This document shows positions 1-60,557 of a stretch of 60,557 nt of DNA, one piece after another. The stretch lies in the NCBI RefSeq assembly GCF_003946335.1, contig NZ_RHNX01000017.1:1-60557 (forward strand). Reading direction: 5' to 3'. The notes below the pieces were generated by a model. The model worked only from the letters and a program-made list of their open reading frames with translations, ran no database searches and was not told the DNA's origin. Each line of letters begins with the position of its first letter. Positions within the stretch are counted from its first letter, which is position 1. Made by a program: the position numbers and the translations under genes. Source of the DNA: Levilactobacillus fujinensis (lineage in GTDB: Bacteria; Bacillota; Bacilli; Lactobacillales; Lactobacillaceae).

Positions 1-61
1 TATACCGGGAAAGGCGGTTCATTTCACCATATGGTTACGAGGGCAGAGCGAAGCGACACCC

Positions 62-1072
62 TCAGAGAGTTTTTTGTGCAGATATAAGTGCGTTCATATA
101 ACGGCTATCATTTAGGCTAAGTGCATTGTTATAAGGATTTCCGCCAGATTTTTTAGTTAGAGAAGTTGGGGACGCCGGCAGTTCTACACTAGCGGTATTA
201 GTAATAAGTCCGATTTCTTTGGCACGAATAAGGGTTGTTTCGGGGCTCGTATTGAAATAGTGGGCAACCTTAATCAGGTCATTCGTGGCAAACAAAGTCC
301 TGAAGGCTGATTCAGGCATTAAAAAAGCGGCCGTAATTTGATTGATATGACGTTCTTCTGTGAGATTGTTATCTCCGTCACGCAGTAATTCATCGGATCC
401 ATGGAGTATGTGAATAAATTCGTGAACCAGTGAAAAAATGCGGGCAGTGTACGTATCCTTCTGGTTAATAAAGATGAGCGGAGCATAATCGTCAAGTAAA
501 ACGAAAGCACGTAGTTCCTTTATGTTCAAAGGTCGGTTGGTGCCCAAACCGGCATTTCCCTTTTGCATGTTTAAAATACCAATCTGAGCTAGTTGACTTC
601 TCAAATTATTAAATAGTTCCCTTGGACTTTGAAAGTGATGTAAAGTGAGAAAATTAGCGATTACATTTGCGGTTTCAGCATTATCGAAACCCTTGGCGCT
701 GCCGATTAAAGATAATTTATTTGTGGCAGTGCCACTCTCTTCTTTAAACCAGGCTTGCTTACGCTTCATTTCATAAATAATATCACGGACAGTTAAGCTG
801 ACCTGCGCAGGTGCATTTTTTTGCGTACGAAAGGCCAATCGGATATCATCCGGTTTCGGTGGCAGTTCTAAAAGAAGGCTACCAAATGGGATATGCAACC
901 TGGTGGCAAATAAGCCAAGCTGTTTGGCAGTAGGCTGAAGATATACAGAAGAATCGGGTTGGAGCCATTTAGATGTTGCTGTAACTTTCTTTTTAGTTTC
1001 TTCACTGAGATCAGTAGTGGAAAAAGCCCATTGAATTAAGCTATGCTTGACACGTATTCGCGTAACTCCCAT
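62..1072 (-). CDS. ImmA/IrrE-family metallopeptidase, 336 aa
   Basis: A zinc-peptidase signature HEFIH lies at residues 217-221, followed about 17 residues later by a glutamate-rich segment (EERHINQITAAFLMP) that fits the third zinc ligand and the hydrophobic tail of the ImmA/IrrE (COG2856) fold. The roughly 180 residues in front have no recognisable catalytic motif. In relatives this region is often helix-turn-helix-like, but that is not clear here. Members of this family cleave repressors of mobile elements or act in stress responses; the target here is unknown. The ATG at 1070-1072 is preceded by AAAGGAGG at good spacing. The gene stands alone, and no repressor gene is adjacent, unlike phage or ICE copies. 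The cytoplasmic soluble nature is inferred from the lack of a signal peptide or membrane segment. Confidence 0.85.
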   Translation of the reverse strand: MGVTRIRVKHSLIQWAFSTTDLSEETKKKVTATSKWLQPDSSVYLQPTAKQLGLFATRLHIPFGSLLLELPPKPDDIRLAFRTQKNAPAQVSLTVRDIIYEMKRKQAWFKEESGTATNKLSLIGSAKGFDNAETANVIANFLTLHHFQSPRELFNNLRSQLAQIGILNMQKGNAGLGTNRPLNIKELRAFVLLDDYAPLIFINQKDTYTARIFSLVHEFIHILHGSDELLRDGDNNLTEERHINQITAAFLMPESAFRTLFATNDLIKVAHYFNTSPETTLIRAKEIGLITNTASVELPASPTSLTKKSGGNPYNNALSLNDSRYMNALISAQKTL

Positions 1073-1352
1073 TTTGTAAGCCTCCTTTCTGTTTTACAGT
1101 CATTATACCTGAGTCCAGATTGAGCCGCAAAGTTAAGGATTGGGGATTGTGAAATTTGGAAGGGCACACGGATTGTTTGCCGACTAGTGGAGACAATGAG
1201 CGTCGGGTTAAGGACCGGCTGGAATAGAAATACTGGCGTTCCAACAGTCGGCGGACGGGTAGTTATGGCACCCGCAGCGTGATGCGTGGTATGGAAAGGC
1301 CTTCTAATTTACGCCTATTTTCTATCACATGGTGGCGGAGAACAAGTCATAG
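1073..1352. other. Intergenic, no gene; possible decayed repeat
   Basis: This holds the upstream region of the metallopeptidase gene. Around 1218-1245 there is weak similarity to the end of the C-type intergenic repeat (a stretch like ATACTGGCGTTCCAACAGTC). No coding signal was seen. Confidence 0.4.
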
Positions 1353-1404
1353 TAAAAAGCCGTAACGGTCGACCACCAAATGGGAATAGTCGACCGTTAC
1401 GGCT
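1353..1404 (-). terminator. Rho-independent terminator of the DUF2075 gene
   Basis: A perfect 16-bp stem (AGCCGTAACGGTCGAC, 1358-1373, against 1389-1404) lies just past the stop codon. It is followed on the minus strand by a short T run (the A run at 1354-1358). Confidence 0.85.
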
Positions 1405-1415
1405 GCTTTAATCTG

Positions 1416-2585
1416 TTATTTTCCAGTTTCAGCCAGTTCGAGTAGGCGTTTCCGGAGGGCATCGTCATATGCGGTCAGGTAGAGACCATACTTGCCGCGC
1501 TTCATTAACACGTTGAGGACGTTGGCGATGAACACCTTATATTCGTCACGGGTGAATTGCATGTCCTTGCGCTTCTTGAAGATTTCCTTATGCGAATACT
1601 TTTCGGGAATAATGGTCATGGTGTCGGTCTGCGGATCATAGCCAAACGAAGGACCGATAATCATCCCCACATAGTTCAGGTCGAAGCCTTGAAGCGTGTA
1701 AATGGTGCCGACCTGTGTGATAGAACCTTCACGCTTTGCCCAGTGTGTTCGTTGCGGGTCCCACTCGTCCCAAGGCAGATTGAAGCTGTCCATTTCGACG
1801 TTGTGGCGGCCATCGATCCGGGGAAAACCAGAGGTGGCAACAACGCGGCTCATGCCGTATTCCTTGTTGCGTTTCTTGATGTTTTCGAAGAGCTCGCCAG
1901 CGGTATCGAACATTTTAAACTCGAAATCGCTGTTATCTGGGAAAGGTTTCAGCGGTTTTTCGGCGCTCAAATCGTCCATCCAGGCCACTTGTTCGTCACT
2001 CGCGACCATTCGGTACTGGAAGTTCATGTCAAACGACTTATGGGGGTGTGCTCCGATTGTCTTGAAAAGCAGGTCCTTGTCCCAGTACATCTTGGACTGG
2101 AAGACTTGTTCGAAGTCATAGACGACCACGACCACTTTAGCTAAATTCATCAAATCGGTCAGCTGATTTTGGCCGCGATAGTGCGCGTAGGGTTCCGACT
2201 TGGAGTAGAGCAAGTGCGCTTCGTCGACAAAAATGATGTCGTACTTCTTGTTGTTCTTCTGCGCGTAGTTAATCAAAGAAGTTGGCCGGCGAATGTCATT
2301 AACCTTCATATTTGGAATTGACTCAGCGAGGTCTTGGTAAGCCTTATACAGTTCGGGATGGTTGACGACTAGAGAGGTCTTGTAGCGATGATCGGTCATG
2401 TACTGGCGAACCAGCTCCATCAAAACGACCGATTTACCGGTTCCCGCGGCACCTTGGATAATGGCAACGGAAGATGTATCACCGGTCAGGCCCTGCTTGA
2501 TGTAGCTATTGATGTTCGTGATAACGTTTTTTTGATCGTCAGCAAGGTCGTCGACGAAAAATTGTGCTTTTAAAATTTTATTCAT
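1416..2585 (-). CDS. DUF2075 P-loop ATPase/helicase-like protein, 389 aa
   Basis: Residues 45-52 (GAAGTGKS) form a Walker A motif, and DEAH at 121-124 is the Walker B of a superfamily 1-like ATPase. The C-terminal GTIYTLQGFDLNYVG segment (about residue 293) is the characteristic DUF2075 motif that resembles the helicase motif near the end of SF1 enzymes. The protein lacks the N-terminal nuclease-like extension found in longer DUF2075 proteins. Such proteins are presumed to act on nucleic acids, some in phage defence, but no activity can be assigned here. The ATG start has AAGGAG upstream. The gene is monocistronic, ends at a strong terminator, and is divergent from the ADP-ribosylglycohydrolase gene across a C-type repeat. 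Confidence 0.85.
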   Translation of the reverse strand: MNKILKAQFFVDDLADDQKNVITNINSYIKQGLTGDTSSVAIIQGAAGTGKSVVLMELVRQYMTDHRYKTSLVVNHPELYKAYQDLAESIPNMKVNDIRRPTSLINYAQKNNKKYDIIFVDEAHLLYSKSEPYAHYRGQNQLTDLMNLAKVVVVVYDFEQVFQSKMYWDKDLLFKTIGAHPHKSFDMNFQYRMVASDEQVAWMDDLSAEKPLKPFPDNSDFEFKMFDTAGELFENIKKRNKEYGMSRVVATSGFPRIDGRHNVEMDSFNLPWDEWDPQRTHWAKREGSITQVGTIYTLQGFDLNYVGMIIGPSFGYDPQTDTMTIIPEKYSHKEIFKKRKDMQFTRDEYKVFIANVLNVLMKRGKYGLYLTAYDDALRKRLLELAETGK

Positions 2586-2699
2586 TCTGGAACTCCTTAT
2601 GCAATCATTGTTTTAGCGTTAGCGGCGAGAAAGTCGTCTGTGGAAAAAGCTACTGTTCATTATAGCAGGTAAATGCGGGGGTGCTGGAAATTATTGAAA

Positions 2700-2995
2700 G
2701 TTGTGGGGTGAAGGGATCACACTCCGGCTGAGATTGTGTCCGTTGATTTCAAACGTTAAAGCCTAGATAGACGCTAGAGTCAACATCAGTCAATAGCGTT
2801 TCTATAGGCATGATCAACGTCGATTTCAGGAGACTGAACTATAAGCCAAGTGGGGTGGTGGTAGATATGGAATCAGGCACGTCGTTTGCACCGTTCCAGC
2901 CTATATCTACCGGCCGGTAAGGCGATGACTGGACGACGTCGCCTAATTTTCGCCCAGTATCGCTGTTCTAACAGTCACAGTAGTTGTTTTGAAGA
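2700..2995 (-). repeat. C-type intergenic repeat, reverse orientation
   Basis: This shares blocks with copies at 10836, 54876 and 56945: GCGTTTCTATAGGCAT, the TATATCTACCGGCCGGTAAGG block and GCCTAATTTTCGCCCAGTAT. The ACACTCCGGCTG fragment at its start resembles part of the B-type repeat. Edges are approximate. It fills most of the 517-bp gap before the ADP-ribosylglycohydrolase start. Confidence 0.75.
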
Positions 2996-3102
2996 CTGCT
3001 GACACTATTGCTAACGAAAGAGTGGTGGGGTATGGTTTATGAGTAGCATGACTAATTATGAGACAGTATCTTTAGGCTAATTGTGAAAGGTTGGGAGTAG
3101 TC

Positions 3103-4047
3103 ATGAAACGTCAAGAAATTATGAATCTTCTTCGTTGGGCGGCCGTTGCTGATGCACTCGGCGTTCCCGCTGAAATGAGAAAGCGTGGTTCCTACCCAGA
3201 GATTACAGCGATGCAAGCGAGTGGTTTTTGGCAGCAACCGGCTGGAAGTTGGTCAGACGATACGTCGATGACGCTTTGTTTACTGGAAAATCTGACCAGT
3301 GGCGGAGATTATGACGACATGATGCAACGGCTTGAGAGCTATATGCGGTATGGGACGAATACACCTCGGGGAGAGATATTTGGTGTTGGTCGGACGTGTG
3401 CCCATGCAGTTCGCAATTATGCGGTCAATCAAGTGACGCCGCTAGCATGTGGGGACGCCTCACCAGAAGCCAATGGGAATGGTGCGTTGATGCGCATTGC
3501 GCCCTTGGCGGTTATGCTCCAGCACGAATCGAGGCTAGCCCGCCGCTTTGAATTGACGCATGACTATACGGTGTTGACACATCGACACGCGCGTTCTGTG
3601 GTGGGGAGCTTTATTCTTCTTGAGTTACTGCATCGCATACTTAATGGGCAACATTTGGGACAAGCGCTAGTGACGGCAGGACCTGCTTTGACCGTGTTTT
3701 TAAAAGGAACGGCGTACGCTGCGGAATTGCCATATTATCGGGCACTATTTGCTACCGATTTCAGTCAGCTGCCAGCAGAGGCGATTCGAACATCCGGATA
3801 TGTCGTGGATACTTTAACGGCGGCGGTCTGGTTAGCCTTGACGCAAAAGACGCCTAAAAAAGTGATTTTAAAAGCGGTTAACTTTGGTGGCGATACGGAT
3901 ACCATTGCGACGGTAGCGGCTTCCCTAGTGAGTGCTGAACAGCCCACTGTGCCGGTTGACGCCGAGTGGTGGCGGCAAACATTAAATTCAGAGTTGTTAG
4001 ATCAGAAATTTTCGGCATTTGCAGATAAATTCGCTGAAGTATCGTAA
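3103..4047 (+). CDS. ADP-ribosylglycohydrolase family protein, 314 aa
   Basis: The protein has the paired dimetal-binding motifs of the DraG/ARH fold: SDDTS at residues 51-55 and FGGDTDT at about 261-267. These enzymes remove ADP-ribose from modified proteins or small molecules in the cytoplasm. The frame opens at a TTG at 3091, but ATG 3103 is preferred because GGGAG lies six bases upstream and the protein then begins MKRQEIMNLLRWAA, as family members do. The substrate is unknown. Directly after the stop codon the same frame stays open for 50 more codons that resemble another family (see next entry), so this gene may have gained its present end by a deletion or fusion event. Confidence 0.88.
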   Translation: MKRQEIMNLLRWAAVADALGVPAEMRKRGSYPEITAMQASGFWQQPAGSWSDDTSMTLCLLENLTSGGDYDDMMQRLESYMRYGTNTPRGEIFGVGRTCAHAVRNYAVNQVTPLACGDASPEANGNGALMRIAPLAVMLQHESRLARRFELTHDYTVLTHRHARSVVGSFILLELLHRILNGQHLGQALVTAGPALTVFLKGTAYAAELPYYRALFATDFSQLPAEAIRTSGYVVDTLTAAVWLALTQKTPKKVILKAVNFGGDTDTIATVAASLVSAEQPTVPVDAEWWRQTLNSELLDQKFSAFADKFAEVS

Positions 4048-4197
4048 TGTTTTGAAATTGATGGCAATCAGTATTTCCGTGAATTGACGGATAGATTTGG
4101 CCTGACACAAGAATGGTATGATTTCCGCACGGTTGCCTATCAGCGCATTGCTAACGACTGGTGTCAGGATAACCAGGTTGAACTGATTGCGGACTAG
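4048..4197 (+). pseudogene. UPF0158-like C-terminal fragment, in frame after the stop
   Basis: The 50 codons directly after the TAA of the ADP-ribosylglycohydrolase gene, in the same frame, read CFEIDGNQYFRELTDRFGLT, then QEWYDFRTVAYQRIANDWCQ, ending at TAG 4195-4197. This resembles the C-terminus of UPF0158-family proteins (aromatic-rich, EWYDFR and IANDWC). There is no start codon or ribosome binding site, so it is a remnant or is only made by read-through. The family match is from memory of the pattern and is moderately certain. Confidence 0.55.
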
Positions 4198-4205
4198 GTA
4201 AATGT

Positions 4206-4257
4206 AAATGGTCTCTCTGTCTTGAGTTTTTCTCAAGTTAGAGAGACCATTTTTAAA
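4206..4257. terminator. Bidirectional rho-independent terminator
   Basis: AAATGGTCTCTCT pairs with AGAGAGACCATTT, with a further inner stem CTTGAG/CTCAAG. T runs occur on both strands. It separates the convergent ADP-ribosylglycohydrolase/UPF0158 remnant and phosphatase genes. Confidence 0.9.
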
Positions 4258-4269
4258 TTTTGAATTTGA

Positions 4270-5661
4270 TTAATGGGTATGGTGTGTAGTGGGTTTAAGC
4301 AATGTAACGTCCTTTAGTTGTGTCCAACGGGTCTTACCATGGGGACTTTGAACGGCGACATAGGTTTTGATTTTACCGTTGACACTGATTTTGGCTTGTT
4401 TAAGTATTTTCCACTTGGCCTTTGGATGCAGACCGGTTTTACCAGTTTTGCCGACTTTGTGCTTCAGGTGAAGATCGAAGAAGTAAGCGCGATGAGCCTT
4501 CAAGTGAACAAACTTAGCGTGTTTGAGTTTTTTGACGGAGACGATTTTTACTTTAGTCCGCCGAGATTTTTGCGGTTTAGGTTGGGTGGCGGTTGTATCA
4601 GGCTGCTGATTGGTTGCTACCGGTTGAAGCGTTGGCTTGGTGGCGACTTCAGGTTTTGAAGGGGTGGCTGGAATCTGTGGCTTAGGCGTAACTGGCTTTG
4701 GTTGTGCGGGATTCACAACGTTAGGGGTTGAAGGCTTTTCGGTTGGCTTGGTCATCCCAGAAGAGACTAAGTATTTCGCCTTCAGAGCGGATTGCTGAGT
4801 TGAATCGAAGTTGAGACCGTCTTTGCTAGCGATGTAGTTTTTCATACTGCCAAACTTCTCATCGATCTGACTAAAGTAAGTTTTAAGCCAAGCATAGTCG
4901 ACCTGTTTGTCAACGTAGTTATTGGACATCAAGTAGTCACTGATGATGTCTTGATTACGCATGCCTAAGATCGACATTAAAATGACCGTTGCGATTCCAG
5001 TTCGATCATTACCATGTTTACAGTGATAGAGGACGGGACCTTGTGCGGACAATAAGTCAGTTAGGAAGGCGTGGTAGCCGCTTAGTGCCGTTGCACTAAA
5101 GGCGATTGAGCCCCCATTTGCACGATTGTAGTGTTCAACACCAGAAAAGTTATCATCATCAGCTTGTGAATAAATAGAGTCGTCTTTGGAACGGGTTTGA
5201 CCAATATTTGCATCGACTTTTGTGAGATGAGCTTCTGCCGTGCGTAAATCGATAAGTAACCCAAATTTATAGGCCTTAAGTTTAAGCACATCCGCGGGAC
5301 TGAGTTTTGTTAACTGTGCTGAACGAAACAAGGTGCCAGGTTTGATCATCTTAGTTTTATCTTGAGTCAGATAACCACCTAAATCACGGGTATTCGCATT
5401 GTAACCCTTTTTATCTTTTGATAGCGCAAGGCGTGAACCTGGTTGCCCGGTTGCTGGTACGGTAGGGGTTGCCATGGTTGCTGGCATCTGCTCACCGTTC
5501 ATCAGGGGCGCTAAATCCGGATCGCCTGAATTGACGCCGTTAGCTGCCAGTTGGGCAGTCGGCACGGTTGCGGCTAGACTGGTGACGACCGGCGTTCCCA
5601 TACCGAGTAGTGTCATGGTTAGCAAGCTGAGACTTAAAGTACGTTTTAGATGATGAGTCAT
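4270..5661 (-). CDS. Secreted tyrosine-protein phosphatase with basic C-terminal region, 463 aa
   Basis: The protein begins with a signal peptide (basic start, hydrophobic residues 8-30, likely cleavage after SLAA). NTRDLGGY at 90-97 and the P-loop HCKHGNDRTG at 213-222 (catalytic Cys 214, Arg 220) identify the Y_phosphatase3 (tyrosine/dual specificity, lipid phosphatase-like) family. A Pro/Thr-rich linker (about 305-370) leads to a Lys/His-rich C-terminal region of about 90 residues that may bind the cell wall. This tail resembles repeats of lactobacillar surface proteins, but I cannot name the domain with certainty. Secreted homologues act on phosphotyrosine or phosphoinositides; the physiological substrate is unknown. 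It is monocistronic. Confidence 0.88.
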   Translation of the reverse strand: MTHHLKRTLSLSLLTMTLLGMGTPVVTSLAATVPTAQLAANGVNSGDPDLAPLMNGEQMPATMATPTVPATGQPGSRLALSKDKKGYNANTRDLGGYLTQDKTKMIKPGTLFRSAQLTKLSPADVLKLKAYKFGLLIDLRTAEAHLTKVDANIGQTRSKDDSIYSQADDDNFSGVEHYNRANGGSIAFSATALSGYHAFLTDLLSAQGPVLYHCKHGNDRTGIATVILMSILGMRNQDIISDYLMSNNYVDKQVDYAWLKTYFSQIDEKFGSMKNYIASKDGLNFDSTQQSALKAKYLVSSGMTKPTEKPSTPNVVNPAQPKPVTPKPQIPATPSKPEVATKPTLQPVATNQQPDTTATQPKPQKSRRTKVKIVSVKKLKHAKFVHLKAHRAYFFDLHLKHKVGKTGKTGLHPKAKWKILKQAKISVNGKIKTYVAVQSPHGKTRWTQLKDVTLLKPTTHHTH

Positions 5662-5925
5662 CGAAATCCTCCAGTAAGCGGTACGCGTATTTTGACTACT
5701 GGTTTAAGAATAGCGGACGGACGTAAGGATTTGATGGCCAGCGGGTATGACTTGTGTAAATAATTTATTTATTTTATTTTGAAACCGGATTCGTATGATT
5801 AAGGCGCTAGGAACCGTCCTCAAACTATTTCAAGAGAATCATGATAGTGTGCAGATGTACAAGGTGGATAGAAAGATGGTGATCAGAATGGTCATTTGGA
5901 TTCAGTTCAAAAGGCAACCTAAGCG

Positions 5926-5941
5926 TGTTTCACATGAAACA
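5926..5941. promoter_or_regulatory. parS-like site 1
   Basis: TGTTTCACATGAAACA differs from the parS consensus TGTTTCACGTGAAACA by one base. It lies in the 600-bp gap between the phosphatase and reductase genes, the expected kind of place for ParB (Spo0J) or a ParB-like protein to bind. Confidence 0.75.
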
Positions 5942-6044
5942 TTCAGTGGTGACATAAGCCAAGTCGGGTTTGGCCGACTGAACCGAGTCTTTGTGTCAAT
6001 TTTCTCACTAGAAGGCATACTTAGAAGAGTTAATCTAAACCAAA

Positions 6045-6092
6045 AATAGTAGCCACTAATGATAACGTTGTGGGCTACTACTTTCTAAATTA
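6045..6092. terminator. Terminator-like hairpin
   Basis: AGTAGCCAC pairs with GTGGGCTACT across a 12-base loop. It has only a weak T run, and no clear gene ends just before it. Confidence 0.35.
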
Positions 6093-6102
6093 TTTGAAGC
6101 AA

Positions 6103-6242
6103 AGGTTGAAAACCAAAATGTTCACCCTACTCTTGCGACAGTAGAGGTTATCACCGCTAAAATAGTGGAAAACAGCCGCACTCCGGCTGCCAGGGATTCC
6201 GCTTGCTGCGGGGAACGCTTCCAGCTCGCCTGAAAGTCGCCA
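6103..6242 (-). repeat. B-type intergenic repeat, reverse orientation
   Basis: The blocks AAGGTTGAAAACCAAAATG, ACTCTTGCGACAGTAGAGG, GCACTCCGGCTGCCAGGGAT and GGAACGCTTCCAGCTCGCC match the copies at 21084 and 24000 (the latter in reverse complement). It abuts the 3' end of the iron-sulfur reductase gene. Confidence 0.85.
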
Positions 6243-6264
6243 AGATAAATTCTAGGACATCATA

Positions 6265-7440
6265 TTAACCAAACTGGTCAGCCAAATCATGAACCGGGAC
6301 TTCAATTGTCATGTCGGATTCCGGGAAGGCGGCACATAGATGAATGTAACCGAATTTTTGATCGGCAGTGCGGCGATAGTCGACGGCTTTAGGCGTATTC
6401 ACGCGACCTGAGATAACGCGCGCGCGGCACCAGCCGCATTCGCCACTCCGGCACGCCGATGGCACAACGATTCCTGCGCGTTCTAAGGAGACGAGGAGGG
6501 GTTCGCGCGTATTGGCCGTAACCGTCTGTTGCGTGTCTTGAATTTTGACGGTGATGGTGACCGTTGCCGGTATCTTGGCGGTTTCTTGGGGTTGGGGGAC
6601 CTGACCACTGAGTTCCTGGCGGAGGCGACCACCCGGCAAGTGTAGCGGAGATACCTGCTGCGTGACGTATGCATTCAGAGCGTTTGGTCCACAAACGAAG
6701 ATTGACGTATGATTTAAGTCAGCATATTGCTGCATTAAATCTAGCGTAATCAGGCCATGTTCATATCCTGGATAGTGCTCGTCACTCAGCACGTTTACCA
6801 CTTTTATATGGTCACTTTGCTTGGCAAGTTGCGCCAGCTCAGTCCCCAGTAGAATATTGTCGTGTCGTCGACTGCCATAGAGAATCGTCAAATCAAAACT
6901 CTCGGTCCCGTCAACGATAGCGCCCGCTAGAGCGAGAAACGGGGTAATGCCACTGCCACCAGCGATTCCTAAAACGTGGGATTGGTCGCGGAATTGGTTA
7001 TAGGTCAATGTTCCCATTGGTCCTGAACTCTCAACCGTTGTGCCGACCTGCCAGTGGTCGAAGATGTAGGGTGTCACGAAACCTTCTGGGACCAATTTGA
7101 TTGTTAGGATGTAGCAATCGTTGTGGGCATCTTGTGGCGTCGACCGGAGTGCGTACGCTCGGGTCACACGACTGTTACCAATCGCGAAGCGCACGGACAA
7201 GTACTGGCCAGCCTTGAAGTAGGCCAAATGTTGCGTCCCCCTGTTCGGATTGGGTTTCAGGTAGAAGCTTTTTGCGTTCGGACCGTGATCAACGACCTTG
7301 GTGATACGTAAGTATTGGGTTTCTGGATGTAATTTAGCTGCTAAGTCGTTAATTGGATAATGTTTTGGCAACGGCGTCGTTGCGCCCGCCTTGAAGTGGG
7401 CCTGACGTTCGTTGAGTAAGTCAGTTAAAGGATTTGTCAT
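6265..7440 (-). CDS. FAD/NAD(P)H reductase with C-terminal 2Fe-2S ferredoxin domain, 391 aa
   Basis: The domain order is that of hybrid-type oxygenase reductases. The FAD-binding motif RAYALRS is at 94-100, the NAD(P)-binding GGSGITPF at 161-168 and CGPNALN at 250-256. A plant-type 2Fe-2S domain has Cys 330, 335, 338 and 369. It should move electrons from NAD(P)H through FAD to the cluster and on to a partner. Its ATG overlaps the stop codon of the upstream flavoprotein gene by four bases (ATGA), so the two are translationally coupled and probably form one electron-transfer unit. The real electron acceptor and substrate cannot be read from the sequence. Such ferredoxin-domain reductases are uncommon in lactobacilli as far as I know. 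Confidence 0.88.
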   Translation of the reverse strand: MTNPLTDLLNERQAHFKAGATTPLPKHYPINDLAAKLHPETQYLRITKVVDHGPNAKSFYLKPNPNRGTQHLAYFKAGQYLSVRFAIGNSRVTRAYALRSTPQDAHNDCYILTIKLVPEGFVTPYIFDHWQVGTTVESSGPMGTLTYNQFRDQSHVLGIAGGSGITPFLALAGAIVDGTESFDLTILYGSRRHDNILLGTELAQLAKQSDHIKVVNVLSDEHYPGYEHGLITLDLMQQYADLNHTSIFVCGPNALNAYVTQQVSPLHLPGGRLRQELSGQVPQPQETAKIPATVTITVKIQDTQQTVTANTREPLLVSLERAGIVVPSACRSGECGWCRARVISGRVNTPKAVDYRRTADQKFGYIHLCAAFPESDMTIEVPVHDLADQFG

Positions 7441-8972
7441 TGTACTGTCGCCTCCTGATTAAGGTTACTGGTTGTCATTTTTGCTGCGAGATAGCCGGAT
7501 TGGTAAGCAGAACTATAGCCATCCATCAAGAAACCCGTGCCACCGCAGAAATGTAGATTGGGGATGGGCTCATCTTCGTCCTTTAGACTCAACGCCCGGG
7601 CCATCATTTGATCCCATGGCTGGCCATAGTAACCGTAGATTTCCCCCTGTGGACCGCGAAGGTAGCGGGCAAAGGTTGCCGGAGTCGCCACTTCAATTTC
7701 TTCAATCGCGTCACGAATCTTAATGCCCGTCGCCGCTTCATATTTAGCAACAATGCGTTCGGTCAGCTGATCCTTCAGTTGCGGATAATCTGCTGGCGTG
7801 ACATCGTTCCAGCTGGGGCCGTCGAATAACTGGGTCGCATATAAAATGCTGGTTCCTTTTGGCGAGCACGCGGGTTCGGCAATGTTTAAGCAATTCATAA
7901 TCATAAAGTCATTGTCGGTCAGGTGCTGCATGTCCTGATACTGTTGCCGGGAATCCCAAGTGTGATCGATGAAGGTGCTGTAGTCGGTGATACCCAGTTC
8001 TTCGGCCGATTTGTTCATCCCCAGGTAGACCAAGAAGCCACTGGTCCCGAGTTTTCGAGCATTTACCTTCTTTAGCTCACTTTGGGGAACCTCGTCTGGC
8101 TGCAGGAGGTGACTGTAAACGGTATTGGGATGCAAGTCGGCAATGACCTGTTTGGCGTAGAGGGTTTGATGGGCGGTCTTGACGCCCACGACGGCCTTGT
8201 TCTTTACGATCAGTTGTGTAGCTTCCGTGTTGAACCAGGCTTCGCCACCGTTATCTTGCAGGGACTTGATGAGGGCACTCGAAATTTCATGGGAGCGGTG
8301 CCGCGGAACGTACGCTGAGAGCGCGACGTAGGAAACGACCATGGACGCAAAGTAGGCAAACTCAAATTCGTCGCCCGGAATGCCGATGTAGCACCAATAA
8401 GCCATCAAAATTTCCTGAGCCTTAGTCGATAAGCCAAGCGCGTTCAAAACTTCTTGGTAGGGCTTGTGGCCGTACTGAACGAATTGGGGATGATCTTTAG
8501 CCAGAGTTTCCGGCGTTGATTTTGTCGGATCATTGAAGAGTTCCTGAAAAATCGCGGTGCTTTCAGTTGCTAGGGCAAAGAATTTTTTGACCGCGTCTTC
8601 GCTACCGGGAGCAGCAGCGTTCAACGCTTGGATAAACGCCGGAATCCCTGTCGGCATGCGGACATCAAAGCCGTCCTTACCGGTATTAATGATCCGATAG
8701 GCGTCGGGCACTGGATCTAACTGCACATCCAGATTCAACCAGTCAAATAGGTGGCGGATGCCACCAGGCTGGCCTGCTGGACCATAGCTGGCTAATTCGT
8801 GAAGTGAGGGTTCAAATTCAAAGCGACCCCGCACAAAGCTAGTGGCTGCCCCACCAGGCAAGTTGTGGCGTTCAAGTAAAAGCACTTTTTGACCGAGCTT
8901 TGCCGCTGTGGCAGCAGCGACCAACCCGCCATTACCCGCGCCAATCACGATTACATCGTATTGTTCTGACAC
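7437..8972 (-). CDS. CrtI/retinol saturase-like FAD-dependent oxidoreductase, 511 aa
   Basis: A Rossmann FAD motif (GAGNGG at 11-16, then LLERHNLPGGAATSF) and the C-terminal GGTGFLMDGYSSAYQSG segment place it in the phytoene desaturase / retinol saturase superfamily. These enzymes add or remove hydrogen across double bonds of isoprenoids or lipids. No carotenoid genes (crtM, crtE) are nearby, so carotenoid synthesis is not supported. A lipid or unsaturated substrate reduced with electrons from the coupled iron-sulfur reductase is a reasonable inference. The start ATG has AGGAGGTCATTC upstream. A broken GntR gene lies divergent at 9126 and may once have controlled this operon. Confidence 0.85.
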   Translation of the reverse strand: MSEQYDVIVIGAGNGGLVAAATAAKLGQKVLLLERHNLPGGAATSFVRGRFEFEPSLHELASYGPAGQPGGIRHLFDWLNLDVQLDPVPDAYRIINTGKDGFDVRMPTGIPAFIQALNAAAPGSEDAVKKFFALATESTAIFQELFNDPTKSTPETLAKDHPQFVQYGHKPYQEVLNALGLSTKAQEILMAYWCYIGIPGDEFEFAYFASMVVSYVALSAYVPRHRSHEISSALIKSLQDNGGEAWFNTEATQLIVKNKAVVGVKTAHQTLYAKQVIADLHPNTVYSHLLQPDEVPQSELKKVNARKLGTSGFLVYLGMNKSAEELGITDYSTFIDHTWDSRQQYQDMQHLTDNDFMIMNCLNIAEPACSPKGTSILYATQLFDGPSWNDVTPADYPQLKDQLTERIVAKYEAATGIKIRDAIEEIEVATPATFARYLRGPQGEIYGYYGQPWDQMMARALSLKDEDEPIPNLHFCGGTGFLMDGYSSAYQSGYLAAKMTTSNLNQEATVQ

Positions 8973-9125
8973 TAGAATGACCTCCTTTTTGTGAAACCTA
9001 ACCGATTAACAAGTCTATTATTACGGGGATACCCACGGTTGTAAACGGTTTCACGAGGCGTATACTGAAATATGGTGACAATTGTGGTTGTGGTCTGTGG
9101 CCCAACCAGAACCAGGAGGTCAAGT

Positions 9126-9815
9126 ATGCAATTCCAACCGATTAAAATCACTAATGAAACGGCACAGATGGTCGCCCAATTTGAGCAGGCTATTTTAACC
9201 GGTCAGCTAGCTATTGGCGAACGCCTACCAAATGAGCGTAATTTGGCTCAGTAACTTCAAATTGGCCGAGCCAGCGTCAACCGAGGATTACAGGAGCTAT
9301 CTCGTTTAGGATTTGTTACGGTCAAGCCGCGTCAGGGAAACTTCATTGCCAATTATAATGAGAATGGAAATTTGGAAACGCTGAATGTGATCATCAACTT
9401 TAATGGGGGAACCTATCGGCCGTCACTCCTCTGTTCGATTTTTGCGACGCGTCGGCTATTTGAGAGCGATATGATTATGCATTGCGATGATTCCGAAAAG
9501 TTGTCCGCAGTCAGACGTGCTTTGGCAAGTGTCAAGACGGCAGATACGGTTGCTGAGCAATCCCAGAAGATTTTTGACTTTTACCATCAGATTGCTATCG
9601 CATCAGGCAATGCGGTCACACCGCTACTCATCCTCCATTTTCAGTCGATCTATCTGACACTTGGTCACTGGCTGTTACAGAGCGGCTATGGCACGGCGCT
9701 AATTCACCAAATGGATGCTATGTTGGCGGTATTGTTAGTTGGTGAACGGGATACTACACGGCAGTTGAATGATAAGCTGATTGATTTCTGTTTGACAAGT
9801 TTATTACCGGATTAA
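9126..9815 (+). pseudogene. GntR-family regulator interrupted by a nonsense codon
   Basis: Starting at ATG 9126 (AGGAGGT five bases upstream) the frame encodes a GntR winged helix: NERNLAQ, stop, LQIGRASVNRGLQELSRLG. It then continues as a FadR/FCD-like C-terminal ligand domain to 9815, 230 codons in all. The TAA at 9252-9254 falls where a Gln codon (CAA) is expected inside the helix-turn-helix, so a single C-to-T change explains it. Apart from this stop the frame is intact and coding-like, which points to a recent inactivation or a sequencing error. It is divergent from the flavoprotein/reductase operon and probably regulated it. Confidence 0.85.
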
Positions 9816-9890
9816 ATTGCAGCGTGCTAGCTATGAATTTAGGTCAAAGTTAATCAGGGGTCATGACACAGCTATTAGGAATAGAATAGT

Positions 9891-9938
9891 AAAACGCCAG
9901 TCATCATTCTCATTTTAGAGGTGATGACTGGCGTTTTA
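9891..9938. terminator. Bidirectional rho-independent terminator
   Basis: AAAACGCCAGTCATCA pairs with TGATGACTGGCGTTTT (9922-9937). It lies between the convergent GntR remnant and the zeta-like kinase gene. Confidence 0.92.
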
Positions 9939-9958
9939 CTTGAATTTGTAGTTGGCTA

Positions 9959-10543
9959 TTACGGTAATAATGTCTGAGCTTGTGGCAACCAGGGTGCCAA
10001 TACAAGGTGGTCTAGTGACACAATTTGATTTTGTCTGAGGTAGACCAGTTGGAAAGTTTGATTGTTGAGATAGAGCTTAACGTTGTCGACAAGTTTAGAA
10101 AATGTCGGCAGATTGGCCAGGGATTGTTGGTAACGTTTCAGAATTAAGTCTTCGGGAATACCGTGACCACCTTTAGCAACTCGAGATTTAACCCGTTGAA
10201 TCGCAACTTGGGGGGAAGAGACAGTAACGTATAGCAAGCTTACTTCGTAGTTGTTCGCATGTGCTTCAGTAATTATCTTTTTTAAGGCGTAACCATTTCC
10301 TGCTAGGGTTGTTTCCATGTGAATACTAGTGCCCTGCGCTAAAGCATCATGTATTTCCCTCAGCTCCTCACGCATGGAACGCAAATTGTCAGTGTTATTG
10401 TGCCAATCGCCATTTTGGTTTTGAAGAATTTCATCCGCATTGATGCGATGTGTGTTGGCGAACAACTCGTGATTATCTGTATATAATGTAGTTTTACCAG
10501 CGCCATTTACGCCAGCAATGACAATAAACGTCGGACGATCCAT
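9959..10543 (-). CDS. Zeta toxin-like P-loop kinase, 194 aa
   Basis: Walker A GVNGAGKTT is at residues 11-19, and the zeta-family segment RVAKGGHGIPEDLILKRY is at about 140-157. Zeta toxins phosphorylate UDP-N-acetylglucosamine; chromosomal relatives can have other small-molecule kinase roles. The start ATG overlaps the stop of the upstream 63-aa gene by one base (TAATG), so the pair is coupled like a toxin-antitoxin operon. The upstream protein does not obviously resemble epsilon antitoxin. The gene ends at a strong bidirectional terminator. Confidence 0.8.
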   Translation of the reverse strand: MDRPTFIVIAGVNGAGKTTLYTDNHELFANTHRINADEILQNQNGDWHNNTDNLRSMREELREIHDALAQGTSIHMETTLAGNGYALKKIITEAHANNYEVSLLYVTVSSPQVAIQRVKSRVAKGGHGIPEDLILKRYQQSLANLPTFSKLVDNVKLYLNNQTFQLVYLRQNQIVSLDHLVLAPWLPQAQTLLP

Positions 10544-10734
10544 TAGCGGATAAACTCCTTTTGAGCGATAGTTTTCTTTTGTCGCTCGGCAAGCCGATAG
10601 TTATAGAGTGCCAAATAGACAGCTTGTTTTGAAGGGTCTTTTTCATAAGTAACACCATTTAAAAGAGCTGTCATATCAAGCTTTTTTGCAGTGGACAAAA
10701 CACTAGAAATATCTTCTTTAGACAATAGAATCAC
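10543..10734 (-). CDS. Small partner protein of the zeta-like kinase, 63 aa
   Basis: This small, soluble, Lys/Arg-rich protein begins VILLSKEDISSVL and contains LYNYRLAERQKKTIAQ. GTG 10734 is chosen because AGGA lies five bases upstream; a TTG one codon earlier is also possible. Its stop overlaps the kinase start by one base. Position and size suggest an antitoxin, as in other small-gene/zeta operons of Gram-positive bacteria, but I recognise no family. Confidence 0.7.
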   Translation of the reverse strand: MILLSKEDISSVLSTAKKLDMTALLNGVTYEKDPSKQAVYLALYNYRLAERQKKTIAQKEFIR

Positions 10735-10835
10735 CAACTTCCTATGTTGATAGGCTAATTATAGCGTATTTTATCGAATGCGTGACGCGTAATGCCTGTT
10801 TGTTTAAGATTCAAAGAGGGGTGTCAAACCACACC

Positions 10836-11105
10836 TACTATGCCTGTTGTAGCAACAATATTGTGGCTGAAATTAGGTAGCATTGTCCAGCCATCGGCTT
10901 ACCGGCCGGCAGATATGGGCTGAAACGGGACGAATACAACTTGAAATCTCGATAGTACCGAGTAGCCAAGCTTGGTTTTCTACTAAGGTAATGGGGAAAC
11001 TCCCCCACTACCTTAGTAGAACGACGCACCTGATCCCATATTTTACGTGGTTATCCTGAGGCAGCATGCGGTTATGCCTATAGAAACGCCATTGATTTAG
11101 GCCTA
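10836..11105 (+). repeat. C-type intergenic repeat, forward orientation
   Basis: The blocks GGCTGAAATTAGGTAGCATT, TTACCGGCCGGCAGATATGG, an internal hairpin (TTCTACTAAGG pairs with CCTTAGTAGAA, about 10977-11023) and GCCTATAGAAACGCCATTGA match the copies at 56945 and (reversed) 54876 and 2755. It contains a spurious 63-codon antisense frame. Confidence 0.88.
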
Positions 11106-11156
11106 AACTCGAGTATCCATTTGGAGTTCAGCGTTTTTAAATGGACGTGTACAATT

Positions 11157-11298
11157 TGAGCCGGAAGCCGTTCTTTGGCTGGAGGTGCTCCCCACATTAA
11201 GTGGAACACTGGTAGTCGAAGGGGAGATTTTTTTCACTAATTTGGCGGTGATAATCCGTACCGTCGCGAGAGTAATGCGAACATTTTAATTTTCAGAT
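11157..11298 (+). repeat. B-type intergenic repeat, degenerate, forward orientation
   Basis: GAGCCGGAAGCCGTTCTTTG, GGAGGTGCTCCCCAC, GGCGGTGATAATCCGTACCG and AGAGTAATGCGAACATTTTA match the B copy at 24000. It follows a C copy, as at 57285. Confidence 0.8.
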
Positions 11299-11375
11299 TG
11301 GACGCAATAAAAGTGAATCCCCAATTTTTCATAAGCTGGAAATTCACCTCAAAAAGTCTATTAAAGCAGCATCAG

Positions 11376-12746
11376 TTAAGTTCGCAAATACCCTTTCTCC
11401 TGGCTCACAGCCAATTGACCGGCCAAGTTTAGGTAGTTATAGGTGTCGTTAAAGTTTGGCGAGAACAGCATGTCTAGGAAGGCCAGCTGATCGATCGTGC
11501 CGTTGTTTTGAATCAAAGCGGAGACCGTATTGGCCGCCTGGGAGACGTCATGCTCGCACATCAACTGGGCGCCTAAAATCTTTCGGGTATTGCGGTCATA
11601 AATTACTTCTACCGTGACGGGGTAGGCATCTGGCATGAACTCTGGGCGGTAGGGACCTTGGTAGACCGCGCTGGCCGCATTGAGTCGGGCCGCTTTAGCC
11701 GCCGCTAAGGTCATGCCGGTGCAGGCAACCGTATAGTCAAAGATCATCATGCCAGTCGTAATCTGCGTGCCAATCGTCCGCAAGCGACGCTCAAAGGAAT
11801 TGATGCCGGCTAGAGCACCTTGCCGAATTGCGTGCGAAACTAGCGGTGCGTAAGCGTTTTCACCTGTTGGATTGTAGTGACACATGGCGGCATCACCAGC
11901 CGCTAAAATATCCGGGTCAGATGTCTGCATGTAGTCGTCCGTCAATAGAGCACCATTCTTGGCCATCTTGACTTGGCCCTCCAACAGGTCAGTTTGGGGA
12001 ATCATGCCGGCACTGATGGCCGCCATATCCACTTCATAATCCTGACCATGTTCCGTGTTGATTAAGAGCTTGCCATTTGAGGCGTCCTTAAAGGCCGTCA
12101 CCTGCGTATTGGTCAACACGTGAACGCCGCGATCCTGCAACACAGCAGCCACTTTTTCAGCCACCAAGGGTTCAACGTACGCATTTAACAAATGGCTTGG
12201 CCGTTGAATCAGGAGCACCTCGTGTCCCGAGGTCGCATAGCCTGAGGCCAGCTCAACCCCAACATATCCCCCACCAATAATGGCGATACGTTTGGAATCC
12301 GTCGCGTAATCGCATAAATCATGGGCTTGGTCATACGTCTTGCACAGTTGGACCTTGGCGTTTTCAATCCCTGGGATGGCTGGAATCGCGGTAATCGAGC
12401 CAGTGGCCATAATTAATTTATCATAGGTCGTGGTCGTCAGCTTTTTCGTCAATAAATCCTGAACTAGCAGCGTGTGGGCCTTGGCGTCAACCCGAACAAC
12501 ATCATGGTTGACTTGCATGTTCACGCCCTGTTTCACGAAGTCCTCGGGATCAGCGTAACGGGCGTCTTCAATGGTTGGAATTGTACCTTCAAGTTGTAAA
12601 TAAGAAGCGCAAGATAGATATGAAATTTCAGACTGACGCTCATAGACAGTAATGTCTGCTTCGGGGTAATAGGTCAATATTTCTTTGACGGCGGCAATCC
12701 CCGCATGGGTGCAGCCAATAACGACAGCTTTCATAGGATTAATCAT
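11376..12746 (-). CDS. nox: NADH oxidase / CoA-disulfide reductase family flavoprotein, 456 aa
   Basis: The N-terminal FAD motif VIGCTHAG (residues 9-16, including the His 14 typical of NADH oxidases) and the single redox Cys 46 (LSCASY) identify the peroxidase-type pyridine nucleotide-disulfide family. A second Rossmann motif IAIIGGGYVGVELA binds NADH. Water-forming NADH oxidases of this family regenerate NAD+ and consume oxygen in lactic acid bacteria. ATG 12746 has GGAAAG just upstream and is preferred over ATG 12734, which has no ribosome binding site. The gene has a promoter at 12778-12806 and an operator-like repeat shared with the divergent EAL gene. Confidence 0.88.
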   Translation of the reverse strand: MINPMKAVVIGCTHAGIAAVKEILTYYPEADITVYERQSEISYLSCASYLQLEGTIPTIEDARYADPEDFVKQGVNMQVNHDVVRVDAKAHTLLVQDLLTKKLTTTTYDKLIMATGSITAIPAIPGIENAKVQLCKTYDQAHDLCDYATDSKRIAIIGGGYVGVELASGYATSGHEVLLIQRPSHLLNAYVEPLVAEKVAAVLQDRGVHVLTNTQVTAFKDASNGKLLINTEHGQDYEVDMAAISAGMIPQTDLLEGQVKMAKNGALLTDDYMQTSDPDILAAGDAAMCHYNPTGENAYAPLVSHAIRQGALAGINSFERRLRTIGTQITTGMMIFDYTVACTGMTLAAAKAARLNAASAVYQGPYRPEFMPDAYPVTVEVIYDRNTRKILGAQLMCEHDVSQAANTVSALIQNNGTIDQLAFLDMLFSPNFNDTYNYLNLAGQLAVSQEKGYLRT

Positions 12747-12757
12747 TTCTTTCCGCT

Positions 12758-12872
12758 ATTAGTTAACTTAGTATAACATATAATTGGCAAAGACAACGCG
12801 GGTCAAACAGTTTAGGGGGTCACTTTTGTAAAATTGAGCATTTCTTTCTGTCATTAATTAACCTAGTATAGT
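12758..12872. promoter_or_regulatory. Divergent promoter region with an 18-bp direct repeat
   Basis: The nox promoter (minus) has TTGACC (12801-12806), a 17-bp spacer and TTATAT (12778-12783). Two near-identical 18-mers, ATTAGTTAACTTAGTATA (12758-12775) and ATTAATTAACCTAGTATA (12853-12870), match at 16 of 18 bases. One sits just downstream of the nox -10; the other overlaps the probable EAL -10 (TATAGT, 12867-12872). They look like binding sites for one shared regulator. Confidence 0.6.
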
Positions 12873-12922
12873 GTACTACGCTCAAAGTTAGTTATGGATA
12901 AATAGTTAAGGAGGAACGCTTA

Positions 12923-13615
12923 TTGACACCAGTTTATCGATTCTTTGTTCAGCCACAGATTGATACCGCCACGAAGACGGTTTTTGGCTACGAACTTTTA
13001 ATGAAGCAATTAACGCCGGAAGGGTGGCGGCTGCCAAAATCATTTGTGGATATTGACCCGCAGATCACAGCCGACTTACTCGTTGAAACGACCCGTGTTT
13101 TGTCGCTAAAGGTGCGTTATTGTTCGGTCAACGTCAGCCGGGAACAGCTGATGACGACGCCGATCGCCAACGCCATCATTAAGAGTCAAGAACAATTGTA
13201 CCCGACAAAATTAGTGGTCGAATTGACTGAAGATGACGGCCCGCAGGAGTATCAGACCCACGATCTGATCCCTCAATTGCAGTCCTTTTTGGATCGCGGT
13301 ATGGAGCTATCACTCGACGATGTCGGCACTGGGGATAATTATTTTTGGGAAATTGAAGAGCTTTTGCCATTGGCTTCCGAAATCAAGTTTGCGCTACAGA
13401 ACTTTAACCAGCAGTTCAAGGACCCTAACATCCAGCAGAAAATTCGTTTTTGGCGCGCTATCAGTGCAGAATATGGCTTACGGATGGTCTTAGAGGGAAT
13501 TGAAGATCAGGATGACAATCGCTTAAGCAAGCGTCTTGGTATCAGACTCAAGCAGGGCTACTATTTCAGTCGGCCCCAGTTGCTCCGGTTACCAGAGGAT
13601 ACCTATTCGGCATAG
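12923..13615 (+). CDS. Stand-alone EAL-domain protein, partly degenerate, 230 aa
   Basis: Residues that normally serve cyclic-di-GMP hydrolysis are mostly present: E24 in YELLMK (canonical ExLxR), N70, E100, DD 132-133 (in DDVGTG), K155, E191 (EGIED) and QGYYFSRP at 211. Two departures stand out: the signature is ELL rather than EAL, with Lys for the conserved Arg, and the Asp after K155 is replaced by Ala. No other sensory or GGDEF domain is attached. It could be a weak phosphodiesterase or a c-di-GMP-independent binding module. The TTG start has AAGGAGG eight bases upstream. It is divergent from nox, with shared repeats in the promoter region. Confidence 0.82.
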   Translation: MTPVYRFFVQPQIDTATKTVFGYELLMKQLTPEGWRLPKSFVDIDPQITADLLVETTRVLSLKVRYCSVNVSREQLMTTPIANAIIKSQEQLYPTKLVVELTEDDGPQEYQTHDLIPQLQSFLDRGMELSLDDVGTGDNYFWEIEELLPLASEIKFALQNFNQQFKDPNIQQKIRFWRAISAEYGLRMVLEGIEDQDDNRLSKRLGIRLKQGYYFSRPQLLRLPEDTYSA

Positions 13616-13674
13616 TGTAAGAGACACAGCGTATGAGTAGCCGCGTCGTGAGAATTGCATAGAGATAAAACATT

Positions 13675-13704
13675 CCGACACTGGAGACAGCTGTCGGATT
13701 TTTT
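13675..13704 (+). terminator. Rho-independent terminator of the EAL gene
   Basis: CCGACA pairs with TGTCGG (13692-13697), followed by a T-rich run ATTTTTTG. Confidence 0.8.
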
Positions 13705-14160
13705 GTCGGGTTAAAAATGATAAGGATCATTAATAATTAGATGGTCGACGTGAATAATTGCGTTGACCATCCTTTGTTATAACCGATTAGTTAACAGGTG
13801 TTAATCCTCTAACAATGGGTTTAATGATGACATAAGTAGTAGTTAGTAAATATAATTTACATTTGCAATGGTATTCGGACGAAAATGTAAGTATAATATA
13901 AATAGACAGGTATTGGAAAATGTAACCTTTAATAAAACAAGGAATTCTAATACGGATAAGTCTCTATAGATGCTAATTTAATAGGCTTTATAGTACGGCA
14001 TAGACGCAAATAAGTGGCTCTATAGTCATTATAATAATTACAGTATAAAATAAAATCAACATTAATAGAGCCTTTGAATGAACGATTTGGAGCACCCACC
14101 AAGTTCTTGGAGGCAGGCAACGGATGATCACCTGAACGTAATCAGTGGGTTTAGCAACCT
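13705..14160. other. AT-rich intergenic region before the WxL protein gene
   Basis: No gene was seen. There is a short inverted repeat ATGGTCGACG/CGTTGACCAT at about 13740-13770 without a T run. Repeated CTATAG-like words (TCTCTATAGA, GGCTTTATAG, GGCTCTATAG) occur at 13963-14035. It is likely the promoter and leader of the surface protein gene. Confidence 0.4.
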
Positions 14161-14181
14161 GTGGGAAGGAAGGGTTGGACG

Positions 14182-16059
14182 ATGAACAAAAAATGGCGTG
14201 TGCTTTTTATAGCAATTTTAGAGGTAGTGGTGTTGGGGCTGGGTGGGCTCCAGGTGGCACATGCCGCAACTACGACCACCGTTCCTGGGAAGGGGACACC
14301 GAGTGCCAGTGCCACTAGTGTCATGGGTGTGTACATGAATACCGGGTTTAGCTTGCAGCCGGAGGATCAATACGTTGTTATCAATAAGGCGACAACGCTG
14401 ACAACGGCAACCGGGCATTCGGTACTTGATGCCATTAATTTATTGGCGAGTGATCATTTTCAATGGTATAGTTCAGCTGACAAAGGCGCCACTTGGGCGA
14501 AGGTGACTACCGGCATTACGGCTAATTTAACAGTCACACCGACGACGCTTGGAACGACCTACTATCAACAGAGTTTCCAATACTACTCGGGCCTGATGCC
14601 ACCGATATTGGGAGCGACGACTTATTATTCGCGGGTTGCCGCCGTAACCGCTGTTGCTGCACCTATCCCAGCAACGAAGCTGGATGTGACGGCTGCCAGT
14701 GACTATCTATACAATAATCAGTCCACAGCCATGACCACCACCGTCGACGCTACGCCAACACCTGCTGATGCGACGGGTCACGTGACGTGGGGGAGTGATA
14801 ATACGGATTTGGCTAGCGTCGACAGTACGACGGGGGTCGTTACGGCAAATACCAGTGGTAAATCAGGTACTGTGACGATCACGGGGACCATGACTAATGA
14901 TGATGGTTCGACTGTTATTGGCAGTACCAAAATCACTATTGGTGGCGGATTGAATGACCAGACTACTGACGAGGGGAAGACGGCCACCTTTGACATTCAA
15001 GGGGACTTTAATGGAGACCCAAGTGCCATCGTCTGGCACAAGGTCGATTCATCTGGAAATGATACGGTCGTGGCAAGCGGCACTGATCGCAGCTACACGA
15101 CACCGGTGACGACCGCGTCTGACGACAAGGCAACCTATTATGCGGTCCTGACAATGGGAACTGGAACAACGGCCAAGACAATAACGACGAACAAGGCAAC
15201 GCTAAACGTCACGATCAACCGGACCCCTAACGTGACAGTTAAGACTAGTGTGGAGAATTTGACGGATAATTCTGGCAATACGGCCACCGCCGTTACGAAT
15301 ATCATAAATGGTGACACGGTTAAAATTTCAGGGACTGTGACGGAAAATAACGTCAATTCTAATCTGAATGATGCCGATTTTTTATTGAAAGTGCCTTCAA
15401 ATATTAATAATACGATACTTACAATAGATGGTAAAAACCACAGCTATTATCCGGCGTCAATCGATGGCGAGTCCTACATTGTTGCCAGTGGACTTAATTT
15501 TGGGGATCAGAAGAGCCACACTTTTTCATTCCAATTTGATTCCATGGAAACGGAGAATATGACTGCGATAACTAAAGTTGAGTTTCAAGGCTATGACAGC
15601 AGTAATACGATGCTGGATACCTTTAGCGGCGACGATATTACCCTAGGCTTCACGGATGGGCAGTTACAAGCCACGGCACACGATGTGGACTTTGGTACGC
15701 TGACCTACGATAACGTCAATCGGGAGGTCACGGGAAATGTCGTTGATGGCGACGACCTGCTATCCGTTACGGATAATCGGCGGGATAAAACGGCGATGAA
15801 CATCACGTTGCAGCAAAAAACGCCATTTAGCGATGGGAGTCATGATATGGCAGCGACGCTGAGCTATGACGATGGAGACGGACTGCTCCCATTGTCGACT
15901 GATGCCCAGATAGTTGCTTCAAGCACGGCTGACGCGCCGGTGCCTTCACTGGGAACTAGCACTGGGGCATCACTGAAATTAAGATTAGCGAACGCGGGTA
16001 TCGTGCCTGGAAATTACGTGACAGTTTTAACCTGGACGATTACGGATGCACCATCGTAG
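14182..16059 (+). CDS. WxL-type cell-surface protein with Ig-like domains, 625 aa
   Basis: There is a signal peptide (MNKKWRVLFIAILEV, hydrophobic, then AHA at about 32) followed by a Thr-rich exported region. Residues about 170-260 resemble a bacterial Ig-like (Big) domain (TGHVTWGSDNTDLASVDSTT). The C-terminal 130 residues match a WxL domain in form: DVDFGTLTYDN, LLSVTDNRRD and the closing YVTVLTWTITDAP. The first WxL tryptophan is not conserved (MNITLQQ there), so only the second motif is canonical. WxL domains bind peptidoglycan non-covalently in lactobacilli and enterococci. ATG 14182 is preferred over an upstream GTG because the signal peptide starts there. No partner WxL or LPXTG genes are adjacent. 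Confidence 0.82.
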   Translation: MNKKWRVLFIAILEVVVLGLGGLQVAHAATTTTVPGKGTPSASATSVMGVYMNTGFSLQPEDQYVVINKATTLTTATGHSVLDAINLLASDHFQWYSSADKGATWAKVTTGITANLTVTPTTLGTTYYQQSFQYYSGLMPPILGATTYYSRVAAVTAVAAPIPATKLDVTAASDYLYNNQSTAMTTTVDATPTPADATGHVTWGSDNTDLASVDSTTGVVTANTSGKSGTVTITGTMTNDDGSTVIGSTKITIGGGLNDQTTDEGKTATFDIQGDFNGDPSAIVWHKVDSSGNDTVVASGTDRSYTTPVTTASDDKATYYAVLTMGTGTTAKTITTNKATLNVTINRTPNVTVKTSVENLTDNSGNTATAVTNIINGDTVKISGTVTENNVNSNLNDADFLLKVPSNINNTILTIDGKNHSYYPASIDGESYIVASGLNFGDQKSHTFSFQFDSMETENMTAITKVEFQGYDSSNTMLDTFSGDDITLGFTDGQLQATAHDVDFGTLTYDNVNREVTGNVVDGDDLLSVTDNRRDKTAMNITLQQKTPFSDGSHDMAATLSYDDGDGLLPLSTDAQIVASSTADAPVPSLGTSTGASLKLRLANAGIVPGNYVTVLTWTITDAPS

Positions 16060-16099
16060 GCGGCTTAAAATGGTCACGTAAGAGTGAAAATTCTAAAAT

Positions 16100-16265
16100 A
16101 CGACTAATGGACGGTTGTAACACCGATACTGCGGTTAAAGTTAGGCACCGTCGGCCAGTCATCGACGTACCGGCTGGCAGATATAGGCCGGAATGGGGCA
16201 ATCACTTCTCCTAATTTAGGGGGTGCCGATAGCTACTGTCACAAGAGTAACGTGAATAGTTTGGC
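16100..16265 (+). repeat. Chimeric C/B intergenic repeat, forward orientation
   Basis: It starts like C (CCGATACTGCGGTTAAAGTT, ACCGGCTGGCAGATATAGGC) and ends like B (CTACTGTCACAAGAGTAACG). The central hairpin of full C copies is missing. Confidence 0.65.
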
Positions 16266-16269
16266 CTTC

Positions 16270-16302
16270 AAATGGTCACCATTAAATTGGTGGCCATTTT
16301 TG
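16270..16302 (+). terminator. Rho-independent terminator
   Basis: AAATGGTCACCA pairs with TGGTGGCCATTT, followed by TTTT. It lies downstream of the WxL gene and the repeat. Confidence 0.8.
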
Positions 16303-16314
16303 AGGACACATAAA

Positions 16315-16330
16315 TGTTTCATGTGAAACA
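16315..16330. promoter_or_regulatory. parS-like site 2
   Basis: TGTTTCATGTGAAACA differs from the parS consensus by one base. It is located just after a terminator. Confidence 0.78.
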
Positions 16331-16457
16331 TTCTCGGTTGTCTGTGCGACAAATGGTTGGCAATTTCCGTTAGTCGGCGTAGGGGGCAGTTTAGTTTGAG
16401 AGCCATTTCATGGTATGATTAGTGAAAACTTGTAAACCGTTAAAGGAGAAGTCAGTC

Positions 16458-18008
16458 ATGGCAAAAACAAACGAAGTTGATGCGTTATGGCCCCAGTTTT
16501 GCGCGTCAGATCAGTATAAATCAATTGCTGATATTCCGGCCGAATATATTGAAATGTGTGTACAGCAGTTCGGTATGATGATGCAGACAATGTATTCAAG
16601 TTCCTTAGCACAATGGAATATTGTGGATGTTCAGCAGGCCTTAACAATGTTAGGTGACACGGCAACGTCAGATTCCGATCCAGAGGCTGGCGAAACTTTA
16701 CGGGTGACCTATGACAGTATTCAAATGTTCATTGAATTTATGGTGGTTAATCGGAAGACCAATATTACACGTCAAGAATACAATCAATTAGCCAGTAATT
16801 TAGCTGAAATCGTTGCTGACATGCCGGATGACGATTCACTTGATGAAGATCTATTTGATACTGATCCGTTTGATGACGATTACTATGATGACGGTTTGCC
16901 ACAATGGCAGCAATACACGGCTGACGACATTAGCAGGTACACGGCTGAGTGGATTAGCGCTTATGTCGCCAGTCCAGACTGGAAGAAGCGGCCAAAGGGG
17001 GTCACCGAAGATTTCCTACGCACCGCGCTCGATACGCTATCTGAAGAAGGCTATAACACGTATCGTAAAACACCTAGGTCCTGGAGCAAGAAGGCAATCG
17101 TCGGCGTTTTCTCCGGCTACTTTGTCTCCAATGTCACGTTGGAACCAGAAGAGTATGCGCTGGTTGCACCAGCGTTGTGTGCGCTATTGGGCTTTGTAGG
17201 TCAGCAGGGGTGGCTCAATGGCAATAAAGTCAGCACGTATCAACGTCAAATAACGGCTGCTGCGCCAGATATGATCAAGCGGGCACAAGACCCCAATAAT
17301 TACGGCACCGCCAAACGCACCTGGCGCCAAATGGCTGCAGAGGATGTTGATATAAATGATCCCCAAGCCGTGCAGCAGTTTATGGATAAAATCAACGCAC
17401 AGGGTGGTTTGGATAGCCTATATGAGGGTGGTAATCGACTACCAAATGGGTTAGATTTATCGGCAGATGAAACTGAAATGGCCTTAGAACGCCCCGCAAC
17501 GCTCAAACTGGCTGCCGAGGGCTGTGATCCAGATACACACCAGGATTTCTTGAAACAACAACACCTTCCAAAATCCGCAGGTTGGCAGAGAGCAACGGCA
17601 ATCAAGGTTCATCAAATCGGTGTTCAGGCCGGCGTTCGTCTCTGGCTGACCCGTCAAGATTATGACCTGCCAACGTGGATGAAGACCGCAACTGATTGCA
17701 TTGCTAACGCTTATGATATTGGTGACCTTTTTTACGCACAATATGGAACAATACCTGCGCAATGGACGACTGAGAGTTGGCAAGAGTTTGGTGCGTGGTC
17801 TAAAGAGGGGCAAGCGGCATATCAGGAAAACGGGCACTTTTTTGCTATTGTGATGCAGATGTTGGTTGCTAACGATGATCTCGACGCCAAACAGGCTAAG
17901 GCGTGCGCGGATGCTTTCTTTGGTAAAGTAGCCAAGCGTGAAACCGGTAATGTGATCTCAATGAAAGATGCCCGTAAGTTATTGAAAAAGAAGAAGCACA
18001 AGAAATAA
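16458..18008 (+). CDS. Conserved-looking protein of unknown function, 516 aa
   Basis: I do not recognise this protein. ATG 16458 has AAAGGAG ten bases upstream. It is soluble, with a very acidic stretch at about 125-145 (DDDSLDEDLFDTDPFDDD) in the first third, a Trp-rich helical middle and a Lys-rich tail (KKKKHKK). The acidic block splits an N-terminal helical part from a C-terminal part of about 350 residues. It lies 16 bases before the TetM-like GTPase gene in one operon, so a role near the ribosome or translation is conceivable. The Lys-rich tail would fit RNA contact. Both points are inference. Confidence 0.75.
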   Translation: MAKTNEVDALWPQFCASDQYKSIADIPAEYIEMCVQQFGMMMQTMYSSSLAQWNIVDVQQALTMLGDTATSDSDPEAGETLRVTYDSIQMFIEFMVVNRKTNITRQEYNQLASNLAEIVADMPDDDSLDEDLFDTDPFDDDYYDDGLPQWQQYTADDISRYTAEWISAYVASPDWKKRPKGVTEDFLRTALDTLSEEGYNTYRKTPRSWSKKAIVGVFSGYFVSNVTLEPEEYALVAPALCALLGFVGQQGWLNGNKVSTYQRQITAAAPDMIKRAQDPNNYGTAKRTWRQMAAEDVDINDPQAVQQFMDKINAQGGLDSLYEGGNRLPNGLDLSADETEMALERPATLKLAAEGCDPDTHQDFLKQQHLPKSAGWQRATAIKVHQIGVQAGVRLWLTRQDYDLPTWMKTATDCIANAYDIGDLFYAQYGTIPAQWTTESWQEFGAWSKEGQAAYQENGHFFAIVMQMLVANDDLDAKQAKACADAFFGKVAKRETGNVISMKDARKLLKKKKHKK

Positions 18009-18024
18009 GAAAGGGATCCTGGCG

Positions 18025-20016
18025 ATGAAACGAATCGTAGCGGGCATTATTGCCCACGTTGATGCGGGGAAGACGACGTTATCCGAAGCATTACTTTACC
18101 GTGCTGGCGCCGTACGGCAGTTGGGACGGGTAGATAATGGTGATGCCTTTCTGGACTCGGACGACTTAGAAAAACAGCGCGGCATCACGATTTTCTCCCA
18201 CCAAGCCAGCCTACAACATGGTGATCTGGACTTAACGTTACTAGACACCCCGGGCCACGTGGATTTTGCTTCCCAAACAGAGCAGGTCTTCAGCGTCCTG
18301 GATTATGCCATCCTGGTGGTTTCGGCCACCGACGGCATTCAAGGGTACACGCGCACGCTCTGGCGCTTGCTGGCGCACTACCACGTGCCGACCTTTATCT
18401 TTGTAAATAAAATGGATGCACCGACTGCTGACCGCGCTGGCGTATTAGCCCAGCTGCAAGACGTCTTCTCAGCGGGGTGCATCGCATTTGGTGACGCCGA
18501 TGGAAACACCGCCATTCCGGCCGATGCGACCGAAGACATTGCCATGCAAAATGATGCGGTTCTTGAGCAGTATCTGGATAGTGGTGAATTGACCGACGAC
18601 GCAGTTCGCCAGATGATTCGACGGCGTGAAGTATTCCCCTGTTACTTTGGGGCGGCTTTGAAATTGGCGGGGGTCGACGCCTTTCTCGCGGGTTTGGAAC
18701 ATTGGACGCAAGCGACTGAATACGCGACTGACTTTGGCGCCAAGGTCTTTAAGATCTCCCACGATGACAAGGGCGAACGGCTGACGTGGTTGCGGTTGAC
18801 CGGGGGCCAGCTGGCCAACAAGGCCGTTATCTTAGGCGAACAAAAGGTTAATCAGCTCCGGGTCTACAACGGGACGAAGTTTACCATTCGCCAGTCAGTC
18901 ACGGCCGGCGAGGTCTGCGCGATTCCGAATTTAACGGACACGCACGCCGGTCAAGGACTTGGTACCGCGCAGGATGCGCCCAAGCCGGAGATTCAGCCCG
19001 TCCTGACCTATACGTTGGATCCGCAGGGCCATGATAGCCATGATTGTCTCCGTATTTTGCGGGAGCTGGAAGATGAGGATCCACAGTTGCACGTGACTTG
19101 GTCCAGTCATCTGCAGGAGATCCGGGTGCAGATCATGGGTGCCGTTCAGTTGGAAATTTTACAACAAATCTTACACGATCGTTTCCAGCTGGATGTCAGC
19201 TTTGGTGAGGGGAGTATTCTCTACAAGGAGACCATTTCTCGGCCAATCGAAGGTGTCGGTCACTTTGAACCGCTACGCCATTATGCGGAGGTACATTTGC
19301 TGATGCAGCCGGCACCACGCGGGAGTGGGTTAACGTTTGATGCCGACTGCTCCCTGGAGATTCTGGGGAAGAACTGGCAACATCAAGTGCTCTCTAACTT
19401 AGGCGCCAAGGAGCACCTCGGCGTTTTGACGGGCGCACCACTGACCGACGTAAAAATGACGTTGGTGACTGGTCGTGCCAGTATCGTCCATTCGGTCGGC
19501 GGCGACTTTCGCGAGGCAACGTGGCGGGCAGTTCGTCAGGGCCTAATGATGTTGCAACGGCAGCATGCCTGCCAATTATTAGAACCCTGGTATCAATTTC
19601 GGTTAGAGGTTGGTCAAGACCAAGTTGGGCGGGCTATGAATGACATTCAGCGGATGAGTGGTCGTTTTGATGCATCGGCCGAAGCGACGGCTACAGCGGG
19701 GATGACGACGTTGACGGGGACAGCACCCGTTAGCGAGATGCAGGACTACTCGCAGGAGGTTCAGGCTTACACGCATGGTCAGGGACAGTTGGAATGTCTG
19801 GTCGATGGCTACCGGCCATGCCACAACGCCGCGGAGGTCGTAGCGGGCGCGGATTATGATCCCGTGGGCGACCTAGATAATACGCCAGGTTCCGTCTTCT
19901 GTGCGCATGGCGCTGGCTATCCGGTGCCATGGGACGATGTGCCAGGGATGGCCCACGTAGAGTACGCGTATACGCCGGAAGCTTTGGCAGCGCTAAGACC
20001 GGAGACAGAGGACTAA
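18025..20016 (+). CDS. TetM/EF-G-like translational GTPase, 663 aa
   Basis: All GTPase motifs are present: AHVDAGKTT (10-18), RGIT (52-55), DTPGH (74-78) and NKMD (128-131). The domain layout is that of ribosomal protection proteins. However, the domain IV loop that in TetM/TetO carries the YSPVSTPADFR tip reads HSVGGDFRE here. The C-terminus has an extra HGAGYPVPWDDV block typical of a housekeeping TetM-like branch in Firmicutes. Tetracycline resistance is therefore doubtful, and a ribosome-rescue or stress translation factor is more likely. ATG 18025 has AAGGGAT upstream. It follows the unknown 516-aa gene by 16 bases. Confidence 0.87.
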   Translation: MKRIVAGIIAHVDAGKTTLSEALLYRAGAVRQLGRVDNGDAFLDSDDLEKQRGITIFSHQASLQHGDLDLTLLDTPGHVDFASQTEQVFSVLDYAILVVSATDGIQGYTRTLWRLLAHYHVPTFIFVNKMDAPTADRAGVLAQLQDVFSAGCIAFGDADGNTAIPADATEDIAMQNDAVLEQYLDSGELTDDAVRQMIRRREVFPCYFGAALKLAGVDAFLAGLEHWTQATEYATDFGAKVFKISHDDKGERLTWLRLTGGQLANKAVILGEQKVNQLRVYNGTKFTIRQSVTAGEVCAIPNLTDTHAGQGLGTAQDAPKPEIQPVLTYTLDPQGHDSHDCLRILRELEDEDPQLHVTWSSHLQEIRVQIMGAVQLEILQQILHDRFQLDVSFGEGSILYKETISRPIEGVGHFEPLRHYAEVHLLMQPAPRGSGLTFDADCSLEILGKNWQHQVLSNLGAKEHLGVLTGAPLTDVKMTLVTGRASIVHSVGGDFREATWRAVRQGLMMLQRQHACQLLEPWYQFRLEVGQDQVGRAMNDIQRMSGRFDASAEATATAGMTTLTGTAPVSEMQDYSQEVQAYTHGQGQLECLVDGYRPCHNAAEVVAGADYDPVGDLDNTPGSVFCAHGAGYPVPWDDVPGMAHVEYAYTPEALAALRPETED

Positions 20017-20075
20017 ATGAATTCGTTTAATAATTAATTATTAGCTATTAATCGCTAAAGACAACATTTAATAAC

Positions 20076-20113
20076 AAAAAAGGAGCCTGGGAAAAATCCC
20101 AGACTCCTTTTGT
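20076..20113. terminator. Bidirectional rho-independent terminator
   Basis: AAAGGAGCCTGGGA pairs with TCCCAGACTCCTTT. It is shared by the convergent GTPase and flavodoxin genes. The stem resembles the terminator part of the A-type repeats. Confidence 0.88.
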
Positions 20114-20123
20114 ACGTGTGCGG

Positions 20124-20591
20124 TTACTTTTTCTGTGCTTCCAGCCAGGTTTCCAGGCTAGAACTGTGGTCGATCAAGGTGTTGTAAATTTCAAATCCAG
20201 GTAGAATTGTGGCGTCAGGCGCTAGCTTACGGATACGGTCGACACTTTGGCCAAAGCCACTCCCACCATTCGTGCAAAAGGGGATGATATTCTTGCCACT
20301 CAAATCATGCGTGTCCAAGAAAGTACGGGACACGGCGGGCAGGTTGTTGCTCCAAATGGGGTAACCAAGGTAGATGGTGTCGTATGCGCTAGTATCTACC
20401 GTCGTTGAGAGGTCGGGACGTAGGTCGTTGTCGCGTTCCTGGTGCCACCGGGTCATCTTTTCTTCGAATGTGTCTGCGTAAGGTTCTGCTGGGATGAGCC
20501 GTTCAATCGGAAAATTAGTCGTTTCGGCTAACCGTTTCGCCACCGTTTCTGTATTGCCAGTGGTTGAAAAATAAACAATAAGTGCTGACAT
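20124..20591 (-). CDS. Flavodoxin-like protein, 155 aa
   Basis: The FMN phosphate-binding loop YFSTTGNTETVA (residues 7-18) and the GYPIWSNNLP loop typical of flavodoxin_4 proteins are present, with a predicted alpha/beta fold of normal length. It is cytoplasmic and likely an FMN-dependent electron carrier or quinone-type reductase. The start ATG has AAAGGAG seven bases upstream. A second flavodoxin lies at 57778. Confidence 0.88.
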   Translation of the reverse strand: MSALIVYFSTTGNTETVAKRLAETTNFPIERLIPAEPYADTFEEKMTRWHQERDNDLRPDLSTTVDTSAYDTIYLGYPIWSNNLPAVSRTFLDTHDLSGKNIIPFCTNGGSGFGQSVDRIRKLAPDATILPGFEIYNTLIDHSSSLETWLEAQKK

Positions 20592-20975
20592 ATAAAGTCT
20601 CCTTTACTTAAGTCATTTAAGTTGAATTAAATGTTCCAATAAATGCAAGGAGTGGTAACTAGTAACGGCATAACTAGGTAATCCTGTGATGCATTTTTGC
20701 ATACGGCTATCCAGAAAGCCACACTGATACCAGTCCACGCCATTTCAGGAGGGCGTGGCGTCATTAGCCGGTTTAGCACCAGTCAAAGACCACGTTGCTT
20801 CATTCTCATAGTACAACATTATCAGCGGATAAGCCAAAAAAACTCGGACGATTTCCGTTTTTTGAGACCTAATGACTAACTAAGTAGCTGAGTACTGAGT
20901 TAGTCAAACGCGGCGATTAGGGGATTGGCCGTCTGTTGACGACTAATAGTTAAGGGCTGGGAAAAATTTTATGCG
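20592..20975. other. Intergenic, no convincing gene
   Basis: It contains the flavodoxin promoter region and small repeats such as ATGCATTTTTGCAT at about 20691-20705. A 60-codon plus-strand frame at 20697 lacks a ribosome binding site and is not supported. Confidence 0.4.
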
Positions 20976-20977
20976 GG

Positions 20978-21236
20978 CAAAAAGAGTCTAGGACGAACCC
21001 CAGACTCTTTTGGTATCTCCGAATTTACATTGCTAAAATGTGGGATAAGAGGCAGCTGACTCCGCTTAAAACTGCTAGCTGAAGGTTGAAAGTCAAAATG
21101 CTTATTCTACTCTTGCAACCGTAGAAATTGTCACCGCTAAATTAGTGGTACTGGTCGCACTCCGGCTGCCAGGGATTCCGCTGGCTGTGGGGAACGCTTC
21201 CAGCTCGCCAGCTAATCGCCTTTTATCCCACTCTCT
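20978..21236 (-). repeat. A-type repeat with a B core, reverse orientation
   Basis: Read on the minus strand it starts nine bases after the SDR stop with the A head (GAGAGTGGGATAAAAGGCGA). It then holds a B core and ends with the A tail (GTCAGCTGCC, TAAATTCGGAGATACC) and a terminator hairpin (AAAAGAGTCT/AGACTCTTTT, 20979-21012). It therefore doubles as the 3' end of the SDR transcript. Confidence 0.88.
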
Positions 21237-21244
21237 CGGTGTCA

Positions 21245-22249
21245 TTAGCGTTCGGTTAGGCTGTCAACGGCCGCTAACACGGCATCCGTGGCGCTACTGA
21301 TCGGCTGCCAGCCAAGGAGCGTCCGTGCGCGTTGGTTGCTCACGTTGTGATTGAGTCGCATCATCAAGCCGACCTCTTTGATCTGCTGGCTAAAGGGTGT
21401 GAGGCTTCGGACCAGCCAAGTTGGCAGTAAATGGCGTGTCAGCCCAGTGAGCGCCGGGCGGTTTGTCCGAATAGCTGTTAACATTTCTCGTGCCGTAATG
21501 GGGGTGTCGGCGACTGCTAAGATTCGTTTGCCCGCTGCGGTCGGGGTGGTCATCGCTAGAACGTGGATCGCGGCCACGTCGCGGACATCGACGACATTGA
21601 CCGTGAAGTTTGGGGTAGGTTGTCCCGCGAGTAGTCGTTTGACCAGTCCAAAGCTACCGCTGACGTGGGTACCCAACGCCGGTCCCAACATAGCGCCGGC
21701 GTTGACCGTGACTAGTTCCAACTGCGGATGTTTGGCAGCAAAGGCCCAAGCTTGCTGTTCGGCCACTAACTTGGACTGTTCATAGGGAGATAAGCCGGGT
21801 TGTTCCGGGTCCGTCCAGTCCGCTTCGGTCACAGCTCCGGTATGGTCGAAGCGACTAAAGCCCACGGCCCCTAAATTAGCAGTCATAATGACCCGCCGAA
21901 CATGGGCAGTGACCGCAGCCTCCAGGATCCGCAGGGTGCCACTAGTCGCTACTGAGGTCGTGGTGTCAGTCACCGTCTCGCCGTTGACAAAGACCGGTGC
22001 GGCGACACTCATCACGGTATCGATGCCGGCCATAGCGCTCTGCCAGCCGGCAGCTTGTGTTAAGTCGGCCGCAACGAATGTGAGATTATGCAAATGGGGT
22101 GTTTGGGCGGCGGCTAAAGTATCACGAACGGTCTCGACTTGCGTCAATGTGCGCAGGGTAGCCCGCACCTGGTAACCTTGTGTCAGTAAATTTTGGATGA
22201 TGTGTAAGGCTAAAAAGCCGTTACCACCAGTAACGAGCACAGTCTTCAT
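21245..22249 (-). CDS. Extended SDR NAD(P)-dependent reductase/epimerase-like protein, 334 aa
   Basis: The Rossmann motif TGGNGFLA at 7-14 and the catalytic YEQSK (about 155-159) mark an extended short-chain dehydrogenase related to dihydroflavonol/aldehyde reductases. It likely reduces an aldehyde or ketone with NADPH. It is divergent from a MerR regulator, and its promoter has a 19-bp spacer holding a dyad, so it is almost certainly the MerR target. A paralogue lies at 55164. The start ATG has AAGGAG upstream, and the gene ends directly at an A-type repeat with a terminator. Confidence 0.87.
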   Translation of the reverse strand: MKTVLVTGGNGFLALHIIQNLLTQGYQVRATLRTLTQVETVRDTLAAAQTPHLHNLTFVAADLTQAAGWQSAMAGIDTVMSVAAPVFVNGETVTDTTTSVATSGTLRILEAAVTAHVRRVIMTANLGAVGFSRFDHTGAVTEADWTDPEQPGLSPYEQSKLVAEQQAWAFAAKHPQLELVTVNAGAMLGPALGTHVSGSFGLVKRLLAGQPTPNFTVNVVDVRDVAAIHVLAMTTPTAAGKRILAVADTPITAREMLTAIRTNRPALTGLTRHLLPTWLVRSLTPFSQQIKEVGLMMRLNHNVSNQRARTLLGWQPISSATDAVLAAVDSLTER

Positions 22250-22312
22250 TGAAATTCTCCTTGGTTAGTCTTTTAATTGGTCAAACATAGCTGAATCAGT
22301 TATGATAGGTTC

Positions 22313-22343
22313 AGCATAAACCCTCGACCTAACTCCAGGGCAA
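22313..22343 (-). promoter_or_regulatory. MerR-type promoter of the SDR gene
   Basis: On the minus strand, TTGCCC (-35) and TATGCT (-10) are separated by 19 bp instead of 17. A dyad (CCCTGGA then TCGAGGG, six bases between) fills the spacer. This is the classic layout for MerR activators that twist DNA. The divergent MerR gene starts 19 bases away. Confidence 0.82.
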
Positions 22344-22361
22344 GCCGTAGGAGGAAAAAAT

Positions 22362-22796
22362 ATGATTTATACCATTAAAGCCGTGGCGGAGAAGACCCAA
22401 TTGTCGATCGATACCCTCCGCTATTACGATAAGGAAGGGCTGTTGCCGTTTGTGAGTCGCAATCGCTCGGGCTACCGCGCGTTTACCGACGGCGATTTAC
22501 GATTGCTGAAGACCATCACCTGTTTGAAGAATACCGGGATGAAGTTGCGCGAGATTCGCCAGTACATTGCCTACGTCATGCAGGGGCCTAGTAGTGTGCC
22601 ACAACGGCAAGCTATGTTGACCGCACACCGGGCGACTATTTTGGCTGAACAACAACGTGTTCTCGCGAATCTTAAGGAACTCGATATGAAGCTAGATATT
22701 TACAATTCGCCACAGGCTACCGAATTGATCACGGTCGAGCGCGCATACGCCAAGGCTGAGAAGGTAGCCAATGGTTTGCAGGACCCATATCAATAA
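22362..22796 (+). CDS. MerR-family transcriptional regulator, 144 aa
   Basis: The N-terminal winged helix (TIKAVAEKTQLSIDTLRYYD) and the GLLPF/RNRSGYR wing are typical, followed by a coiled-coil dimer region and a short C-terminus without metal-binding Cys. Regulators like this usually sense aldehydes or other small organics rather than metals. It has AGGAGG upstream. It is divergent from the SDR gene with a MerR-type promoter between, and pepI follows 15 bases downstream. Confidence 0.88.
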   Translation: MIYTIKAVAEKTQLSIDTLRYYDKEGLLPFVSRNRSGYRAFTDGDLRLLKTITCLKNTGMKLREIRQYIAYVMQGPSSVPQRQAMLTAHRATILAEQQRVLANLKELDMKLDIYNSPQATELITVERAYAKAEKVANGLQDPYQ

Positions 22797-22811
22797 GATA
22801 GAGGCGTAACG

Positions 22812-23696
22812 GTGAAAATCCAAGAAGGCTTCATGCCATTTGGCCAGTACCAAACGTACTATCGCGTCGTAGGCGACTTAGCTGCGGAACAAGTGCCCTT
22901 ACTGTTGTTGCATGGCGGACCGGGGTCAACGCACAACTATTTTGAGGCGTTCGATCGGCTTACGGAACAAACTGGGCGGCCAGTCGTGATGTACGATCAG
23001 CTGGGTTGCGGACGCTCCTCACGGCCAGATGACCCCAAGCTGTGGCAAGCGGCGACCTGGGTGGAAGAACTAGAGACGTTGCGGGCTTACCTGGGACTTG
23101 AGCGCGTCCACTTGCTCGGTCAATCCTGGGGTGGGATGCTGGCAATCATTTATCTGTGTGACCACCATCCGGCCGGCATTCAGAGTTTGATTCTGGCTAG
23201 CACATTGTCATCTGCAAAATTGTGGGCGCAGGAACAACACCGGTTGATTCGACTCATGTCGCCAGCGGATCAGCAAGCTATCGCGACAGCGGAGGTCACT
23301 GGGGACTTCACCCGTCCCGCCTATCTAGCGGCCAATCAACGATTCATGGAAGCTCATGCGGCGGGACCGGTGACGGCGAAATTACCAGATTTTTTACGAC
23401 GACCGAAGCAAGCTGGAACGGTCGCCTATAACACGGCCTGGGGACCAAATGAATATTGCCCGACCGGAACTTTGAAGGCGTACGACTATACGACGAAATT
23501 AGACCAAATAACGGTGCCAACGCTGGTTACGAGTGGGACTAACGATCTCTGTACACCACTGGTCGCGAAGACGATGGTCGATCAGCTACCAAATGCTGAA
23601 TGGACGTTGTTTGCCCGCAGTCGGCATATGGCGTTCATTGATGAAGCAACGACCTATCGTGAGCGACTGACGCGGTGGTTGCGGGAAAATGAGTAA
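22812..23696 (+). CDS. pepI: Proline iminopeptidase-family alpha/beta hydrolase, 294 aa
   Basis: The oxyanion motif HGGPG (34-38), nucleophile elbow GQSWGG (Ser 105), Asp in the TNDLCTP segment (about 245) and His near RSRHMAF (about 273) form a full catalytic set. The 294-residue length equals lactobacillar PepI. It would release N-terminal proline from small peptides in the cytoplasm. The start is GTG 22812 with GAGGCG upstream. It is in an operon with the MerR gene. Substrate could differ from proline peptides, since this family also holds other hydrolases. Confidence 0.82.
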   Translation: MKIQEGFMPFGQYQTYYRVVGDLAAEQVPLLLLHGGPGSTHNYFEAFDRLTEQTGRPVVMYDQLGCGRSSRPDDPKLWQAATWVEELETLRAYLGLERVHLLGQSWGGMLAIIYLCDHHPAGIQSLILASTLSSAKLWAQEQHRLIRLMSPADQQAIATAEVTGDFTRPAYLAANQRFMEAHAAGPVTAKLPDFLRRPKQAGTVAYNTAWGPNEYCPTGTLKAYDYTTKLDQITVPTLVTSGTNDLCTPLVAKTMVDQLPNAEWTLFARSRHMAFIDEATTYRERLTRWLRENE

Positions 23697-23700
23697 AGAA

Positions 23701-23880
23701 AGAGTGGGACAAAAGGCGATTAGCTGGCGAGCATTAAGGCTAATAACCAAATAATCCCGGTCTTGGGTTATTTGGTTATCAGTTTTAAGCGGAGTCAGCT
23801 GCCTTTTGTCCCACGTTTCAGCAATGTAAATTCGGAGATACCAAAAGAGTCTGGGGTTTGTTCCAGACTCTTTTGGTGGA
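23701..23880 (+). repeat. A-type repeat with palindromic core, forward orientation
   Basis: It begins five bases after the pepI stop. The first 110 bases form one long imperfect hairpin, from GTGGGACAAAAGGC to GCCTTTTGTCCCAC with ATAACCAAATAATCC near the tip. Then comes a constant tail (GTTTCAGCAATGTAAATTCG) and a terminator hairpin at 23843-23876. Confidence 0.92.
23843..23876 (+). terminator. Terminator at the end of the A-type repeat
   Basis: AAAAGAGTCTGG pairs with CCAGACTCTTTT, with a short loop. Confidence 0.88.
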
Positions 23881-23885
23881 CAAAA

Positions 23886-23901
23886 TGTTTCATGTGGAAC
23901 A
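23886..23901. promoter_or_regulatory. parS-like site 3 (weak)
   Basis: TGTTTCATGTGGAACA has two differences from the parS consensus. It lies right after an A-repeat terminator. Confidence 0.55.
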
Positions 23902-23944
23902 ATTTTTCAGTTTTCTATTGAAAATGAAAACGATGGGGGTCGGG

Positions 23945-24152
23945 GATTCCGGCTTACATCGTGGGATGACTTGGGAGAATGCATGAGCTTGCAGGCGAGC
24001 CGGAAGTCCGTTCTTTGGCTGGAAGCATTCCCCCACAGCAAGCAGAATCCCTGGCCGCCGGAGTGCGACGGGCTCAACTCGTTTAGCGGTGACAACGCGT
24101 ACTGTCGTAAGAGTCACATGAACATTTTAACTTTCAGCTTTCAAGCCTTAGC
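23945..24152 (+). repeat. B-type intergenic repeat with leader, forward orientation
   Basis: CGAGCCGGAAGTCCGTTCTT, CCGCCGGAGTGCGAC, TTTAGCGGTGACAACG and AACATTTTAACTTTCAGC define the B consensus. The leader GTGGGATGACTTGGGAGA matches the head of the element at 25629. Confidence 0.85.
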
Positions 24153-24168
24153 TTTTAACCTTTTAGGG

Positions 24169-24609
24169 CTAAAGGTCACTAGCGTTTTGCATCATCCGTT
24201 CCATGACTTGTGCCAGCGTGTCGAGGTCGGTTTGTGGAATGCCTGCGGTGACTTGCTCGCGAAAGGCCTCCGCGAGAGGAATGGTCTGTGCCAAGAGGTC
24301 ACTTCCGGCAGGCGTCAAGGTCAACAAGCGCTCGCGGCGGTCATGTGCGCTGACCGTAACCGTGATGAGCCTGGCCAGGTTCAACTGATTGACGATTTTA
24401 ACCATGCTGGGCCCGGTAATACCAATCAGGTTGGCGAGGTCACGTTGATTGGGCTGTTCCTGCTGATCGATGTAGTAGAGAGCCATCCAGGCGCTGCGAT
24501 TCAAGCCCATGGGTGCCATGACATCGTTAAATTTATTGGAGAACAGCTTACTGCTGCGGGACGTAATGCACATGATGCAGCTATCTAAATCAAATTGGGA
24601 CGTGGCCAT
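24169..24609 (-). CDS. MarR-family regulator with N-terminal CxxC, 146 aa
   Basis: This is a winged-helix MarR protein (QRDLANLIGITGPSMVKIVNQ and the DRRERLLTLTPAG wing). Cys 11 and Cys 14 in its N-terminus (CIMC) could serve as a redox switch, as in OhrR-like regulators. It is divergent from two osmC genes. A perfect 16-bp palindrome overlaps their -35 box, so it is most likely their repressor, relieved by peroxide or thiol stress. The start ATG has a weak GAGGT ribosome binding site. Confidence 0.87.
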   Translation of the reverse strand: MATSQFDLDSCIMCITSRSSKLFSNKFNDVMAPMGLNRSAWMALYYIDQQEQPNQRDLANLIGITGPSMVKIVNQLNLARLITVTVSAHDRRERLLTLTPAGSDLLAQTIPLAEAFREQVTAGIPQTDLDTLAQVMERMMQNASDL

Positions 24610-24667
24610 GGCCGTACACCTACCTCATAACTTTTTTTACATTATACCATTTTTTAAGCGAAAATAG

Positions 24668-24728
24668 ATAGTTAGCTAACTATTGACTTTGCTCAGTATT
24701 TCATTATACTGGGGATATAAGCGCTTAT
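24668..24728 (+). promoter_or_regulatory. osmC promoter with MarR operator
   Basis: The perfect palindrome ATAGTTAGCTAACTAT (24668-24683) overlaps TTGACT (-35, 24683-24688). A 16-bp spacer leads to TATACT (-10, 24705-24710). A second palindrome ATAAGCGCTTAT lies at 24717-24728 around the start of transcription. Confidence 0.82.
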
Positions 24729-24755
24729 CACATTTCGCAATAGGGGGCTACACTG

Positions 24756-25193
24756 ATGGAACGTTATCAAGCTTCAGCCAGAAAAACTGATGCCAGTCTG
24801 CAAGTCGATGTTCATTCCCGAGGTATCCATACCACGATTGATGAGCCGGCTAGTCTGGGCGGTGGCAATACGGGGATGAATCCAGTTGAACTGGTACTCT
24901 CTGCCTTGGGGACCTCGCTGCAGGAAACGGCAGCGGATCTCGCAGTTAACGACAAATTCAACTATGAACAAATGACGGTCAATCTCGAGGGTGATTTGGA
25001 CGCAGCGGGCTTTATGGGCGATCCAGATATCCGCAATGGATTTCAAGAGATTCGCTATAACTTACAATTTAAAACTAAAGAGACGCAGGCTGCGTGTGAC
25101 CAATTTGCCGACCAGATCGAAGCTAACTGTCCGGTAAAGGACATGCTGAGTAACGGGGTCACTATCGCGCTTGACCAAGTTGAAATCGTGTAA
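24756..25193 (+). CDS. OsmC-family protein lacking one of the two active Cys, 145 aa
   Basis: It has the OsmC/Ohr fold pattern with GMNPVELVLSALG. The position of the first (peroxidatic) Cys is Ser 54 (LGTSLQE), while the second Cys 125 (NCPVKD) is kept. OsmC/Ohr proteins reduce organic hydroperoxides using both thiols, so this copy probably cannot run the full cycle and may bind or sense substrates. It lies 14 bases before a second osmC gene in the same operon under a MarR-type operator. Confidence 0.85.
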   Translation: MERYQASARKTDASLQVDVHSRGIHTTIDEPASLGGGNTGMNPVELVLSALGTSLQETAADLAVNDKFNYEQMTVNLEGDLDAAGFMGDPDIRNGFQEIRYNLQFKTKETQAACDQFADQIEANCPVKDMLSNGVTIALDQVEIV

Positions 25194-25207
25194 AGGGGGA
25201 ACTGAAC

Positions 25208-25621
25208 ATGGCAATGGAGACGTTCAAAGTTAAAGTGACGGGCACGGATCGACCAAAAGCATACCAAGCGGCCGTTCGTGATTTCAAGGTCAACTTCGCT
25301 ACGGATTCGCCGGCAACGGTCGGCTCCCATGAAGCGATTTTACAGGCACTAGGTGCGTGTGAAGCCATCGTAATGGCCTCATTTAAGAAGCAGCAAAACT
25401 TTACTTACCGTGATTTTTATTACACCCTGGAAGGCCGAAAAGCCGACGATTCGCAACGGCTGGGACTAGATAGAATCGGGGTTGCCGTTCATTTTAATAC
25501 GGATGAAAATAAGCAGAAGTGTCATGAATTCATGGAATTTGCCGAGAACACCTGTCCCGTGATGGATAATTTGACCAATACCGTACCGGTTAAGCGGACT
25601 GGGGTTACGGTGGTTGGGTAG
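25208..25621 (+). CDS. OsmC-family peroxiredoxin-like protein, 137 aa
   Basis: Both active cysteines are present: Cys 51 (LGACEAIV) and Cys 116 (NTCPVMD). The protein should reduce organic peroxides or related thiol-reactive compounds. GGGGGA precedes the ATG. It is the second gene of the two-gene operon and is only distantly similar to the first, so the pair is not a recent duplication. The stop is followed after seven bases by an A/B mosaic repeat and a terminator. Confidence 0.87.
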   Translation: MAMETFKVKVTGTDRPKAYQAAVRDFKVNFATDSPATVGSHEAILQALGACEAIVMASFKKQQNFTYRDFYYTLEGRKADDSQRLGLDRIGVAVHFNTDENKQKCHEFMEFAENTCPVMDNLTNTVPVKRTGVTVVG

Positions 25622-25628
25622 CTGGAAC

Positions 25629-25797
25629 GAGAGTGGGATGACCTGGGAGACGCCTGAACTTGTCGGCTTTCAGGTGAGCCGGAAGCCCGTTCTTTGGCTG
25701 GAGGCGTTCCCCCACAGGCTACCTTTTGTCCCCCGTTTCAGTAATGTAAATTCGGAGATACAAAAGGAGTCTGGGGCAACCCCCAGACTCCTTTTTG
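25629..25797 (+). repeat. A-type repeat with a shortened B core, forward orientation
   Basis: The head GAGAGTGGGATGACCTGGGA starts seven bases after the osmC stop. The core contains GAGCCGGAAGCCCGTTCTTT, and the tail has CCGTTTCAGTAATGTAAATT and a terminator (AAAAGGAGTCTGGGG, 25762-25796). Confidence 0.88.
25762..25797. terminator. Terminator at the end of the A-type repeat
   Basis: AAAAGGAGTCTGGGG pairs with CCCCAGACTCCTTTTT. It also serves the convergent yhgE-like gene. Confidence 0.9.
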
Positions 25798-25809
25798 AGA
25801 TGCTGGTAC

Positions 25810-28575
25810 TTAAATCTCCGGAATATCCATTTCCTTAACCCGACCATGCCGGCGTGCATAGAACAGGACACACATCAGCGAGAAGATCAAGGTGACCGCG
25901 AACAGAACGGTCATTTCCGGTAATGCTGAGTGGCCGATCATCAGCGTTTCCCGTAACCCGCTGACCGAGTAGCTCATTGGCAGCCACGGGTGAATTGCCT
26001 GGAAGAAGCCATTGGTCAGCTGTAGCGGGTAGGTACCGGCCGAGCTGCCCAGTTGCAGTACCAGCAGGATCATGCTGAAGAACGCGCCGACCTTACCGAA
26101 GACTAGATTAAGCCAGTAGACGATGCTCATGAAGGCCGTTCCGGTGACGAGAATCATGCCAAATGTGGCCCATGGATGGATTGGCGCCAGGCCATCGACG
26201 CCCGCCATGAATGCCGTCATGAAGAGAGCCTCGCCCAGAACGAAGGCGTTCATGATCGATGACTTGCCGAGCCACCACCCCCAGCCGGTCCGCGGGTATT
26301 TACGCGGTGTATACATATCAAACATCAGGTTGAATGCCAGCGCGCCAACGAACAGAGAGACCGACATCATGTACGGCGCCATACCAGTCCCGTTGTTTTG
26401 GGCATCGTCATGGTCGCTATGCGTGGTAGTGGTTGGATTGGCAAATTGCCGGTACGTCAGCTGCGATGGGTGAACGGTGGCCTGTTTGCTGGCAGTCTTC
26501 AGTGAGGACGCCAGCTTAGCGTTGCCGTTAGTGACGGTGGTCGCCCCCGTGGTGGCTTGGTTGGCACCAGTTGTGAGTGTCGTCGCCCCGGCTGTGAGCT
26601 GACCACTACCGGTCGCGGCCGTCTGCATGGCGTTGGTCAGCTGCGGACCACTGGTTGCCAGAGTGGTGAGACCACTGGTCAGCGTGTTTGCCCCGGTTGC
26701 CAGTTGGGAAATGCCCTGTTTGAGCTGGGGTGTCTTACCATTCAACGTGTTCAGTCCAGTTGACAAGGCCGTCGCGCCACTGGTTAAGGCGGTATTCTTG
26801 GCGATTAGACGTTGCGTACCGCCGGCAAGTTGCCTGCTGCCACTTACGAGTTGTGCCGTTCCTTGTGAGAGGCTACCACTCTTCGTTGCCAGTTGTTGCG
26901 TGCCGGTTGCGAGGTGGGTCGCCCCCGTGGTGAGCTGCGATAGACCACCCGTTAAGGCCGATGTTTTACTATTGAGCGTGGTTAGGCCCGTGCTCAGGTC
27001 GCTCAGCGATTGGTTAGCTTGTTGCAGACCCGACGTTAGACTTTGGGCACCGGTCGTCAGGGTACCGAGGCTGCTGGTAAGCTGGTTTTGTGCCGTGGCA
27101 GCAGTGTTCAGGTCGTTCTGAAGCGTGGTCAACGCATCGGTTGAGGTATCGAGCGTGCTAAGGGCACTGCTGAGCTGTTTCGCTGCCGTTTGCGCTGCGG
27201 TCAGCGCAGCGTGACTGTCGTTGCCACTGACGGCTTTGAGTATCGCTGCCTTCTGCGTAGCGGTCAACCTTTGGGCATCCGCCGCTGCGGCCACCTTGCT
27301 CTGGAGGTCGTTTGCCTGATTGGCCGTGGCTAGGGTAGTCAGGGCTGTTTGAAGCTGGCTGGCGTCGTTCTTCACCGCCGTCGTGCTCTGCGCGCTTTCG
27401 GTAAGCTTACCGACTGCAGATTTGAGCGCGTCCTGCTGACTTTGGGAGGTCTTTAGTCCTTCCTGAACCTGCTGTAGGCCACTAGTGAGGGCCGTGCTGC
27501 CGCTGAGAAGCTGGTTAAATTTGCTGGCGAGCTGCTGGCCGCCGTTGGCTAGGGTCGTGATACTGCCAGTCAGCTGGCCGGTGTTCGTATTGAGCGTCGT
27601 TAAATTTGAGCTAAGTTGTTGCGTACCGGTATTTGTGGCGGCAATCCCGCTGACGACCTTTTGCGTACCGGTGTTTACCGTTTGACTGCCACCGGCTAGT
27701 TTACCGGCCGCCGTATTGATTGTGCTGGCGCCTTGCGTGTAGGCGGTCACGCCACTGCTGACCTGTTGGCCGCCGTTGGCCAGTTGTTGGATACCACTGA
27801 TCAGTTGATTGGATTGGCTGAGCAATTGGTCAAGACCGGTACTCAGTTGGCGACTTCCAGTCTGGGCCTGACGTACGCCACTAACGTAATCGTTGAGCTT
27901 ACTGGTAATGGTGTGTTCGCCGTTGGTCAGCTTTACGCTACTGGCGGTCAGGGTGGTTAACCCCTGCGCGATTTTCCGGTCGGCGGTGGTCAACTTTTGG
28001 CTGCCAGTCGCCAGCTGTTGGCTCCCTTTTCCTGCGGTAGCTAGTCCGGTTCCCATCTTCTTAATCGATGTAAATAGGGTGTGGGCGTAGCTCTTGGTCA
28101 CTTGTTCACTAACGGATTGGGCAGCGGACTTGGCAGCCGTGGCCGTCAGTTTGGACGCCGTGTAGTTGTGACCCGCACTGGTCTGGTAGTGCAACACCAT
28201 CTGCTGCGGCGTCTTTGCCATCAGCGTGGTCGCGTTATACGAGAAGTTACGAGGAATCGTAATCACCATGTAGTATTTACCAGCGACCAGCCCCCGTTCG
28301 GCCGCTCGTTTCGTGGTGACCGGCTTGAATTTCATCGCGGTCGAGGTTTTCAAATTCTGGGTGAGGTCTTTCCCCGCCGCCAAATGGGTACCCTGATAGG
28401 TGACCGGTCGATCCTGATTGACCACGGCAACTGGCAGGTCAGCTAACTTACCATAGGGATCCCACAATGACTTCAAAAACGTAACGGCGTAGATGGATGG
28501 AATCAACATGACCACCACCAACACCACGAGTAAAAATTTGTGCTTGATTAAATACCGCCATTCTGCGTGAATCAT
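25810..28575 (-). CDS. YhgE/Pip-family membrane protein with long repetitive ectodomain, 921 aa
   Basis: ATG 28575 is chosen over an upstream frame opening at 28680 because GGGGGAG precedes it and the protein then starts with MIHAEWRYLIKHKF. One transmembrane segment follows (about 12-30). The region of roughly 600 residues after that is built of degenerate repeats rich in Thr, Ser, Gly, Gln and Leu (LATGSQ, LTSGL, TTLN types) that likely form a long helical stalk. Five or six membrane segments lie at the C-terminus, in the ABC-2-like Pip domain. Relatives include phage infection protein Pip and type VII secretion-linked proteins. It is divergent from a TetR regulator, which likely represses it. 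Confidence 0.87.
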   Translation of the reverse strand: MIHAEWRYLIKHKFLLVVLVVVMLIPSIYAVTFLKSLWDPYGKLADLPVAVVNQDRPVTYQGTHLAAGKDLTQNLKTSTAMKFKPVTTKRAAERGLVAGKYYMVITIPRNFSYNATTLMAKTPQQMVLHYQTSAGHNYTASKLTATAAKSAAQSVSEQVTKSYAHTLFTSIKKMGTGLATAGKGSQQLATGSQKLTTADRKIAQGLTTLTASSVKLTNGEHTITSKLNDYVSGVRQAQTGSRQLSTGLDQLLSQSNQLISGIQQLANGGQQVSSGVTAYTQGASTINTAAGKLAGGSQTVNTGTQKVVSGIAATNTGTQQLSSNLTTLNTNTGQLTGSITTLANGGQQLASKFNQLLSGSTALTSGLQQVQEGLKTSQSQQDALKSAVGKLTESAQSTTAVKNDASQLQTALTTLATANQANDLQSKVAAAADAQRLTATQKAAILKAVSGNDSHAALTAAQTAAKQLSSALSTLDTSTDALTTLQNDLNTAATAQNQLTSSLGTLTTGAQSLTSGLQQANQSLSDLSTGLTTLNSKTSALTGGLSQLTTGATHLATGTQQLATKSGSLSQGTAQLVSGSRQLAGGTQRLIAKNTALTSGATALSTGLNTLNGKTPQLKQGISQLATGANTLTSGLTTLATSGPQLTNAMQTAATGSGQLTAGATTLTTGANQATTGATTVTNGNAKLASSLKTASKQATVHPSQLTYRQFANPTTTTHSDHDDAQNNGTGMAPYMMSVSLFVGALAFNLMFDMYTPRKYPRTGWGWWLGKSSIMNAFVLGEALFMTAFMAGVDGLAPIHPWATFGMILVTGTAFMSIVYWLNLVFGKVGAFFSMILLVLQLGSSAGTYPLQLTNGFFQAIHPWLPMSYSVSGLRETLMIGHSALPEMTVLFAVTLIFSLMCVLFYARRHGRVKEMDIPEI

Positions 28576-28607
28576 CGGCGACTCCCCCCATTCTATGGTA
28601 TCCTGTG

Positions 28608-28635
28608 AGCATAAATAGACCTCACATGTGGTCAA
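28608..28635 (-). promoter_or_regulatory. Promoter of the YhgE/Pip gene
   Basis: On the minus strand, TTGACC (28630-28635), a 16-bp spacer and TATGCT (28608-28613). CTGTGAG and CTCACATG flank or overlap it as an imperfect inverted repeat, a likely TetR operator. Confidence 0.65.
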
Positions 28636-28734
28636 ATAATACCGAGTCCGGTACTGAACGTCCACAACAAATAAGGGCAACTTGAGGATTAAGCCGCAGG
28701 TTCACCACATCTGGGGTCTAACAGGGGGAATTTG

Positions 28735-29313
28735 ATGACGGATCGACGAGTTATCCGAACTAACGAAGCACTGCGAGCGGCCTTCAGAAAGCTGGCTCAG
28801 CAGTACCGCTTTCACGAAATCACCGTGCAACAGCTGACCGATGAAGCCAATATCAATCGGAAAACATTCTATCTACATTTCGACTCGATCAACGACTTGG
28901 CCGATAGTTTTACGGCGGAAATCGCCGACCAATTACTTAACTTACTCTTACGGGAACCAGCGAATCATGACCCACTCAACCACTCTGGTGTTTGGTTCGA
29001 CCGGCTGAGCGTGTTCTTTGACCAGGCGCCCAAATTCTATACGTTCGTGTTAACTTCAGATGATTACAGTTTCCTATCACGGCGGGTAAAGAAACGGGTC
29101 GTGACGGGACTAGCAGCCAACTTCCAAACGGATTACCAGCTCAGTGAACTCGACGCGCAAATTGGCGTGAACTTTCTGATCAACAGTACGTTGACACTGT
29201 TTCGGCTCTACATCACGGGGGAGTTAGCCATGTCTAAGACGGAATTTCGTCAACGGGTGATGGCACTGGATTTGAACGGATTACGGGGATTCTTGCAGAC
29301 GGTAAAGGGTTGA
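28735..29313 (+). CDS. TetR-family regulator, 192 aa
   Basis: The N-terminal TetR helix-turn-helix (HEITVQQLTDEANINRKTFY, then LHFDSINDL) is followed by a helical ligand domain of normal length. ATG 28735 has GGGGGAA six bases upstream; a TTG one codon earlier is less likely. It is divergent from the YhgE/Pip gene and probably controls it and itself. The inducer is unknown. Confidence 0.87.
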   Translation: MTDRRVIRTNEALRAAFRKLAQQYRFHEITVQQLTDEANINRKTFYLHFDSINDLADSFTAEIADQLLNLLLREPANHDPLNHSGVWFDRLSVFFDQAPKFYTFVLTSDDYSFLSRRVKKRVVTGLAANFQTDYQLSELDAQIGVNFLINSTLTLFRLYITGELAMSKTEFRQRVMALDLNGLRGFLQTVKG

Positions 29314-29321
29314 GGCCTAAA

Positions 29322-29440
29322 AACAGCAATACTGAGACTAAAATTAGGTAACCTAGGCCAGTCAGCACCTTACCGACCGGAGTGCGGTTAGCGATGATAA
29401 TTCTTACTGTTGCAAGAACGACGCGAATAGAGCTGGTAAA
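29322..29440 (+). repeat. Chimeric C/B intergenic repeat, forward orientation
   Basis: The C start (ATACTGAGACTAAAATTAGG, CACCTTACCGACCGG) runs directly into the B end (CCGGAGTGCGG, TTACTGTTGCAAGAACGACG). Confidence 0.7.
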
Positions 29441-29447
29441 ATAACGT

Positions 29448-29482
29448 CAAAAAGACCGCTGACGACTTGTCGGCGATCTTAT
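29448..29482 (-). terminator. Terminator of yaaA, overlapping its stop codon
   Basis: On the minus strand, AAGATCGCC pairs with GCGGTCTT (one-sided wobble), followed by TTTT. The stem begins within the stop codon region. Confidence 0.75.
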
Positions 29483-30225
29483 TTTTGGTAAATAAAGACA
29501 ATTTCACTTGGTGTTGAATGGGTTGGCGAGAATAGCCAATCGGGGTGGTCGAAGTTTTTAATTGCGGCAATCGTCGTGGCTTGGTGTTCGGCCAGGAAGC
29601 GGACCATTTCACCGCGCGCCATCTTGGCTAGCGTGGCTTTGGTTTTAAGTTTACCAGCAACCAGACTAGCGAAAACGACCGTGATGAACGGTTGCTGTGG
29701 CCGCAGGTAAGGTTGAATCGTCTTGGCATACTCCTGTGAGGCCAGGTTAACGATGGGCTCGATGGTTGGCGTGAGTGCTTGGTACAGACTGTCTTGCCAA
29801 AAGGCATATAGGTTAGGTTTGCCGGCAATCGGCAACTTGGCCTGCATTTCCAAGCGGTAGGGAACAATGCCGTCAAAGGGTCGCAAAATACCGTAAAACC
29901 CGGAGAGGATACGCAGGTTGGCCCGCACGTAGTTCAACGCCGGGGTGGTAAACAGGTCTGGGGCCATGTATTGATACTGGATACCGGAAAAGGCGAGTAG
30001 CGCCGGTGTTAGTTGGCGAGTGAGATCGAGTCGCTGTAACCAGTCGTAATTAGGTTGGGCGAGCTTATCGCTACAGTGCCAGAGTGTTTTGGCTTGAATA
30101 TAGCTCAGTTGCCGAAGTTCGGCCAGGATTTTTTGCGTTTGTGCTAAGTATTTAGGGGTGTCTTCGCAGCCGAAAGTATCGGTGTCGACGACCATTTTTT
30201 TAGCTGGCGCGATGATGATTTTCAA
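29479..30225 (-). CDS. yaaA: YaaA (UPF0246) peroxide-stress protein, 248 aa
   Basis: The protein starts MKIIIAPAKKM and carries SGFYGILRPFDGIVPYRLEM in the middle, the hallmark of the YaaA/DUF328 family. Length matches the family (about 250). In E. coli YaaA lowers free iron and protects DNA during peroxide stress; a similar role is inferred. The start is TTG 30225 with AAAGGAG eight bases upstream. A perfect parS site lies 31 bases before the start. Confidence 0.88.
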   Translation of the reverse strand: MKIIIAPAKKMVVDTDTFGCEDTPKYLAQTQKILAELRQLSYIQAKTLWHCSDKLAQPNYDWLQRLDLTRQLTPALLAFSGIQYQYMAPDLFTTPALNYVRANLRILSGFYGILRPFDGIVPYRLEMQAKLPIAGKPNLYAFWQDSLYQALTPTIEPIVNLASQEYAKTIQPYLRPQQPFITVVFASLVAGKLKTKATLAKMARGEMVRFLAEHQATTIAAIKNFDHPDWLFSPTHSTPSEIVFIYQK

Positions 30226-30255
30226 GCGGGAGGCTCCTTTCGGGGGAGAAACTGA

Positions 30256-30271
30256 TGTTTCACGTGAAACA
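30256..30271. promoter_or_regulatory. parS site 4 (perfect)
   Basis: TGTTTCACGTGAAACA is an exact match to the conserved bacterial parS sequence. It lies between yaaA and a GNAT gene. Confidence 0.92.
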
Positions 30272-30285
30272 AATCGACTTTAAAA

Positions 30286-30756
30286 TTAGAATAATTTTTC
30301 CAAACGGTAGAGTTGTTCGTCGTCTACCTGCTCATGGCCAGCTTTGAACTGATATCCCATTTTTTGGTAAAACCCCAAAGCCGTGATGGAAGCCGGGATT
30401 TCCACTCGCTCGGCGCGTTGAAAGTAGGAATCGTGTTCCAGGGTGGAGATGATTAGACGACCAATTCCCTGACCCTGATAGATAGGGAGGACGAAAATGT
30501 CGAAGAGACTAAATTCCGTGGAGCTGCCCCAGTAGGAGCCAATGGCGCCGGTGCCGACGATGCAAGCGGCGTCACAAACGACGTAGAAGTGCGTCTGCTG
30601 TGCCTTTTCTAGAAAGAATCTTGGTGTGAGTCTTTGAATGGTGTGTTCGATGTAAGCTTCGGTATAATCTTGACGGTTGGTCGTCCGAAGCGTTTTCGCA
30701 ACGACTTGGGCAACTGCGGCTGCGTCTGTGGGAACGAAACGGCGGATAGTCAACAT
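30286..30756 (-). CDS. GNAT-family N-acetyltransferase, 156 aa
   Basis: The acetyl-CoA-binding motif VLPIYQGQGIGRLIISTLE and the closing GFYQKMGYQF segment are typical of GNAT enzymes. ATG 30756 is preferred because AGGAAG lies eight bases upstream; the frame extends three codons further. The substrate is unknown. About 40 bases upstream of its start is the terminator of a probable small RNA, which could also act as a leader attenuator for this gene. Confidence 0.85.
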   Translation of the reverse strand: MLTIRRFVPTDAAAVAQVVAKTLRTTNRQDYTEAYIEHTIQRLTPRFFLEKAQQTHFYVVCDAACIVGTGAIGSYWGSSTEFSLFDIFVLPIYQGQGIGRLIISTLEHDSYFQRAERVEIPASITALGFYQKMGYQFKAGHEQVDDEQLYRLEKLF

Positions 30757-30796
30757 GAGCAACACTTCCTTTTTTTACAGAATAGCATTTTAAGTC

Positions 30797-30899
30797 AAAA
30801 AAAACAGCCCCGCGCAGAACGCGAGACTGAAGTGGTGAGGTGCGGCGACCTTCGGAATGCTTGCGCACCGATCGCGTACCCCCACCTTGGTTTGGCACC
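30797..30899 (-). ncRNA. Candidate structured small RNA, about 100 nt
   Basis: On the minus strand, TTGACT (30930-30935), an 18-bp spacer and GATACT (30906-30911, with an upstream TG) predict a start near 30899. The transcript would open with GTGGTGCC, whose GTGGTG pairs with CACCAC about 60 nt later. An inner stem GGTGCG/CGCACC follows. It ends in a terminator AGTCTCGCG/CGCGGGGCT plus eight T. No open frame is present. It does not carry the GGAA/AGCAG motif of SRP RNA. It could be a stand-alone sRNA or the attenuator leader of the GNAT gene. Confidence 0.55.
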
Positions 30900-30942
30900 A
30901 CGAGTAGTATCGCACGCCAGGCTAAGGTAAGTCAAGTAGAAG

Positions 30943-31112
30943 AGAGTGGGACAGAAGGCGATTAGCTGGCGAGCATTAAGGCTGATAACCGAATAATCCC
31001 GGGCTTGGATTATTTGGTTATCAGTTTTAAGCGGAGTCAGCTGCCTTATGTCCCCCGTTTCAGCAATGTAAACTCGGAGATACCAAAGGAGTCTGGAGTT
31101 TTGTCCCAGCCA
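30943..31112 (+). repeat. A-type repeat with palindromic core, forward orientation
   Basis: It is closely similar to the copy at 23701 (GATAACCGAATAATCCCGGG, then GGATTATTTGGTTATCAG). Its terminator stem is damaged (AAAGGAGTCTGGAG then GTCCCAGCC). It is the only full A copy not placed right behind a stop codon in its own orientation. Confidence 0.9.
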
Positions 31113-31190
31113 CTATGAAATAGCTGGTACTGCACGGTTAGTTGTGGAATAATTGGAGAAAAATGAATTAGCAAGGATGGTGAAGTTAGC

Positions 31191-32168
31191 ATGCGGGTAC
31201 AAGCAGTAACGGCAAATAATGCACTGATGCCGGTGTATTTCCAAGGCCGCTGGGTTGAAAAGACGATTTGTGGCCAACGAGTTATGTACAGTACAAATTT
31301 GGGTGCGGAGTTCTGGTTTCGCGTCGATCAGGCTAGTGTCGTGACGCTCAACATGCTAAATCTAGCTCAAGACGTGAGCGCGTGGATCGCAGTTCAAATC
31401 GATGGCCTACCGTATCAACGAATGGCGGTCAAAACGTTGCCGTGGCGCCTGAACCTGGACGGGCATCAGCACGTGATTCGGGTGGTCATGAGTGGCAATA
31501 CGGATGCAGATCCGCTATGGGCGACCGATGCTGGCTTCGCCGTACAGTCGGTGCGGAGCGATGGTGAGTTGCAGGCGGTCCGACCGGGTCAGCATAGCAT
31601 TACGTTTATTGGTGATTCGATAACGGCAGGATGCTGGGTGATTCCAGGGCGCCACGCCGCGGTGGATTATCGCGCGGAGGCCAACTATGCCGCCATTGCC
31701 AGTGACCTGTTGGGGCTACGTGATGTCCGGGTGGCCTACAGCGCGGCCGGTGTGTCTTGGCCGGGAACTGGTGGTGTGCCGCCACTGCCGCAGGTGTTGA
31801 CGGCGATCGACGACCGAACGTCATGGCAACCAGAGCAAACGGACCTGGTTGTGGTCAATGTGGGGACGAATGATCGACGAATTACAGTTGCGGCCTTCGA
31901 ACCACTATTTGAACAATTTTTGCGGCAGATTCAAAACCTGTACCCGCTGAGTCGCGTGGCAGTAATGGTGCCGTTCAATCAGCGTTTTGCTGCAGCGGTC
32001 TCAACGATAGCAATACAGGCGGGGGCCAACCTGATTACAACGGCCGACTGGCAACCATCCACGACTGACGGGGTTCACGTGGATACGGCGGGGTCACAGT
32101 TGGCGGGTCATAAATTAGCAGAGAAATTACGCGAATTATATCCCGATTTATTAATATCAAATAATTAA
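31191..32168 (+). CDS. SGNH/GDSL esterase with N-terminal beta domain (CE2-like), 325 aa
   Basis: The C-terminal SGNH hydrolase has GDSIT at 141-145 (nucleophile Ser 143), GTND at 225-228 and the catalytic DGVH at 293-296. The first 130 residues form a beta-rich domain, as in carbohydrate esterase family 2 acetyl esterases. No signal peptide is present, so it should act inside the cell on acetylated sugars or oligosaccharides taken up by the bacterium. ATG 31191 has GGTGA upstream. The gene stands alone, and substrate is inference. Confidence 0.83.
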   Translation: MRVQAVTANNALMPVYFQGRWVEKTICGQRVMYSTNLGAEFWFRVDQASVVTLNMLNLAQDVSAWIAVQIDGLPYQRMAVKTLPWRLNLDGHQHVIRVVMSGNTDADPLWATDAGFAVQSVRSDGELQAVRPGQHSITFIGDSITAGCWVIPGRHAAVDYRAEANYAAIASDLLGLRDVRVAYSAAGVSWPGTGGVPPLPQVLTAIDDRTSWQPEQTDLVVVNVGTNDRRITVAAFEPLFEQFLRQIQNLYPLSRVAVMVPFNQRFAAAVSTIAIQAGANLITTADWQPSTTDGVHVDTAGSQLAGHKLAEKLRELYPDLLISNN

Positions 32169-32194
32169 TTATTAATAACAAAGAAAACTTTAGT

Positions 32195-32698
32195 ATGCCA
32201 GAACAACCGCCAGTAGCAATGGCAATAACCATTAAACTTGAGGACGTGATACCCGCAGTTTGGTGGACACCTCTTGTGCCGAGTTCACTGCGTTATGACC
32301 AATTGCACGTCCTCCTGTAACTGACATTCAAGTGGGAAAATGAACATCTCTACCTGTTTCAACCCAAAGATAATCCGGATCGCGAACATGTCCCCGTGCC
32401 AGATGCTAATTCTATCAATGGGATGTTTGGCATTGAGGAGATTGGCACGAGCGAGGCTTATGGGACTTGGTCAACTGCCCCTGAATGAATTCAGTTAAAA
32501 CATGTGTTGACCTTTGACGAATCGGCTGGTCGAAAGTTACCGAGTTGTGTTCGGGAATCTGGTACGGTACCTGGAGAAGACGCGCGGAGCATCGATGAAG
32601 ATGTGTCGACAGCCTATTATCGATCGGCTACTAATGTTAGGCTTGAAAAATGGACGACAGCCGGGAATAACGTGCTGATTAACCTGAGTGATTATTGA
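32195..32698 (+). pseudogene. pRiA4b ORF-3-like gene with two in-frame stops
   Basis: One frame from ATG 32195 to TGA 32698 (168 codons) is broken by TAA at 32318-32320 and TGA at 32486-32488. The translated pieces read IKLEDVIPAVWWTPLVPSS, LRYDQLHVLL, stop, LTFKWENEHLYLF, and later LKHVLTFDESAGRKLP, which fits the plasmid pRiA4b ORF-3-like family. The stops fall where Gln (CAA) and Trp (TGG) would be expected. Parts of the family core seem missing as well. Confidence 0.6.
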
Positions 32699-32883
32699 AA
32701 AGTCGAAATAGTGGTCAGTCAGTGAAACAGTCACGAGTTCTACCAGGGTAATTGACGAATAAATCGGCTGGTTAGTTGCCCCAAAAATCCCTTGACGCGT
32801 AACGGATGAACGTGTAGTCTAGCTATTAAATGATAAAACAATTAGAATTCTCATTTATTTCAGAAGTAGAAGGAGTCTTGCGT

Positions 32884-33465
32884 GTGAAAGTCGAGAGTAA
32901 ACGGTGGTGGGTCGCCCCTTTTCGACCTAGTGAAACGTTTCGAACATCGCCCAATGTCATCACGTTTTTTATTGGGTGGGGAATTATTATTTTGCTATTA
33001 AATTTGAGCTTATTCACGAAACAAGGCTATACACCGGCCATTCCGACACCAATTCATTTTACGGGAAGCTCACTTTTAGATGCGAGCTGGGTCGGTCTAC
33101 GGTTCGTGGGGGTGCTGGCTCTATTCTCGATGTTACCAGTGAAGTGGCCGTTGGCGTTGCCGGTGATGTGGGGAATCAGTATCAGTGTAAGCAGTCTAGC
33201 ACAGTTGGGCCTGTCATTTAATGATGGGGTTGCTATCTTTTTGATGCGGATGCTATTGGTCGTCAGTCAATGGGGCATGCTGTACTGTGTCGTGCGGTTG
33301 ACCCGTGGAACGCAGCTGAGAACTAGAATGGTGGTTAGTGACCACTACATTATCCGGTGGGGAAACGCCTTTCTAACCAGTTGGCGACAAAATTGGGCTG
33401 GGGTCGTTGTGACGTTAGCCAGTTATATTTTAGCGCTAGCAGCATTGAATCCGTTGGCGTTGTGA
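32884..33465 (+). CDS. Membrane protein of unknown function, 193 aa
   Basis: Four hydrophobic segments (about residues 26-44, 63-84, 88-128 and 170-190) indicate a multi-pass membrane protein. I recognise no family. A longer frame begins with ATG 32830 but has no ribosome binding site, whereas AGAAGGAG lies eight bases before GTG 32884, which gives a basic start MKVESKRWW. It probably stands alone. Confidence 0.7.
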   Translation: MKVESKRWWVAPFRPSETFRTSPNVITFFIGWGIIILLLNLSLFTKQGYTPAIPTPIHFTGSSLLDASWVGLRFVGVLALFSMLPVKWPLALPVMWGISISVSSLAQLGLSFNDGVAIFLMRMLLVVSQWGMLYCVVRLTRGTQLRTRMVVSDHYIIRWGNAFLTSWRQNWAGVVVTLASYILALAALNPLAL

Positions 33466-33474
33466 GCAAATTGT

Positions 33475-33504
33475 TTGCGTTCAAAATACATAATTCGATA
33501 TACT
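33475..33504 (+). promoter_or_regulatory. Promoter of the small CsbD-like gene
   Basis: TTGCGT (33475-33480), an 18-bp spacer and TATACT (33499-33504), 53 bases before the start codon. Confidence 0.6.
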
Positions 33505-33556
33505 AATTGTCATAATAACTATTGTCTAAAGCAACTAATCTTAGGAGGCGAACCGC

Positions 33557-33811
33557 ATGAAAAATTTACTGTTAGGTGTTAGTTTAGCGGCTAACGTGGC
33601 GTTGGGTTACTTGCTGTTACAGGATAAGGAACAGTTGCAAGCGTTGCGCGCCCATGCTGATAGCGCTGCCGACAAGATGGTGGGTAAGGTGGAACAACTG
33701 AAAGGATCAGTCACTGATGATCCAGTTGAACGACTCAAAGGTAAATTTCACGAGGGTCGGGGCGAAGTTAAGGATGCCATCGAAGACGTTCGGGAAGATT
33801 TAGCAGAATAA
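33557..33811 (+). CDS. Small membrane-anchored CsbD/YtxH-like stress protein, 84 aa
   Basis: A hydrophobic N-terminus (residues 3-22) is followed by a charged helical part with VGKVEQLKGS and RLKGKFHEGRGEVKDAIED. The latter resembles CsbD general stress proteins, and the overall layout resembles YtxH. AGGAGG precedes the ATG. Its function is unknown beyond the likely stress link. It ends at a good terminator whose T run merges with a parS site. Confidence 0.72.
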   Translation: MKNLLLGVSLAANVALGYLLLQDKEQLQALRAHADSAADKMVGKVEQLKGSVTDDPVERLKGKFHEGRGEVKDAIEDVREDLAE

Positions 33812-33818
33812 GTTAGGT

Positions 33819-33852
33819 AGCGGCGCCAGAAGTGATTGGTGGCCGCTTTTTT
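33819..33852 (+). terminator. Rho-independent terminator
   Basis: AGCGGCGCCA pairs with TGGTGGCCGCT (with wobble), followed by TTTTTT. A parS site begins at its last T. Confidence 0.85.
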
Positions 33853-33867
33853 GTTTCACGTGGAACA
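33852..33867. promoter_or_regulatory. parS site 5
   Basis: TGTTTCACGTGGAACA differs from the consensus by one base and keeps the CACGTG centre. Confidence 0.88.
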
Positions 33868-33989
33868 AAAATACACTTATTTTTAAGTAATTAGAAAAAC
33901 AGTCAATATCAGTGACATCGGTTCATGCTATCTCCCAATCTAGACGTGTATAATAGATAGTGGAGTCTTAATTTAGATGAGGTGAGTTT

Positions 33990-34880
33990 TTGAAGAAGTT
34001 AGCACCCCTATTTGTGGGGTTAGGCGCGCTTAGTTTTGGTGTGCCCGCGTCGTTATTTAAAATTGCTGCTCGCGAAGGCGTTGTCAACGGGCCGTTATTG
34101 TTCTGGTCCTTTTTAAGCGCCGTCATTATTCTTGGCGTGATCCATATTGCCCGCCGGCGATGGCTGCGGTACCAACATACCAACTGGAAACAGATCTTGC
34201 TGGTGATTGCCGCTGGGACGGCGTCTGGATTCACGAACACGTTCTACATACAGTCCTTGAAATTAATCCCGGTCGCTGCCGCCGCGGTCATGCTGATGCA
34301 GGCCGTCTGGTTGTCAGTCCTGTTGGGAGCGATTATCCACCGGCAATGGCCGACACGACTGCAAGTGCTGAGCATTGTCTTGGTCTTGATTGGGACGGTA
34401 TTGGCCGCGGGGCTTTTTCCAATTGAACAAGCACTCTCACCGTGGGGGTTATTCCTCAGTTTTTTGGCGGCTTGTGCCTACGCCTGCACGATGCAGTTTA
34501 CGGCCAGCTTGGGCAATAACCTTGATCCGTTGAGTAAGACCTGGTTGCTGTGCGTTGGCGCCTTTCTCCTGATTTCCATTGTCTGGGGACCACAAATCGT
34601 AACGGCTCGAATCACGGCACCGACGATTGGGTGGGGGATGTTGATTGCACTATTCTCCATGGTCTTTCCATTGGTGGCCTATTCGATTTTTATGCAGTAT
34701 TTGGACTTGGGTATCGGCCCGATTTTATCTTCGCTGGAATTGCCGTCATCCATCACGGTGGCCTTTATTTTGTTAGGTGAAACTGTGAGCTGGCTACAAA
34801 TGCTGGGTGTGGTGATTATTATTTCGGCCGTTGTTTTGCCCAATGTATGGGGCATGCAGCGCCGCGGGCAACTCGACTAA
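33990..34880 (+). CDS. EamA/DMT-family transporter, 296 aa
   Basis: Ten hydrophobic segments form two EamA repeats, with the typical ending LPSSITVAFILLGETVSWLQ in the second repeat. These transporters export or import small metabolites such as amino acids; the substrate is unknown. The start is TTG 33990 with GAGGTGA upstream. A parS site follows the stop codon after two bases and overlaps the start of the terminator stem. Confidence 0.87.
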   Translation: MKKLAPLFVGLGALSFGVPASLFKIAAREGVVNGPLLFWSFLSAVIILGVIHIARRRWLRYQHTNWKQILLVIAAGTASGFTNTFYIQSLKLIPVAAAAVMLMQAVWLSVLLGAIIHRQWPTRLQVLSIVLVLIGTVLAAGLFPIEQALSPWGLFLSFLAACAYACTMQFTASLGNNLDPLSKTWLLCVGAFLLISIVWGPQIVTARITAPTIGWGMLIALFSMVFPLVAYSIFMQYLDLGIGPILSSLELPSSITVAFILLGETVSWLQMLGVVIIISAVVLPNVWGMQRRGQLD

Positions 34881-34882
34881 AA

Positions 34883-34898
34883 TGTTTCATGTGAAACA
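34883..34898. promoter_or_regulatory. parS-like site 6
   Basis: TGTTTCATGTGAAACA is one base off the consensus. It sits between the EamA stop and its terminator. Confidence 0.78.
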
Positions 34899-34931
34899 AA
34901 AGGGCGATGACGATTTGTCATGGCCCTTTTA
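34898..34931. terminator. Bidirectional rho-independent terminator
   Basis: AAAAGGGCGATGAC pairs with GTCATGGCCCTTTT. It terminates the EamA gene and, on the other strand, overlaps the stop codon of a tiny membrane-peptide gene. Confidence 0.9.
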
Positions 34932-35060
34932 GCTTGTTTGCTGCACGAGAACAATTGATGGTTCGATGGCTTGACTACGGACAATGCGATGGCCCAACAC
35001 GATACTGGCGGTAGCGCCCAGAATAATAATGGCGAGAATCATCTTCAACGTTTTACTCAT
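34929..35060 (-). CDS. Tiny membrane peptide, 43 aa
   Basis: ATG 35060 is preceded by GAGGAGG at good spacing. The frame encodes MSKTLKMILAIIILGATASI, then VLGHRIVRSQAIEP and a short tail: one transmembrane helix with a basic start. The stop lies in a shared terminator. TGGTAAACT just upstream fits an extended -10 box. It is real by its translation signals, but no family is recognised. A similar tiny gene is at 41969. Confidence 0.65.
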   Translation of the reverse strand: MSKTLKMILAIIILGATASIVLGHRIVRSQAIEPSIVLVQQTS

Positions 35061-35296
35061 GGCCTGACCTCCTCACCGGTAGTTTACCATGAATCGGCTA
35101 TTGTGAGGGAAAAGTCGTTACGGTCGGTCACCATTCATTGCTACGCGGTTTGATTGACCGGGTACGATGGGACTGCTAGGTTGAAAGGAAGAGCAGAATC
35201 GTCTAGACCGCGGGGAAAGTTTTACGTATACTGAAAGAAAACTAAGAGGAGGCCGATATCATCGCCGTTACTTTATCCGACAAATTAAGAGACCTG

Positions 35297-36769
35297 TTGT
35301 TAGCCAGCAACCTGGGATTGAGTCGCGACCATCGACTGGCAGGTTGGAATGTGCTGACCATTTTATACCACGACGGCGCAACGAGTGGCGTCGTGACAAC
35401 GCTGGGGACTCTGCTACAGGCATACAATGCCAACTACCTTGAGCTGGACGAGCGGCCACTGACCGATGTCGTCTTGAAGCGGATTTTGGACGTATTGAGT
35501 GATCAGGCTAAATTGGTCGAGGTGGCGCCACGAAAAGTGCGCTTACCGATGAAGAATGGGGCCTATCACATTCAGCAATCGTTCGTGTATAAGATCACCA
35601 GTAGCGGCATCGAATATTTGAGCATGATGCAGCGGGTCATCGATGCCGACAACACGGTGACCGCCAATATCACACGGATTCAAGAATACTGTGATTTAGT
35701 CGTAAAACTGACGGACCCTAGTCTGGCTGCAGATAGTACGCAGTTGTACAACGACTTTCAAAATATGCTAGCAGCTTACGCGGATGTGATGAAAGGGATG
35801 CATAAGTTAGACGAGGACCTCAGCGAACTGGCAAATGACTTGGCCTTCAACCATGGTGGGGAGGCGGCCAATCACTTGCAAGAAATGTTGCGGGATCGTG
35901 CCATTCCGGCATTTCGAAAATTACTCGCGCAGGGGCCAAGGCTACAGGCGTTGGCCAATTCAACAGATTTTAGCCAACGAGTTGCTCGTAGTCAACAAGG
36001 GAGCGATGACTTAGACGCCGCGCATGCCGTGGGTGATCAAGGGAAAATGTTGATTCGGTTTCGGAACGCACGGGATTATTCGCAGCGGCAATTAGATCGC
36101 TTAGCTGCCAGTTTCGATCCCAGCCCAACCGCAATCGATAGCAGTATGGACACGGTCTATCTTCTCTTTCAAACAATTCTGGATGCGATTCGCCTGCTCA
36201 GTCAGGAGTACGACCACATTCAGGGGCAAACGGTCGATATTCAAGCATTGACGGGTAAAATCGATGAGTTGCTGACACATTATCAAGCAATCGTGGTTCA
36301 GCAACCGTTGCCACGGCACCTCCCGCAGGATCGAGAAGTGGACGATGCCGCTGATTTGTTGGACGCCACGACGATGGGAGCCGTCGTTTACGAAGCCATG
36401 CCGCAGCGAACCGTTGCCGTTACTGAGGCGGACAACCCGCAGTTAGCGGATGATGATCCAGACGTAGCGGATGATCAGGAAGGTCTGGCAGAGTTTCAAC
36501 GTGTGGTTATGCAGCGTACTGATTATGGCGTGGTCGACCACGATTTAGAGATGACTTCAATTCATGCACGTGATGAATTGATTCGGCTGTATAGTGCGAC
36601 TGGAATTGACCATTACGATAGCTTTGCGCCGTTTGGCCGACCGGTCGTGAAAGTTGAGGCTTTATCAAATAGTCACCCAATTCACGTTCATTGTCGGGGC
36701 GAAGCGTACACGGTGACCTTGCCGAGCGGTTTTGCGGTTTGGTTTTCACCGACGACGGATACCTTATAG
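35297..36769 (+). CDS. jetA: JetA-like subunit (MukF/kleisin-like) of a Wadjet-type system, 490 aa
   Basis: This is the first gene of a four-gene cassette (A, B, SMC-like C, TOPRIM D) in the Wadjet/JetABCD order. The protein is mainly helical with a winged-helix-like N-terminus (RLAGWNVLTILYHDG), a long helical middle and a C-terminal part that may contact the SMC head. TTG 35297 is the first usual start, but AAGAGGAGG lies at 35244-35252 and the frame is open from 35246. The codons at normal spacing are ATC ATC (35258, 35261), so initiation is atypical or a start codon has been lost. Sequence similarity to known JetA is not obvious by eye; the call rests on context, size and fold pattern. 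Confidence 0.65.
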   Translation: MLASNLGLSRDHRLAGWNVLTILYHDGATSGVVTTLGTLLQAYNANYLELDERPLTDVVLKRILDVLSDQAKLVEVAPRKVRLPMKNGAYHIQQSFVYKITSSGIEYLSMMQRVIDADNTVTANITRIQEYCDLVVKLTDPSLAADSTQLYNDFQNMLAAYADVMKGMHKLDEDLSELANDLAFNHGGEAANHLQEMLRDRAIPAFRKLLAQGPRLQALANSTDFSQRVARSQQGSDDLDAAHAVGDQGKMLIRFRNARDYSQRQLDRLAASFDPSPTAIDSSMDTVYLLFQTILDAIRLLSQEYDHIQGQTVDIQALTGKIDELLTHYQAIVVQQPLPRHLPQDREVDDAADLLDATTMGAVVYEAMPQRTVAVTEADNPQLADDDPDVADDQEGLAEFQRVVMQRTDYGVVDHDLEMTSIHARDELIRLYSATGIDHYDSFAPFGRPVVKVEALSNSHPIHVHCRGEAYTVTLPSGFAVWFSPTTDTL

Positions 36770-36849
36770 GAAGTGGCAGATAACTCATGAGCTGTATTAG
36801 GCGAACGGTCTGTACCGAGTTAGTAAAGGTTGTATTGTTTATGTAAACG

Positions 36850-36880
36850 AGAACGTTTGTTCGGATTAGCGTGCTATACT
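36850..36880 (+). promoter_or_regulatory. LexA/DinR-like box overlapping the jetBCD promoter
   Basis: AGAACGTTTGTTCG (36850-36863) read on the other strand is CGAACAAACGTTCT. This fits the Gram-positive LexA box CGAACRNRYGTTYC at 13 of 14 positions. It overlaps the -35 region of an extended -10 promoter, TGCTATACT (36872-36880). It lies in the 204-bp gap between jetA and jetB. Confidence 0.68.
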
Positions 36881-36973
36881 GACAAAACAGAGAAAGGAAA
36901 TATGTAAATTTGATAAGCTTGGTGCGTTATTTTGACCGACCAGACTTTTTCATCATTTGCATAGCGGGTGCCT

Positions 36974-37981
36974 ATGAGTGATTTACACGGACCAGAACAA
37001 CTAATCGTCAATGAACTACTAGATCATGGTATTTTCACCAGTACCATCACGCCACAAACCAGTAAGCAAAGGGCGGATGCGATTAATGCCTTAAAACGGC
37101 CCTTGACTCAGCAACGGCTAAATAGCTTTTTCAAGGGCCTACTAGGCGTTGTTCCAGACAACTATCAGGAAAACCTCTTGTTCCTTCTGAGTAACCAGCG
37201 ACTGGACGCCGATTCTGTCCATGTCTTGTTGGCAACCCTCAAAGCCGTTATTAATTTACCGGAATTACAGAATCAGCAAAGTGACCGCGTCGTCTTGACC
37301 CAGACAATTGTTCGTCAGGTTCACAGCGAGGTTGTGAATCTCGATGAAAAGGAAATTCGGCGACGGATTACGGCGTTATTTGTTGACCGATTTGGACTGT
37401 TCACACCAGATATGCCTGAGGTCAGCGCCGTTGAACGAACGGAAGAAATCGATGATTACTGGGACGTTAGCGCAGACTTCAACTACGTGGCGGCTTGTTT
37501 GGTGGAACATTTGCAGGCTGCTACGGTGGCCCCAGAACCAACACCGTTGCAACGGGTGAACCGGACCTTACTGACACAACGGTATGTGGATCGGTCGTCA
37601 CGTGTCTGGTTAGATTTGGTCACGCATAAGACAGAGATTGCCGAGCAGTGGGCGCAATTGGACCGGTTTGATCTTGAGTGTGGGGATGACTATGCCCCAT
37701 TATTGGATAAGTCACGGAAAAAAAGTGAAGCGAAACCCGCGGTCGTTGCTGTCGCAGTGGCACGTTCACTGGGAGTGGGGCTACCAACGGATATGGTGAC
37801 GACACGGATTCATCAGATTGTTCATCAGTTGTTCCCAGAGAGTACGATCAATGTCACACTGGTTAAACAAGCCTTAACTGATATGGCGTTAGTTCGTGAG
37901 CGCGACGGGTATGTCAGTCCGACCCCGATTGCCCACCGATTTTCCATGCGGACACAGCAAGTTACAACGGAGGAAAAGTAA
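36974..37981 (+). CDS. jetB: JetB-like subunit (MukE-like) of a Wadjet-type system, 335 aa
   Basis: This soluble, helical protein has a winged-helix-like C-terminal part (INVTLVKQALTDMALVRERDG). It sits directly before the SMC-like gene, its TAA touching the next ATG. MukE/JetB subunits bridge the kleisin and the SMC heads. ATG 36974 is chosen, but no good ribosome binding site precedes it; a GTG two codons earlier is possible. A short frame TTG-ATA-AGC ending at TGA 36979-36981 overlaps the start by eight bases and could couple translation. An SOS-like promoter lies upstream. Confidence 0.65.
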   Translation: MSDLHGPEQLIVNELLDHGIFTSTITPQTSKQRADAINALKRPLTQQRLNSFFKGLLGVVPDNYQENLLFLLSNQRLDADSVHVLLATLKAVINLPELQNQQSDRVVLTQTIVRQVHSEVVNLDEKEIRRRITALFVDRFGLFTPDMPEVSAVERTEEIDDYWDVSADFNYVAACLVEHLQAATVAPEPTPLQRVNRTLLTQRYVDRSSRVWLDLVTHKTEIAEQWAQLDRFDLECGDDYAPLLDKSRKKSEAKPAVVAVAVARSLGVGLPTDMVTTRIHQIVHQLFPESTINVTLVKQALTDMALVRERDGYVSPTPIAHRFSMRTQQVTTEEK

Positions 37982-40900
37982 ATGAAATTAAGAACCCAAT
38001 TAACGCCAGTGAGCTTTCACCTGCGAAACTTTAATAAGTATTCGAGTTTAGACTTAGCCGCTGCAGAAAATGGGAATCTCACGCTGATTGGGGAAAATGC
38101 GGCCGGAAAAACAACCCTAGCCAATTGCTTTTTCCCGATGTTGATTGACGGATCAATCGCAACGCCATCGTTTAATTCTGCCAAAGGGACTGATCGCTTA
38201 GAGAGTACGGGAGCCCCGCGGAATAGTCAGCGAGACACACGGAATTTCGAGAGCATGCTACTGGGGTGGGGACCAGGTGCGATGAAGGTCCGTACCGGCT
38301 ATAGTTATTTGTTGCTGCGGTCAAAGACACGACAGGTCATCTTAGGCCTAGGTGCCCACCGTGCTGTGGGTGAGCTACGTAAGCCAACCTGGTGGTTTGT
38401 CGTCATCAGTAATGAGACAACGACTGGTTTAAACATCGTAACCACCAATGCTGACGACAATAGTCTGGATGAAGATGCTTTTCGTGCGGCTAATGCTGGA
38501 CTGGGGAAGCAATTACATATTTTTAATCAAGCACCGGCTTATCGCGAGTACGTTGCCACCCAGGTTTACGGTTTTTCGAACGGAGAAGCTTTGGGCAAGC
38601 TGGCCGCAGTCTATCGGTTATTGGCGTCTCCTATTTTGACTGGGGGAAATGCACGCTTTACCCCAATCAGGGAAGCCCTGAAGAATGCACAAGAGGGTAT
38701 CGATTCACAGGTAATCAGTCAGGTCGCGGATAGCCAGCGAGAGGTTAATCGGACCAAGGGTGTGCTCCAACGGCTGAAGAAGGCAGAAGAACGCCTTCAA
38801 CGGATGAAAAAAGAAATTTTTTGGCGTAATTTGAATCATTTACGAGAAGCCGCTTTAGACCCCTATAGTCAGGTACACCAGGACTTTGAGGGCAAACAAG
38901 AGACGGTGAGTCAAAACCAGCAGACCATTGGGCGGGTCACGCAACAATTAACATTGATGGCAACGAACCTCACGAAAGTTGAAGATACTTTGAAGGGGTT
39001 ACGTCAAGAAAAGGCCAATCAGAATGGTATTGTGCAGCGCCGGCAAGAGTATGAGCAACAGATTACTAGTCTCCAGCAACGGTTGGTGACGTATCGCAAG
39101 CAACAGGAACAGTTGACAGACTTGCGAAAGAAGTTAGCAGTAGTTACGACGCAACAAGGTGAACTGACAGCCCAGCAACAGGCGCTAAACGAGCAAGAGT
39201 TGCGACCGTTATTGACCAAGTTAGCCGCTCAGGCAACCGAGCTCCCGGAATTGATGGACGTGGTCACGGAGGTCGATTCGACTAAGTTGGCCCAACGGCT
39301 GGGCGAGTATCTCCAGCAATTCAAGGATCTCCGCAATCAGTATGAGGACTGTGAACGAGCCAAGGAACGAGTTAGTAAGGATGTTCAAATCGTCGTGGAA
39401 ATGCGGGATGAACTACGTGGTCGCATTGATGAACATGCCCAAGGACCACTATATGGTCGTGTAAGAAAGGATATTCACCAGGATAACCAGGAGGTCCATG
39501 ATGCCGGTGCGACCCAGATGAACGGTGAATTTCAGTTATTATTGGCAAAACAACAGCAATTGCTGAAAGACCACCCAGACCTAAAGCGTATCCTTAAAGC
39601 GCCAGATTTCTTGAATGATTTACGTCAGCAACGCCGACGATTGACGGAGCTGTTGCAAGAAATGGCTGAGGGTCAACGACAACTTGACCAACTGACGCAA
39701 CAGCAGCAATTCTTTGATCAACAGATTACGGATGTACTAGCAGCCGTTGAGCCCGATTTCGATGAACAGCGCGTGACCGCAGAAGTAAAGGATACGCAAC
39801 AGCGGCGTGACGCGTTAATTGTTGACACTGAAATCGACAAAAAGATTCAGCAAACAGAGGCAGAACAAACACAGTTGAATGGGGAACAGCAACGACTAAA
39901 CAATCAACGGGCCATAGCTGAGGGGAAAATTGCAACGGCCAAGGAAGATATGGCGCGGTTGACGACCCGGCTAGAGCAGTTGGCAGAACAGGGACGGGTT
40001 GCGTTGGAAACGTTGGCACCCTACCAGCCACAAGATGCACGCTTAACGACGATTACTAAGGCGATTGAATTTGTGCAAGAAAATCGGAGTATCGTTCGGA
40101 ATAGTAGTTACGGTGATATCAGTGATTGGATTGGCCGGTTGATTCATCACAATGACAGTAACGGCATCGACCGTAATGCTTTAGATACCTTGTTTGAAGA
40201 ACGAGGATACGCTGATTTTGCTAGTGCCATGCGCCAGCAGCGTTCTATTAATCAGAACGGCTTGACGGTAGTTGCTTTTGATATCAATCGGGCATTATTG
40301 TTGATGACCACAGATCAGAACCACGTGACAAAATCTTTGAAGGAACTCACGACGGGAAATGATGTCGCGCAGGATACGTACTTAACGGCCGCAATCCAGC
40401 GAATTACGGCGCAATATCGATTGATTGCAGACTATAACCGGATGTTAACGGAAGGGGTTAGCCGCGAACAAAGTATCAAACTGAAGGTTGAGCTGACGCC
40501 AACTGAAGTCAGTGATCAAGTCATTAAAGAGGCTTGTGATCCACTGACCGATAAGCGGCCGGCCTTGGTTGCGGAGATTCGTAATCGGCTTGAGAAATTG
40601 GCTAATGACTTAACGGTTGCTGATGATGACGATCTGTTTATGGATGCGGCCCAGCGCTTGCTAGATACGCGTCAATGGTCAGCCTTTAAGGTACTGATCA
40701 AGCGGCGTCAAAGCGCAGAGGACAACTATGAAGAGGTTGATGATAAGTTCGTTCAGTCTGGGGGATCAGGAGCTGAAAAGGCTCAGGCGATGGTCTTACC
40801 ATTGTTGCTAGTTCCGAAGATGGTCTTGCAGCGTGCACAAAATGAGGATGCCCCATATTTAGTGATGTTTGATGAGTTTGCTGACAAGTTAGATCCTGAA

Positions 40901-41116
40901 ACAGCAAAGTCATTTGCTAAAACGATTGCGCGTTTCGGATTCAATTTCATTGCGACCATGCCGAGCGGTGCGCAGAACAAAATTTTGGCCGACCGGGTGG
41001 ACAACATCGCGTACGATGTGATTGCGCCACAAAATCAAAATGACGGCCGGTTCCATCGCAATATCATCCGGGAAGCTTTGAGCTGGGGGGATGCGCATGC
41101 CAAGTCAGTATCGTAA
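37982..41116 (+). CDS. jetC: JetC-like SMC/MukB-type ATPase of a Wadjet-type system, 1044 aa
   Basis: Walker A GENAAGKT (37-44) lies near the N-terminus. Two long Gln/Glu-rich coiled-coil arms (about 270-470 and 560-690) flank a hinge-like middle. The C-terminal head has the ABC signature SGGSGAEKAQAM (about 926-937) and Walker B with the catalytic Glu, MFDEF (962-966). This is the SMC/MukB/JetC architecture, though shorter than MukB. Wadjet complexes extrude loops on small circular DNA and cleave it through JetD. The neighbours on both sides fit A, B and D subunits. The stop overlaps the jetD start by 20 bases. Confidence 0.88.
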   Translation: MKLRTQLTPVSFHLRNFNKYSSLDLAAAENGNLTLIGENAAGKTTLANCFFPMLIDGSIATPSFNSAKGTDRLESTGAPRNSQRDTRNFESMLLGWGPGAMKVRTGYSYLLLRSKTRQVILGLGAHRAVGELRKPTWWFVVISNETTTGLNIVTTNADDNSLDEDAFRAANAGLGKQLHIFNQAPAYREYVATQVYGFSNGEALGKLAAVYRLLASPILTGGNARFTPIREALKNAQEGIDSQVISQVADSQREVNRTKGVLQRLKKAEERLQRMKKEIFWRNLNHLREAALDPYSQVHQDFEGKQETVSQNQQTIGRVTQQLTLMATNLTKVEDTLKGLRQEKANQNGIVQRRQEYEQQITSLQQRLVTYRKQQEQLTDLRKKLAVVTTQQGELTAQQQALNEQELRPLLTKLAAQATELPELMDVVTEVDSTKLAQRLGEYLQQFKDLRNQYEDCERAKERVSKDVQIVVEMRDELRGRIDEHAQGPLYGRVRKDIHQDNQEVHDAGATQMNGEFQLLLAKQQQLLKDHPDLKRILKAPDFLNDLRQQRRRLTELLQEMAEGQRQLDQLTQQQQFFDQQITDVLAAVEPDFDEQRVTAEVKDTQQRRDALIVDTEIDKKIQQTEAEQTQLNGEQQRLNNQRAIAEGKIATAKEDMARLTTRLEQLAEQGRVALETLAPYQPQDARLTTITKAIEFVQENRSIVRNSSYGDISDWIGRLIHHNDSNGIDRNALDTLFEERGYADFASAMRQQRSINQNGLTVVAFDINRALLLMTTDQNHVTKSLKELTTGNDVAQDTYLTAAIQRITAQYRLIADYNRMLTEGVSREQSIKLKVELTPTEVSDQVIKEACDPLTDKRPALVAEIRNRLEKLANDLTVADDDDLFMDAAQRLLDTRQWSAFKVLIKRRQSAEDNYEEVDDKFVQSGGSGAEKAQAMVLPLLLVPKMVLQRAQNEDAPYLVMFDEFADKLDPETAKSFAKTIARFGFNFIATMPSGAQNKILADRVDNIAYDVIAPQNQNDGRFHRNIIREALSWGDAHAKSVS

Positions 41117-41906
41117 GCGTTATGTTGCGGAAACGGGGAAGGTCGTACCAAAAGAAGCCAGCCAATTGGATAGTCTATTTGACAGGATTGCGGTGGGAGA
41201 GACTCTACCACCTCGTGGTCAACAGGCAGTCGAAGCAGGATTAACGGCACATAGTTTAAATGATGCGCAGGAAAATCCAGCTGTTTATGAGTACTATCAG
41301 TGGGTGCTAGCCAATTGCTTTACCGGACAACAGGTTCACGAGGTGACGGCGAAGTTAATTGGGATGGCGTTTATCTGTGCTAATATTTTTGAGACGGATT
41401 TGCCGCAGCCACTGACATTGAATCCATGGCAGATTGCAGCAATGAAGGACTTTCCTTTGCGTCATCGGCGGGTCGTAATTGTTGAAAATAATGGTGTTTT
41501 TGCTTGGTTACTTCGTCTCCACCCAGAATGGCCGCTAATTGATCAGTGTGGAAATGACTTCAACGCAGCGTACATGGCATTGATGCGAAATTTAGTGAAG
41601 CGTGACGTACAGTTCACCTATCTCGGTGATCTCGACAGTCGGGGTATTCAGATTGCTGATCATTTATTAGGCGAATTGGCGGTTGATCCGGCTACATTCA
41701 CGGCCTTGCAGACACCAGAAAATGTATTGAAATGGGTGACATTAAAGGGAAAAGTTGACCCACAACGGACGCGGCCAGTGACGGTGACCGCATCAGTGTT
41801 TCAACAGGAGTTAAATTCGCTAACGTTAGTCAAAAAGTTCGTGGAACAAGAACAGCTGATTGCGGCGTATGAAACGCTGATTACCGAATGGTTGAAGGAA
41901 AACTAG
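41097..41906 (+). CDS. jetD: JetD-like TOPRIM nuclease subunit (DUF2399-like), 269 aa
   Basis: A TOPRIM pattern is visible: Glu 130 in VVIVENNGVF and GDLD at 177-180 followed by SRGIQIAD, as in the topoisomerase VI A/Spo11-like nuclease of Wadjet JetD and in DUF2399 proteins. It is shorter than classical JetD (near 400 aa) because the N-terminal arm is reduced. ATG 41097 is preferred, with GGGGGG six bases upstream; ATG 41091 is possible. It overlaps jetC by 20 bases, which implies coupled translation. A strong terminator follows, so the cassette ends here. Confidence 0.82.
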   Translation: MPSQYRKRYVAETGKVVPKEASQLDSLFDRIAVGETLPPRGQQAVEAGLTAHSLNDAQENPAVYEYYQWVLANCFTGQQVHEVTAKLIGMAFICANIFETDLPQPLTLNPWQIAAMKDFPLRHRRVVIVENNGVFAWLLRLHPEWPLIDQCGNDFNAAYMALMRNLVKRDVQFTYLGDLDSRGIQIADHLLGELAVDPATFTALQTPENVLKWVTLKGKVDPQRTRPVTVTASVFQQELNSLTLVKKFVEQEQLIAAYETLITEWLKEN

Positions 41907-41915
41907 GGAAATTAG

Positions 41916-41960
41916 AAATGGCGTCGAAAACTCTCTATCTGAGTTCTCGACGCCATTTTG
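41916..41960. terminator. Bidirectional rho-independent terminator
   Basis: AAATGGCGTCGAAAACTC pairs with GAGTTCTCGACGCCATTT, with T on both ends. It ends the jet cassette and the tiny gene at 41969. Confidence 0.92.
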
Positions 41961-41968
41961 AATAAAAA

Positions 41969-42082
41969 TCAAAGTTGTTTGTCATGAACAGTCAAATCGC
42001 CAGCAACCTGACTTGTTCCTAAAGTTACCAGGGTAACGGTAATGAATAAAGCGGCAAAAGACGCAATTAATTTAATCAACAT
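41969..42082 (-). CDS. Tiny membrane peptide, 37 aa
   Basis: ATG 42082 has AGGAGG eight bases upstream (AGGAGGTAAGGCCC then ATG). The frame reads MLIKLIASFAALFITVTLVT, then LGTSQVAGDLTVHDKQL: one transmembrane helix and a short polar tail. TGGTACACT upstream fits an extended -10 box. Layout and leader closely resemble the 43-aa gene at 34929; the two flank the jet cassette. No family recognised; a type I toxin-like role is only a guess. Confidence 0.65.
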   Translation of the reverse strand: MLIKLIASFAALFITVTLVTLGTSQVAGDLTVHDKQL

Positions 42083-42277
42083 GGGCCTTACCTCCTGACA
42101 AGATTGGGTGCTTATCGAAAGTGTACCACGGAAGTTGAGCGCGTGGGAAAGAGTCGTTTTGCCCGTTAATACGAGTTCTTGGATAACTAATCAGTGGGCA
42201 ATTATTTTGCGAGACGTGTATTTAGGCGCTATGGCAATGAGCGAGTACACTGGACCTAACAGTTAGGGGGGACCAAC

Positions 42278-42697
42278 GTGATTAGTATAGAACCGGCAGT
42301 CGTAAGTAGGGTAGAACCCATGATCAGTGAAATTTTTGATCAGCAATTTCAAGCGACTGGGTTGGCACAGCCTAGGAAAGCAGCCGGATTTATTGCGTTT
42401 GGTGTATATGACAAAGGACAGCTAGTTGGCGGTCTGATTGCGCGTCACCGCTATGATCATTTAAAAATTACTGAGTTGGCCGTAAAGCCTGCCTATCAAG
42501 GTCAACGGCTTGGCACACAACTCATCCAAACGGCAGAGGCATTTGGCCGGCAACATCATGTCGTGACGATTACGCTGGGCACGCGTAGCTATCAGGCCGC
42601 CGATTTTTACCGCAAATGTGGTTACCAAGTTTACGGGGAGATTGTTGACCTACCGATGCGTGGTGTGACGACCTATTACTTTGTGAAGCGTTTGTAA
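42278..42697 (+). CDS. GNAT-family N-acetyltransferase, 139 aa
   Basis: The motif LAVKPAYQGQRLGTQLIQTA and the closing DFYRKCGYQVYGEI segment are typical GNAT features. The start is GTG 42278 with GGGGGGA upstream. Its substrate is unknown. It is short but complete, and convergent with the secreted protein gene at 42734. Confidence 0.85.
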   Translation: MISIEPAVVSRVEPMISEIFDQQFQATGLAQPRKAAGFIAFGVYDKGQLVGGLIARHRYDHLKITELAVKPAYQGQRLGTQLIQTAEAFGRQHHVVTITLGTRSYQAADFYRKCGYQVYGEIVDLPMRGVTTYYFVKRL

Positions 42698-42733
42698 TTA
42701 AAAAGGCGAGCTATGTCAACTCGTCTCACGACA

Positions 42734-43633
42734 TTAACCACTAATGCCATCGTATCCAATAAATGTAAAGTAGCGGGTCCCATCAACCAAGTAGAGGCTG
42801 TTGAAGGTTCCGGCAATACCGTTATCTTCGTCACCTAACGTATGCTGAGGATCATGCAAGTTCTTCAAGGTTATGCGGTATTGATAAGCACCAGTCTGAC
42901 TGACTCGCTTGGTCTTGATACCCTTGATATCATGGCTAAAGTAAAGTCGCCGGTAAGGGTCGTGGTAGTCCGTCTTGGTGATTTTTGCCAGACCCGTTGG
43001 TTTTTGGTAAAAACCTAGGCCAGCACTCGCCGTGGGATCGTAAGTCAGGACTTCGGCATAGCCATCCGGTGTGATTCGTAGACTCTTGCTCGCGGGCTCC
43101 ACGGGACTCAATGCGGCTTTAGCACCACCAATGTAAAGGTCACCGTGACTATAACCAGGCATGTAATCAGGAACCTTAACTCGCTTAAATGCAGTGAGTT
43201 CGGTTGTAGCTTTTAAGGTGATCTGCGGGTCGTAAGCACCGGCGCCAGGATCAATCGTATAGCCCTTGGGCGCACTTTGCTGAAGCAAGGGATAGCTAAG
43301 GCGTGCTAAGTAAAGTTGTAGGCTGGGGACCAAATAGCCGTGCCGTTTAGTGGTAGTCAGTGACCCGGCAACCACTGTCCCGGCAGGAAGTGTCAGTGCC
43401 CGTTTGACTGGCGCACCTACCTTTTTCGTAGGGACATAGGCCACTTTGACAGTGACGTCACGAGTCGTCTGAAAGTACTGGCTCAGGTTTAAAAAGTCCG
43501 TGCTGGCAGCGAAGTCGCCTACCTTGACGATGGCACTTGGCTTTTCAGTTTGCGCGTTGCCAATCAGCGTGCTCATTAGAAACGTGGCACACAATGCGAA
43601 TAAGCCAAGCCCAAATTTACCAACTTTGCTCAA
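42734..43633 (-). CDS. Secreted protein of unknown function, 299 aa
   Basis: A signal peptide (MSKVGKFGLGLFALCATFLM, cleavage near NAQ at 28) is followed by a beta-rich, Tyr/Thr-rich exported domain with no motif I know. TTG 43633 has GAGGAGG upstream. It has no LPXTG, WxL or LysM motif, so it is probably released or loosely wall-bound. It lies alone between convergent and divergent genes. Confidence 0.7.
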   Translation of the reverse strand: MSKVGKFGLGLFALCATFLMSTLIGNAQTEKPSAIVKVGDFAASTDFLNLSQYFQTTRDVTVKVAYVPTKKVGAPVKRALTLPAGTVVAGSLTTTKRHGYLVPSLQLYLARLSYPLLQQSAPKGYTIDPGAGAYDPQITLKATTELTAFKRVKVPDYMPGYSHGDLYIGGAKAALSPVEPASKSLRITPDGYAEVLTYDPTASAGLGFYQKPTGLAKITKTDYHDPYRRLYFSHDIKGIKTKRVSQTGAYQYRITLKNLHDPQHTLGDEDNGIAGTFNSLYLVDGTRYFTFIGYDGISG

Positions 43634-43724
43634 GATATTTTAGCCTCCTCAATTTTGATGGTACACTCAATTATACCTGATTTAAAGATTGATGATAGCA
43701 AACAAACGTTCCGGGTGTGGTCGC

Positions 43725-43830
43725 TTGTTTTCCTTAAAATCTTGCGCTAAGATAAGCACAAATGAGAACTTGATAAGCGTCACGGATCCTTAGTCCTTAC
43801 TAGGTTTGAGGGGATCCGTGACGCTTTTTT
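43725..43830 (+). promoter_or_regulatory. ABC exporter promoter and attenuator-like leader hairpin
   Basis: TTGTTT (43725-43730), a 17-bp spacer and TAAGAT (43748-43753) predict a start near 43760. The leader then holds a perfect 14-bp stem, AGCGTCACGGATCC (43776-43789) with GGATCCGTGACGCT (43812-43825). It is followed by TTTTT and, within ten bases, the ribosome binding site of the exporter gene. Transcription would normally stop here unless the hairpin is prevented. Confidence 0.75.
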
Positions 43831-43846
43831 GATGGGAGGAATGCGC

Positions 43847-45571
43847 TTGTTTCGAATTGTGATGCAACATATCCATCATGGCGCGCGCTGGTGTTTTTTT
43901 CTAGCCCCGTTAATTATGTTAGGTGAGGTCTTCTGTGACTTGCAGCAACCCACATTGATGTCGCAGATTATCGATAATGGATTGGCTAAGGGCGACTTGG
44001 GCTATGTTATTCAGCACGCGACTTGGATGTTGGCATTTGCCTTGGTAGGGGTCCTTTTTGGTGCCAGTAGCGGGGTACTGGGAAATTATGCCTCGTTGAA
44101 AATGGGAGAGGCGTTGCGCAGTCACCTTCTTCAAGTCGCGTTGATTGATCGTAATCCAGCTGGGTTGGAACCGGCCACGCTAATTACCCGGATCACGAAT
44201 GATGTTATTCAAATGCAAAATCTCGTGATGATGGTCACTCGGGGTCTAGTGCGTTCGCCGATGTTGCTACTCGGCGGGATTGTGATGTCAGCAATTGTTT
44301 GTCCAGACTTGGCGCCCATCCTATTTATCATCATGCCTTTGCTAGTTATTTTCTTACTGATTGTTGTCCGCCGGAGTGTTCCGCGATATACGCGGATGCA
44401 GCGAGCTGTCGACACGGTCAATCGGGTTATGCGGGAAAACTTGCAAGGTGCCAAAACTATTAAGGCCTATGTTTTGGAGAATCATCAGCGACACCAATTT
44501 AATCAAGAAAATAGTCATTTACGACAATCAAGTCAGTCGGCGGCGATGGCGACCGTCATTCTTTCACCAGTTATTCAGTTGATGTTAAATCTTGGTGTGG
44601 TGATTGCACTGAGTTATGGTGGGAGCTTGGCCATTAGCAAGACGATCAGTGATGGCCAAATCATCGCATTTGTTAACTATATGATTCAAATTACGACTGC
44701 AATGGTTCAAACGGTCAATATTATCACGTCCTTTTCACGGGCGATTACCAGTGCCAATCGCGTTCAGGCGGTGTTAGACGAAGAACCCGCCGAGCAACGG
44801 TCCACACCAACTGCGCAACGGCCCACCGGTAGTAGCATCGACTTTGACAATGTAACATTTGGCTACCAGCAAAGTAAGCCCATCCTCAATCAACTCAATT
44901 TTCACGTGGCAGATGGTCAGTGGCTGGGTATCGTCGGCGCGACTGGTTCCGGGAAAAGTTCAATCATCAAATTGTTGACGGCCAGTTTTGATCAGTATCA
45001 GGGCACGATTCGGATTGGCGGTACAGATATTAAACAGCTAGACTTGCCAGTAATTCACAGTAAAGTGGCAGTGGCCTTGCAGGATTCCCTGTTATTTTCC
45101 GGAACTGTACGGGGAAATTTGACATACGGTGCACCTGGCACGGCGGCCCAATTAGCGCAAGCAGCCACGATTGCTGACGCCGACAAATTTATTGATCGGT
45201 TGCCGGGACGGTACGATGCAGCCGTCGAACAAAACGGGAAAAATTTCTCTGGTGGTCAGCGGCAACGGTTAAATATTTCCCGGGCAATAATTCCCGATGC
45301 GGATATTTTGGTGTTGGATGACGCGACAAGTGCGGTTGATCAGGAAACCAATGCCCGGATTAAGTCGCGCTTGGAACAGGCCAGAGCGCAGCGAACAACA
45401 GTGATTATTTCGCAACGGGTCACCAACGTCATGGCTTGTGACCAAATCATTGTGTTAGCTGATGGGAAATTAGTTGCGCAGGGAACCCATGCGGAATTAG
45501 TGCAGCGCTCTGATTTTTACCGGCAGCTGGTTCATACGCAGCTAGGAGGTGGTAACAATGGACATGCATAA
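43847..45571 (+). CDS. ABC exporter half-transporter with degenerate catalytic site, 574 aa
   Basis: Six N-terminal membrane helices are followed by a nucleotide-binding domain: Walker A GATGSGKSS, signature SGGQRQR and Walker B VLVLDDATSAVD. In the Walker B the catalytic Glu is Asp, as in the non-catalytic half of heterodimeric exporters (LmrC, BmrC type). The frame opens at 43829. GGGAGG at 43834-43839 suits TTG 43847 best (seven bases), while ATG 43841 is too close. The stop overlaps the next gene, which supplies the active half. The pair likely exports drugs or lipophilic compounds. Confidence 0.87.
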   Translation: MFRIVMQHIHHGARWCFFLAPLIMLGEVFCDLQQPTLMSQIIDNGLAKGDLGYVIQHATWMLAFALVGVLFGASSGVLGNYASLKMGEALRSHLLQVALIDRNPAGLEPATLITRITNDVIQMQNLVMMVTRGLVRSPMLLLGGIVMSAIVCPDLAPILFIIMPLLVIFLLIVVRRSVPRYTRMQRAVDTVNRVMRENLQGAKTIKAYVLENHQRHQFNQENSHLRQSSQSAAMATVILSPVIQLMLNLGVVIALSYGGSLAISKTISDGQIIAFVNYMIQITTAMVQTVNIITSFSRAITSANRVQAVLDEEPAEQRSTPTAQRPTGSSIDFDNVTFGYQQSKPILNQLNFHVADGQWLGIVGATGSGKSSIIKLLTASFDQYQGTIRIGGTDIKQLDLPVIHSKVAVALQDSLLFSGTVRGNLTYGAPGTAAQLAQAATIADADKFIDRLPGRYDAAVEQNGKNFSGGQRQRLNISRAIIPDADILVLDDATSAVDQETNARIKSRLEQARAQRTTVIISQRVTNVMACDQIIVLADGKLVAQGTHAELVQRSDFYRQLVHTQLGGGNNGHA

Positions 45572-47348
45572 ACGCGTTCCCCGTAACATTCATCGTGAGA
45601 AGGTCTCACTGGGTGATTGGCGGCAAACAGTTGCGCGGATTTGGCACTACTTAGCGACTCGGCGGCGACAACTGGCAATCGTTTTTCTTCTGACGATAGT
45701 TACCACGGTGGTCACTATCGTCGGCAATCGACTCAATGGGGTCGTAGTCGACAGCTATATTAGTAAGAACAAGCTGCGGATGCTGCTGATTGTCTGTGCG
45801 TCGATGGCTGGTATGTATTTGATTTCCAGTGTTTTTACCTACTTTCAAAATTCTATCATCATCAAGGTCGCGCAGGACACTAGCGCGCATATTCGCCGCG
45901 ACGTTTTTGCTAACCTACAGCGTCTGCCCATGCGTTATTTCGACACGCACGACAACGGCGACGTCATGAGTCGGCTGACCAATGATGTCGATAATATTAA
46001 TACCGCCTTGATGCAAACATTCGTCCAACTCTTTACTGGAATCATCAGCGTGATTGGTATGGGGTTGGCGATGTTGCTGTTGTCACCACTGCTGACAGCA
46101 ATCACGTTGCTCAGCCCAATTGCCACGTATTTTTTCTCACGCCGGATTGCCAAAGTCACTCAGAAAGTTTTTATGACCCAACAACAAGCACTGGGAAACC
46201 TGAACACTCAGATTGAAGAATCCGTTTCGGGTAAACAACTGGTTCAGCTCTTCGACCACAGCGAACAGACCATGGCCGACTTTAATCGGACAAATGCGGA
46301 GTACACCAAAGCAGCCTTTCGCGCGCAGTCTTTTTCGTCTGTCATTGGGCCCTTCAACAACATGACAAATAATCTGGCCTACGTGCTGATTACGGCAGCA
46401 GGTGCTATTTCCATTCTTACTGGTCATGGTGGCATCACCGTTGGGATTATTTTTACGTTCTTGATTTATTTGCGCAATTTTACTGGTCCCATCAACAACG
46501 TTTTGAATCTGATCAATACACTGCAGTTATCGCTGGTCAGTGCGCAGCGGGTATTTAGTCTCATCGATGAACAACCAGAAAAGGATGTCCCCGGTGCGGT
46601 TCACGTGACGCAAACGGCGGGAAATGTGACTTTTGATCACGTTTCTTTTGCTTATGAGACACGGCCGATTCTGCGAGACGTAAATTTGACCGCCAAACAG
46701 GGCGAGGTTGTGGCGCTAGTCGGACCAACGGGTGCTGGGAAAACGACCATCATGAACTTACTAACAAATCTGTATCCGCTCCAACAGGGCAAGGTGCTGT
46801 TAGATGGGCGCGATGTCACGACGATTAAACGGCAGGACTTGCGGAAACTAGTCACAGTTGTGCAGCAAGAATCGTTTCTATTTTCGATGAGTATTCGCGA
46901 AAATATTCGTCTGGGCCGATTAGATGCGACCGATGATGAGGTGGTCGTGGCTGCCAAACGCGCTAACGCTGATTTTTTCATTAGCCAACTACCTGACGGG
47001 TATGAGACGGTGCTCAGTGAAAATGCCAGCAGTCTATCTCAGGGACAACGCCAATTGTTGAGTATCGCACGGGCCTTCATCACTGGGGCGCCAGTTCTGG
47101 TGTTAGATGAGGCGACTGCCGCCATCGACAGCAATACCGAAGCTGACGTACAAACGGCGATGACCGCACTGATGGTAGACAAGACCAGTTTCGTGATTGC
47201 CCATCGCTTGTCGACCATTCAGCGGGCCAACCAAATTCTAGTCATCAACGACGGCCAGGTCATTGAAAAAGGAACCCACGCCAGCTTATTAGCGAAACAA
47301 GGATTTTATGCAGGTCTGTATAACAGCCAGTTTGACACGCAGAAATGA
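45558..47348 (+). CDS. ABC exporter half-transporter with consensus catalytic site, 596 aa
   Basis: This is the partner of the upstream half-transporter, with six membrane helices, Walker A GPTGAGKTT, a modified signature LSQGQRQ (Gln for the second Gly position) and an intact Walker B VLVLDEATAAID. The split of one canonical and one degenerate ATP site is the hallmark of LmrCD/BmrCD-type heterodimers. ATG 45558 has AGGAGG eight bases upstream and overlaps the previous gene by 14 bases. The substrate is unknown; the leader hairpin suggests inducible expression. Confidence 0.87.
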   Translation: MDMHKRVPRNIHREKVSLGDWRQTVARIWHYLATRRRQLAIVFLLTIVTTVVTIVGNRLNGVVVDSYISKNKLRMLLIVCASMAGMYLISSVFTYFQNSIIIKVAQDTSAHIRRDVFANLQRLPMRYFDTHDNGDVMSRLTNDVDNINTALMQTFVQLFTGIISVIGMGLAMLLLSPLLTAITLLSPIATYFFSRRIAKVTQKVFMTQQQALGNLNTQIEESVSGKQLVQLFDHSEQTMADFNRTNAEYTKAAFRAQSFSSVIGPFNNMTNNLAYVLITAAGAISILTGHGGITVGIIFTFLIYLRNFTGPINNVLNLINTLQLSLVSAQRVFSLIDEQPEKDVPGAVHVTQTAGNVTFDHVSFAYETRPILRDVNLTAKQGEVVALVGPTGAGKTTIMNLLTNLYPLQQGKVLLDGRDVTTIKRQDLRKLVTVVQQESFLFSMSIRENIRLGRLDATDDEVVVAAKRANADFFISQLPDGYETVLSENASSLSQGQRQLLSIARAFITGAPVLVLDEATAAIDSNTEADVQTAMTALMVDKTSFVIAHRLSTIQRANQILVINDGQVIEKGTHASLLAKQGFYAGLYNSQFDTQK

Positions 47349-47629
47349 GTGGAAATAATGCAAGTGAGCTTCGGAAAATTTGCGCGGGTTAACCCGGGTT
47401 ATAATGTCCGGGAAATGAGCAATAGAGACGGAAAATAGTTAGACCAGTACAAGTAGCCCGACTGGATTTACAGCTACCTATTCGGACAACTAAGGTCTGT
47501 GGCCGCAATTTTTAGCTGCTAATTTTAGAAATCAAATTCTAAATGACAAGTTTAAATAGCCAGCAATGTGGGGCAGATTACCCCTGTTGCTGGCTATTTG
47601 TGTATCTAAGTGAGACTGGTTGTCGATTT
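47349..47629. other. Intergenic with terminator-like hairpin
   Basis: No gene was seen. AAATAGCCAGCAA (47554-47566) pairs with TTGCTGGCTATTT (47586-47598), with an inner GGGG/CCCC stem. It has no good T run on either strand but lies where convergent transcripts meet. Confidence 0.6.
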
Positions 47630-48532
47630 TTATAAGTAGTAAAAGCGAAAATTAATATCCTGATCATGATTGCCAAAACCCTTACCATACAGAGTTAGGC
47701 CACCAACGTGTTGCGCCGACTTCTTGACGGCGAGTCGTAGATTCCAATATTGCGTTTGGCGGGAGAAGTCGTCGATGGTCACGTCGGAAATCTTCTCACC
47801 ACTGACAAACGTTCCCGCGTGCGTGACCTGTAGCGTCTTCAATAGGCCGTACTGGTTCATGTTATTCGGCCACCATTCTGGGTTTAGTTCACCGCGGACA
47901 TCCGCGTAGTCGCCGGGACTTTCCCAGAAACCCAGATCGATACCATTGAGTTCAAAGCTGATATCTGACGGCCAATTATCATTGGTAAAGGGAAATTCCG
48001 AGGCCACTTCAAAGCTGATTTCAACTTGCTGAATCGTTTGTGACCGGTCCAACAGGTTAGGCACCTTGTAGTCAACATACCCCTTAGCAAACCAGAGAAT
48101 ACCGGCGTTGACGCGGTCGGGGTCCATGAAATATTTCGGATCGTCTAGATGGCCGATGTAGCTCTTAGTTGTCGCCAATCCACAGACGGGGTCAACATCG
48201 TAGTCAACGTAGTGGCCGATCGGTAGACGCGTCTCGTAGTGCGAATAGGCCGATTCCTTACGGTTGGGGAAGTTGATGCCCAGATAACTGACGCGGAGCC
48301 GCGAAATTTTTTGGACGCCGTTTTTACCAGGTTTCCGCGTGGTCTCTATGATCTTAGCGCGTTCCAGTTGGTTCACGTGAGAACTCACGATGGACTTGCT
48401 GAGGTGCAAATGGGCGCTGAGCTCCTGAATATTCATTTCTCGTTTGGAGAGTAGGTCGATGATGCGGAGCCGAATTGGACTGGCTAGAGCTTTCAGTACG
48501 TCAACGGACGACTGATTTAGGTCGATTTCCAT
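47630..48532 (-). CDS. ArsR-type regulator with C-terminal ligand domain, 300 aa
   Basis: Residues 10-80 form an ArsR-like winged helix (LKALASPIRLRIIDLLSKRE, LHLSKSIVSSHVNQLERAKI). A beta-rich domain of about 200 residues follows (DYVDPVCGL-like, FYYL end) that probably senses a sugar. ATG 48532 has GAGGTGA six bases upstream; the frame is open to 48592. It is divergent from the GH51 arabinofuranosidase gene and is the likely regulator of the arabino/galacto-oligosaccharide locus. Fused ArsR regulators of this kind occur beside glycosidase genes in lactobacilli as far as I recall. Confidence 0.8.
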   Translation of the reverse strand: MEIDLNQSSVDVLKALASPIRLRIIDLLSKREMNIQELSAHLHLSKSIVSSHVNQLERAKIIETTRKPGKNGVQKISRLRVSYLGINFPNRKESAYSHYETRLPIGHYVDYDVDPVCGLATTKSYIGHLDDPKYFMDPDRVNAGILWFAKGYVDYKVPNLLDRSQTIQQVEISFEVASEFPFTNDNWPSDISFELNGIDLGFWESPGDYADVRGELNPEWWPNNMNQYGLLKTLQVTHAGTFVSGEKISDVTIDDFSRQTQYWNLRLAVKKSAQHVGGLTLYGKGFGNHDQDINFRFYYL

Positions 48533-48678
48533 TAAATATTCACCTCGTTTGCATATTATGTTCATATATATATTAACATAAAGCGGCCACAAAGCCCGTA
48601 ATTAGGCTAAAAATAGCGTTACTAGTGAACGTAACCCCAAGATTTACTCATTTAGTTCTTCTTTTTGTTAATCATCTA

Positions 48679-48708
48679 TTGACAGCGCTTACACGCGACT
48701 GATACTAT
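48679..48708 (+). promoter_or_regulatory. GH51 promoter with a perfect CcpA cre site
   Basis: TTGACA (48679-48684) is the -35, with a -10-like TACTAT about 18 bp on. TGACAGCGCTTACA (48680-48693) matches the cre consensus TGWNANCGNTNNCA at every position and covers the -35, predicting glucose repression. Confidence 0.85.
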
Positions 48709-48739
48709 GAATTCGGAAAACGAAGGAGGGGGTGAATTT

Positions 48740-50206
48740 ATGCAAGGAAAACTTTATGCAACGGACTTATTTCCCATTGGTCAGATTGACCACCGAATTA
48801 ATTCGTCGCTAGCAGAGCATATGGGGCGCAGCATTTATGGCGGTATTTACGATCCAGACAGTCCATTAGCGGATGACGCGGGACTACGAAAGGACGTCAT
48901 GGCGGCCGTGAAAGAACTCAATGTGCCCCTAGTTCGGTATCCGGGTGGTAACTTTGTTTCCAGCTACCATTGGGAAGATGGTATCGGGCCACGCGACCAG
49001 CGCCAGCAGAAGGTTGACTTGGCCTGGAAGAGTGTCGAATCCAATCAATTTGGTCTTGATGATTTTATGGACTGGACCACGAAGGTCGATGCTGAAGCCA
49101 TGATCGCCGTCAACTTGGGGACACGGGGAATCGAAGACGCCTGCAACTTACTGGAGTATTGTAATCTCGATACGGATACGTATTGGGCGAACAAACGCCG
49201 CGAGAACGGACACTCAGAACCCTATCACGTGAAGTTTTGGTGTCTCGGTAACGAGATGGATGCGCCATGGCAGATTGGCCATAAGACCGCGCATGAATAC
49301 GGACAATTGGTCAATGAAACTGCGAAAGCCATGCGTAGTCTTGATCCCAGCATTAAAATTGTTGTCTGCGGTAGTTCTAATGAACATACGCCTACATTTG
49401 GCAAGTGGGAGACGACGGTTCTGGATGAATGCTATGACAACGTAGATTACCTGTCGATGCATCAATACTATGAACTGCCATCGCAAGGGACGATGCACCA
49501 CGTGGCTAAGGCGATTCGGATGGATCAATTTATCAATTCCGTCGTGGCACTCTGTGACGCGGCGAAGGCGACGAAGAAGTCGGCTAAGACACTCAACATT
49601 TCCTTTGATGAGTGGAACGTTTGGTATCATTCTAACGAACATGATGCGCACCTCAAACCTTGGCAGCAGGCACCGCACCAGTTGGAAGACGTCTATAATT
49701 TCGAAGACGCACTGCTAGTTGGATCGTCGCTGATTACGCTGTTAAAGCACGCGGATCGAGTCAAAATTGCCTGTTTTGCACAGCTGGTCAACGTAATCGC
49801 GCCGATCCTAACGACGAAGGAAGGGGTGTTGAAACAGACCATCTTTACGCCATTACGCGACGTTTCTCAATACGCTCATGGGACCGCGCTGCGAACCAGT
49901 GCACAGTCACCAACGTATCAGGTGCCGGAATTCGGCGACGTACCGTACCTGGATGCCGTTACTGTTAAGAACGATGCGCACCACTATACGATCTTTGCGG
50001 TCAATCGGCACCAAACAGAGGCGCTGAACCTGATCGTGAAACTCAACGATGATCGTTACCAAGAGACCAGCCATCTCAGCTATAGCTGTTCTGATCCGGA
50101 ATTCAAAAACTCAGCGGACCAAGCAGTACGCGAGGAGAATATTCAGGATGCCGGTCAGATTATTTTGAAACCGTTTTCTTGGAACGTCATCACGTTTACC
50201 GTCTAA
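48740..50206 (+). CDS. GH51 alpha-L-arabinofuranosidase, 488 aa
   Basis: The acid/base Glu 172 (CLGNEMDAPWQ) and nucleophile Glu 291 (SFDEWNVWY) are in the positions of GH51 enzymes, with the N-terminal RYPGGNFVSSYHWEDGIGP motif. Length matches the intracellular family. It releases terminal L-arabinose from arabino-oligosaccharides inside the cell. ATG 48740 has GGAGGGGGTGA upstream and is preferred over ATG 48707. It is followed by a GPH symporter and lacLM, which suggests uptake and breakdown of arabinogalacto-oligosaccharides. It is under CcpA control by its cre site. Confidence 0.92.
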   Translation: MQGKLYATDLFPIGQIDHRINSSLAEHMGRSIYGGIYDPDSPLADDAGLRKDVMAAVKELNVPLVRYPGGNFVSSYHWEDGIGPRDQRQQKVDLAWKSVESNQFGLDDFMDWTTKVDAEAMIAVNLGTRGIEDACNLLEYCNLDTDTYWANKRRENGHSEPYHVKFWCLGNEMDAPWQIGHKTAHEYGQLVNETAKAMRSLDPSIKIVVCGSSNEHTPTFGKWETTVLDECYDNVDYLSMHQYYELPSQGTMHHVAKAIRMDQFINSVVALCDAAKATKKSAKTLNISFDEWNVWYHSNEHDAHLKPWQQAPHQLEDVYNFEDALLVGSSLITLLKHADRVKIACFAQLVNVIAPILTTKEGVLKQTIFTPLRDVSQYAHGTALRTSAQSPTYQVPEFGDVPYLDAVTVKNDAHHYTIFAVNRHQTEALNLIVKLNDDRYQETSHLSYSCSDPEFKNSADQAVREENIQDAGQIILKPFSWNVITFTV

Positions 50207-50254
50207 GCGAATTAGGCGGGCCACACAATTTTAAAAAAGAAAGTGTGATTTACA

Positions 50255-51697
50255 ATGGATGCTACAAAAACAGCTACCCACAAGAGTAAGATTTGGCCAG
50301 TCGTCAATTTTGCTTTTGGGAACTTTGGTCATTCTGCGTTATCAATGATGTTTGGGACTTACTTTATGATCTACGTCACGACGGCCATGTTTACCGGCGT
50401 GTCAAAGTCTCAGGCCACCAAGTCAATTGCCATGATTACGGGACTCATTTTCGTCCTCCGAATTCTTGAAATTTTTATTGATCCAATCATTGGGAACATC
50501 GTTGATAATACCAACACGCGTTGGGGCCGGTTTAAGCCTTGGTTGATCGGTGCGGGGACGGTTTCCGCTTTACTACTGATCGTCTTGATGTCTGGGATCT
50601 TCGGACTGTCACGGTCAAATGCAACTTGGTTCATGATTCTCTTTATTCCAATCTTTACGATTTTTGATATCTTCTACTCGTTCCGGGACGTTTCCTACTG
50701 GGGCATGATTCCCGCTTTGAGTGAAGACAGTCACGAACGGTCCATCTTTACGGCCGCTGGGAACTTTACCGGATTTGGTCAAAATATCGTCACGATGTGC
50801 ATTGTGCCGGTCGTAACCTACGTGACTTACTTGGCCACTGGGAAGCATAATGAAGGCCAAGCTGGTTGGACGGCTTTCGGGATTATTATTGCCGTTGTTG
50901 CTATTATTTGTTCATTTATCGTTGCCTTGGGGACTCACGAAAAGCAAAATGTTTTGCGGAATGCTGCTAAGGATAAGACGAGTTTGAAAGACATGTTCTG
51001 GGCCTTGGCACACAACGACCAGATGCTCTGGACTGCACTGCCTTACTTAGTTTATGGGTTCGGGAATGCTGCGACTGCTGGACTGATGTTCTACATGTTC
51101 AAGTACGTCATGGACAAGCCAGGTCTGTTCTGGATTGCCGGGTTGATTCCAACTATTTCTGGTTTCTTCACGTCACCCCTGTACCCCATCATTAACAAGT
51201 GGGTCACCCGGAAGACGATTTATGCCGTCAGCATGTGTGCCATGATCTTGGCCTACATCATCTTGATCGTCTCAACCGACAACTTATTCATGGTCATGAC
51301 CGCCTTGGTTCTGTACTACGTGCCACAAGGTTTCATCTTCATGGCCGTTATCTTGACGCTGACCGATACCATCGAATATGGTCAACTGAAGAATGGGACG
51401 CGGAGTGAAGCCGTGACGTTGGCGATTCGGCCAATGCTCGACAAGATGTCCAGTGCGATTTCTAACGGGGTCGTTGGTTGGGTCGCTGTTGCTGCCGGGA
51501 TGACCGGGACTGCCACAGCTGCTTCCATTACAACCAGCGGTATTTCCTTGTTCAAGGCCGTGGCTTTCTGGGCTGGCTTAATCGTCCATATCCTGGCGTT
51601 ACTCATCTACGTCTTCAAGGTTAATATCTCCGAAAAGAAACATGCCGAGATCGTTGAAGAATTGCAGAAGAAGTTAGGTGCTGAAAACGTCAACTAG
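50255..51697 (+). CDS. GPH-family sugar:cation symporter, 480 aa
   Basis: Twelve membrane segments and the GPH signature near the start (FAFGNFGHSA, RILEIFIDPIIGNIVDNTNT, RWGRFKPWL) place it with MelB/XylP/LacS-like transporters. It has no C-terminal EIIA domain. With GH51 upstream and lacLM downstream it probably imports arabinosides or galactosides. The ribosome binding site is weak (AGAAAG). It is co-transcribed with GH51 (48-bp gap), and a terminator hairpin lies after it. Confidence 0.88.
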   Translation: MDATKTATHKSKIWPVVNFAFGNFGHSALSMMFGTYFMIYVTTAMFTGVSKSQATKSIAMITGLIFVLRILEIFIDPIIGNIVDNTNTRWGRFKPWLIGAGTVSALLLIVLMSGIFGLSRSNATWFMILFIPIFTIFDIFYSFRDVSYWGMIPALSEDSHERSIFTAAGNFTGFGQNIVTMCIVPVVTYVTYLATGKHNEGQAGWTAFGIIIAVVAIICSFIVALGTHEKQNVLRNAAKDKTSLKDMFWALAHNDQMLWTALPYLVYGFGNAATAGLMFYMFKYVMDKPGLFWIAGLIPTISGFFTSPLYPIINKWVTRKTIYAVSMCAMILAYIILIVSTDNLFMVMTALVLYYVPQGFIFMAVILTLTDTIEYGQLKNGTRSEAVTLAIRPMLDKMSSAISNGVVGWVAVAAGMTGTATAASITTSGISLFKAVAFWAGLIVHILALLIYVFKVNISEKKHAEIVEELQKKLGAENVN

Positions 51698-51759
51698 CGT
51701 GAACTGACCGGACTCCGACCAGTTATCACCAATCAAAATAACCAATTAGTCTAACGCAT

Positions 51760-51818
51760 AAGTGACTAAACCGGTCGTCTTAATGATGAATTTGGACAAA
51801 ATCGGTTTAGTCACTTTT
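51760..51818 (+). terminator. Rho-independent terminator
   Basis: AAGTGACTAAACCG pairs with CGGTTTAGTCACTT, followed by TT. The loop is long (29 bases). It separates the symporter gene from lacLM. Confidence 0.8.
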
Positions 51819-51866
51819 CATATTACAATTTAATCTGACTTCGCTGGCATCACAGCTCTTCTGTTG

Positions 51867-51892
51867 TATAATTACCAGTGTAAGCGTTTTTA
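51867..51892 (+). promoter_or_regulatory. lacLM promoter with cre-like site
   Basis: The -10 TATAAT (51867-51872) follows a weak -35. TGTAAGCGTTTTTA (51879-51892) matches cre except for one base and lies over the transcription start. Confidence 0.7.
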
Positions 51893-51908
51893 AAAAGGAG
51901 GAAGACTT

Positions 51909-53795
51909 TTGAAAGCAGAAATTTCATGGCTGGATGATCCTCAGACTTTTCGGGTCAATCAGTTACCAGCGCATAGTGATCACCGCGGTTACGCGACGGT
52001 TGCCGAAGTTCTGGCCAAACAGAGTAGTTTGGTTCAAAGTCTCGACGGTTCCTGGGAATTTTCTTTTGCGAAGGATCCCCAACACCGTCCAATCGGCTTC
52101 TATGAGACCGACTATGACCGTTCCGGCTTCGATCGTTTGACCGTTCCGGGTCATATCGAACTCGCCGGTTATGGCCAACTTCAGTACATTAACACGACCT
52201 ATCCTTGGGAAGGCAAACACTACCGTCGTCCCGCCTACAGCATGGGTGCCGACCGTCCCGAAAAGGGGATGTTCAGTACCGACCCCGAGAACACCGTTGG
52301 GGCTTACGTCAAGCACTTTACGTTAGACGCCGCGCTCCAAAGTAAGCGGGTCAGCATCGAATTTGATGGGGTCGAACAGGCGATGTATCTCTGGTTGAAT
52401 GGTCAGTTTGTGGGCTACGCCGAAGATAGTTTCAGCCGTTCTGAATTCGACTTAACGCCATATCTCCAAGCTGGGGATAATGTGTTGGCCGTTGAGGTCT
52501 TCAAGCACAGCACCGCCGCTTATCTCGAAGATCAGGATATGTTCCGTTTCTCTGGGATCTTTCGCAGTGTGCGGTTGGTTGCTAAGCCCGCCCTCCACGT
52601 CGAGGATATGACGATTCGTGCCGGCGTCGACGATGCGTTTGTGACCGGCGACTTGCGGGTTAATTTGAAATTATCTGCCACCGATAAACTAGTGGGGGCC
52701 GTTAACGTTAGCCTCCTGAACGACACGGGTGAGGCCATCTGGACAACCGAAAATGAAGTTACCGACACGTTGGACTTGTCCGCAACCATCAATCACGTTC
52801 ACCTCTGGAACCACCACGATCCGTACCTTTACCAGCTGCAAGTTGAATTGCGCGATGTTACGGGAAATCTGGTCGAGGTCGTGCCTTATCAAGTCGGATT
52901 CCGCCGCTTTGAACTGAAAAATAAAGTCATGGAACTCAACGGGCAACGCTTGATCTTGAATGGGGTCAATCGTCACGAATGGGACGCCCACCGTGGTCGG
53001 GCCGTCACGCAAGCCGACATGGACGACGACCAACAAATTTTTAAGGAAAATCACATCAACGCCGTGCGGACCTGTCACTATCCTGATCAGGATGCTTGGT
53101 ACCATCTGTGTGACCGCAATGGGATCTACATGATGGCTGAAAATAACCTCGAAACGCATGGCACTTGGCAAAAGATGGGCGCCGTTGAACCCTCCTATAA
53201 CGTACCTGGAAGCTTGCCACAGTGGCAATTAGCCGTGCTTGACCGGGCCAAGAGCAACTACGAAATGTTTAAGAACCATCCGGCCGTTTTAATCTGGTCG
53301 TTAGGGAACGAATCCTACGCTGGCGATGATATTGCGGCCATGGACAAGTACTACCACGACGTTGACCCAACGCGGCTGACCCACTACGAAGGTGTTTGCC
53401 GTAATCGGGATTATGCGGATCGCATCTCCGACATGGAAAGCATGATGTACGACCATCCGGATGCCATCGAGGACTATCTGAAAAATGACCCAGCCAAACC
53501 GTTTGTGAACTGTGAGTACATGCACGATATGGGAAATTCCCTGGGTGGCATGAAGAGTTATACCGATTTAATTGATAAGTACTCCATGTATCAGGGCGGT
53601 TTCATTTGGGACTACATTGATCAGGCACTCTGGGTCAAAGATGACGTTACCGGACAGCCCGTTCTTCGCTACGGTGGGGACTTCGATGACCGGCATGCCA
53701 ACTATGAATTCTCCGGTGATGGTCTGCTCTTTGCGGACCGAACGCCGAAGCCAGCACTACAGGAGGTGGACTACTACTATGGCCAACACGACTAA
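51909..53795 (+). CDS. lacL: Beta-galactosidase large subunit LacL, 628 aa
   Basis: This GH2 enzyme has acid/base Glu 468 (WSLGNES) and nucleophile Glu 536 ([10 protein letters not shown]), with the sugar-binding, immunoglobulin-like and TIM-barrel domains of LacZ. The chain ends after the barrel, as in the split lactobacillar enzyme. It hydrolyses lactose and beta-galactosides in the cytoplasm as a complex with LacM. The start is TTG 51909 with AAGGAGG upstream. Codon choice is noticeably richer in C-ending codons than in neighbouring genes, as in highly expressed genes. It overlaps lacM by 17 bases. Confidence 0.95.
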
Positions 53796-54741
53796 ATTAA
53801 ACGTGATTTATGGCGACGAGACTTTGGGGCTGAGCGGTCCCGGGTTCCACTACATCTTTGCTTACGATCGACGGGGCTTGGAATCGCTGGTCCAATATGG
53901 CAAGGAGTGGTTGTACCGGACACCGACCCCGGCTTTCTGGCGCGCCACGACCGATAACGACCGTGGTAATGGCTTCTCCACGAAGTCTGCGCCGTGGCTG
54001 GGCGCCGATCTGTTCAGTGCTTGCACACAGATCGACGTTGCAGTTGACGGGGAACCGATTCAGCTGCCAATTGCACCGGTCAATAATCAGTATTCCGACC
54101 ACGAAACGGCGGATACAGTTGCGGTGAAATTTACCTATATGACGACCACGACACCAGCCACTACGGTGACGGTCGAATACGTCGTTGCTGGTGGTGGCCA
54201 GATTACCGTGAATGTTCATTACAAGGGTGCGACCGGCTTACCAGAGCTGCCAACGTTTGGTTTGCGGCTGGTCATGCCGACCGCTGCTACTGGATTCGAC
54301 TACCAAGGCCTCTCGGGTGAAACGTATCCCGACCGGCAAGCGGGTGGTCGTCCAGGTACGTATCACGTTGACGGGCTACCTGTCACACCGTACATGGTGC
54401 CACAAGAATGTGGCATGCACATGAACAACGACTGGGTTAAGGTAACGCGGGCCACGACGCTCAATAACGCCGACCCCGACCACCAGCCATTCAGGCTGAC
54501 GATCCGGCAAGCGGGGCATCCATTTGCCTTTAGCTGCTTACCCTACACGCCAGAAGAACTAGAAAGCGCCACGCACATTGAGGAGTTGCCGCTGGTTCGC
54601 CGCACGGTCCTGACCATCTTTGGCGCCGTTCGGGGCGTTGGTGGCATCGACAGTTGGGGCGCTGACGTTGAACCGCAGTACCACATTGCGGGTGACATCG
54701 ACCATGACTTTAGCTTTGAAATTGCTGGAGTTAAGGATTAG
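53779..54741 (+). CDS. lacM: Beta-galactosidase small subunit LacM, 320 aa
   Basis: It matches the C-terminal beta-sandwich half of LacZ ([32 protein letters not shown] and the [10 protein letters not shown] end). ATG 53779 lies inside the end of lacL with AGGAGG upstream, the typical lacLM arrangement. The frame is open back to 53572, but that part is lacL in another frame. It completes the LacLM heterodimer. Confidence 0.95.
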
Positions 54742-54762
54742 CGTAAGTTGAATAGAGATAAT

Positions 54763-54812
54763 AAAAGTTGCTTCTTTCAGAGTCATCAGATTCTGAAAGA
54801 AGCAACTTTTTG
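54763..54812 (+). terminator. Rho-independent terminator of lacLM
   Basis: AAAAGTTGCTTCTTTCAGA pairs with TCTGAAAGAAGCAACTTTT, followed by T. Confidence 0.92.
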
Positions 54813-54814
54813 AG

Positions 54815-55155
54815 TTATGTTCCAGACGCTTGGTAGCTCCGAATGTACATTGGTGAAACGTGGGACAAAAGGCAGTTGAGAGGTCGGCAGATATGGGATT
54901 AGGCGCGTCGTTCTACTTAGTCAGTGGGTGATTTTCCCACTGTCTTAGTAGAAAACCAAGCTTGGAGACTCAATCCTTTCGAGGCCTAAAGTTGTGTTCG
55001 CACCGATCCAGTCCATATCTGCCGGCCGGTAAGGCGATGGTTGAACAACGTTGCCTAATTTTAGACCCAGTATCGTTGTGACAACAGTCATAATGAGTGT
55101 TTTGGGACTTTCAGCCTTAGTGCTCATCAGCTAATCGCCTTTTGTCCCACTCTCA
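54815..55155 (-). repeat. A-type repeat with a C core, reverse orientation
   Basis: On the minus strand the A head (GAGAGTGGGACAAAAGGCGA) starts nine bases after the stop of the SDR gene at 55164. A full C core follows, with its hairpin (TTCTACTAAGAC and GTCTTAGTAGAA-like arms near 54910-54955). The A tail (GTTTCACCAATGTACATTCG) closes it. Confidence 0.9.
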
Positions 55156-55163
55156 ATAAAACG

Positions 55164-56165
55164 TTACTTCACCAACCCCAACGATATCAATCGGTCCGCT
55201 GCTGCCAGCACCGTTTCTGTCGGTGTGTGTTGTGTCCAGCCGAGGTCGTGTTCTGCGGCAGCCGTGGTGTGGTGATAACGGCGGTCGAGCATGGGAACTA
55301 GCGAACGCAGGGCAGGCATGGGCTTGGCCAGCAGACGGGTGGCCCAATTAGGGAGTGGCCGTGCGTGAACCCTAAGTTGCGAGTAGTTTTGTTGATACAA
55401 CTTGGCCACGGCCGGCATCGAAATGGTTTGTGAAGCGGCCAGGTAACGATTACCAATAGCGGCTGACTGCTCAAAGGCTAAGCGGTGAAGGACGGCGAGG
55501 TCGCGGACATCACTGACTTCTAAGGGGACTTTTGGGACGGCAGGGAGGCCCTTGAGAAGTTGGCGTAAAAGTCCGTTTGAGCTGAGATTGGCAGTCATGA
55601 CTGGGCCGAAGATGGCGCCAGGCAGAATGGTCGTCAGGCTGAGATCGTGTTCCTCGGCGAACGCCCATGCGGTTCGTTCGGCCTTAACCTTTGAGATACG
55701 ATAAGGGTCCAGTTCGGGATTAGCGAGATCCGTCCAGAGGCTTTCATCGAAGGTTCCGGTTGCGTGGCTATCCGGCGTCGAAGCGGCTTGAGAACTGGTC
55801 ATGACGATTCGTTTGACCCCAGCGTCAGCAGCGGCTTGAAAGACGTTCAGCACACCATCGCGAGCAACTTCAACCAGCTCTGCTGTGGATTCGGTGCCAT
55901 TCCCCAATGGTGAAGCAACATGAATGACGCCGTCAGCGCCGGCCATGCCTGCTTGCCAGCCAGCTGGACGCGTCAGGTCGGCTTGGAAGAAACTTAGGTT
56001 GGCGAGTTGGACAGCCGAGACATAGCGACTGAGTCCTTGCTTGATTCGTTCGGCCTTGTCGAGGGACCGTAAACTGGTCGCCACCGCGTAACCGTGTGTG
56101 AGAAATTCTGTAATGACCCAGCTGGCCACAAAACCGGAACCGCCAGAAACAACAACTTTTTTCAT
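55164..56165 (-). CDS. Extended SDR NAD(P)-dependent reductase, 333 aa
   Basis: The Rossmann motif SGGSGFVA (residues 7-14) and active-site YRISK (about 154-158) are like those of dihydroflavonol-4-reductase-type aldehyde reductases. It is a paralogue of the enzyme at 21245, sharing layout and a C-terminal tail pattern, but each has a different regulator. It is divergent from a TetR gene with an operator over its promoter. The likely role is NADPH-dependent reduction of aldehydes or ketones in a stress response. Confidence 0.88.
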   Translation of the reverse strand: MKKVVVSGGSGFVASWVITEFLTHGYAVATSLRSLDKAERIKQGLSRYVSAVQLANLSFFQADLTRPAGWQAGMAGADGVIHVASPLGNGTESTAELVEVARDGVLNVFQAAADAGVKRIVMTSSQAASTPDSHATGTFDESLWTDLANPELDPYRISKVKAERTAWAFAEEHDLSLTTILPGAIFGPVMTANLSSNGLLRQLLKGLPAVPKVPLEVSDVRDLAVLHRLAFEQSAAIGNRYLAASQTISMPAVAKLYQQNYSQLRVHARPLPNWATRLLAKPMPALRSLVPMLDRRYHHTTAAAEHDLGWTQHTPTETVLAAADRLISLGLVK

Positions 56166-56190
56166 AAATAAAAACTCCTTTGAAATTTAA

Positions 56191-56228
56191 TTTAGACAAA
56201 TAATATAACATATTGTCTAAAACGTCAA
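56191..56228 (-). promoter_or_regulatory. SDR promoter covered by a TetR operator
   Basis: The perfect inverted repeat TTTAGACAA (56191-56199) and TTGTCTAAA (56213-56221), 13 bases apart, lies over a minus-strand promoter: TTGACG (56223-56228), a 17-bp spacer and TATTAT (56200-56205). Confidence 0.87.
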
Positions 56229-56263
56229 GAAATGTTATTCTAAAGTCATAGGAGTTGAATGCC

Positions 56264-56908
56264 ATGATTGACCAAAAAGAGCTGACAGTCAAGCTCAATC
56301 ACGTAATTTTAATTAAAGGATTTCAAACATTATCTATGAGTAAACTAGCAGCGGATGTGAACGTTAGCCGTGCGAGTCTCTATCTATACTTTAAAAATAA
56401 GGACGAAATCGTTCAAGCCGTGGTGGCTCGCCACCTGCAATTTATCGCGGAACACCCCGTTCCTCGTCATTTTGCGCCGGCAACATTTCTGCCAATTTGG
56501 TTGGATTCCTTACTACTGATGGGGTCGACGACCGAAACATTTACCGCAGAACTGAAGAAGGCCTATCCGGCGTTGTACCAGCAATTTACGGGTGCTTACC
56601 GGGTGTATTTCGGCCAATTGGAGGTTTACGTCGATCAGGCTCAACAGGCTAATTTTATCGTCAAAGAGCTCCCGGCAGACTACGTGTTGTTCCAGGCAGA
56701 GGCTTTGGTTCAGACAGTCTTACAGCGCGTACAAAGACATCGGCTAACGCTGAATCGCGCCGAGGCTTATTTGGCAGCCACGTTGCGGTTTCAGTTGATT
56801 GGACTGCTAGTGCCAGCCGTTCAAGAACAGCTGGATATGAAACAGATCGAAGACTTTAAAGCGACTATCTTGCGAGAATTTCGGGCGACGTATGCCTTGA
56901 TTGCGTAG
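56264..56908 (+). CDS. TetR-family regulator, 214 aa
   Basis: The N-terminal helix-turn-helix LSMSKLAADVNVSRASLYLY is followed by FKNKDEI, then a helical ligand domain. ATG 56264 has AGGAG nine bases upstream; a TTG three codons earlier is possible. The inverted repeat between it and the divergent SDR gene is its probable operator, so it represses both. Confidence 0.88.
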   Translation: MIDQKELTVKLNHVILIKGFQTLSMSKLAADVNVSRASLYLYFKNKDEIVQAVVARHLQFIAEHPVPRHFAPATFLPIWLDSLLLMGSTTETFTAELKKAYPALYQQFTGAYRVYFGQLEVYVDQAQQANFIVKELPADYVLFQAEALVQTVLQRVQRHRLTLNRAEAYLAATLRFQLIGLLVPAVQEQLDMKQIEDFKATILREFRATYALIA

Positions 56909-56939
56909 GACCTTTAGCAAAATGGCGTAAAGATTATAG

Positions 56940-57252
56940 CGAAGTTTTAGAACACCTAGTATGACTGCTGTAGTAGAATACTGCGGCTAAAATTAGGCAA
57001 CGCAGTCCAACCATCGCCTTACCGGCCGGCAGATATGGGCTGGAACGGTGCGAATACAACTTGAAGCCTCGAAAATGCCGAGTCTCCAAGCTTGGTTTTC
57101 TACTAAGCCAGCGGGAAAAAACACCCACTGACTAAGTAGAACGACGCGCCTGAGCCCATATTTGCCGACCTCTCGGCTTACTTGGTTGTTCTAAGACAAC
57201 ATAGATTATGCCTATAGAAACGTTATTGATTTACGTTAAATGTTAGCACTCA
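56940..57252 (+). repeat. C-type intergenic repeat, forward orientation
   Basis: It has TTACCGGCCGGCAGATATGG, the hairpin arms TTCTACTAAG / CTAAGTAGAA (57096-57140) and ATGCCTATAGAAACGTTATT, as at 10836. Confidence 0.88.
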
Positions 57253-57284
57253 TCTGGAACGCAACATTTGAAATGGATGGGTAC

Positions 57285-57420
57285 AGTCAGAGCTAGAGGC
57301 GTTCCCCACAGCAAGCGGAACTCCTGCTAGCCGGAGTGCGCCTGTTTTCCATTATTTTAGTGGCGATCGTCTCTACCTATTGTAAAAGTAACGCGAGCAT
57401 TTTAACTTTTAACCTTCAGT
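57285..57420 (+). repeat. B-type intergenic repeat, forward orientation
   Basis: AGGCGTTCCCCACAGCAAGC, AGCCGGAGTGCGCC and GCATTTTAACTTTTAACC match B copies. It directly follows a C copy. Confidence 0.82.
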
Positions 57421-57700
57421 TATAGCGACTAGTAAGGGGCACAACCAACGCGTAGTGGTAGCGGTCTGTGGCTCTTGTTTTCGCGTTAAAAGAGTCCTAA
57501 CAGTATATGTATATGAAGATGAGGCAGTCTGGTGCGCTCTGACAGGCTGAAAAGAGTCCCAAACGATGCTTTCAATCTTGCGTAGGCGGAATCTCTAAAT
57601 AAAGGCGATTTAAACGAAGTTAGCGGCACTGAATCTAATGCGCACTGGGATGAGAGGTGCAAGTTAGTTGCGACCGCGGAGCCGTGTTTCAAAAAAAGTT
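57421..57700. other. Intergenic, no gene seen
   Basis: There is no convincing coding frame, hairpin or repeat; a 68-codon minus-strand frame has no start signals. This is the region upstream of the MerR-type promoter. Confidence 0.4.
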
Positions 57701-57711
57701 AAACTTTCCCC

Positions 57712-57742
57712 TTGCCTTGAAGTCCACATGAAGGTTTAACCT
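57712..57742 (+). promoter_or_regulatory. MerR-type promoter 1 (flavodoxin operon)
   Basis: TTGCCT (57712-57717), a 19-bp spacer and TAACCT (57737-57742). The spacer holds an imperfect dyad, CCTTGAAGT then ACATGAAGG with two bases between (57715-57734). Confidence 0.82.
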
Positions 57743-57777
57743 AGGGTCATTCAAGTGTCAGGAAGGGAGTTGGAAAT

Positions 57778-58359
57778 ATGCGTGGTCGTTTACCTAAAGG
57801 GCGTGGCGCCCGGTCCGATGGTGCGGATACCAACGCACAGGTAGTGCCGGTTCGGCAGCTTACGCCAACCGCCAAGACAGTGATCATTTATTTTTCACGG
57901 AGCGGGAACACCGAATCTCAGGCACAATTAGCTGCAGATTATCTGCACGCCGACCGCTATGAACTGGTGGTTGCGCAACCGTATCCTGCTGACTATCAGG
58001 CCAGTGTGGCGCGGGCAACACGTGAACGGGAAGACCAGAATTGGCCTGAATTGGTCATAGGCGATCTGCCCGATATAAGGCAGTACGACCTAATCTTATT
58101 GGGGCATCCGATTTGGGCGATGACCCCGGCGAATCCAATGCATCAGTTTTTAAAACAGTTTGGCAACCAGTTAGCGGGTAAACGGCTCGCGTCATTTTCC
58201 ACTAATGCCGGTTACGGAGCGGGGGACACGCAACAAGTTCTAGCGCGGCTGACCCCAGCAACCACCACCATCTTGCCCAACTATAGCGTCCATGATGTGA
58301 ACTTAGAACAGACCACCAGCGACTTTAAACGCTGGTTGGCGCAGACAAAGGAGTCTTAA
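57778..58359 (+). CDS. Flavodoxin-like protein with basic N-terminal extension, 193 aa
   Basis: The FMN loop YFSRSGNTESQAQLAA (about 39-54) and GHPIWAMTPANP identify a flavodoxin-fold protein like the one at 20124. About 30 extra N-terminal residues are rich in Gly and Arg (MRGRLPKGRGARS); relatives usually start at the beta strand. AGGGAG precedes the ATG. It is the first gene of a three-gene operon with an NAD(P)H-binding protein and MerR, driven by a MerR-type promoter. Confidence 0.86.
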   Translation: MRGRLPKGRGARSDGADTNAQVVPVRQLTPTAKTVIIYFSRSGNTESQAQLAADYLHADRYELVVAQPYPADYQASVARATREREDQNWPELVIGDLPDIRQYDLILLGHPIWAMTPANPMHQFLKQFGNQLAGKRLASFSTNAGYGAGDTQQVLARLTPATTTILPNYSVHDVNLEQTTSDFKRWLAQTKES

Positions 58360-58361
58360 TA

Positions 58362-59015
58362 ATGCGTAAAAGAGTTATGATTTTAGCTGCTAATGGTCAA
58401 ATCGCGCGGCTCGTTGAACACCGTATCTTAACCGAACCGGCGTTTGCAGACGTGACGTTGACGTTATTTCTACGGAACGCCGGTCGGCTCAGCAGTCTAC
58501 AGGCCAATCCGCGCGTGACACTCGTCGATGGTGACATCGCTGATGCGTCCGCCGTGACCGCTGCTATGGCGGGTCAAGACCTAGTTTTCGTGGCGATGGT
58601 CGATCACGATCGACAGAATCGGTTGACCAAGAATGTCATCAGCGCCATGCACGCCAACCATGTGGACCGCGTGTTGTTTGCCAACGTCCTTGGCCTCTAC
58701 AATGAGGTCGGTGGCGAATTTGGTCGCTGGAACTTGGAAATGATTGGCGCAGGGATGGCTCCAGCACGGGAATCCGACAAGCTGCTTGCGCAATCTGGTC
58801 TGGACTACACGACGCTACGGCTGCCTTGGTTGAACGACCGAGATATCGCCTACACCGTCACCACCAAAGACCAACCCTATGAGGGTGTTTCCGGTTCTCG
58901 GGCCAGCGTGGCCGATGTCGTTTTGAAGATGATTGCTGACCCAACGCGCTACAGTCGTGATAGTATTGGGATGGCAGACCCCACAACCGAGGGGCAGAAT
59001 CGCCCAGTTTACTAA
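58362..59015 (+). CDS. NAD(P)H-binding atypical SDR (NmrA-like), 217 aa
   Basis: The glycine motif AANGQIARLV (residues 9-18) and the ending DSIGMADPTTEG place it in the NAD(P)-binding 10-13 / NmrA-like group. Members act as quinone or flavin-type reductases or redox sensors. It starts two bases after the flavodoxin stop with AAGGAG upstream. It is a paralogue of the gene at 59781 (shared ANGQIARLV and PTRYS motifs). Confidence 0.86.
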   Translation: MRKRVMILAANGQIARLVEHRILTEPAFADVTLTLFLRNAGRLSSLQANPRVTLVDGDIADASAVTAAMAGQDLVFVAMVDHDRQNRLTKNVISAMHANHVDRVLFANVLGLYNEVGGEFGRWNLEMIGAGMAPARESDKLLAQSGLDYTTLRLPWLNDRDIAYTVTTKDQPYEGVSGSRASVADVVLKMIADPTRYSRDSIGMADPTTEGQNRPVY

Positions 59016-59035
59016 ACTTAAGGAGCTGAAGGTAA

Positions 59036-59485
59036 ATGAACATTAAAGAAGCCAGCGAAAAAACCGGCGTTTCTTCCGCAGCAATTCGTTACTACGAAAA
59101 GGAATCCCTAATTCCCGCTATTGACCGAACACCGGTGGGTAATCGGGACATTGACGACCGTATCATTCGGCGCATTCGTTTCGTGACGCAAATGCTGTCA
59201 GCGGGAATGAGTGTTGAAAATTTGCGCCGGTACATTGAACTCTTTGATGCGCAAGAGGACAACACGAAGGAACAAAAGGCATTGCTCAAGGAACAGCTTG
59301 CTGTGATGGAAGAAAAACGCGACGACTTGCAAGCGGCGATTGATCACCTAAACTACAAGTTGAATCACTTCTATGACCACATGGAGACGACGGAAGAAGA
59401 ACTGCGGTCGCTGGAAAGAGAACATGCGGAGAAGGTTGCCAAGCAAGACGCGGCAACGGATGATGAACCTGACTACCATAACTAA
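59036..59485 (+). CDS. MerR-family regulator (AdhR/NmlR-like), 149 aa
   Basis: The N-terminal MerR helix (NIKEASEKTGVSSAAIRYYE, then KESLIPAIDRT) is followed by a long coiled coil (ALLKEQLAVMEEKRDDLQAA). No Cys is present, so a thiol switch as in AdhR is excluded; it may sense another signal. It is third in the flavodoxin operon. Three MerR-type promoters with near-identical spacers lie nearby (57712, 59725, 60445), and it is the obvious activator of all. A strong A-type repeat starts six bases after the stop. Confidence 0.88.
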   Translation: MNIKEASEKTGVSSAAIRYYEKESLIPAIDRTPVGNRDIDDRIIRRIRFVTQMLSAGMSVENLRRYIELFDAQEDNTKEQKALLKEQLAVMEEKRDDLQAAIDHLNYKLNHFYDHMETTEEELRSLEREHAEKVAKQDAATDDEPDYHN

Positions 59486-59490
59486 AGCTA

Positions 59491-59672
59491 AAGAGAGTGG
59501 GATAAAAGGCGATTAGCTGGCGAGCATTAAGGCTGATAACCGAATAATCCCGGGCTTGGATTATTTGGTTATCAGTTTTAAGCGGAGTCAGCTGCCTTTT
59601 GTCCCACGTTTCAGCACTGTAAATTCGGAGATACTAAAGGAGTCTGGGGATTTCTCTCAGGCTCTTTTTACT
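59491..59672 (+). repeat. A-type repeat with palindromic core, forward orientation
   Basis: It is nearly the same as the copies at 23701 and 30943 (GATAACCGAATAATCCCGGG, TCAGCACTGTAAATTCGGAG). It ends in a terminator-like stem (AAAGGAGTCTGGGG, then CTCAGGCTCTTTTT). Confidence 0.92.
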
Positions 59673-59724
59673 ACCTTTGAATTGCTAGTGATGAAATCGA
59701 TGCCGGAATAGTGCAATTTTTTTC

Positions 59725-59755
59725 TTGCCTTCGAGTTGACTCGAAGGCCTAAGCT
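59725..59755 (+). promoter_or_regulatory. MerR-type promoter 2, perfect 20-bp palindrome
   Basis: TTGCCT (59725-59730), a 19-bp spacer and TAAGCT (59750-59755). CCTTCGAGTTGACTCGAAGG (59728-59747) is a perfect 9-2-9 palindrome. Confidence 0.92.
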
Positions 59756-59780
59756 ATTTAAATACAGGGAGTGATTAAAT

Positions 59781-60416
59781 ATGAAAATTTTAATTCTAGG
59801 AGCCAATGGGCAGATTGCCCGCCTCGTTCGCGAACGGTTATTGCGAGCAACAACTGATCAATTAACGCTATATCTGCGTCGTGCTAGTCGGCTACAGGAC
59901 GTCGATGTTAGCAGAGAAACGGTTGTGGAAGGTGACGTCAACGACTACGACACGCTTCAGGATGCCATGGTTGGCCAGGAGCTAGTTCTTGCTGATTTAG
60001 GTGGGACGTTTGAACCGATGGCTAAAAATATTGTTCGGGCCATGGACGCGACGGGGGTTACGCGGCTACTCTACATTACTGGCTTAGGTCTGTATCATGA
60101 ATTGCCCGAGAAATTTGATGCCTGGTTAGAACGGTCGATTGGCCATGAAGTTATGGAAGATACCCGCCGAGCGGCCCAGCACATTGAAACGTCAAGTCTT
60201 AATTACACCATTATTCGTGCCGGATACATGACTAATAACGACGAAGTTGACTACCAACTGACCAACAAAGGGGAAACTTTTAAAGGGACCACGATTTCTC
60301 GGCAGAGTATTGCGGATCTCATCGTGAAAATTGTGCAGGAGCCGACGCGATATAGTTACAGTAGTTTAGGAATTGCGAAGGCTGGAACTGACGGTGACAC
60401 GCCAGTTTACAATTAG
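59781..60416 (+). CDS. NAD(P)H-binding atypical SDR (NmrA-like), 211 aa
   Basis: The Rossmann motif LGANGQIARLV (residues 6-16) and the ending YSSLGIAKAGTDGDTPVYN are like those of the paralogue at 58362, though the two differ widely elsewhere. It is driven by its own MerR-type promoter 26 bases upstream. AGGGAG precedes the ATG. A reductase acting on quinones, aldehydes or flavins is likely, with the MerR protein as activator. Confidence 0.86.
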   Translation: MKILILGANGQIARLVRERLLRATTDQLTLYLRRASRLQDVDVSRETVVEGDVNDYDTLQDAMVGQELVLADLGGTFEPMAKNIVRAMDATGVTRLLYITGLGLYHELPEKFDAWLERSIGHEVMEDTRRAAQHIETSSLNYTIIRAGYMTNNDEVDYQLTNKGETFKGTTISRQSIADLIVKIVQEPTRYSYSSLGIAKAGTDGDTPVYN

Positions 60417-60444
60417 CCGCTGAGGGATGAAGCCCAACTTTTTC

Positions 60445-60475
60445 TTGTCTTCGAGGGTACACGAAGGCTTAAGGT
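60445..60475 (+). promoter_or_regulatory. MerR-type promoter 3 facing the right edge
   Basis: TTGTCT (60445-60450), a 19-bp spacer and TAAGGT (60470-60475), with a weaker dyad (TCTTCGAGG and ACACGAAGG, two bases between). A C-type repeat begins directly downstream, so its target lies beyond the window or has been displaced. Confidence 0.78.
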
Positions 60476-60479
60476 AAGG

Positions 60480-60557
60480 ACTGAAGGTTGAAAGTCCCAA
60501 AACACTCATTATGACTGTTGTCACAACGATACTGGGTCTAAAATTAGGCAACGTTAT
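60480..60557 (+). repeat. C-type repeat start, cut by the window edge
   Basis: CTGAAGGTTGAAAGTCCCAA (the end shared by B and C elements) and CGATACTGGGTCTAAAATTA match C copies. It continues past the window. Confidence 0.82.

Follow-up and report, generated by a model that had tools for sequence, protein, structure and literature searches.

A compact Wadjet-like JetABCD cassette of Levilactobacillus fujinensis with a LexA-type box before jetB and a probable AUC start of jetA

The window, a 60,557-nucleotide stretch of Levilactobacillus fujinensis DNA, carries a compact, divergent and so far unlabelled gene cassette, whose assignment as a Wadjet-like JetABCD system is supported by family models and predicted folds. 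In the explanation that we favour and consider probable, the cassette is a type II-like plasmid defence, in which the translation of jetA would be kept low, and in one clade DNA damage would raise the expression of jetBCD. We hold this explanation with caution, because the two fold aligners disagree on the top-ranked kleisin for the A protein, and because a promoter scan listed nothing in the gap between jetA and jetB. The host, a relative of food bacteria, would carry a compact four-gene anti-plasmid machine.

Gene content and family placing of the cassette

As the sequence-only reading had claimed, four co-oriented genes lie on the + strand in the order A-B-C-D. They are jetA (35261..36769), encoding a kleisin-type subunit of 502 aa from a probable AUC start (ORF list, start register, folds and profile); jetB (36974..37981), encoding a KITE/MukE-type subunit of 335 aa from a conserved ATG at 36974, for which the ORF list puts GTG 36968 (ORF list, alignment and folds); jetC (37982..41116), encoding an SMC-type ATPase of 1044 aa (family models and ATPase motifs); and jetD (41091..41906), encoding a DUF2399/TOPRIM nuclease-type subunit of 271 aa (family models and TOPRIM residues). 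The co-oriented kleisin, KITE, SMC and TOPRIM genes correspond to the general Wadjet composition, the kleisin fold of A being the least firm element. Of the tight overlaps previously proposed for B-C-D, the one between C and D is real (26 bp, 41091-41116), while B and C merely abut (37981/37982). The SMC motifs read earlier in JetC are GENAAGKT at residue 37, SGGSG at 926 and YLVMFDE at 959, and the TOPRIM-type residues of JetD are E132, D180 and D182, invariant in 23 aligned sequences. The jetC and jetD alignments comprised 23 proteins each, that of jetA 34 of 48 proteins and that of jetB 34 proteins; proteins with inner stops in draft genomes (e.g., A of L029 and L065) were kept out. An Rfam search of 34800-42300 gave no match at the gathering score.

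The type III-like placing suggested earlier did not hold: type II gives the better models for JetC and JetD and also the nearest fold for JetB. The best TIGR model for JetD was TIGR02679 (type II), and JetD3 (E 3.6e-4) was rejected against JetD2 (E 7e-16); every JetC match was to JetC2 or to a non-Wadjet family, so that type III was rejected for JetC too. The best TIGR family of JetC, TIGR02680, scored 74.6 bits, below its cut-off of 462.85. The likeness of JetD to DUF2399 was borne out (DUF2399 TOPRIM, 47.8 bits vs 23.4), and the N-terminal DUF3323 had no match in the window JetD, the L166 JetD having one. Both chains are indeed short for the family: JetC has 1044 aa vs 1375 aa (L166) and 1371 aa (nvJET), and JetD 271 vs 434 aa (L166). 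JetA gave no match to DUF2397/TIGR02677 at E 0.1, its sole link being a remote colinear profile match, and JetB did not match DUF2398, the type II family. Single-sequence hhalign comparisons of the window A and B with L166 JetA and JetB gave no signal (E 0.6 and 0.65), and no relative was found in PDB sequence searches with A, B and D profiles and single C and D sequences. The sole PDB match to the A profile, adenylosuccinate lyase (E 0.085-0.091), was rejected, and a PADLOC Cas85f match of JetB (E 0.009) was taken as noise. The comparison of the predicted folds of A and B, set beforehand as the refuting test, favours the Wadjet-like reading: the nearest fold to JetB was a Wadjet-II chain, and for JetA Wadjet-II chains were top in one aligner and MukF in the other. 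Taken together, these results describe a compact Wadjet branch present in many Lactobacillaceae, the JetA and JetB proteins of which were missed by the family models tried.

The promoter region between jetA and jetB

The A-B gap measures 204 bp to the conserved jetB ATG, as stated before. The proposed LexA box over an extended -10 was recovered in it: the LexA-like box AGAACGTTTGTTCG (36850..36863, + strand), identified by motif match and conservation, fits 9 of the 10 fixed positions of CGAACN4GTTCG, and the extended -10 TGCTATACT (36872..36880, + strand) is invariant in 8/8 aligned copies. No match to the E. coli-type LexA sequence CTGTATATATATACAG was found with up to 3 mismatches. A sigma-70 scan requiring both hexamers listed no promoter in the gap, and no terminator-like site was listed between A and B. 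The box is kept in 4/4 species with a gap of about 200 bp, and 44 other jet loci are without it, so the SOS-type promoter is not a general feature of the system.

Core search and alignment placed the box within a 66-bp SOS-type promoter core (36823..36888, + strand) that is common to the jet gap and the proC promoter. Without gaps, this core is found before jetB and before proC in four Levilactobacillus species (that of the window, andaensis, koreensis and enshiensis); a core search located a proC copy at G000:C43:11395-11460 on the - strand. In total, 14 core-model loci and the proC upstream regions of 30 of 34 genomes were inspected. Read by eye, the 26 other genomes, none of which has a 9/10 box upstream of proC, have a peptidase gene directly before proC in 17 cases and a different stretch there in 9. 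That the core occurs at two places, each time between co-oriented genes, suggests that SOS control is transferable as a unit.

Downstream of the core, a leader contains the Shine-Dalgarno-like AAGGAA followed by the start-stop ATG TAA (36894..36907, + strand); in the other three species the leader ATG is followed by CAA ATT TGA, TAG and TGA. A leader hairpin is possible (36901..36963, + strand, with arms 36901-36909 and 36955-36963), with weak pairing support: 93.8% of cells were paired with one double change, the score was reached by 92 of 500 shuffles, and the folding z-scores of 8 leaders ranged from -2.0 to +0.74.

The start of jetA and alternative readings

The start codon of jetA is probably AUC (35261-35263) rather than a canonical codon. 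It lies 8 nt downstream of the Shine-Dalgarno sequence AGGAGG (35247..35252, + strand), and a consensus scan (9/12) gave a possible promoter, TAGACC - 17 - TATACT (35204..35232, + strand), without a LexA-type box; in the alignment of this promoter GTATAC is present in 6/6 and TATACT in 5/6 sequences. Of 48 jetA genes, 20 have AUC at the start register, and in 13 of the 20 no canonical codon lies close by as an alternative; L053 and L062, which have no jetA match, were excluded from the gap and start-codon counts.

A canonical start of jetA, at TTG 35297 in the case of the window, which would reduce the AUC register to a conserved leader sequence, seems quite unlikely to us. The ORF list does give TTG 35297, three public records (P0007, P0008 and P0028) begin downstream of the register, and of the 20 ATC loci, 7 have a canonical codon 2-3 codons upstream, and 6 of the other 13 have TTG or ATG at codon 5. 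However, the AUC stands at Shine-Dalgarno distance, other genera have ATG, GTG or TTG exactly at its position, and the public records of andaensis and harbinensis (P0001 and P0013) begin at the AUC register. Moreover, L030 and L031 have no upstream canonical codon, their next downstream one being codon 18, and in L028 it is codon 31, though with a GTG 22 codons upstream. The 11 codons after the AUC change mainly synonymously, although the changes are few (2-3 synonymous and 1 non-synonymous per pair). Somewhat less unlikely, yet still improbable, is a reading of the A-B promoter as a regulatory element that was inserted or has decayed, LexA-like by chance and free of LexA control, jetABCD being one operon with an enlarged junction. 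By its motif alone, the LexA-like box could be due to chance: allowing up to 2 mismatches, 23 sites occur in the window vs 30.4 expected, 2 sites remain at up to 1 mismatch, and the 3.0-Mb genome has 24 exact GAACN4GTTC sites vs 38 for the reversed control pattern. In addition, the SOS-type box is confined to one clade, and its second core copy precedes proC, which is not known as a classical SOS gene. It is by place and conservation that the box rises above chance. Among the four jet copies 53/66 core positions are invariant, vs 22/53 positions 5' of the core and 41/85 in the leader; the GAAC and GTTC arms never vary, changes being confined to the central four bases; and the box-to--10 spacing is fixed in 8/8 core copies. 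Sites of the same form are found at recA and at a DinB/UmuC-like gene, the latter named by eye, and 2 of 17 lexA boxes are variants. LexA is encoded and the LexA-type box lies over the promoter; LexA control of the jetB promoter is likely, judging by sequence.

The least probable alternative is that the cassette encodes a housekeeping MukBEF/MksBEFG-like complex, which organises the chromosome instead of defending against plasmids. The kleisin- and KITE-type folds of A and B are common to MukF and MukE, and in 8 of 49 loci the cassette has the same two neighbours, an EamA gene and one gene downstream. Against this reading, a JetD match was present in all 49 jet loci, the TOPRIM residues of JetD are invariant in the 23 sequences aligned, and the occurrence of the cassette in the genus is patchy (17/35 genomes, including that of the window).

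Proposed control and comparison with known systems

In the favoured type II-like defence, by analogy with known systems, JetABC would entrap and extrude small circular DNA, which JetD would cut. Expression would be split: jetA would be read from its own promoter, and its AUC start would be held down by IF3, keeping the kleisin scarce. In the four-species clade, jetA and jetB are separated by the SOS-type promoter cassette that also precedes proC, at which LexA would keep jetBCD repressed until DNA damage or incoming single-stranded DNA raises their expression. The SOS response can be set off by single-stranded plasmid DNA as it enters the cell. The earlier proposal that jetBCD are damage-inducible separately from jetA would fit the conserved box with its extended -10 before jetB, but the box is present in just 4 of 48 jet loci with jetA, and, as no terminator-like site was listed between A and B, transcription running on from the jetA promoter may supply a basal level of jetBCD expression. 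Together, the SOS-type promoter and the AUC start suggest that a DNA-cutting defence is kept under unusually strict control. More tentatively, we envisage two safety catches on an SMC nuclease: an IF3-subject AUC start may hold the kleisin low, and the other three genes may be driven by a portable SOS promoter-leader cassette that entered two unrelated operons in one clade, so that conjugation- or damage-induced SOS would arm the system as the plasmid circularises. If true, plasmid restriction would be tied to the SOS response in a genus of food bacteria where this is testable.

Little is known about the behaviour of Wadjet systems in native hosts, according to PMC12287153. In agreement with the sequence-only reading, no SOS-controlled Wadjet operon was found in the literature searched. 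The folds of A and B resemble those of MukBEF, which, unlike the window cassette, is not known to have a TOPRIM subunit. The CGAACN4GTTC-type box over the jetB promoter and the presence of LexA recall the Firmicute LexA regulon, from which the window differs in that its box sits in a clade-specific cassette. In PMC5472188, sigR (GTC) and infC (ATT/ATC) are described as having IF3-repressed non-canonical starts misannotated by gene finders. The jetA start would share with them the non-canonical codon and the misannotation, being placed differently from record to record, and would differ in lying in a defence operon and in being deduced from sequence. The closest likeness is to Wadjet type II, represented by N. 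vireti nvJET (PDB 9qe0/9qe1; DUF2397-DUF2398-TIGR02680-DUF2399). In contrast to it, the window A and B are missed by curated models, JetC and JetD are shorter and JetD lacks a DUF3323 match; the cassette resembles it in gene order, in the predicted fold of B and, less firmly, that of A, in the JetC ATPase sequence and in the DUF2399 TOPRIM domain.

Layout and distribution of the Wadjet-like cassette

The four co-oriented genes noticed in the sequence-only reading were confirmed at window positions 35261-41906, where the ORF listing places all of them on the + strand: jetA (502 aa, counted from the ATC at 35261), jetB (335 aa, counted from the ATG at 36974), jetC (1044 aa, abutting jetB) and jetD (271 aa, overlapping jetC by 26 bp). 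The window belongs to a 3.0-Mb draft genome, and its JetC is 91-93% identical to that of the nearest named relatives, which are Levilactobacillus species. A jetC match at E 0.001 or better was found in 23 of the 148 genomes searched (own included), with nearly full-length coverage in 20 of the 23; within the genus, it was present in 17/35 genomes. A further 49 loci, all from lactobacilli by record title, carry jetC at 40-93% identity; jetD was detected in all of them and jetA in 47. A large protein set yielded 86 JetA homologues among 7996 candidates scored, and those with names are hypothetical or uncharacterized, save one 'LXG domain-containing' protein. In 8/49 loci (L024-L031), the cassette is flanked as in the window, by the same EamA gene on one side and the same downstream gene on the other.

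The accompanying proposal, that jetBCD would be damage-inducible separately from jetA, was supported in part. No paper tying Wadjet to the SOS response and LexA was found in the open-licence literature. In the portions of the sources consulted, the word 'SOS' is absent (review PMC10586767), nvJET is described as Wadjet-II (PMC12647877), and almost nothing is said to be known of natural Wadjet systems in native hosts (PMC12287153).

The jetA-jetB gap and its LexA-type box

The gap, taken from the end of the jetA match to the projected jetB start, was compared in the 48 loci with jetA, window included. It is 191-204 bp long in four of them, namely the window, L. andaensis (L024), L. enshiensis (L025) and L. 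koreensis (L031), 145 and 167 bp long in L055 and L064, and 8-41 bp long in the remaining 42. Only these four species have a LexA-type box in the gap (CGAACN4GTTCG, at least 9 of 10 fixed positions; window 36850-36863), and no box at this threshold was found in the 300 bp 5' of jetA in any of the 48 loci. The four boxes read AGAACGTTTGTTCG, AGAACGTTTGTTCG, AGAACATCTGTTCG and AGAACATTTGTTCG; their arms are invariant, and variation is confined to the centre. Together with an extended -10, the box lies in a 66-bp core (window 36823-36888), in which 53/66 columns are invariant among the four copies, compared with 22/53 on the 5' side and 41/85 in the leader. This clade-specific SOS-type promoter cassette is one of two surprising parts of the analysis. 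In the leader of three of the four species, a Shine-Dalgarno-like site is followed by ATG and an immediate TAA, TAG or TGA (window 36902-36907, the same place in L024, L025 and L031), a possible start-stop element, followed by a possible hairpin ahead of jetB.

A second window site, CGAACCGGCGTTTG, departs from the LexA-type pattern at one position and is located within an ORF (58433-58446). By eye, the 167-bp gap of Loigolactobacillus jiayinensis (L064:5930-6100) holds a TATAAT-like site and a stem resembling a terminator, without a LexA box; separate transcription of jetA and jetBCD may have had more than one origin.

A lexA family match is present in 58/58 genomes, above the cut-off in 54, the own genome among them. 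The own lexA promoter carries CAAACAGATGTTCG, which is CGAACATCTGTTTG on the opposite strand. This site is identical in the three clade relatives and recurs in 15 of the 17 other Levilactobacillus lexA loci read, the remaining two differing in the centre; the centre of the shared form, ATCT, also occurs in the enshiensis jet box. Taken alone, the motif shows no enrichment in the window (23 matches vs. 30.4 expected), and the own genome has 24 exact GAACN4GTTC sites vs. 38 for the reversed control pattern. When the 23 sites besides the jet site were viewed in context, one was found 84 bp 5' of the recA match; others, by eye, precede a DinB/UmuC-like gene, parE, dnaE and a ComX-like sigma gene, and several are intragenic and chance-like in appearance. 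It is therefore context and conservation, not motif counts, that make LexA control of the jetB promoter likely.

Copies and relatives of the core

A 66-69-bp piece of the gap recurs 5' of proC (named by eye), with jet-proC identities of 83% in the own genome, 81% in koreensis and 79% in andaensis; enshiensis also has a copy there. All eight cores are 66 bp long and ungapped, with 45/66 columns invariant. Among 30 genus genomes read (own included), only the four clade species have the box before proC; of the other 26, by eye, 17 have proC directly behind a peptidase gene and 9 have a different upstream stretch. This pattern is most simply explained by insertion or copying of one promoter-leader cassette between the genes of two co-oriented pairs in the common ancestor of these four species. 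The core also includes TTGTTTACGTAAACAA (window 36835-36850, and in the proC core on contig C43 of the own genome); this sequence is palindromic in the proC copies of the own genome and enshiensis and broken in the jet copies.

In 35 genus genomes, a core sequence model recovered the eight jet and proC cores at E < 1e-18, the next match being at 9.6e-8. This match and one at 4.5e-4, both on contig C9 of the own genome (68036-68095, -; 47166-47233, +), have counterparts across all four clade species (L246-L253). Each has a box, and an extended -10 is visible by eye; no gene is evident downstream, and they possibly belong to SOS-controlled small RNAs. A looser pattern search added one exact match, in another genome (G003, L190), missing from the model's matches. 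At E 0.01 or better, the model matched 44 of 301 family genomes, and most of these matches are short and weak. The strongest beyond the own genome (E 6.6e-9, L257, outside the genus) adjoins the 5' side of a small gene pair resembling, by eye, a toxin-antitoxin pair; among the weaker ones read, two lie, also by eye, 5' of DinB-like polymerase genes (L258, L266) and one 5' of a Tag-like gene (L268).

The start of jetA and a model of expression

The other surprising part is the probable AUC start of jetA. In the window, the reading frame extends upstream of the ATC at 35261 for only six codons, to a TAA, and this stretch is free of ATG, GTG and TTG; AGGAGG lies 8 nt 5' of the ATC, and the first canonical start codon downstream is codon 13. 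Across the 48 loci, the codon at this register is ATC in 20, ATG in 17, TTG in 3, GTG in 2, ATT in 2, ATA in 1 and others in 3. Initiation at a nearby canonical codon would be an alternative: 7 of the 20 ATC loci have GTG, TTG or ATG 2-3 codons upstream, and 6 of the other 13, which have none within six codons upstream (several have one farther up), have TTG or ATG at codon 5. However, L030 and L031 have no canonical codon upstream, their next one downstream being codon 18, and in L028 it is codon 31. The ATC is invariant in the 13 loci, whereas the codons of most other conserved residues differ among them. These loci are not independent, since a tree of the 48 JetA proteins places 11 of them in one supported group and needs three state changes for all 13. 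Among public records, those of andaensis and harbinensis use this register for the jetA start, that of spicheri begins two codons upstream at TTG, and three others begin downstream.

In the proposed model, jetA would be transcribed from 35204-35232 and sparingly translated from AUC. The terminator scan listed no terminator-like site between jetA and jetB in the window, so jetBCD could be reached by read-through from the jetA promoter, and LexA cleavage would raise jetBCD from its own SOS-type promoter. The kleisin share is lower in MukBEF-like complexes, and a scarce JetA kleisin would fit this.

A precedent for a non-canonical start such as that read for jetA is offered by the consulted part of PMC5472188, which gives GTC as the start codon of sigR and ATT or ATC as that of infC, with repression of such starts by IF3.
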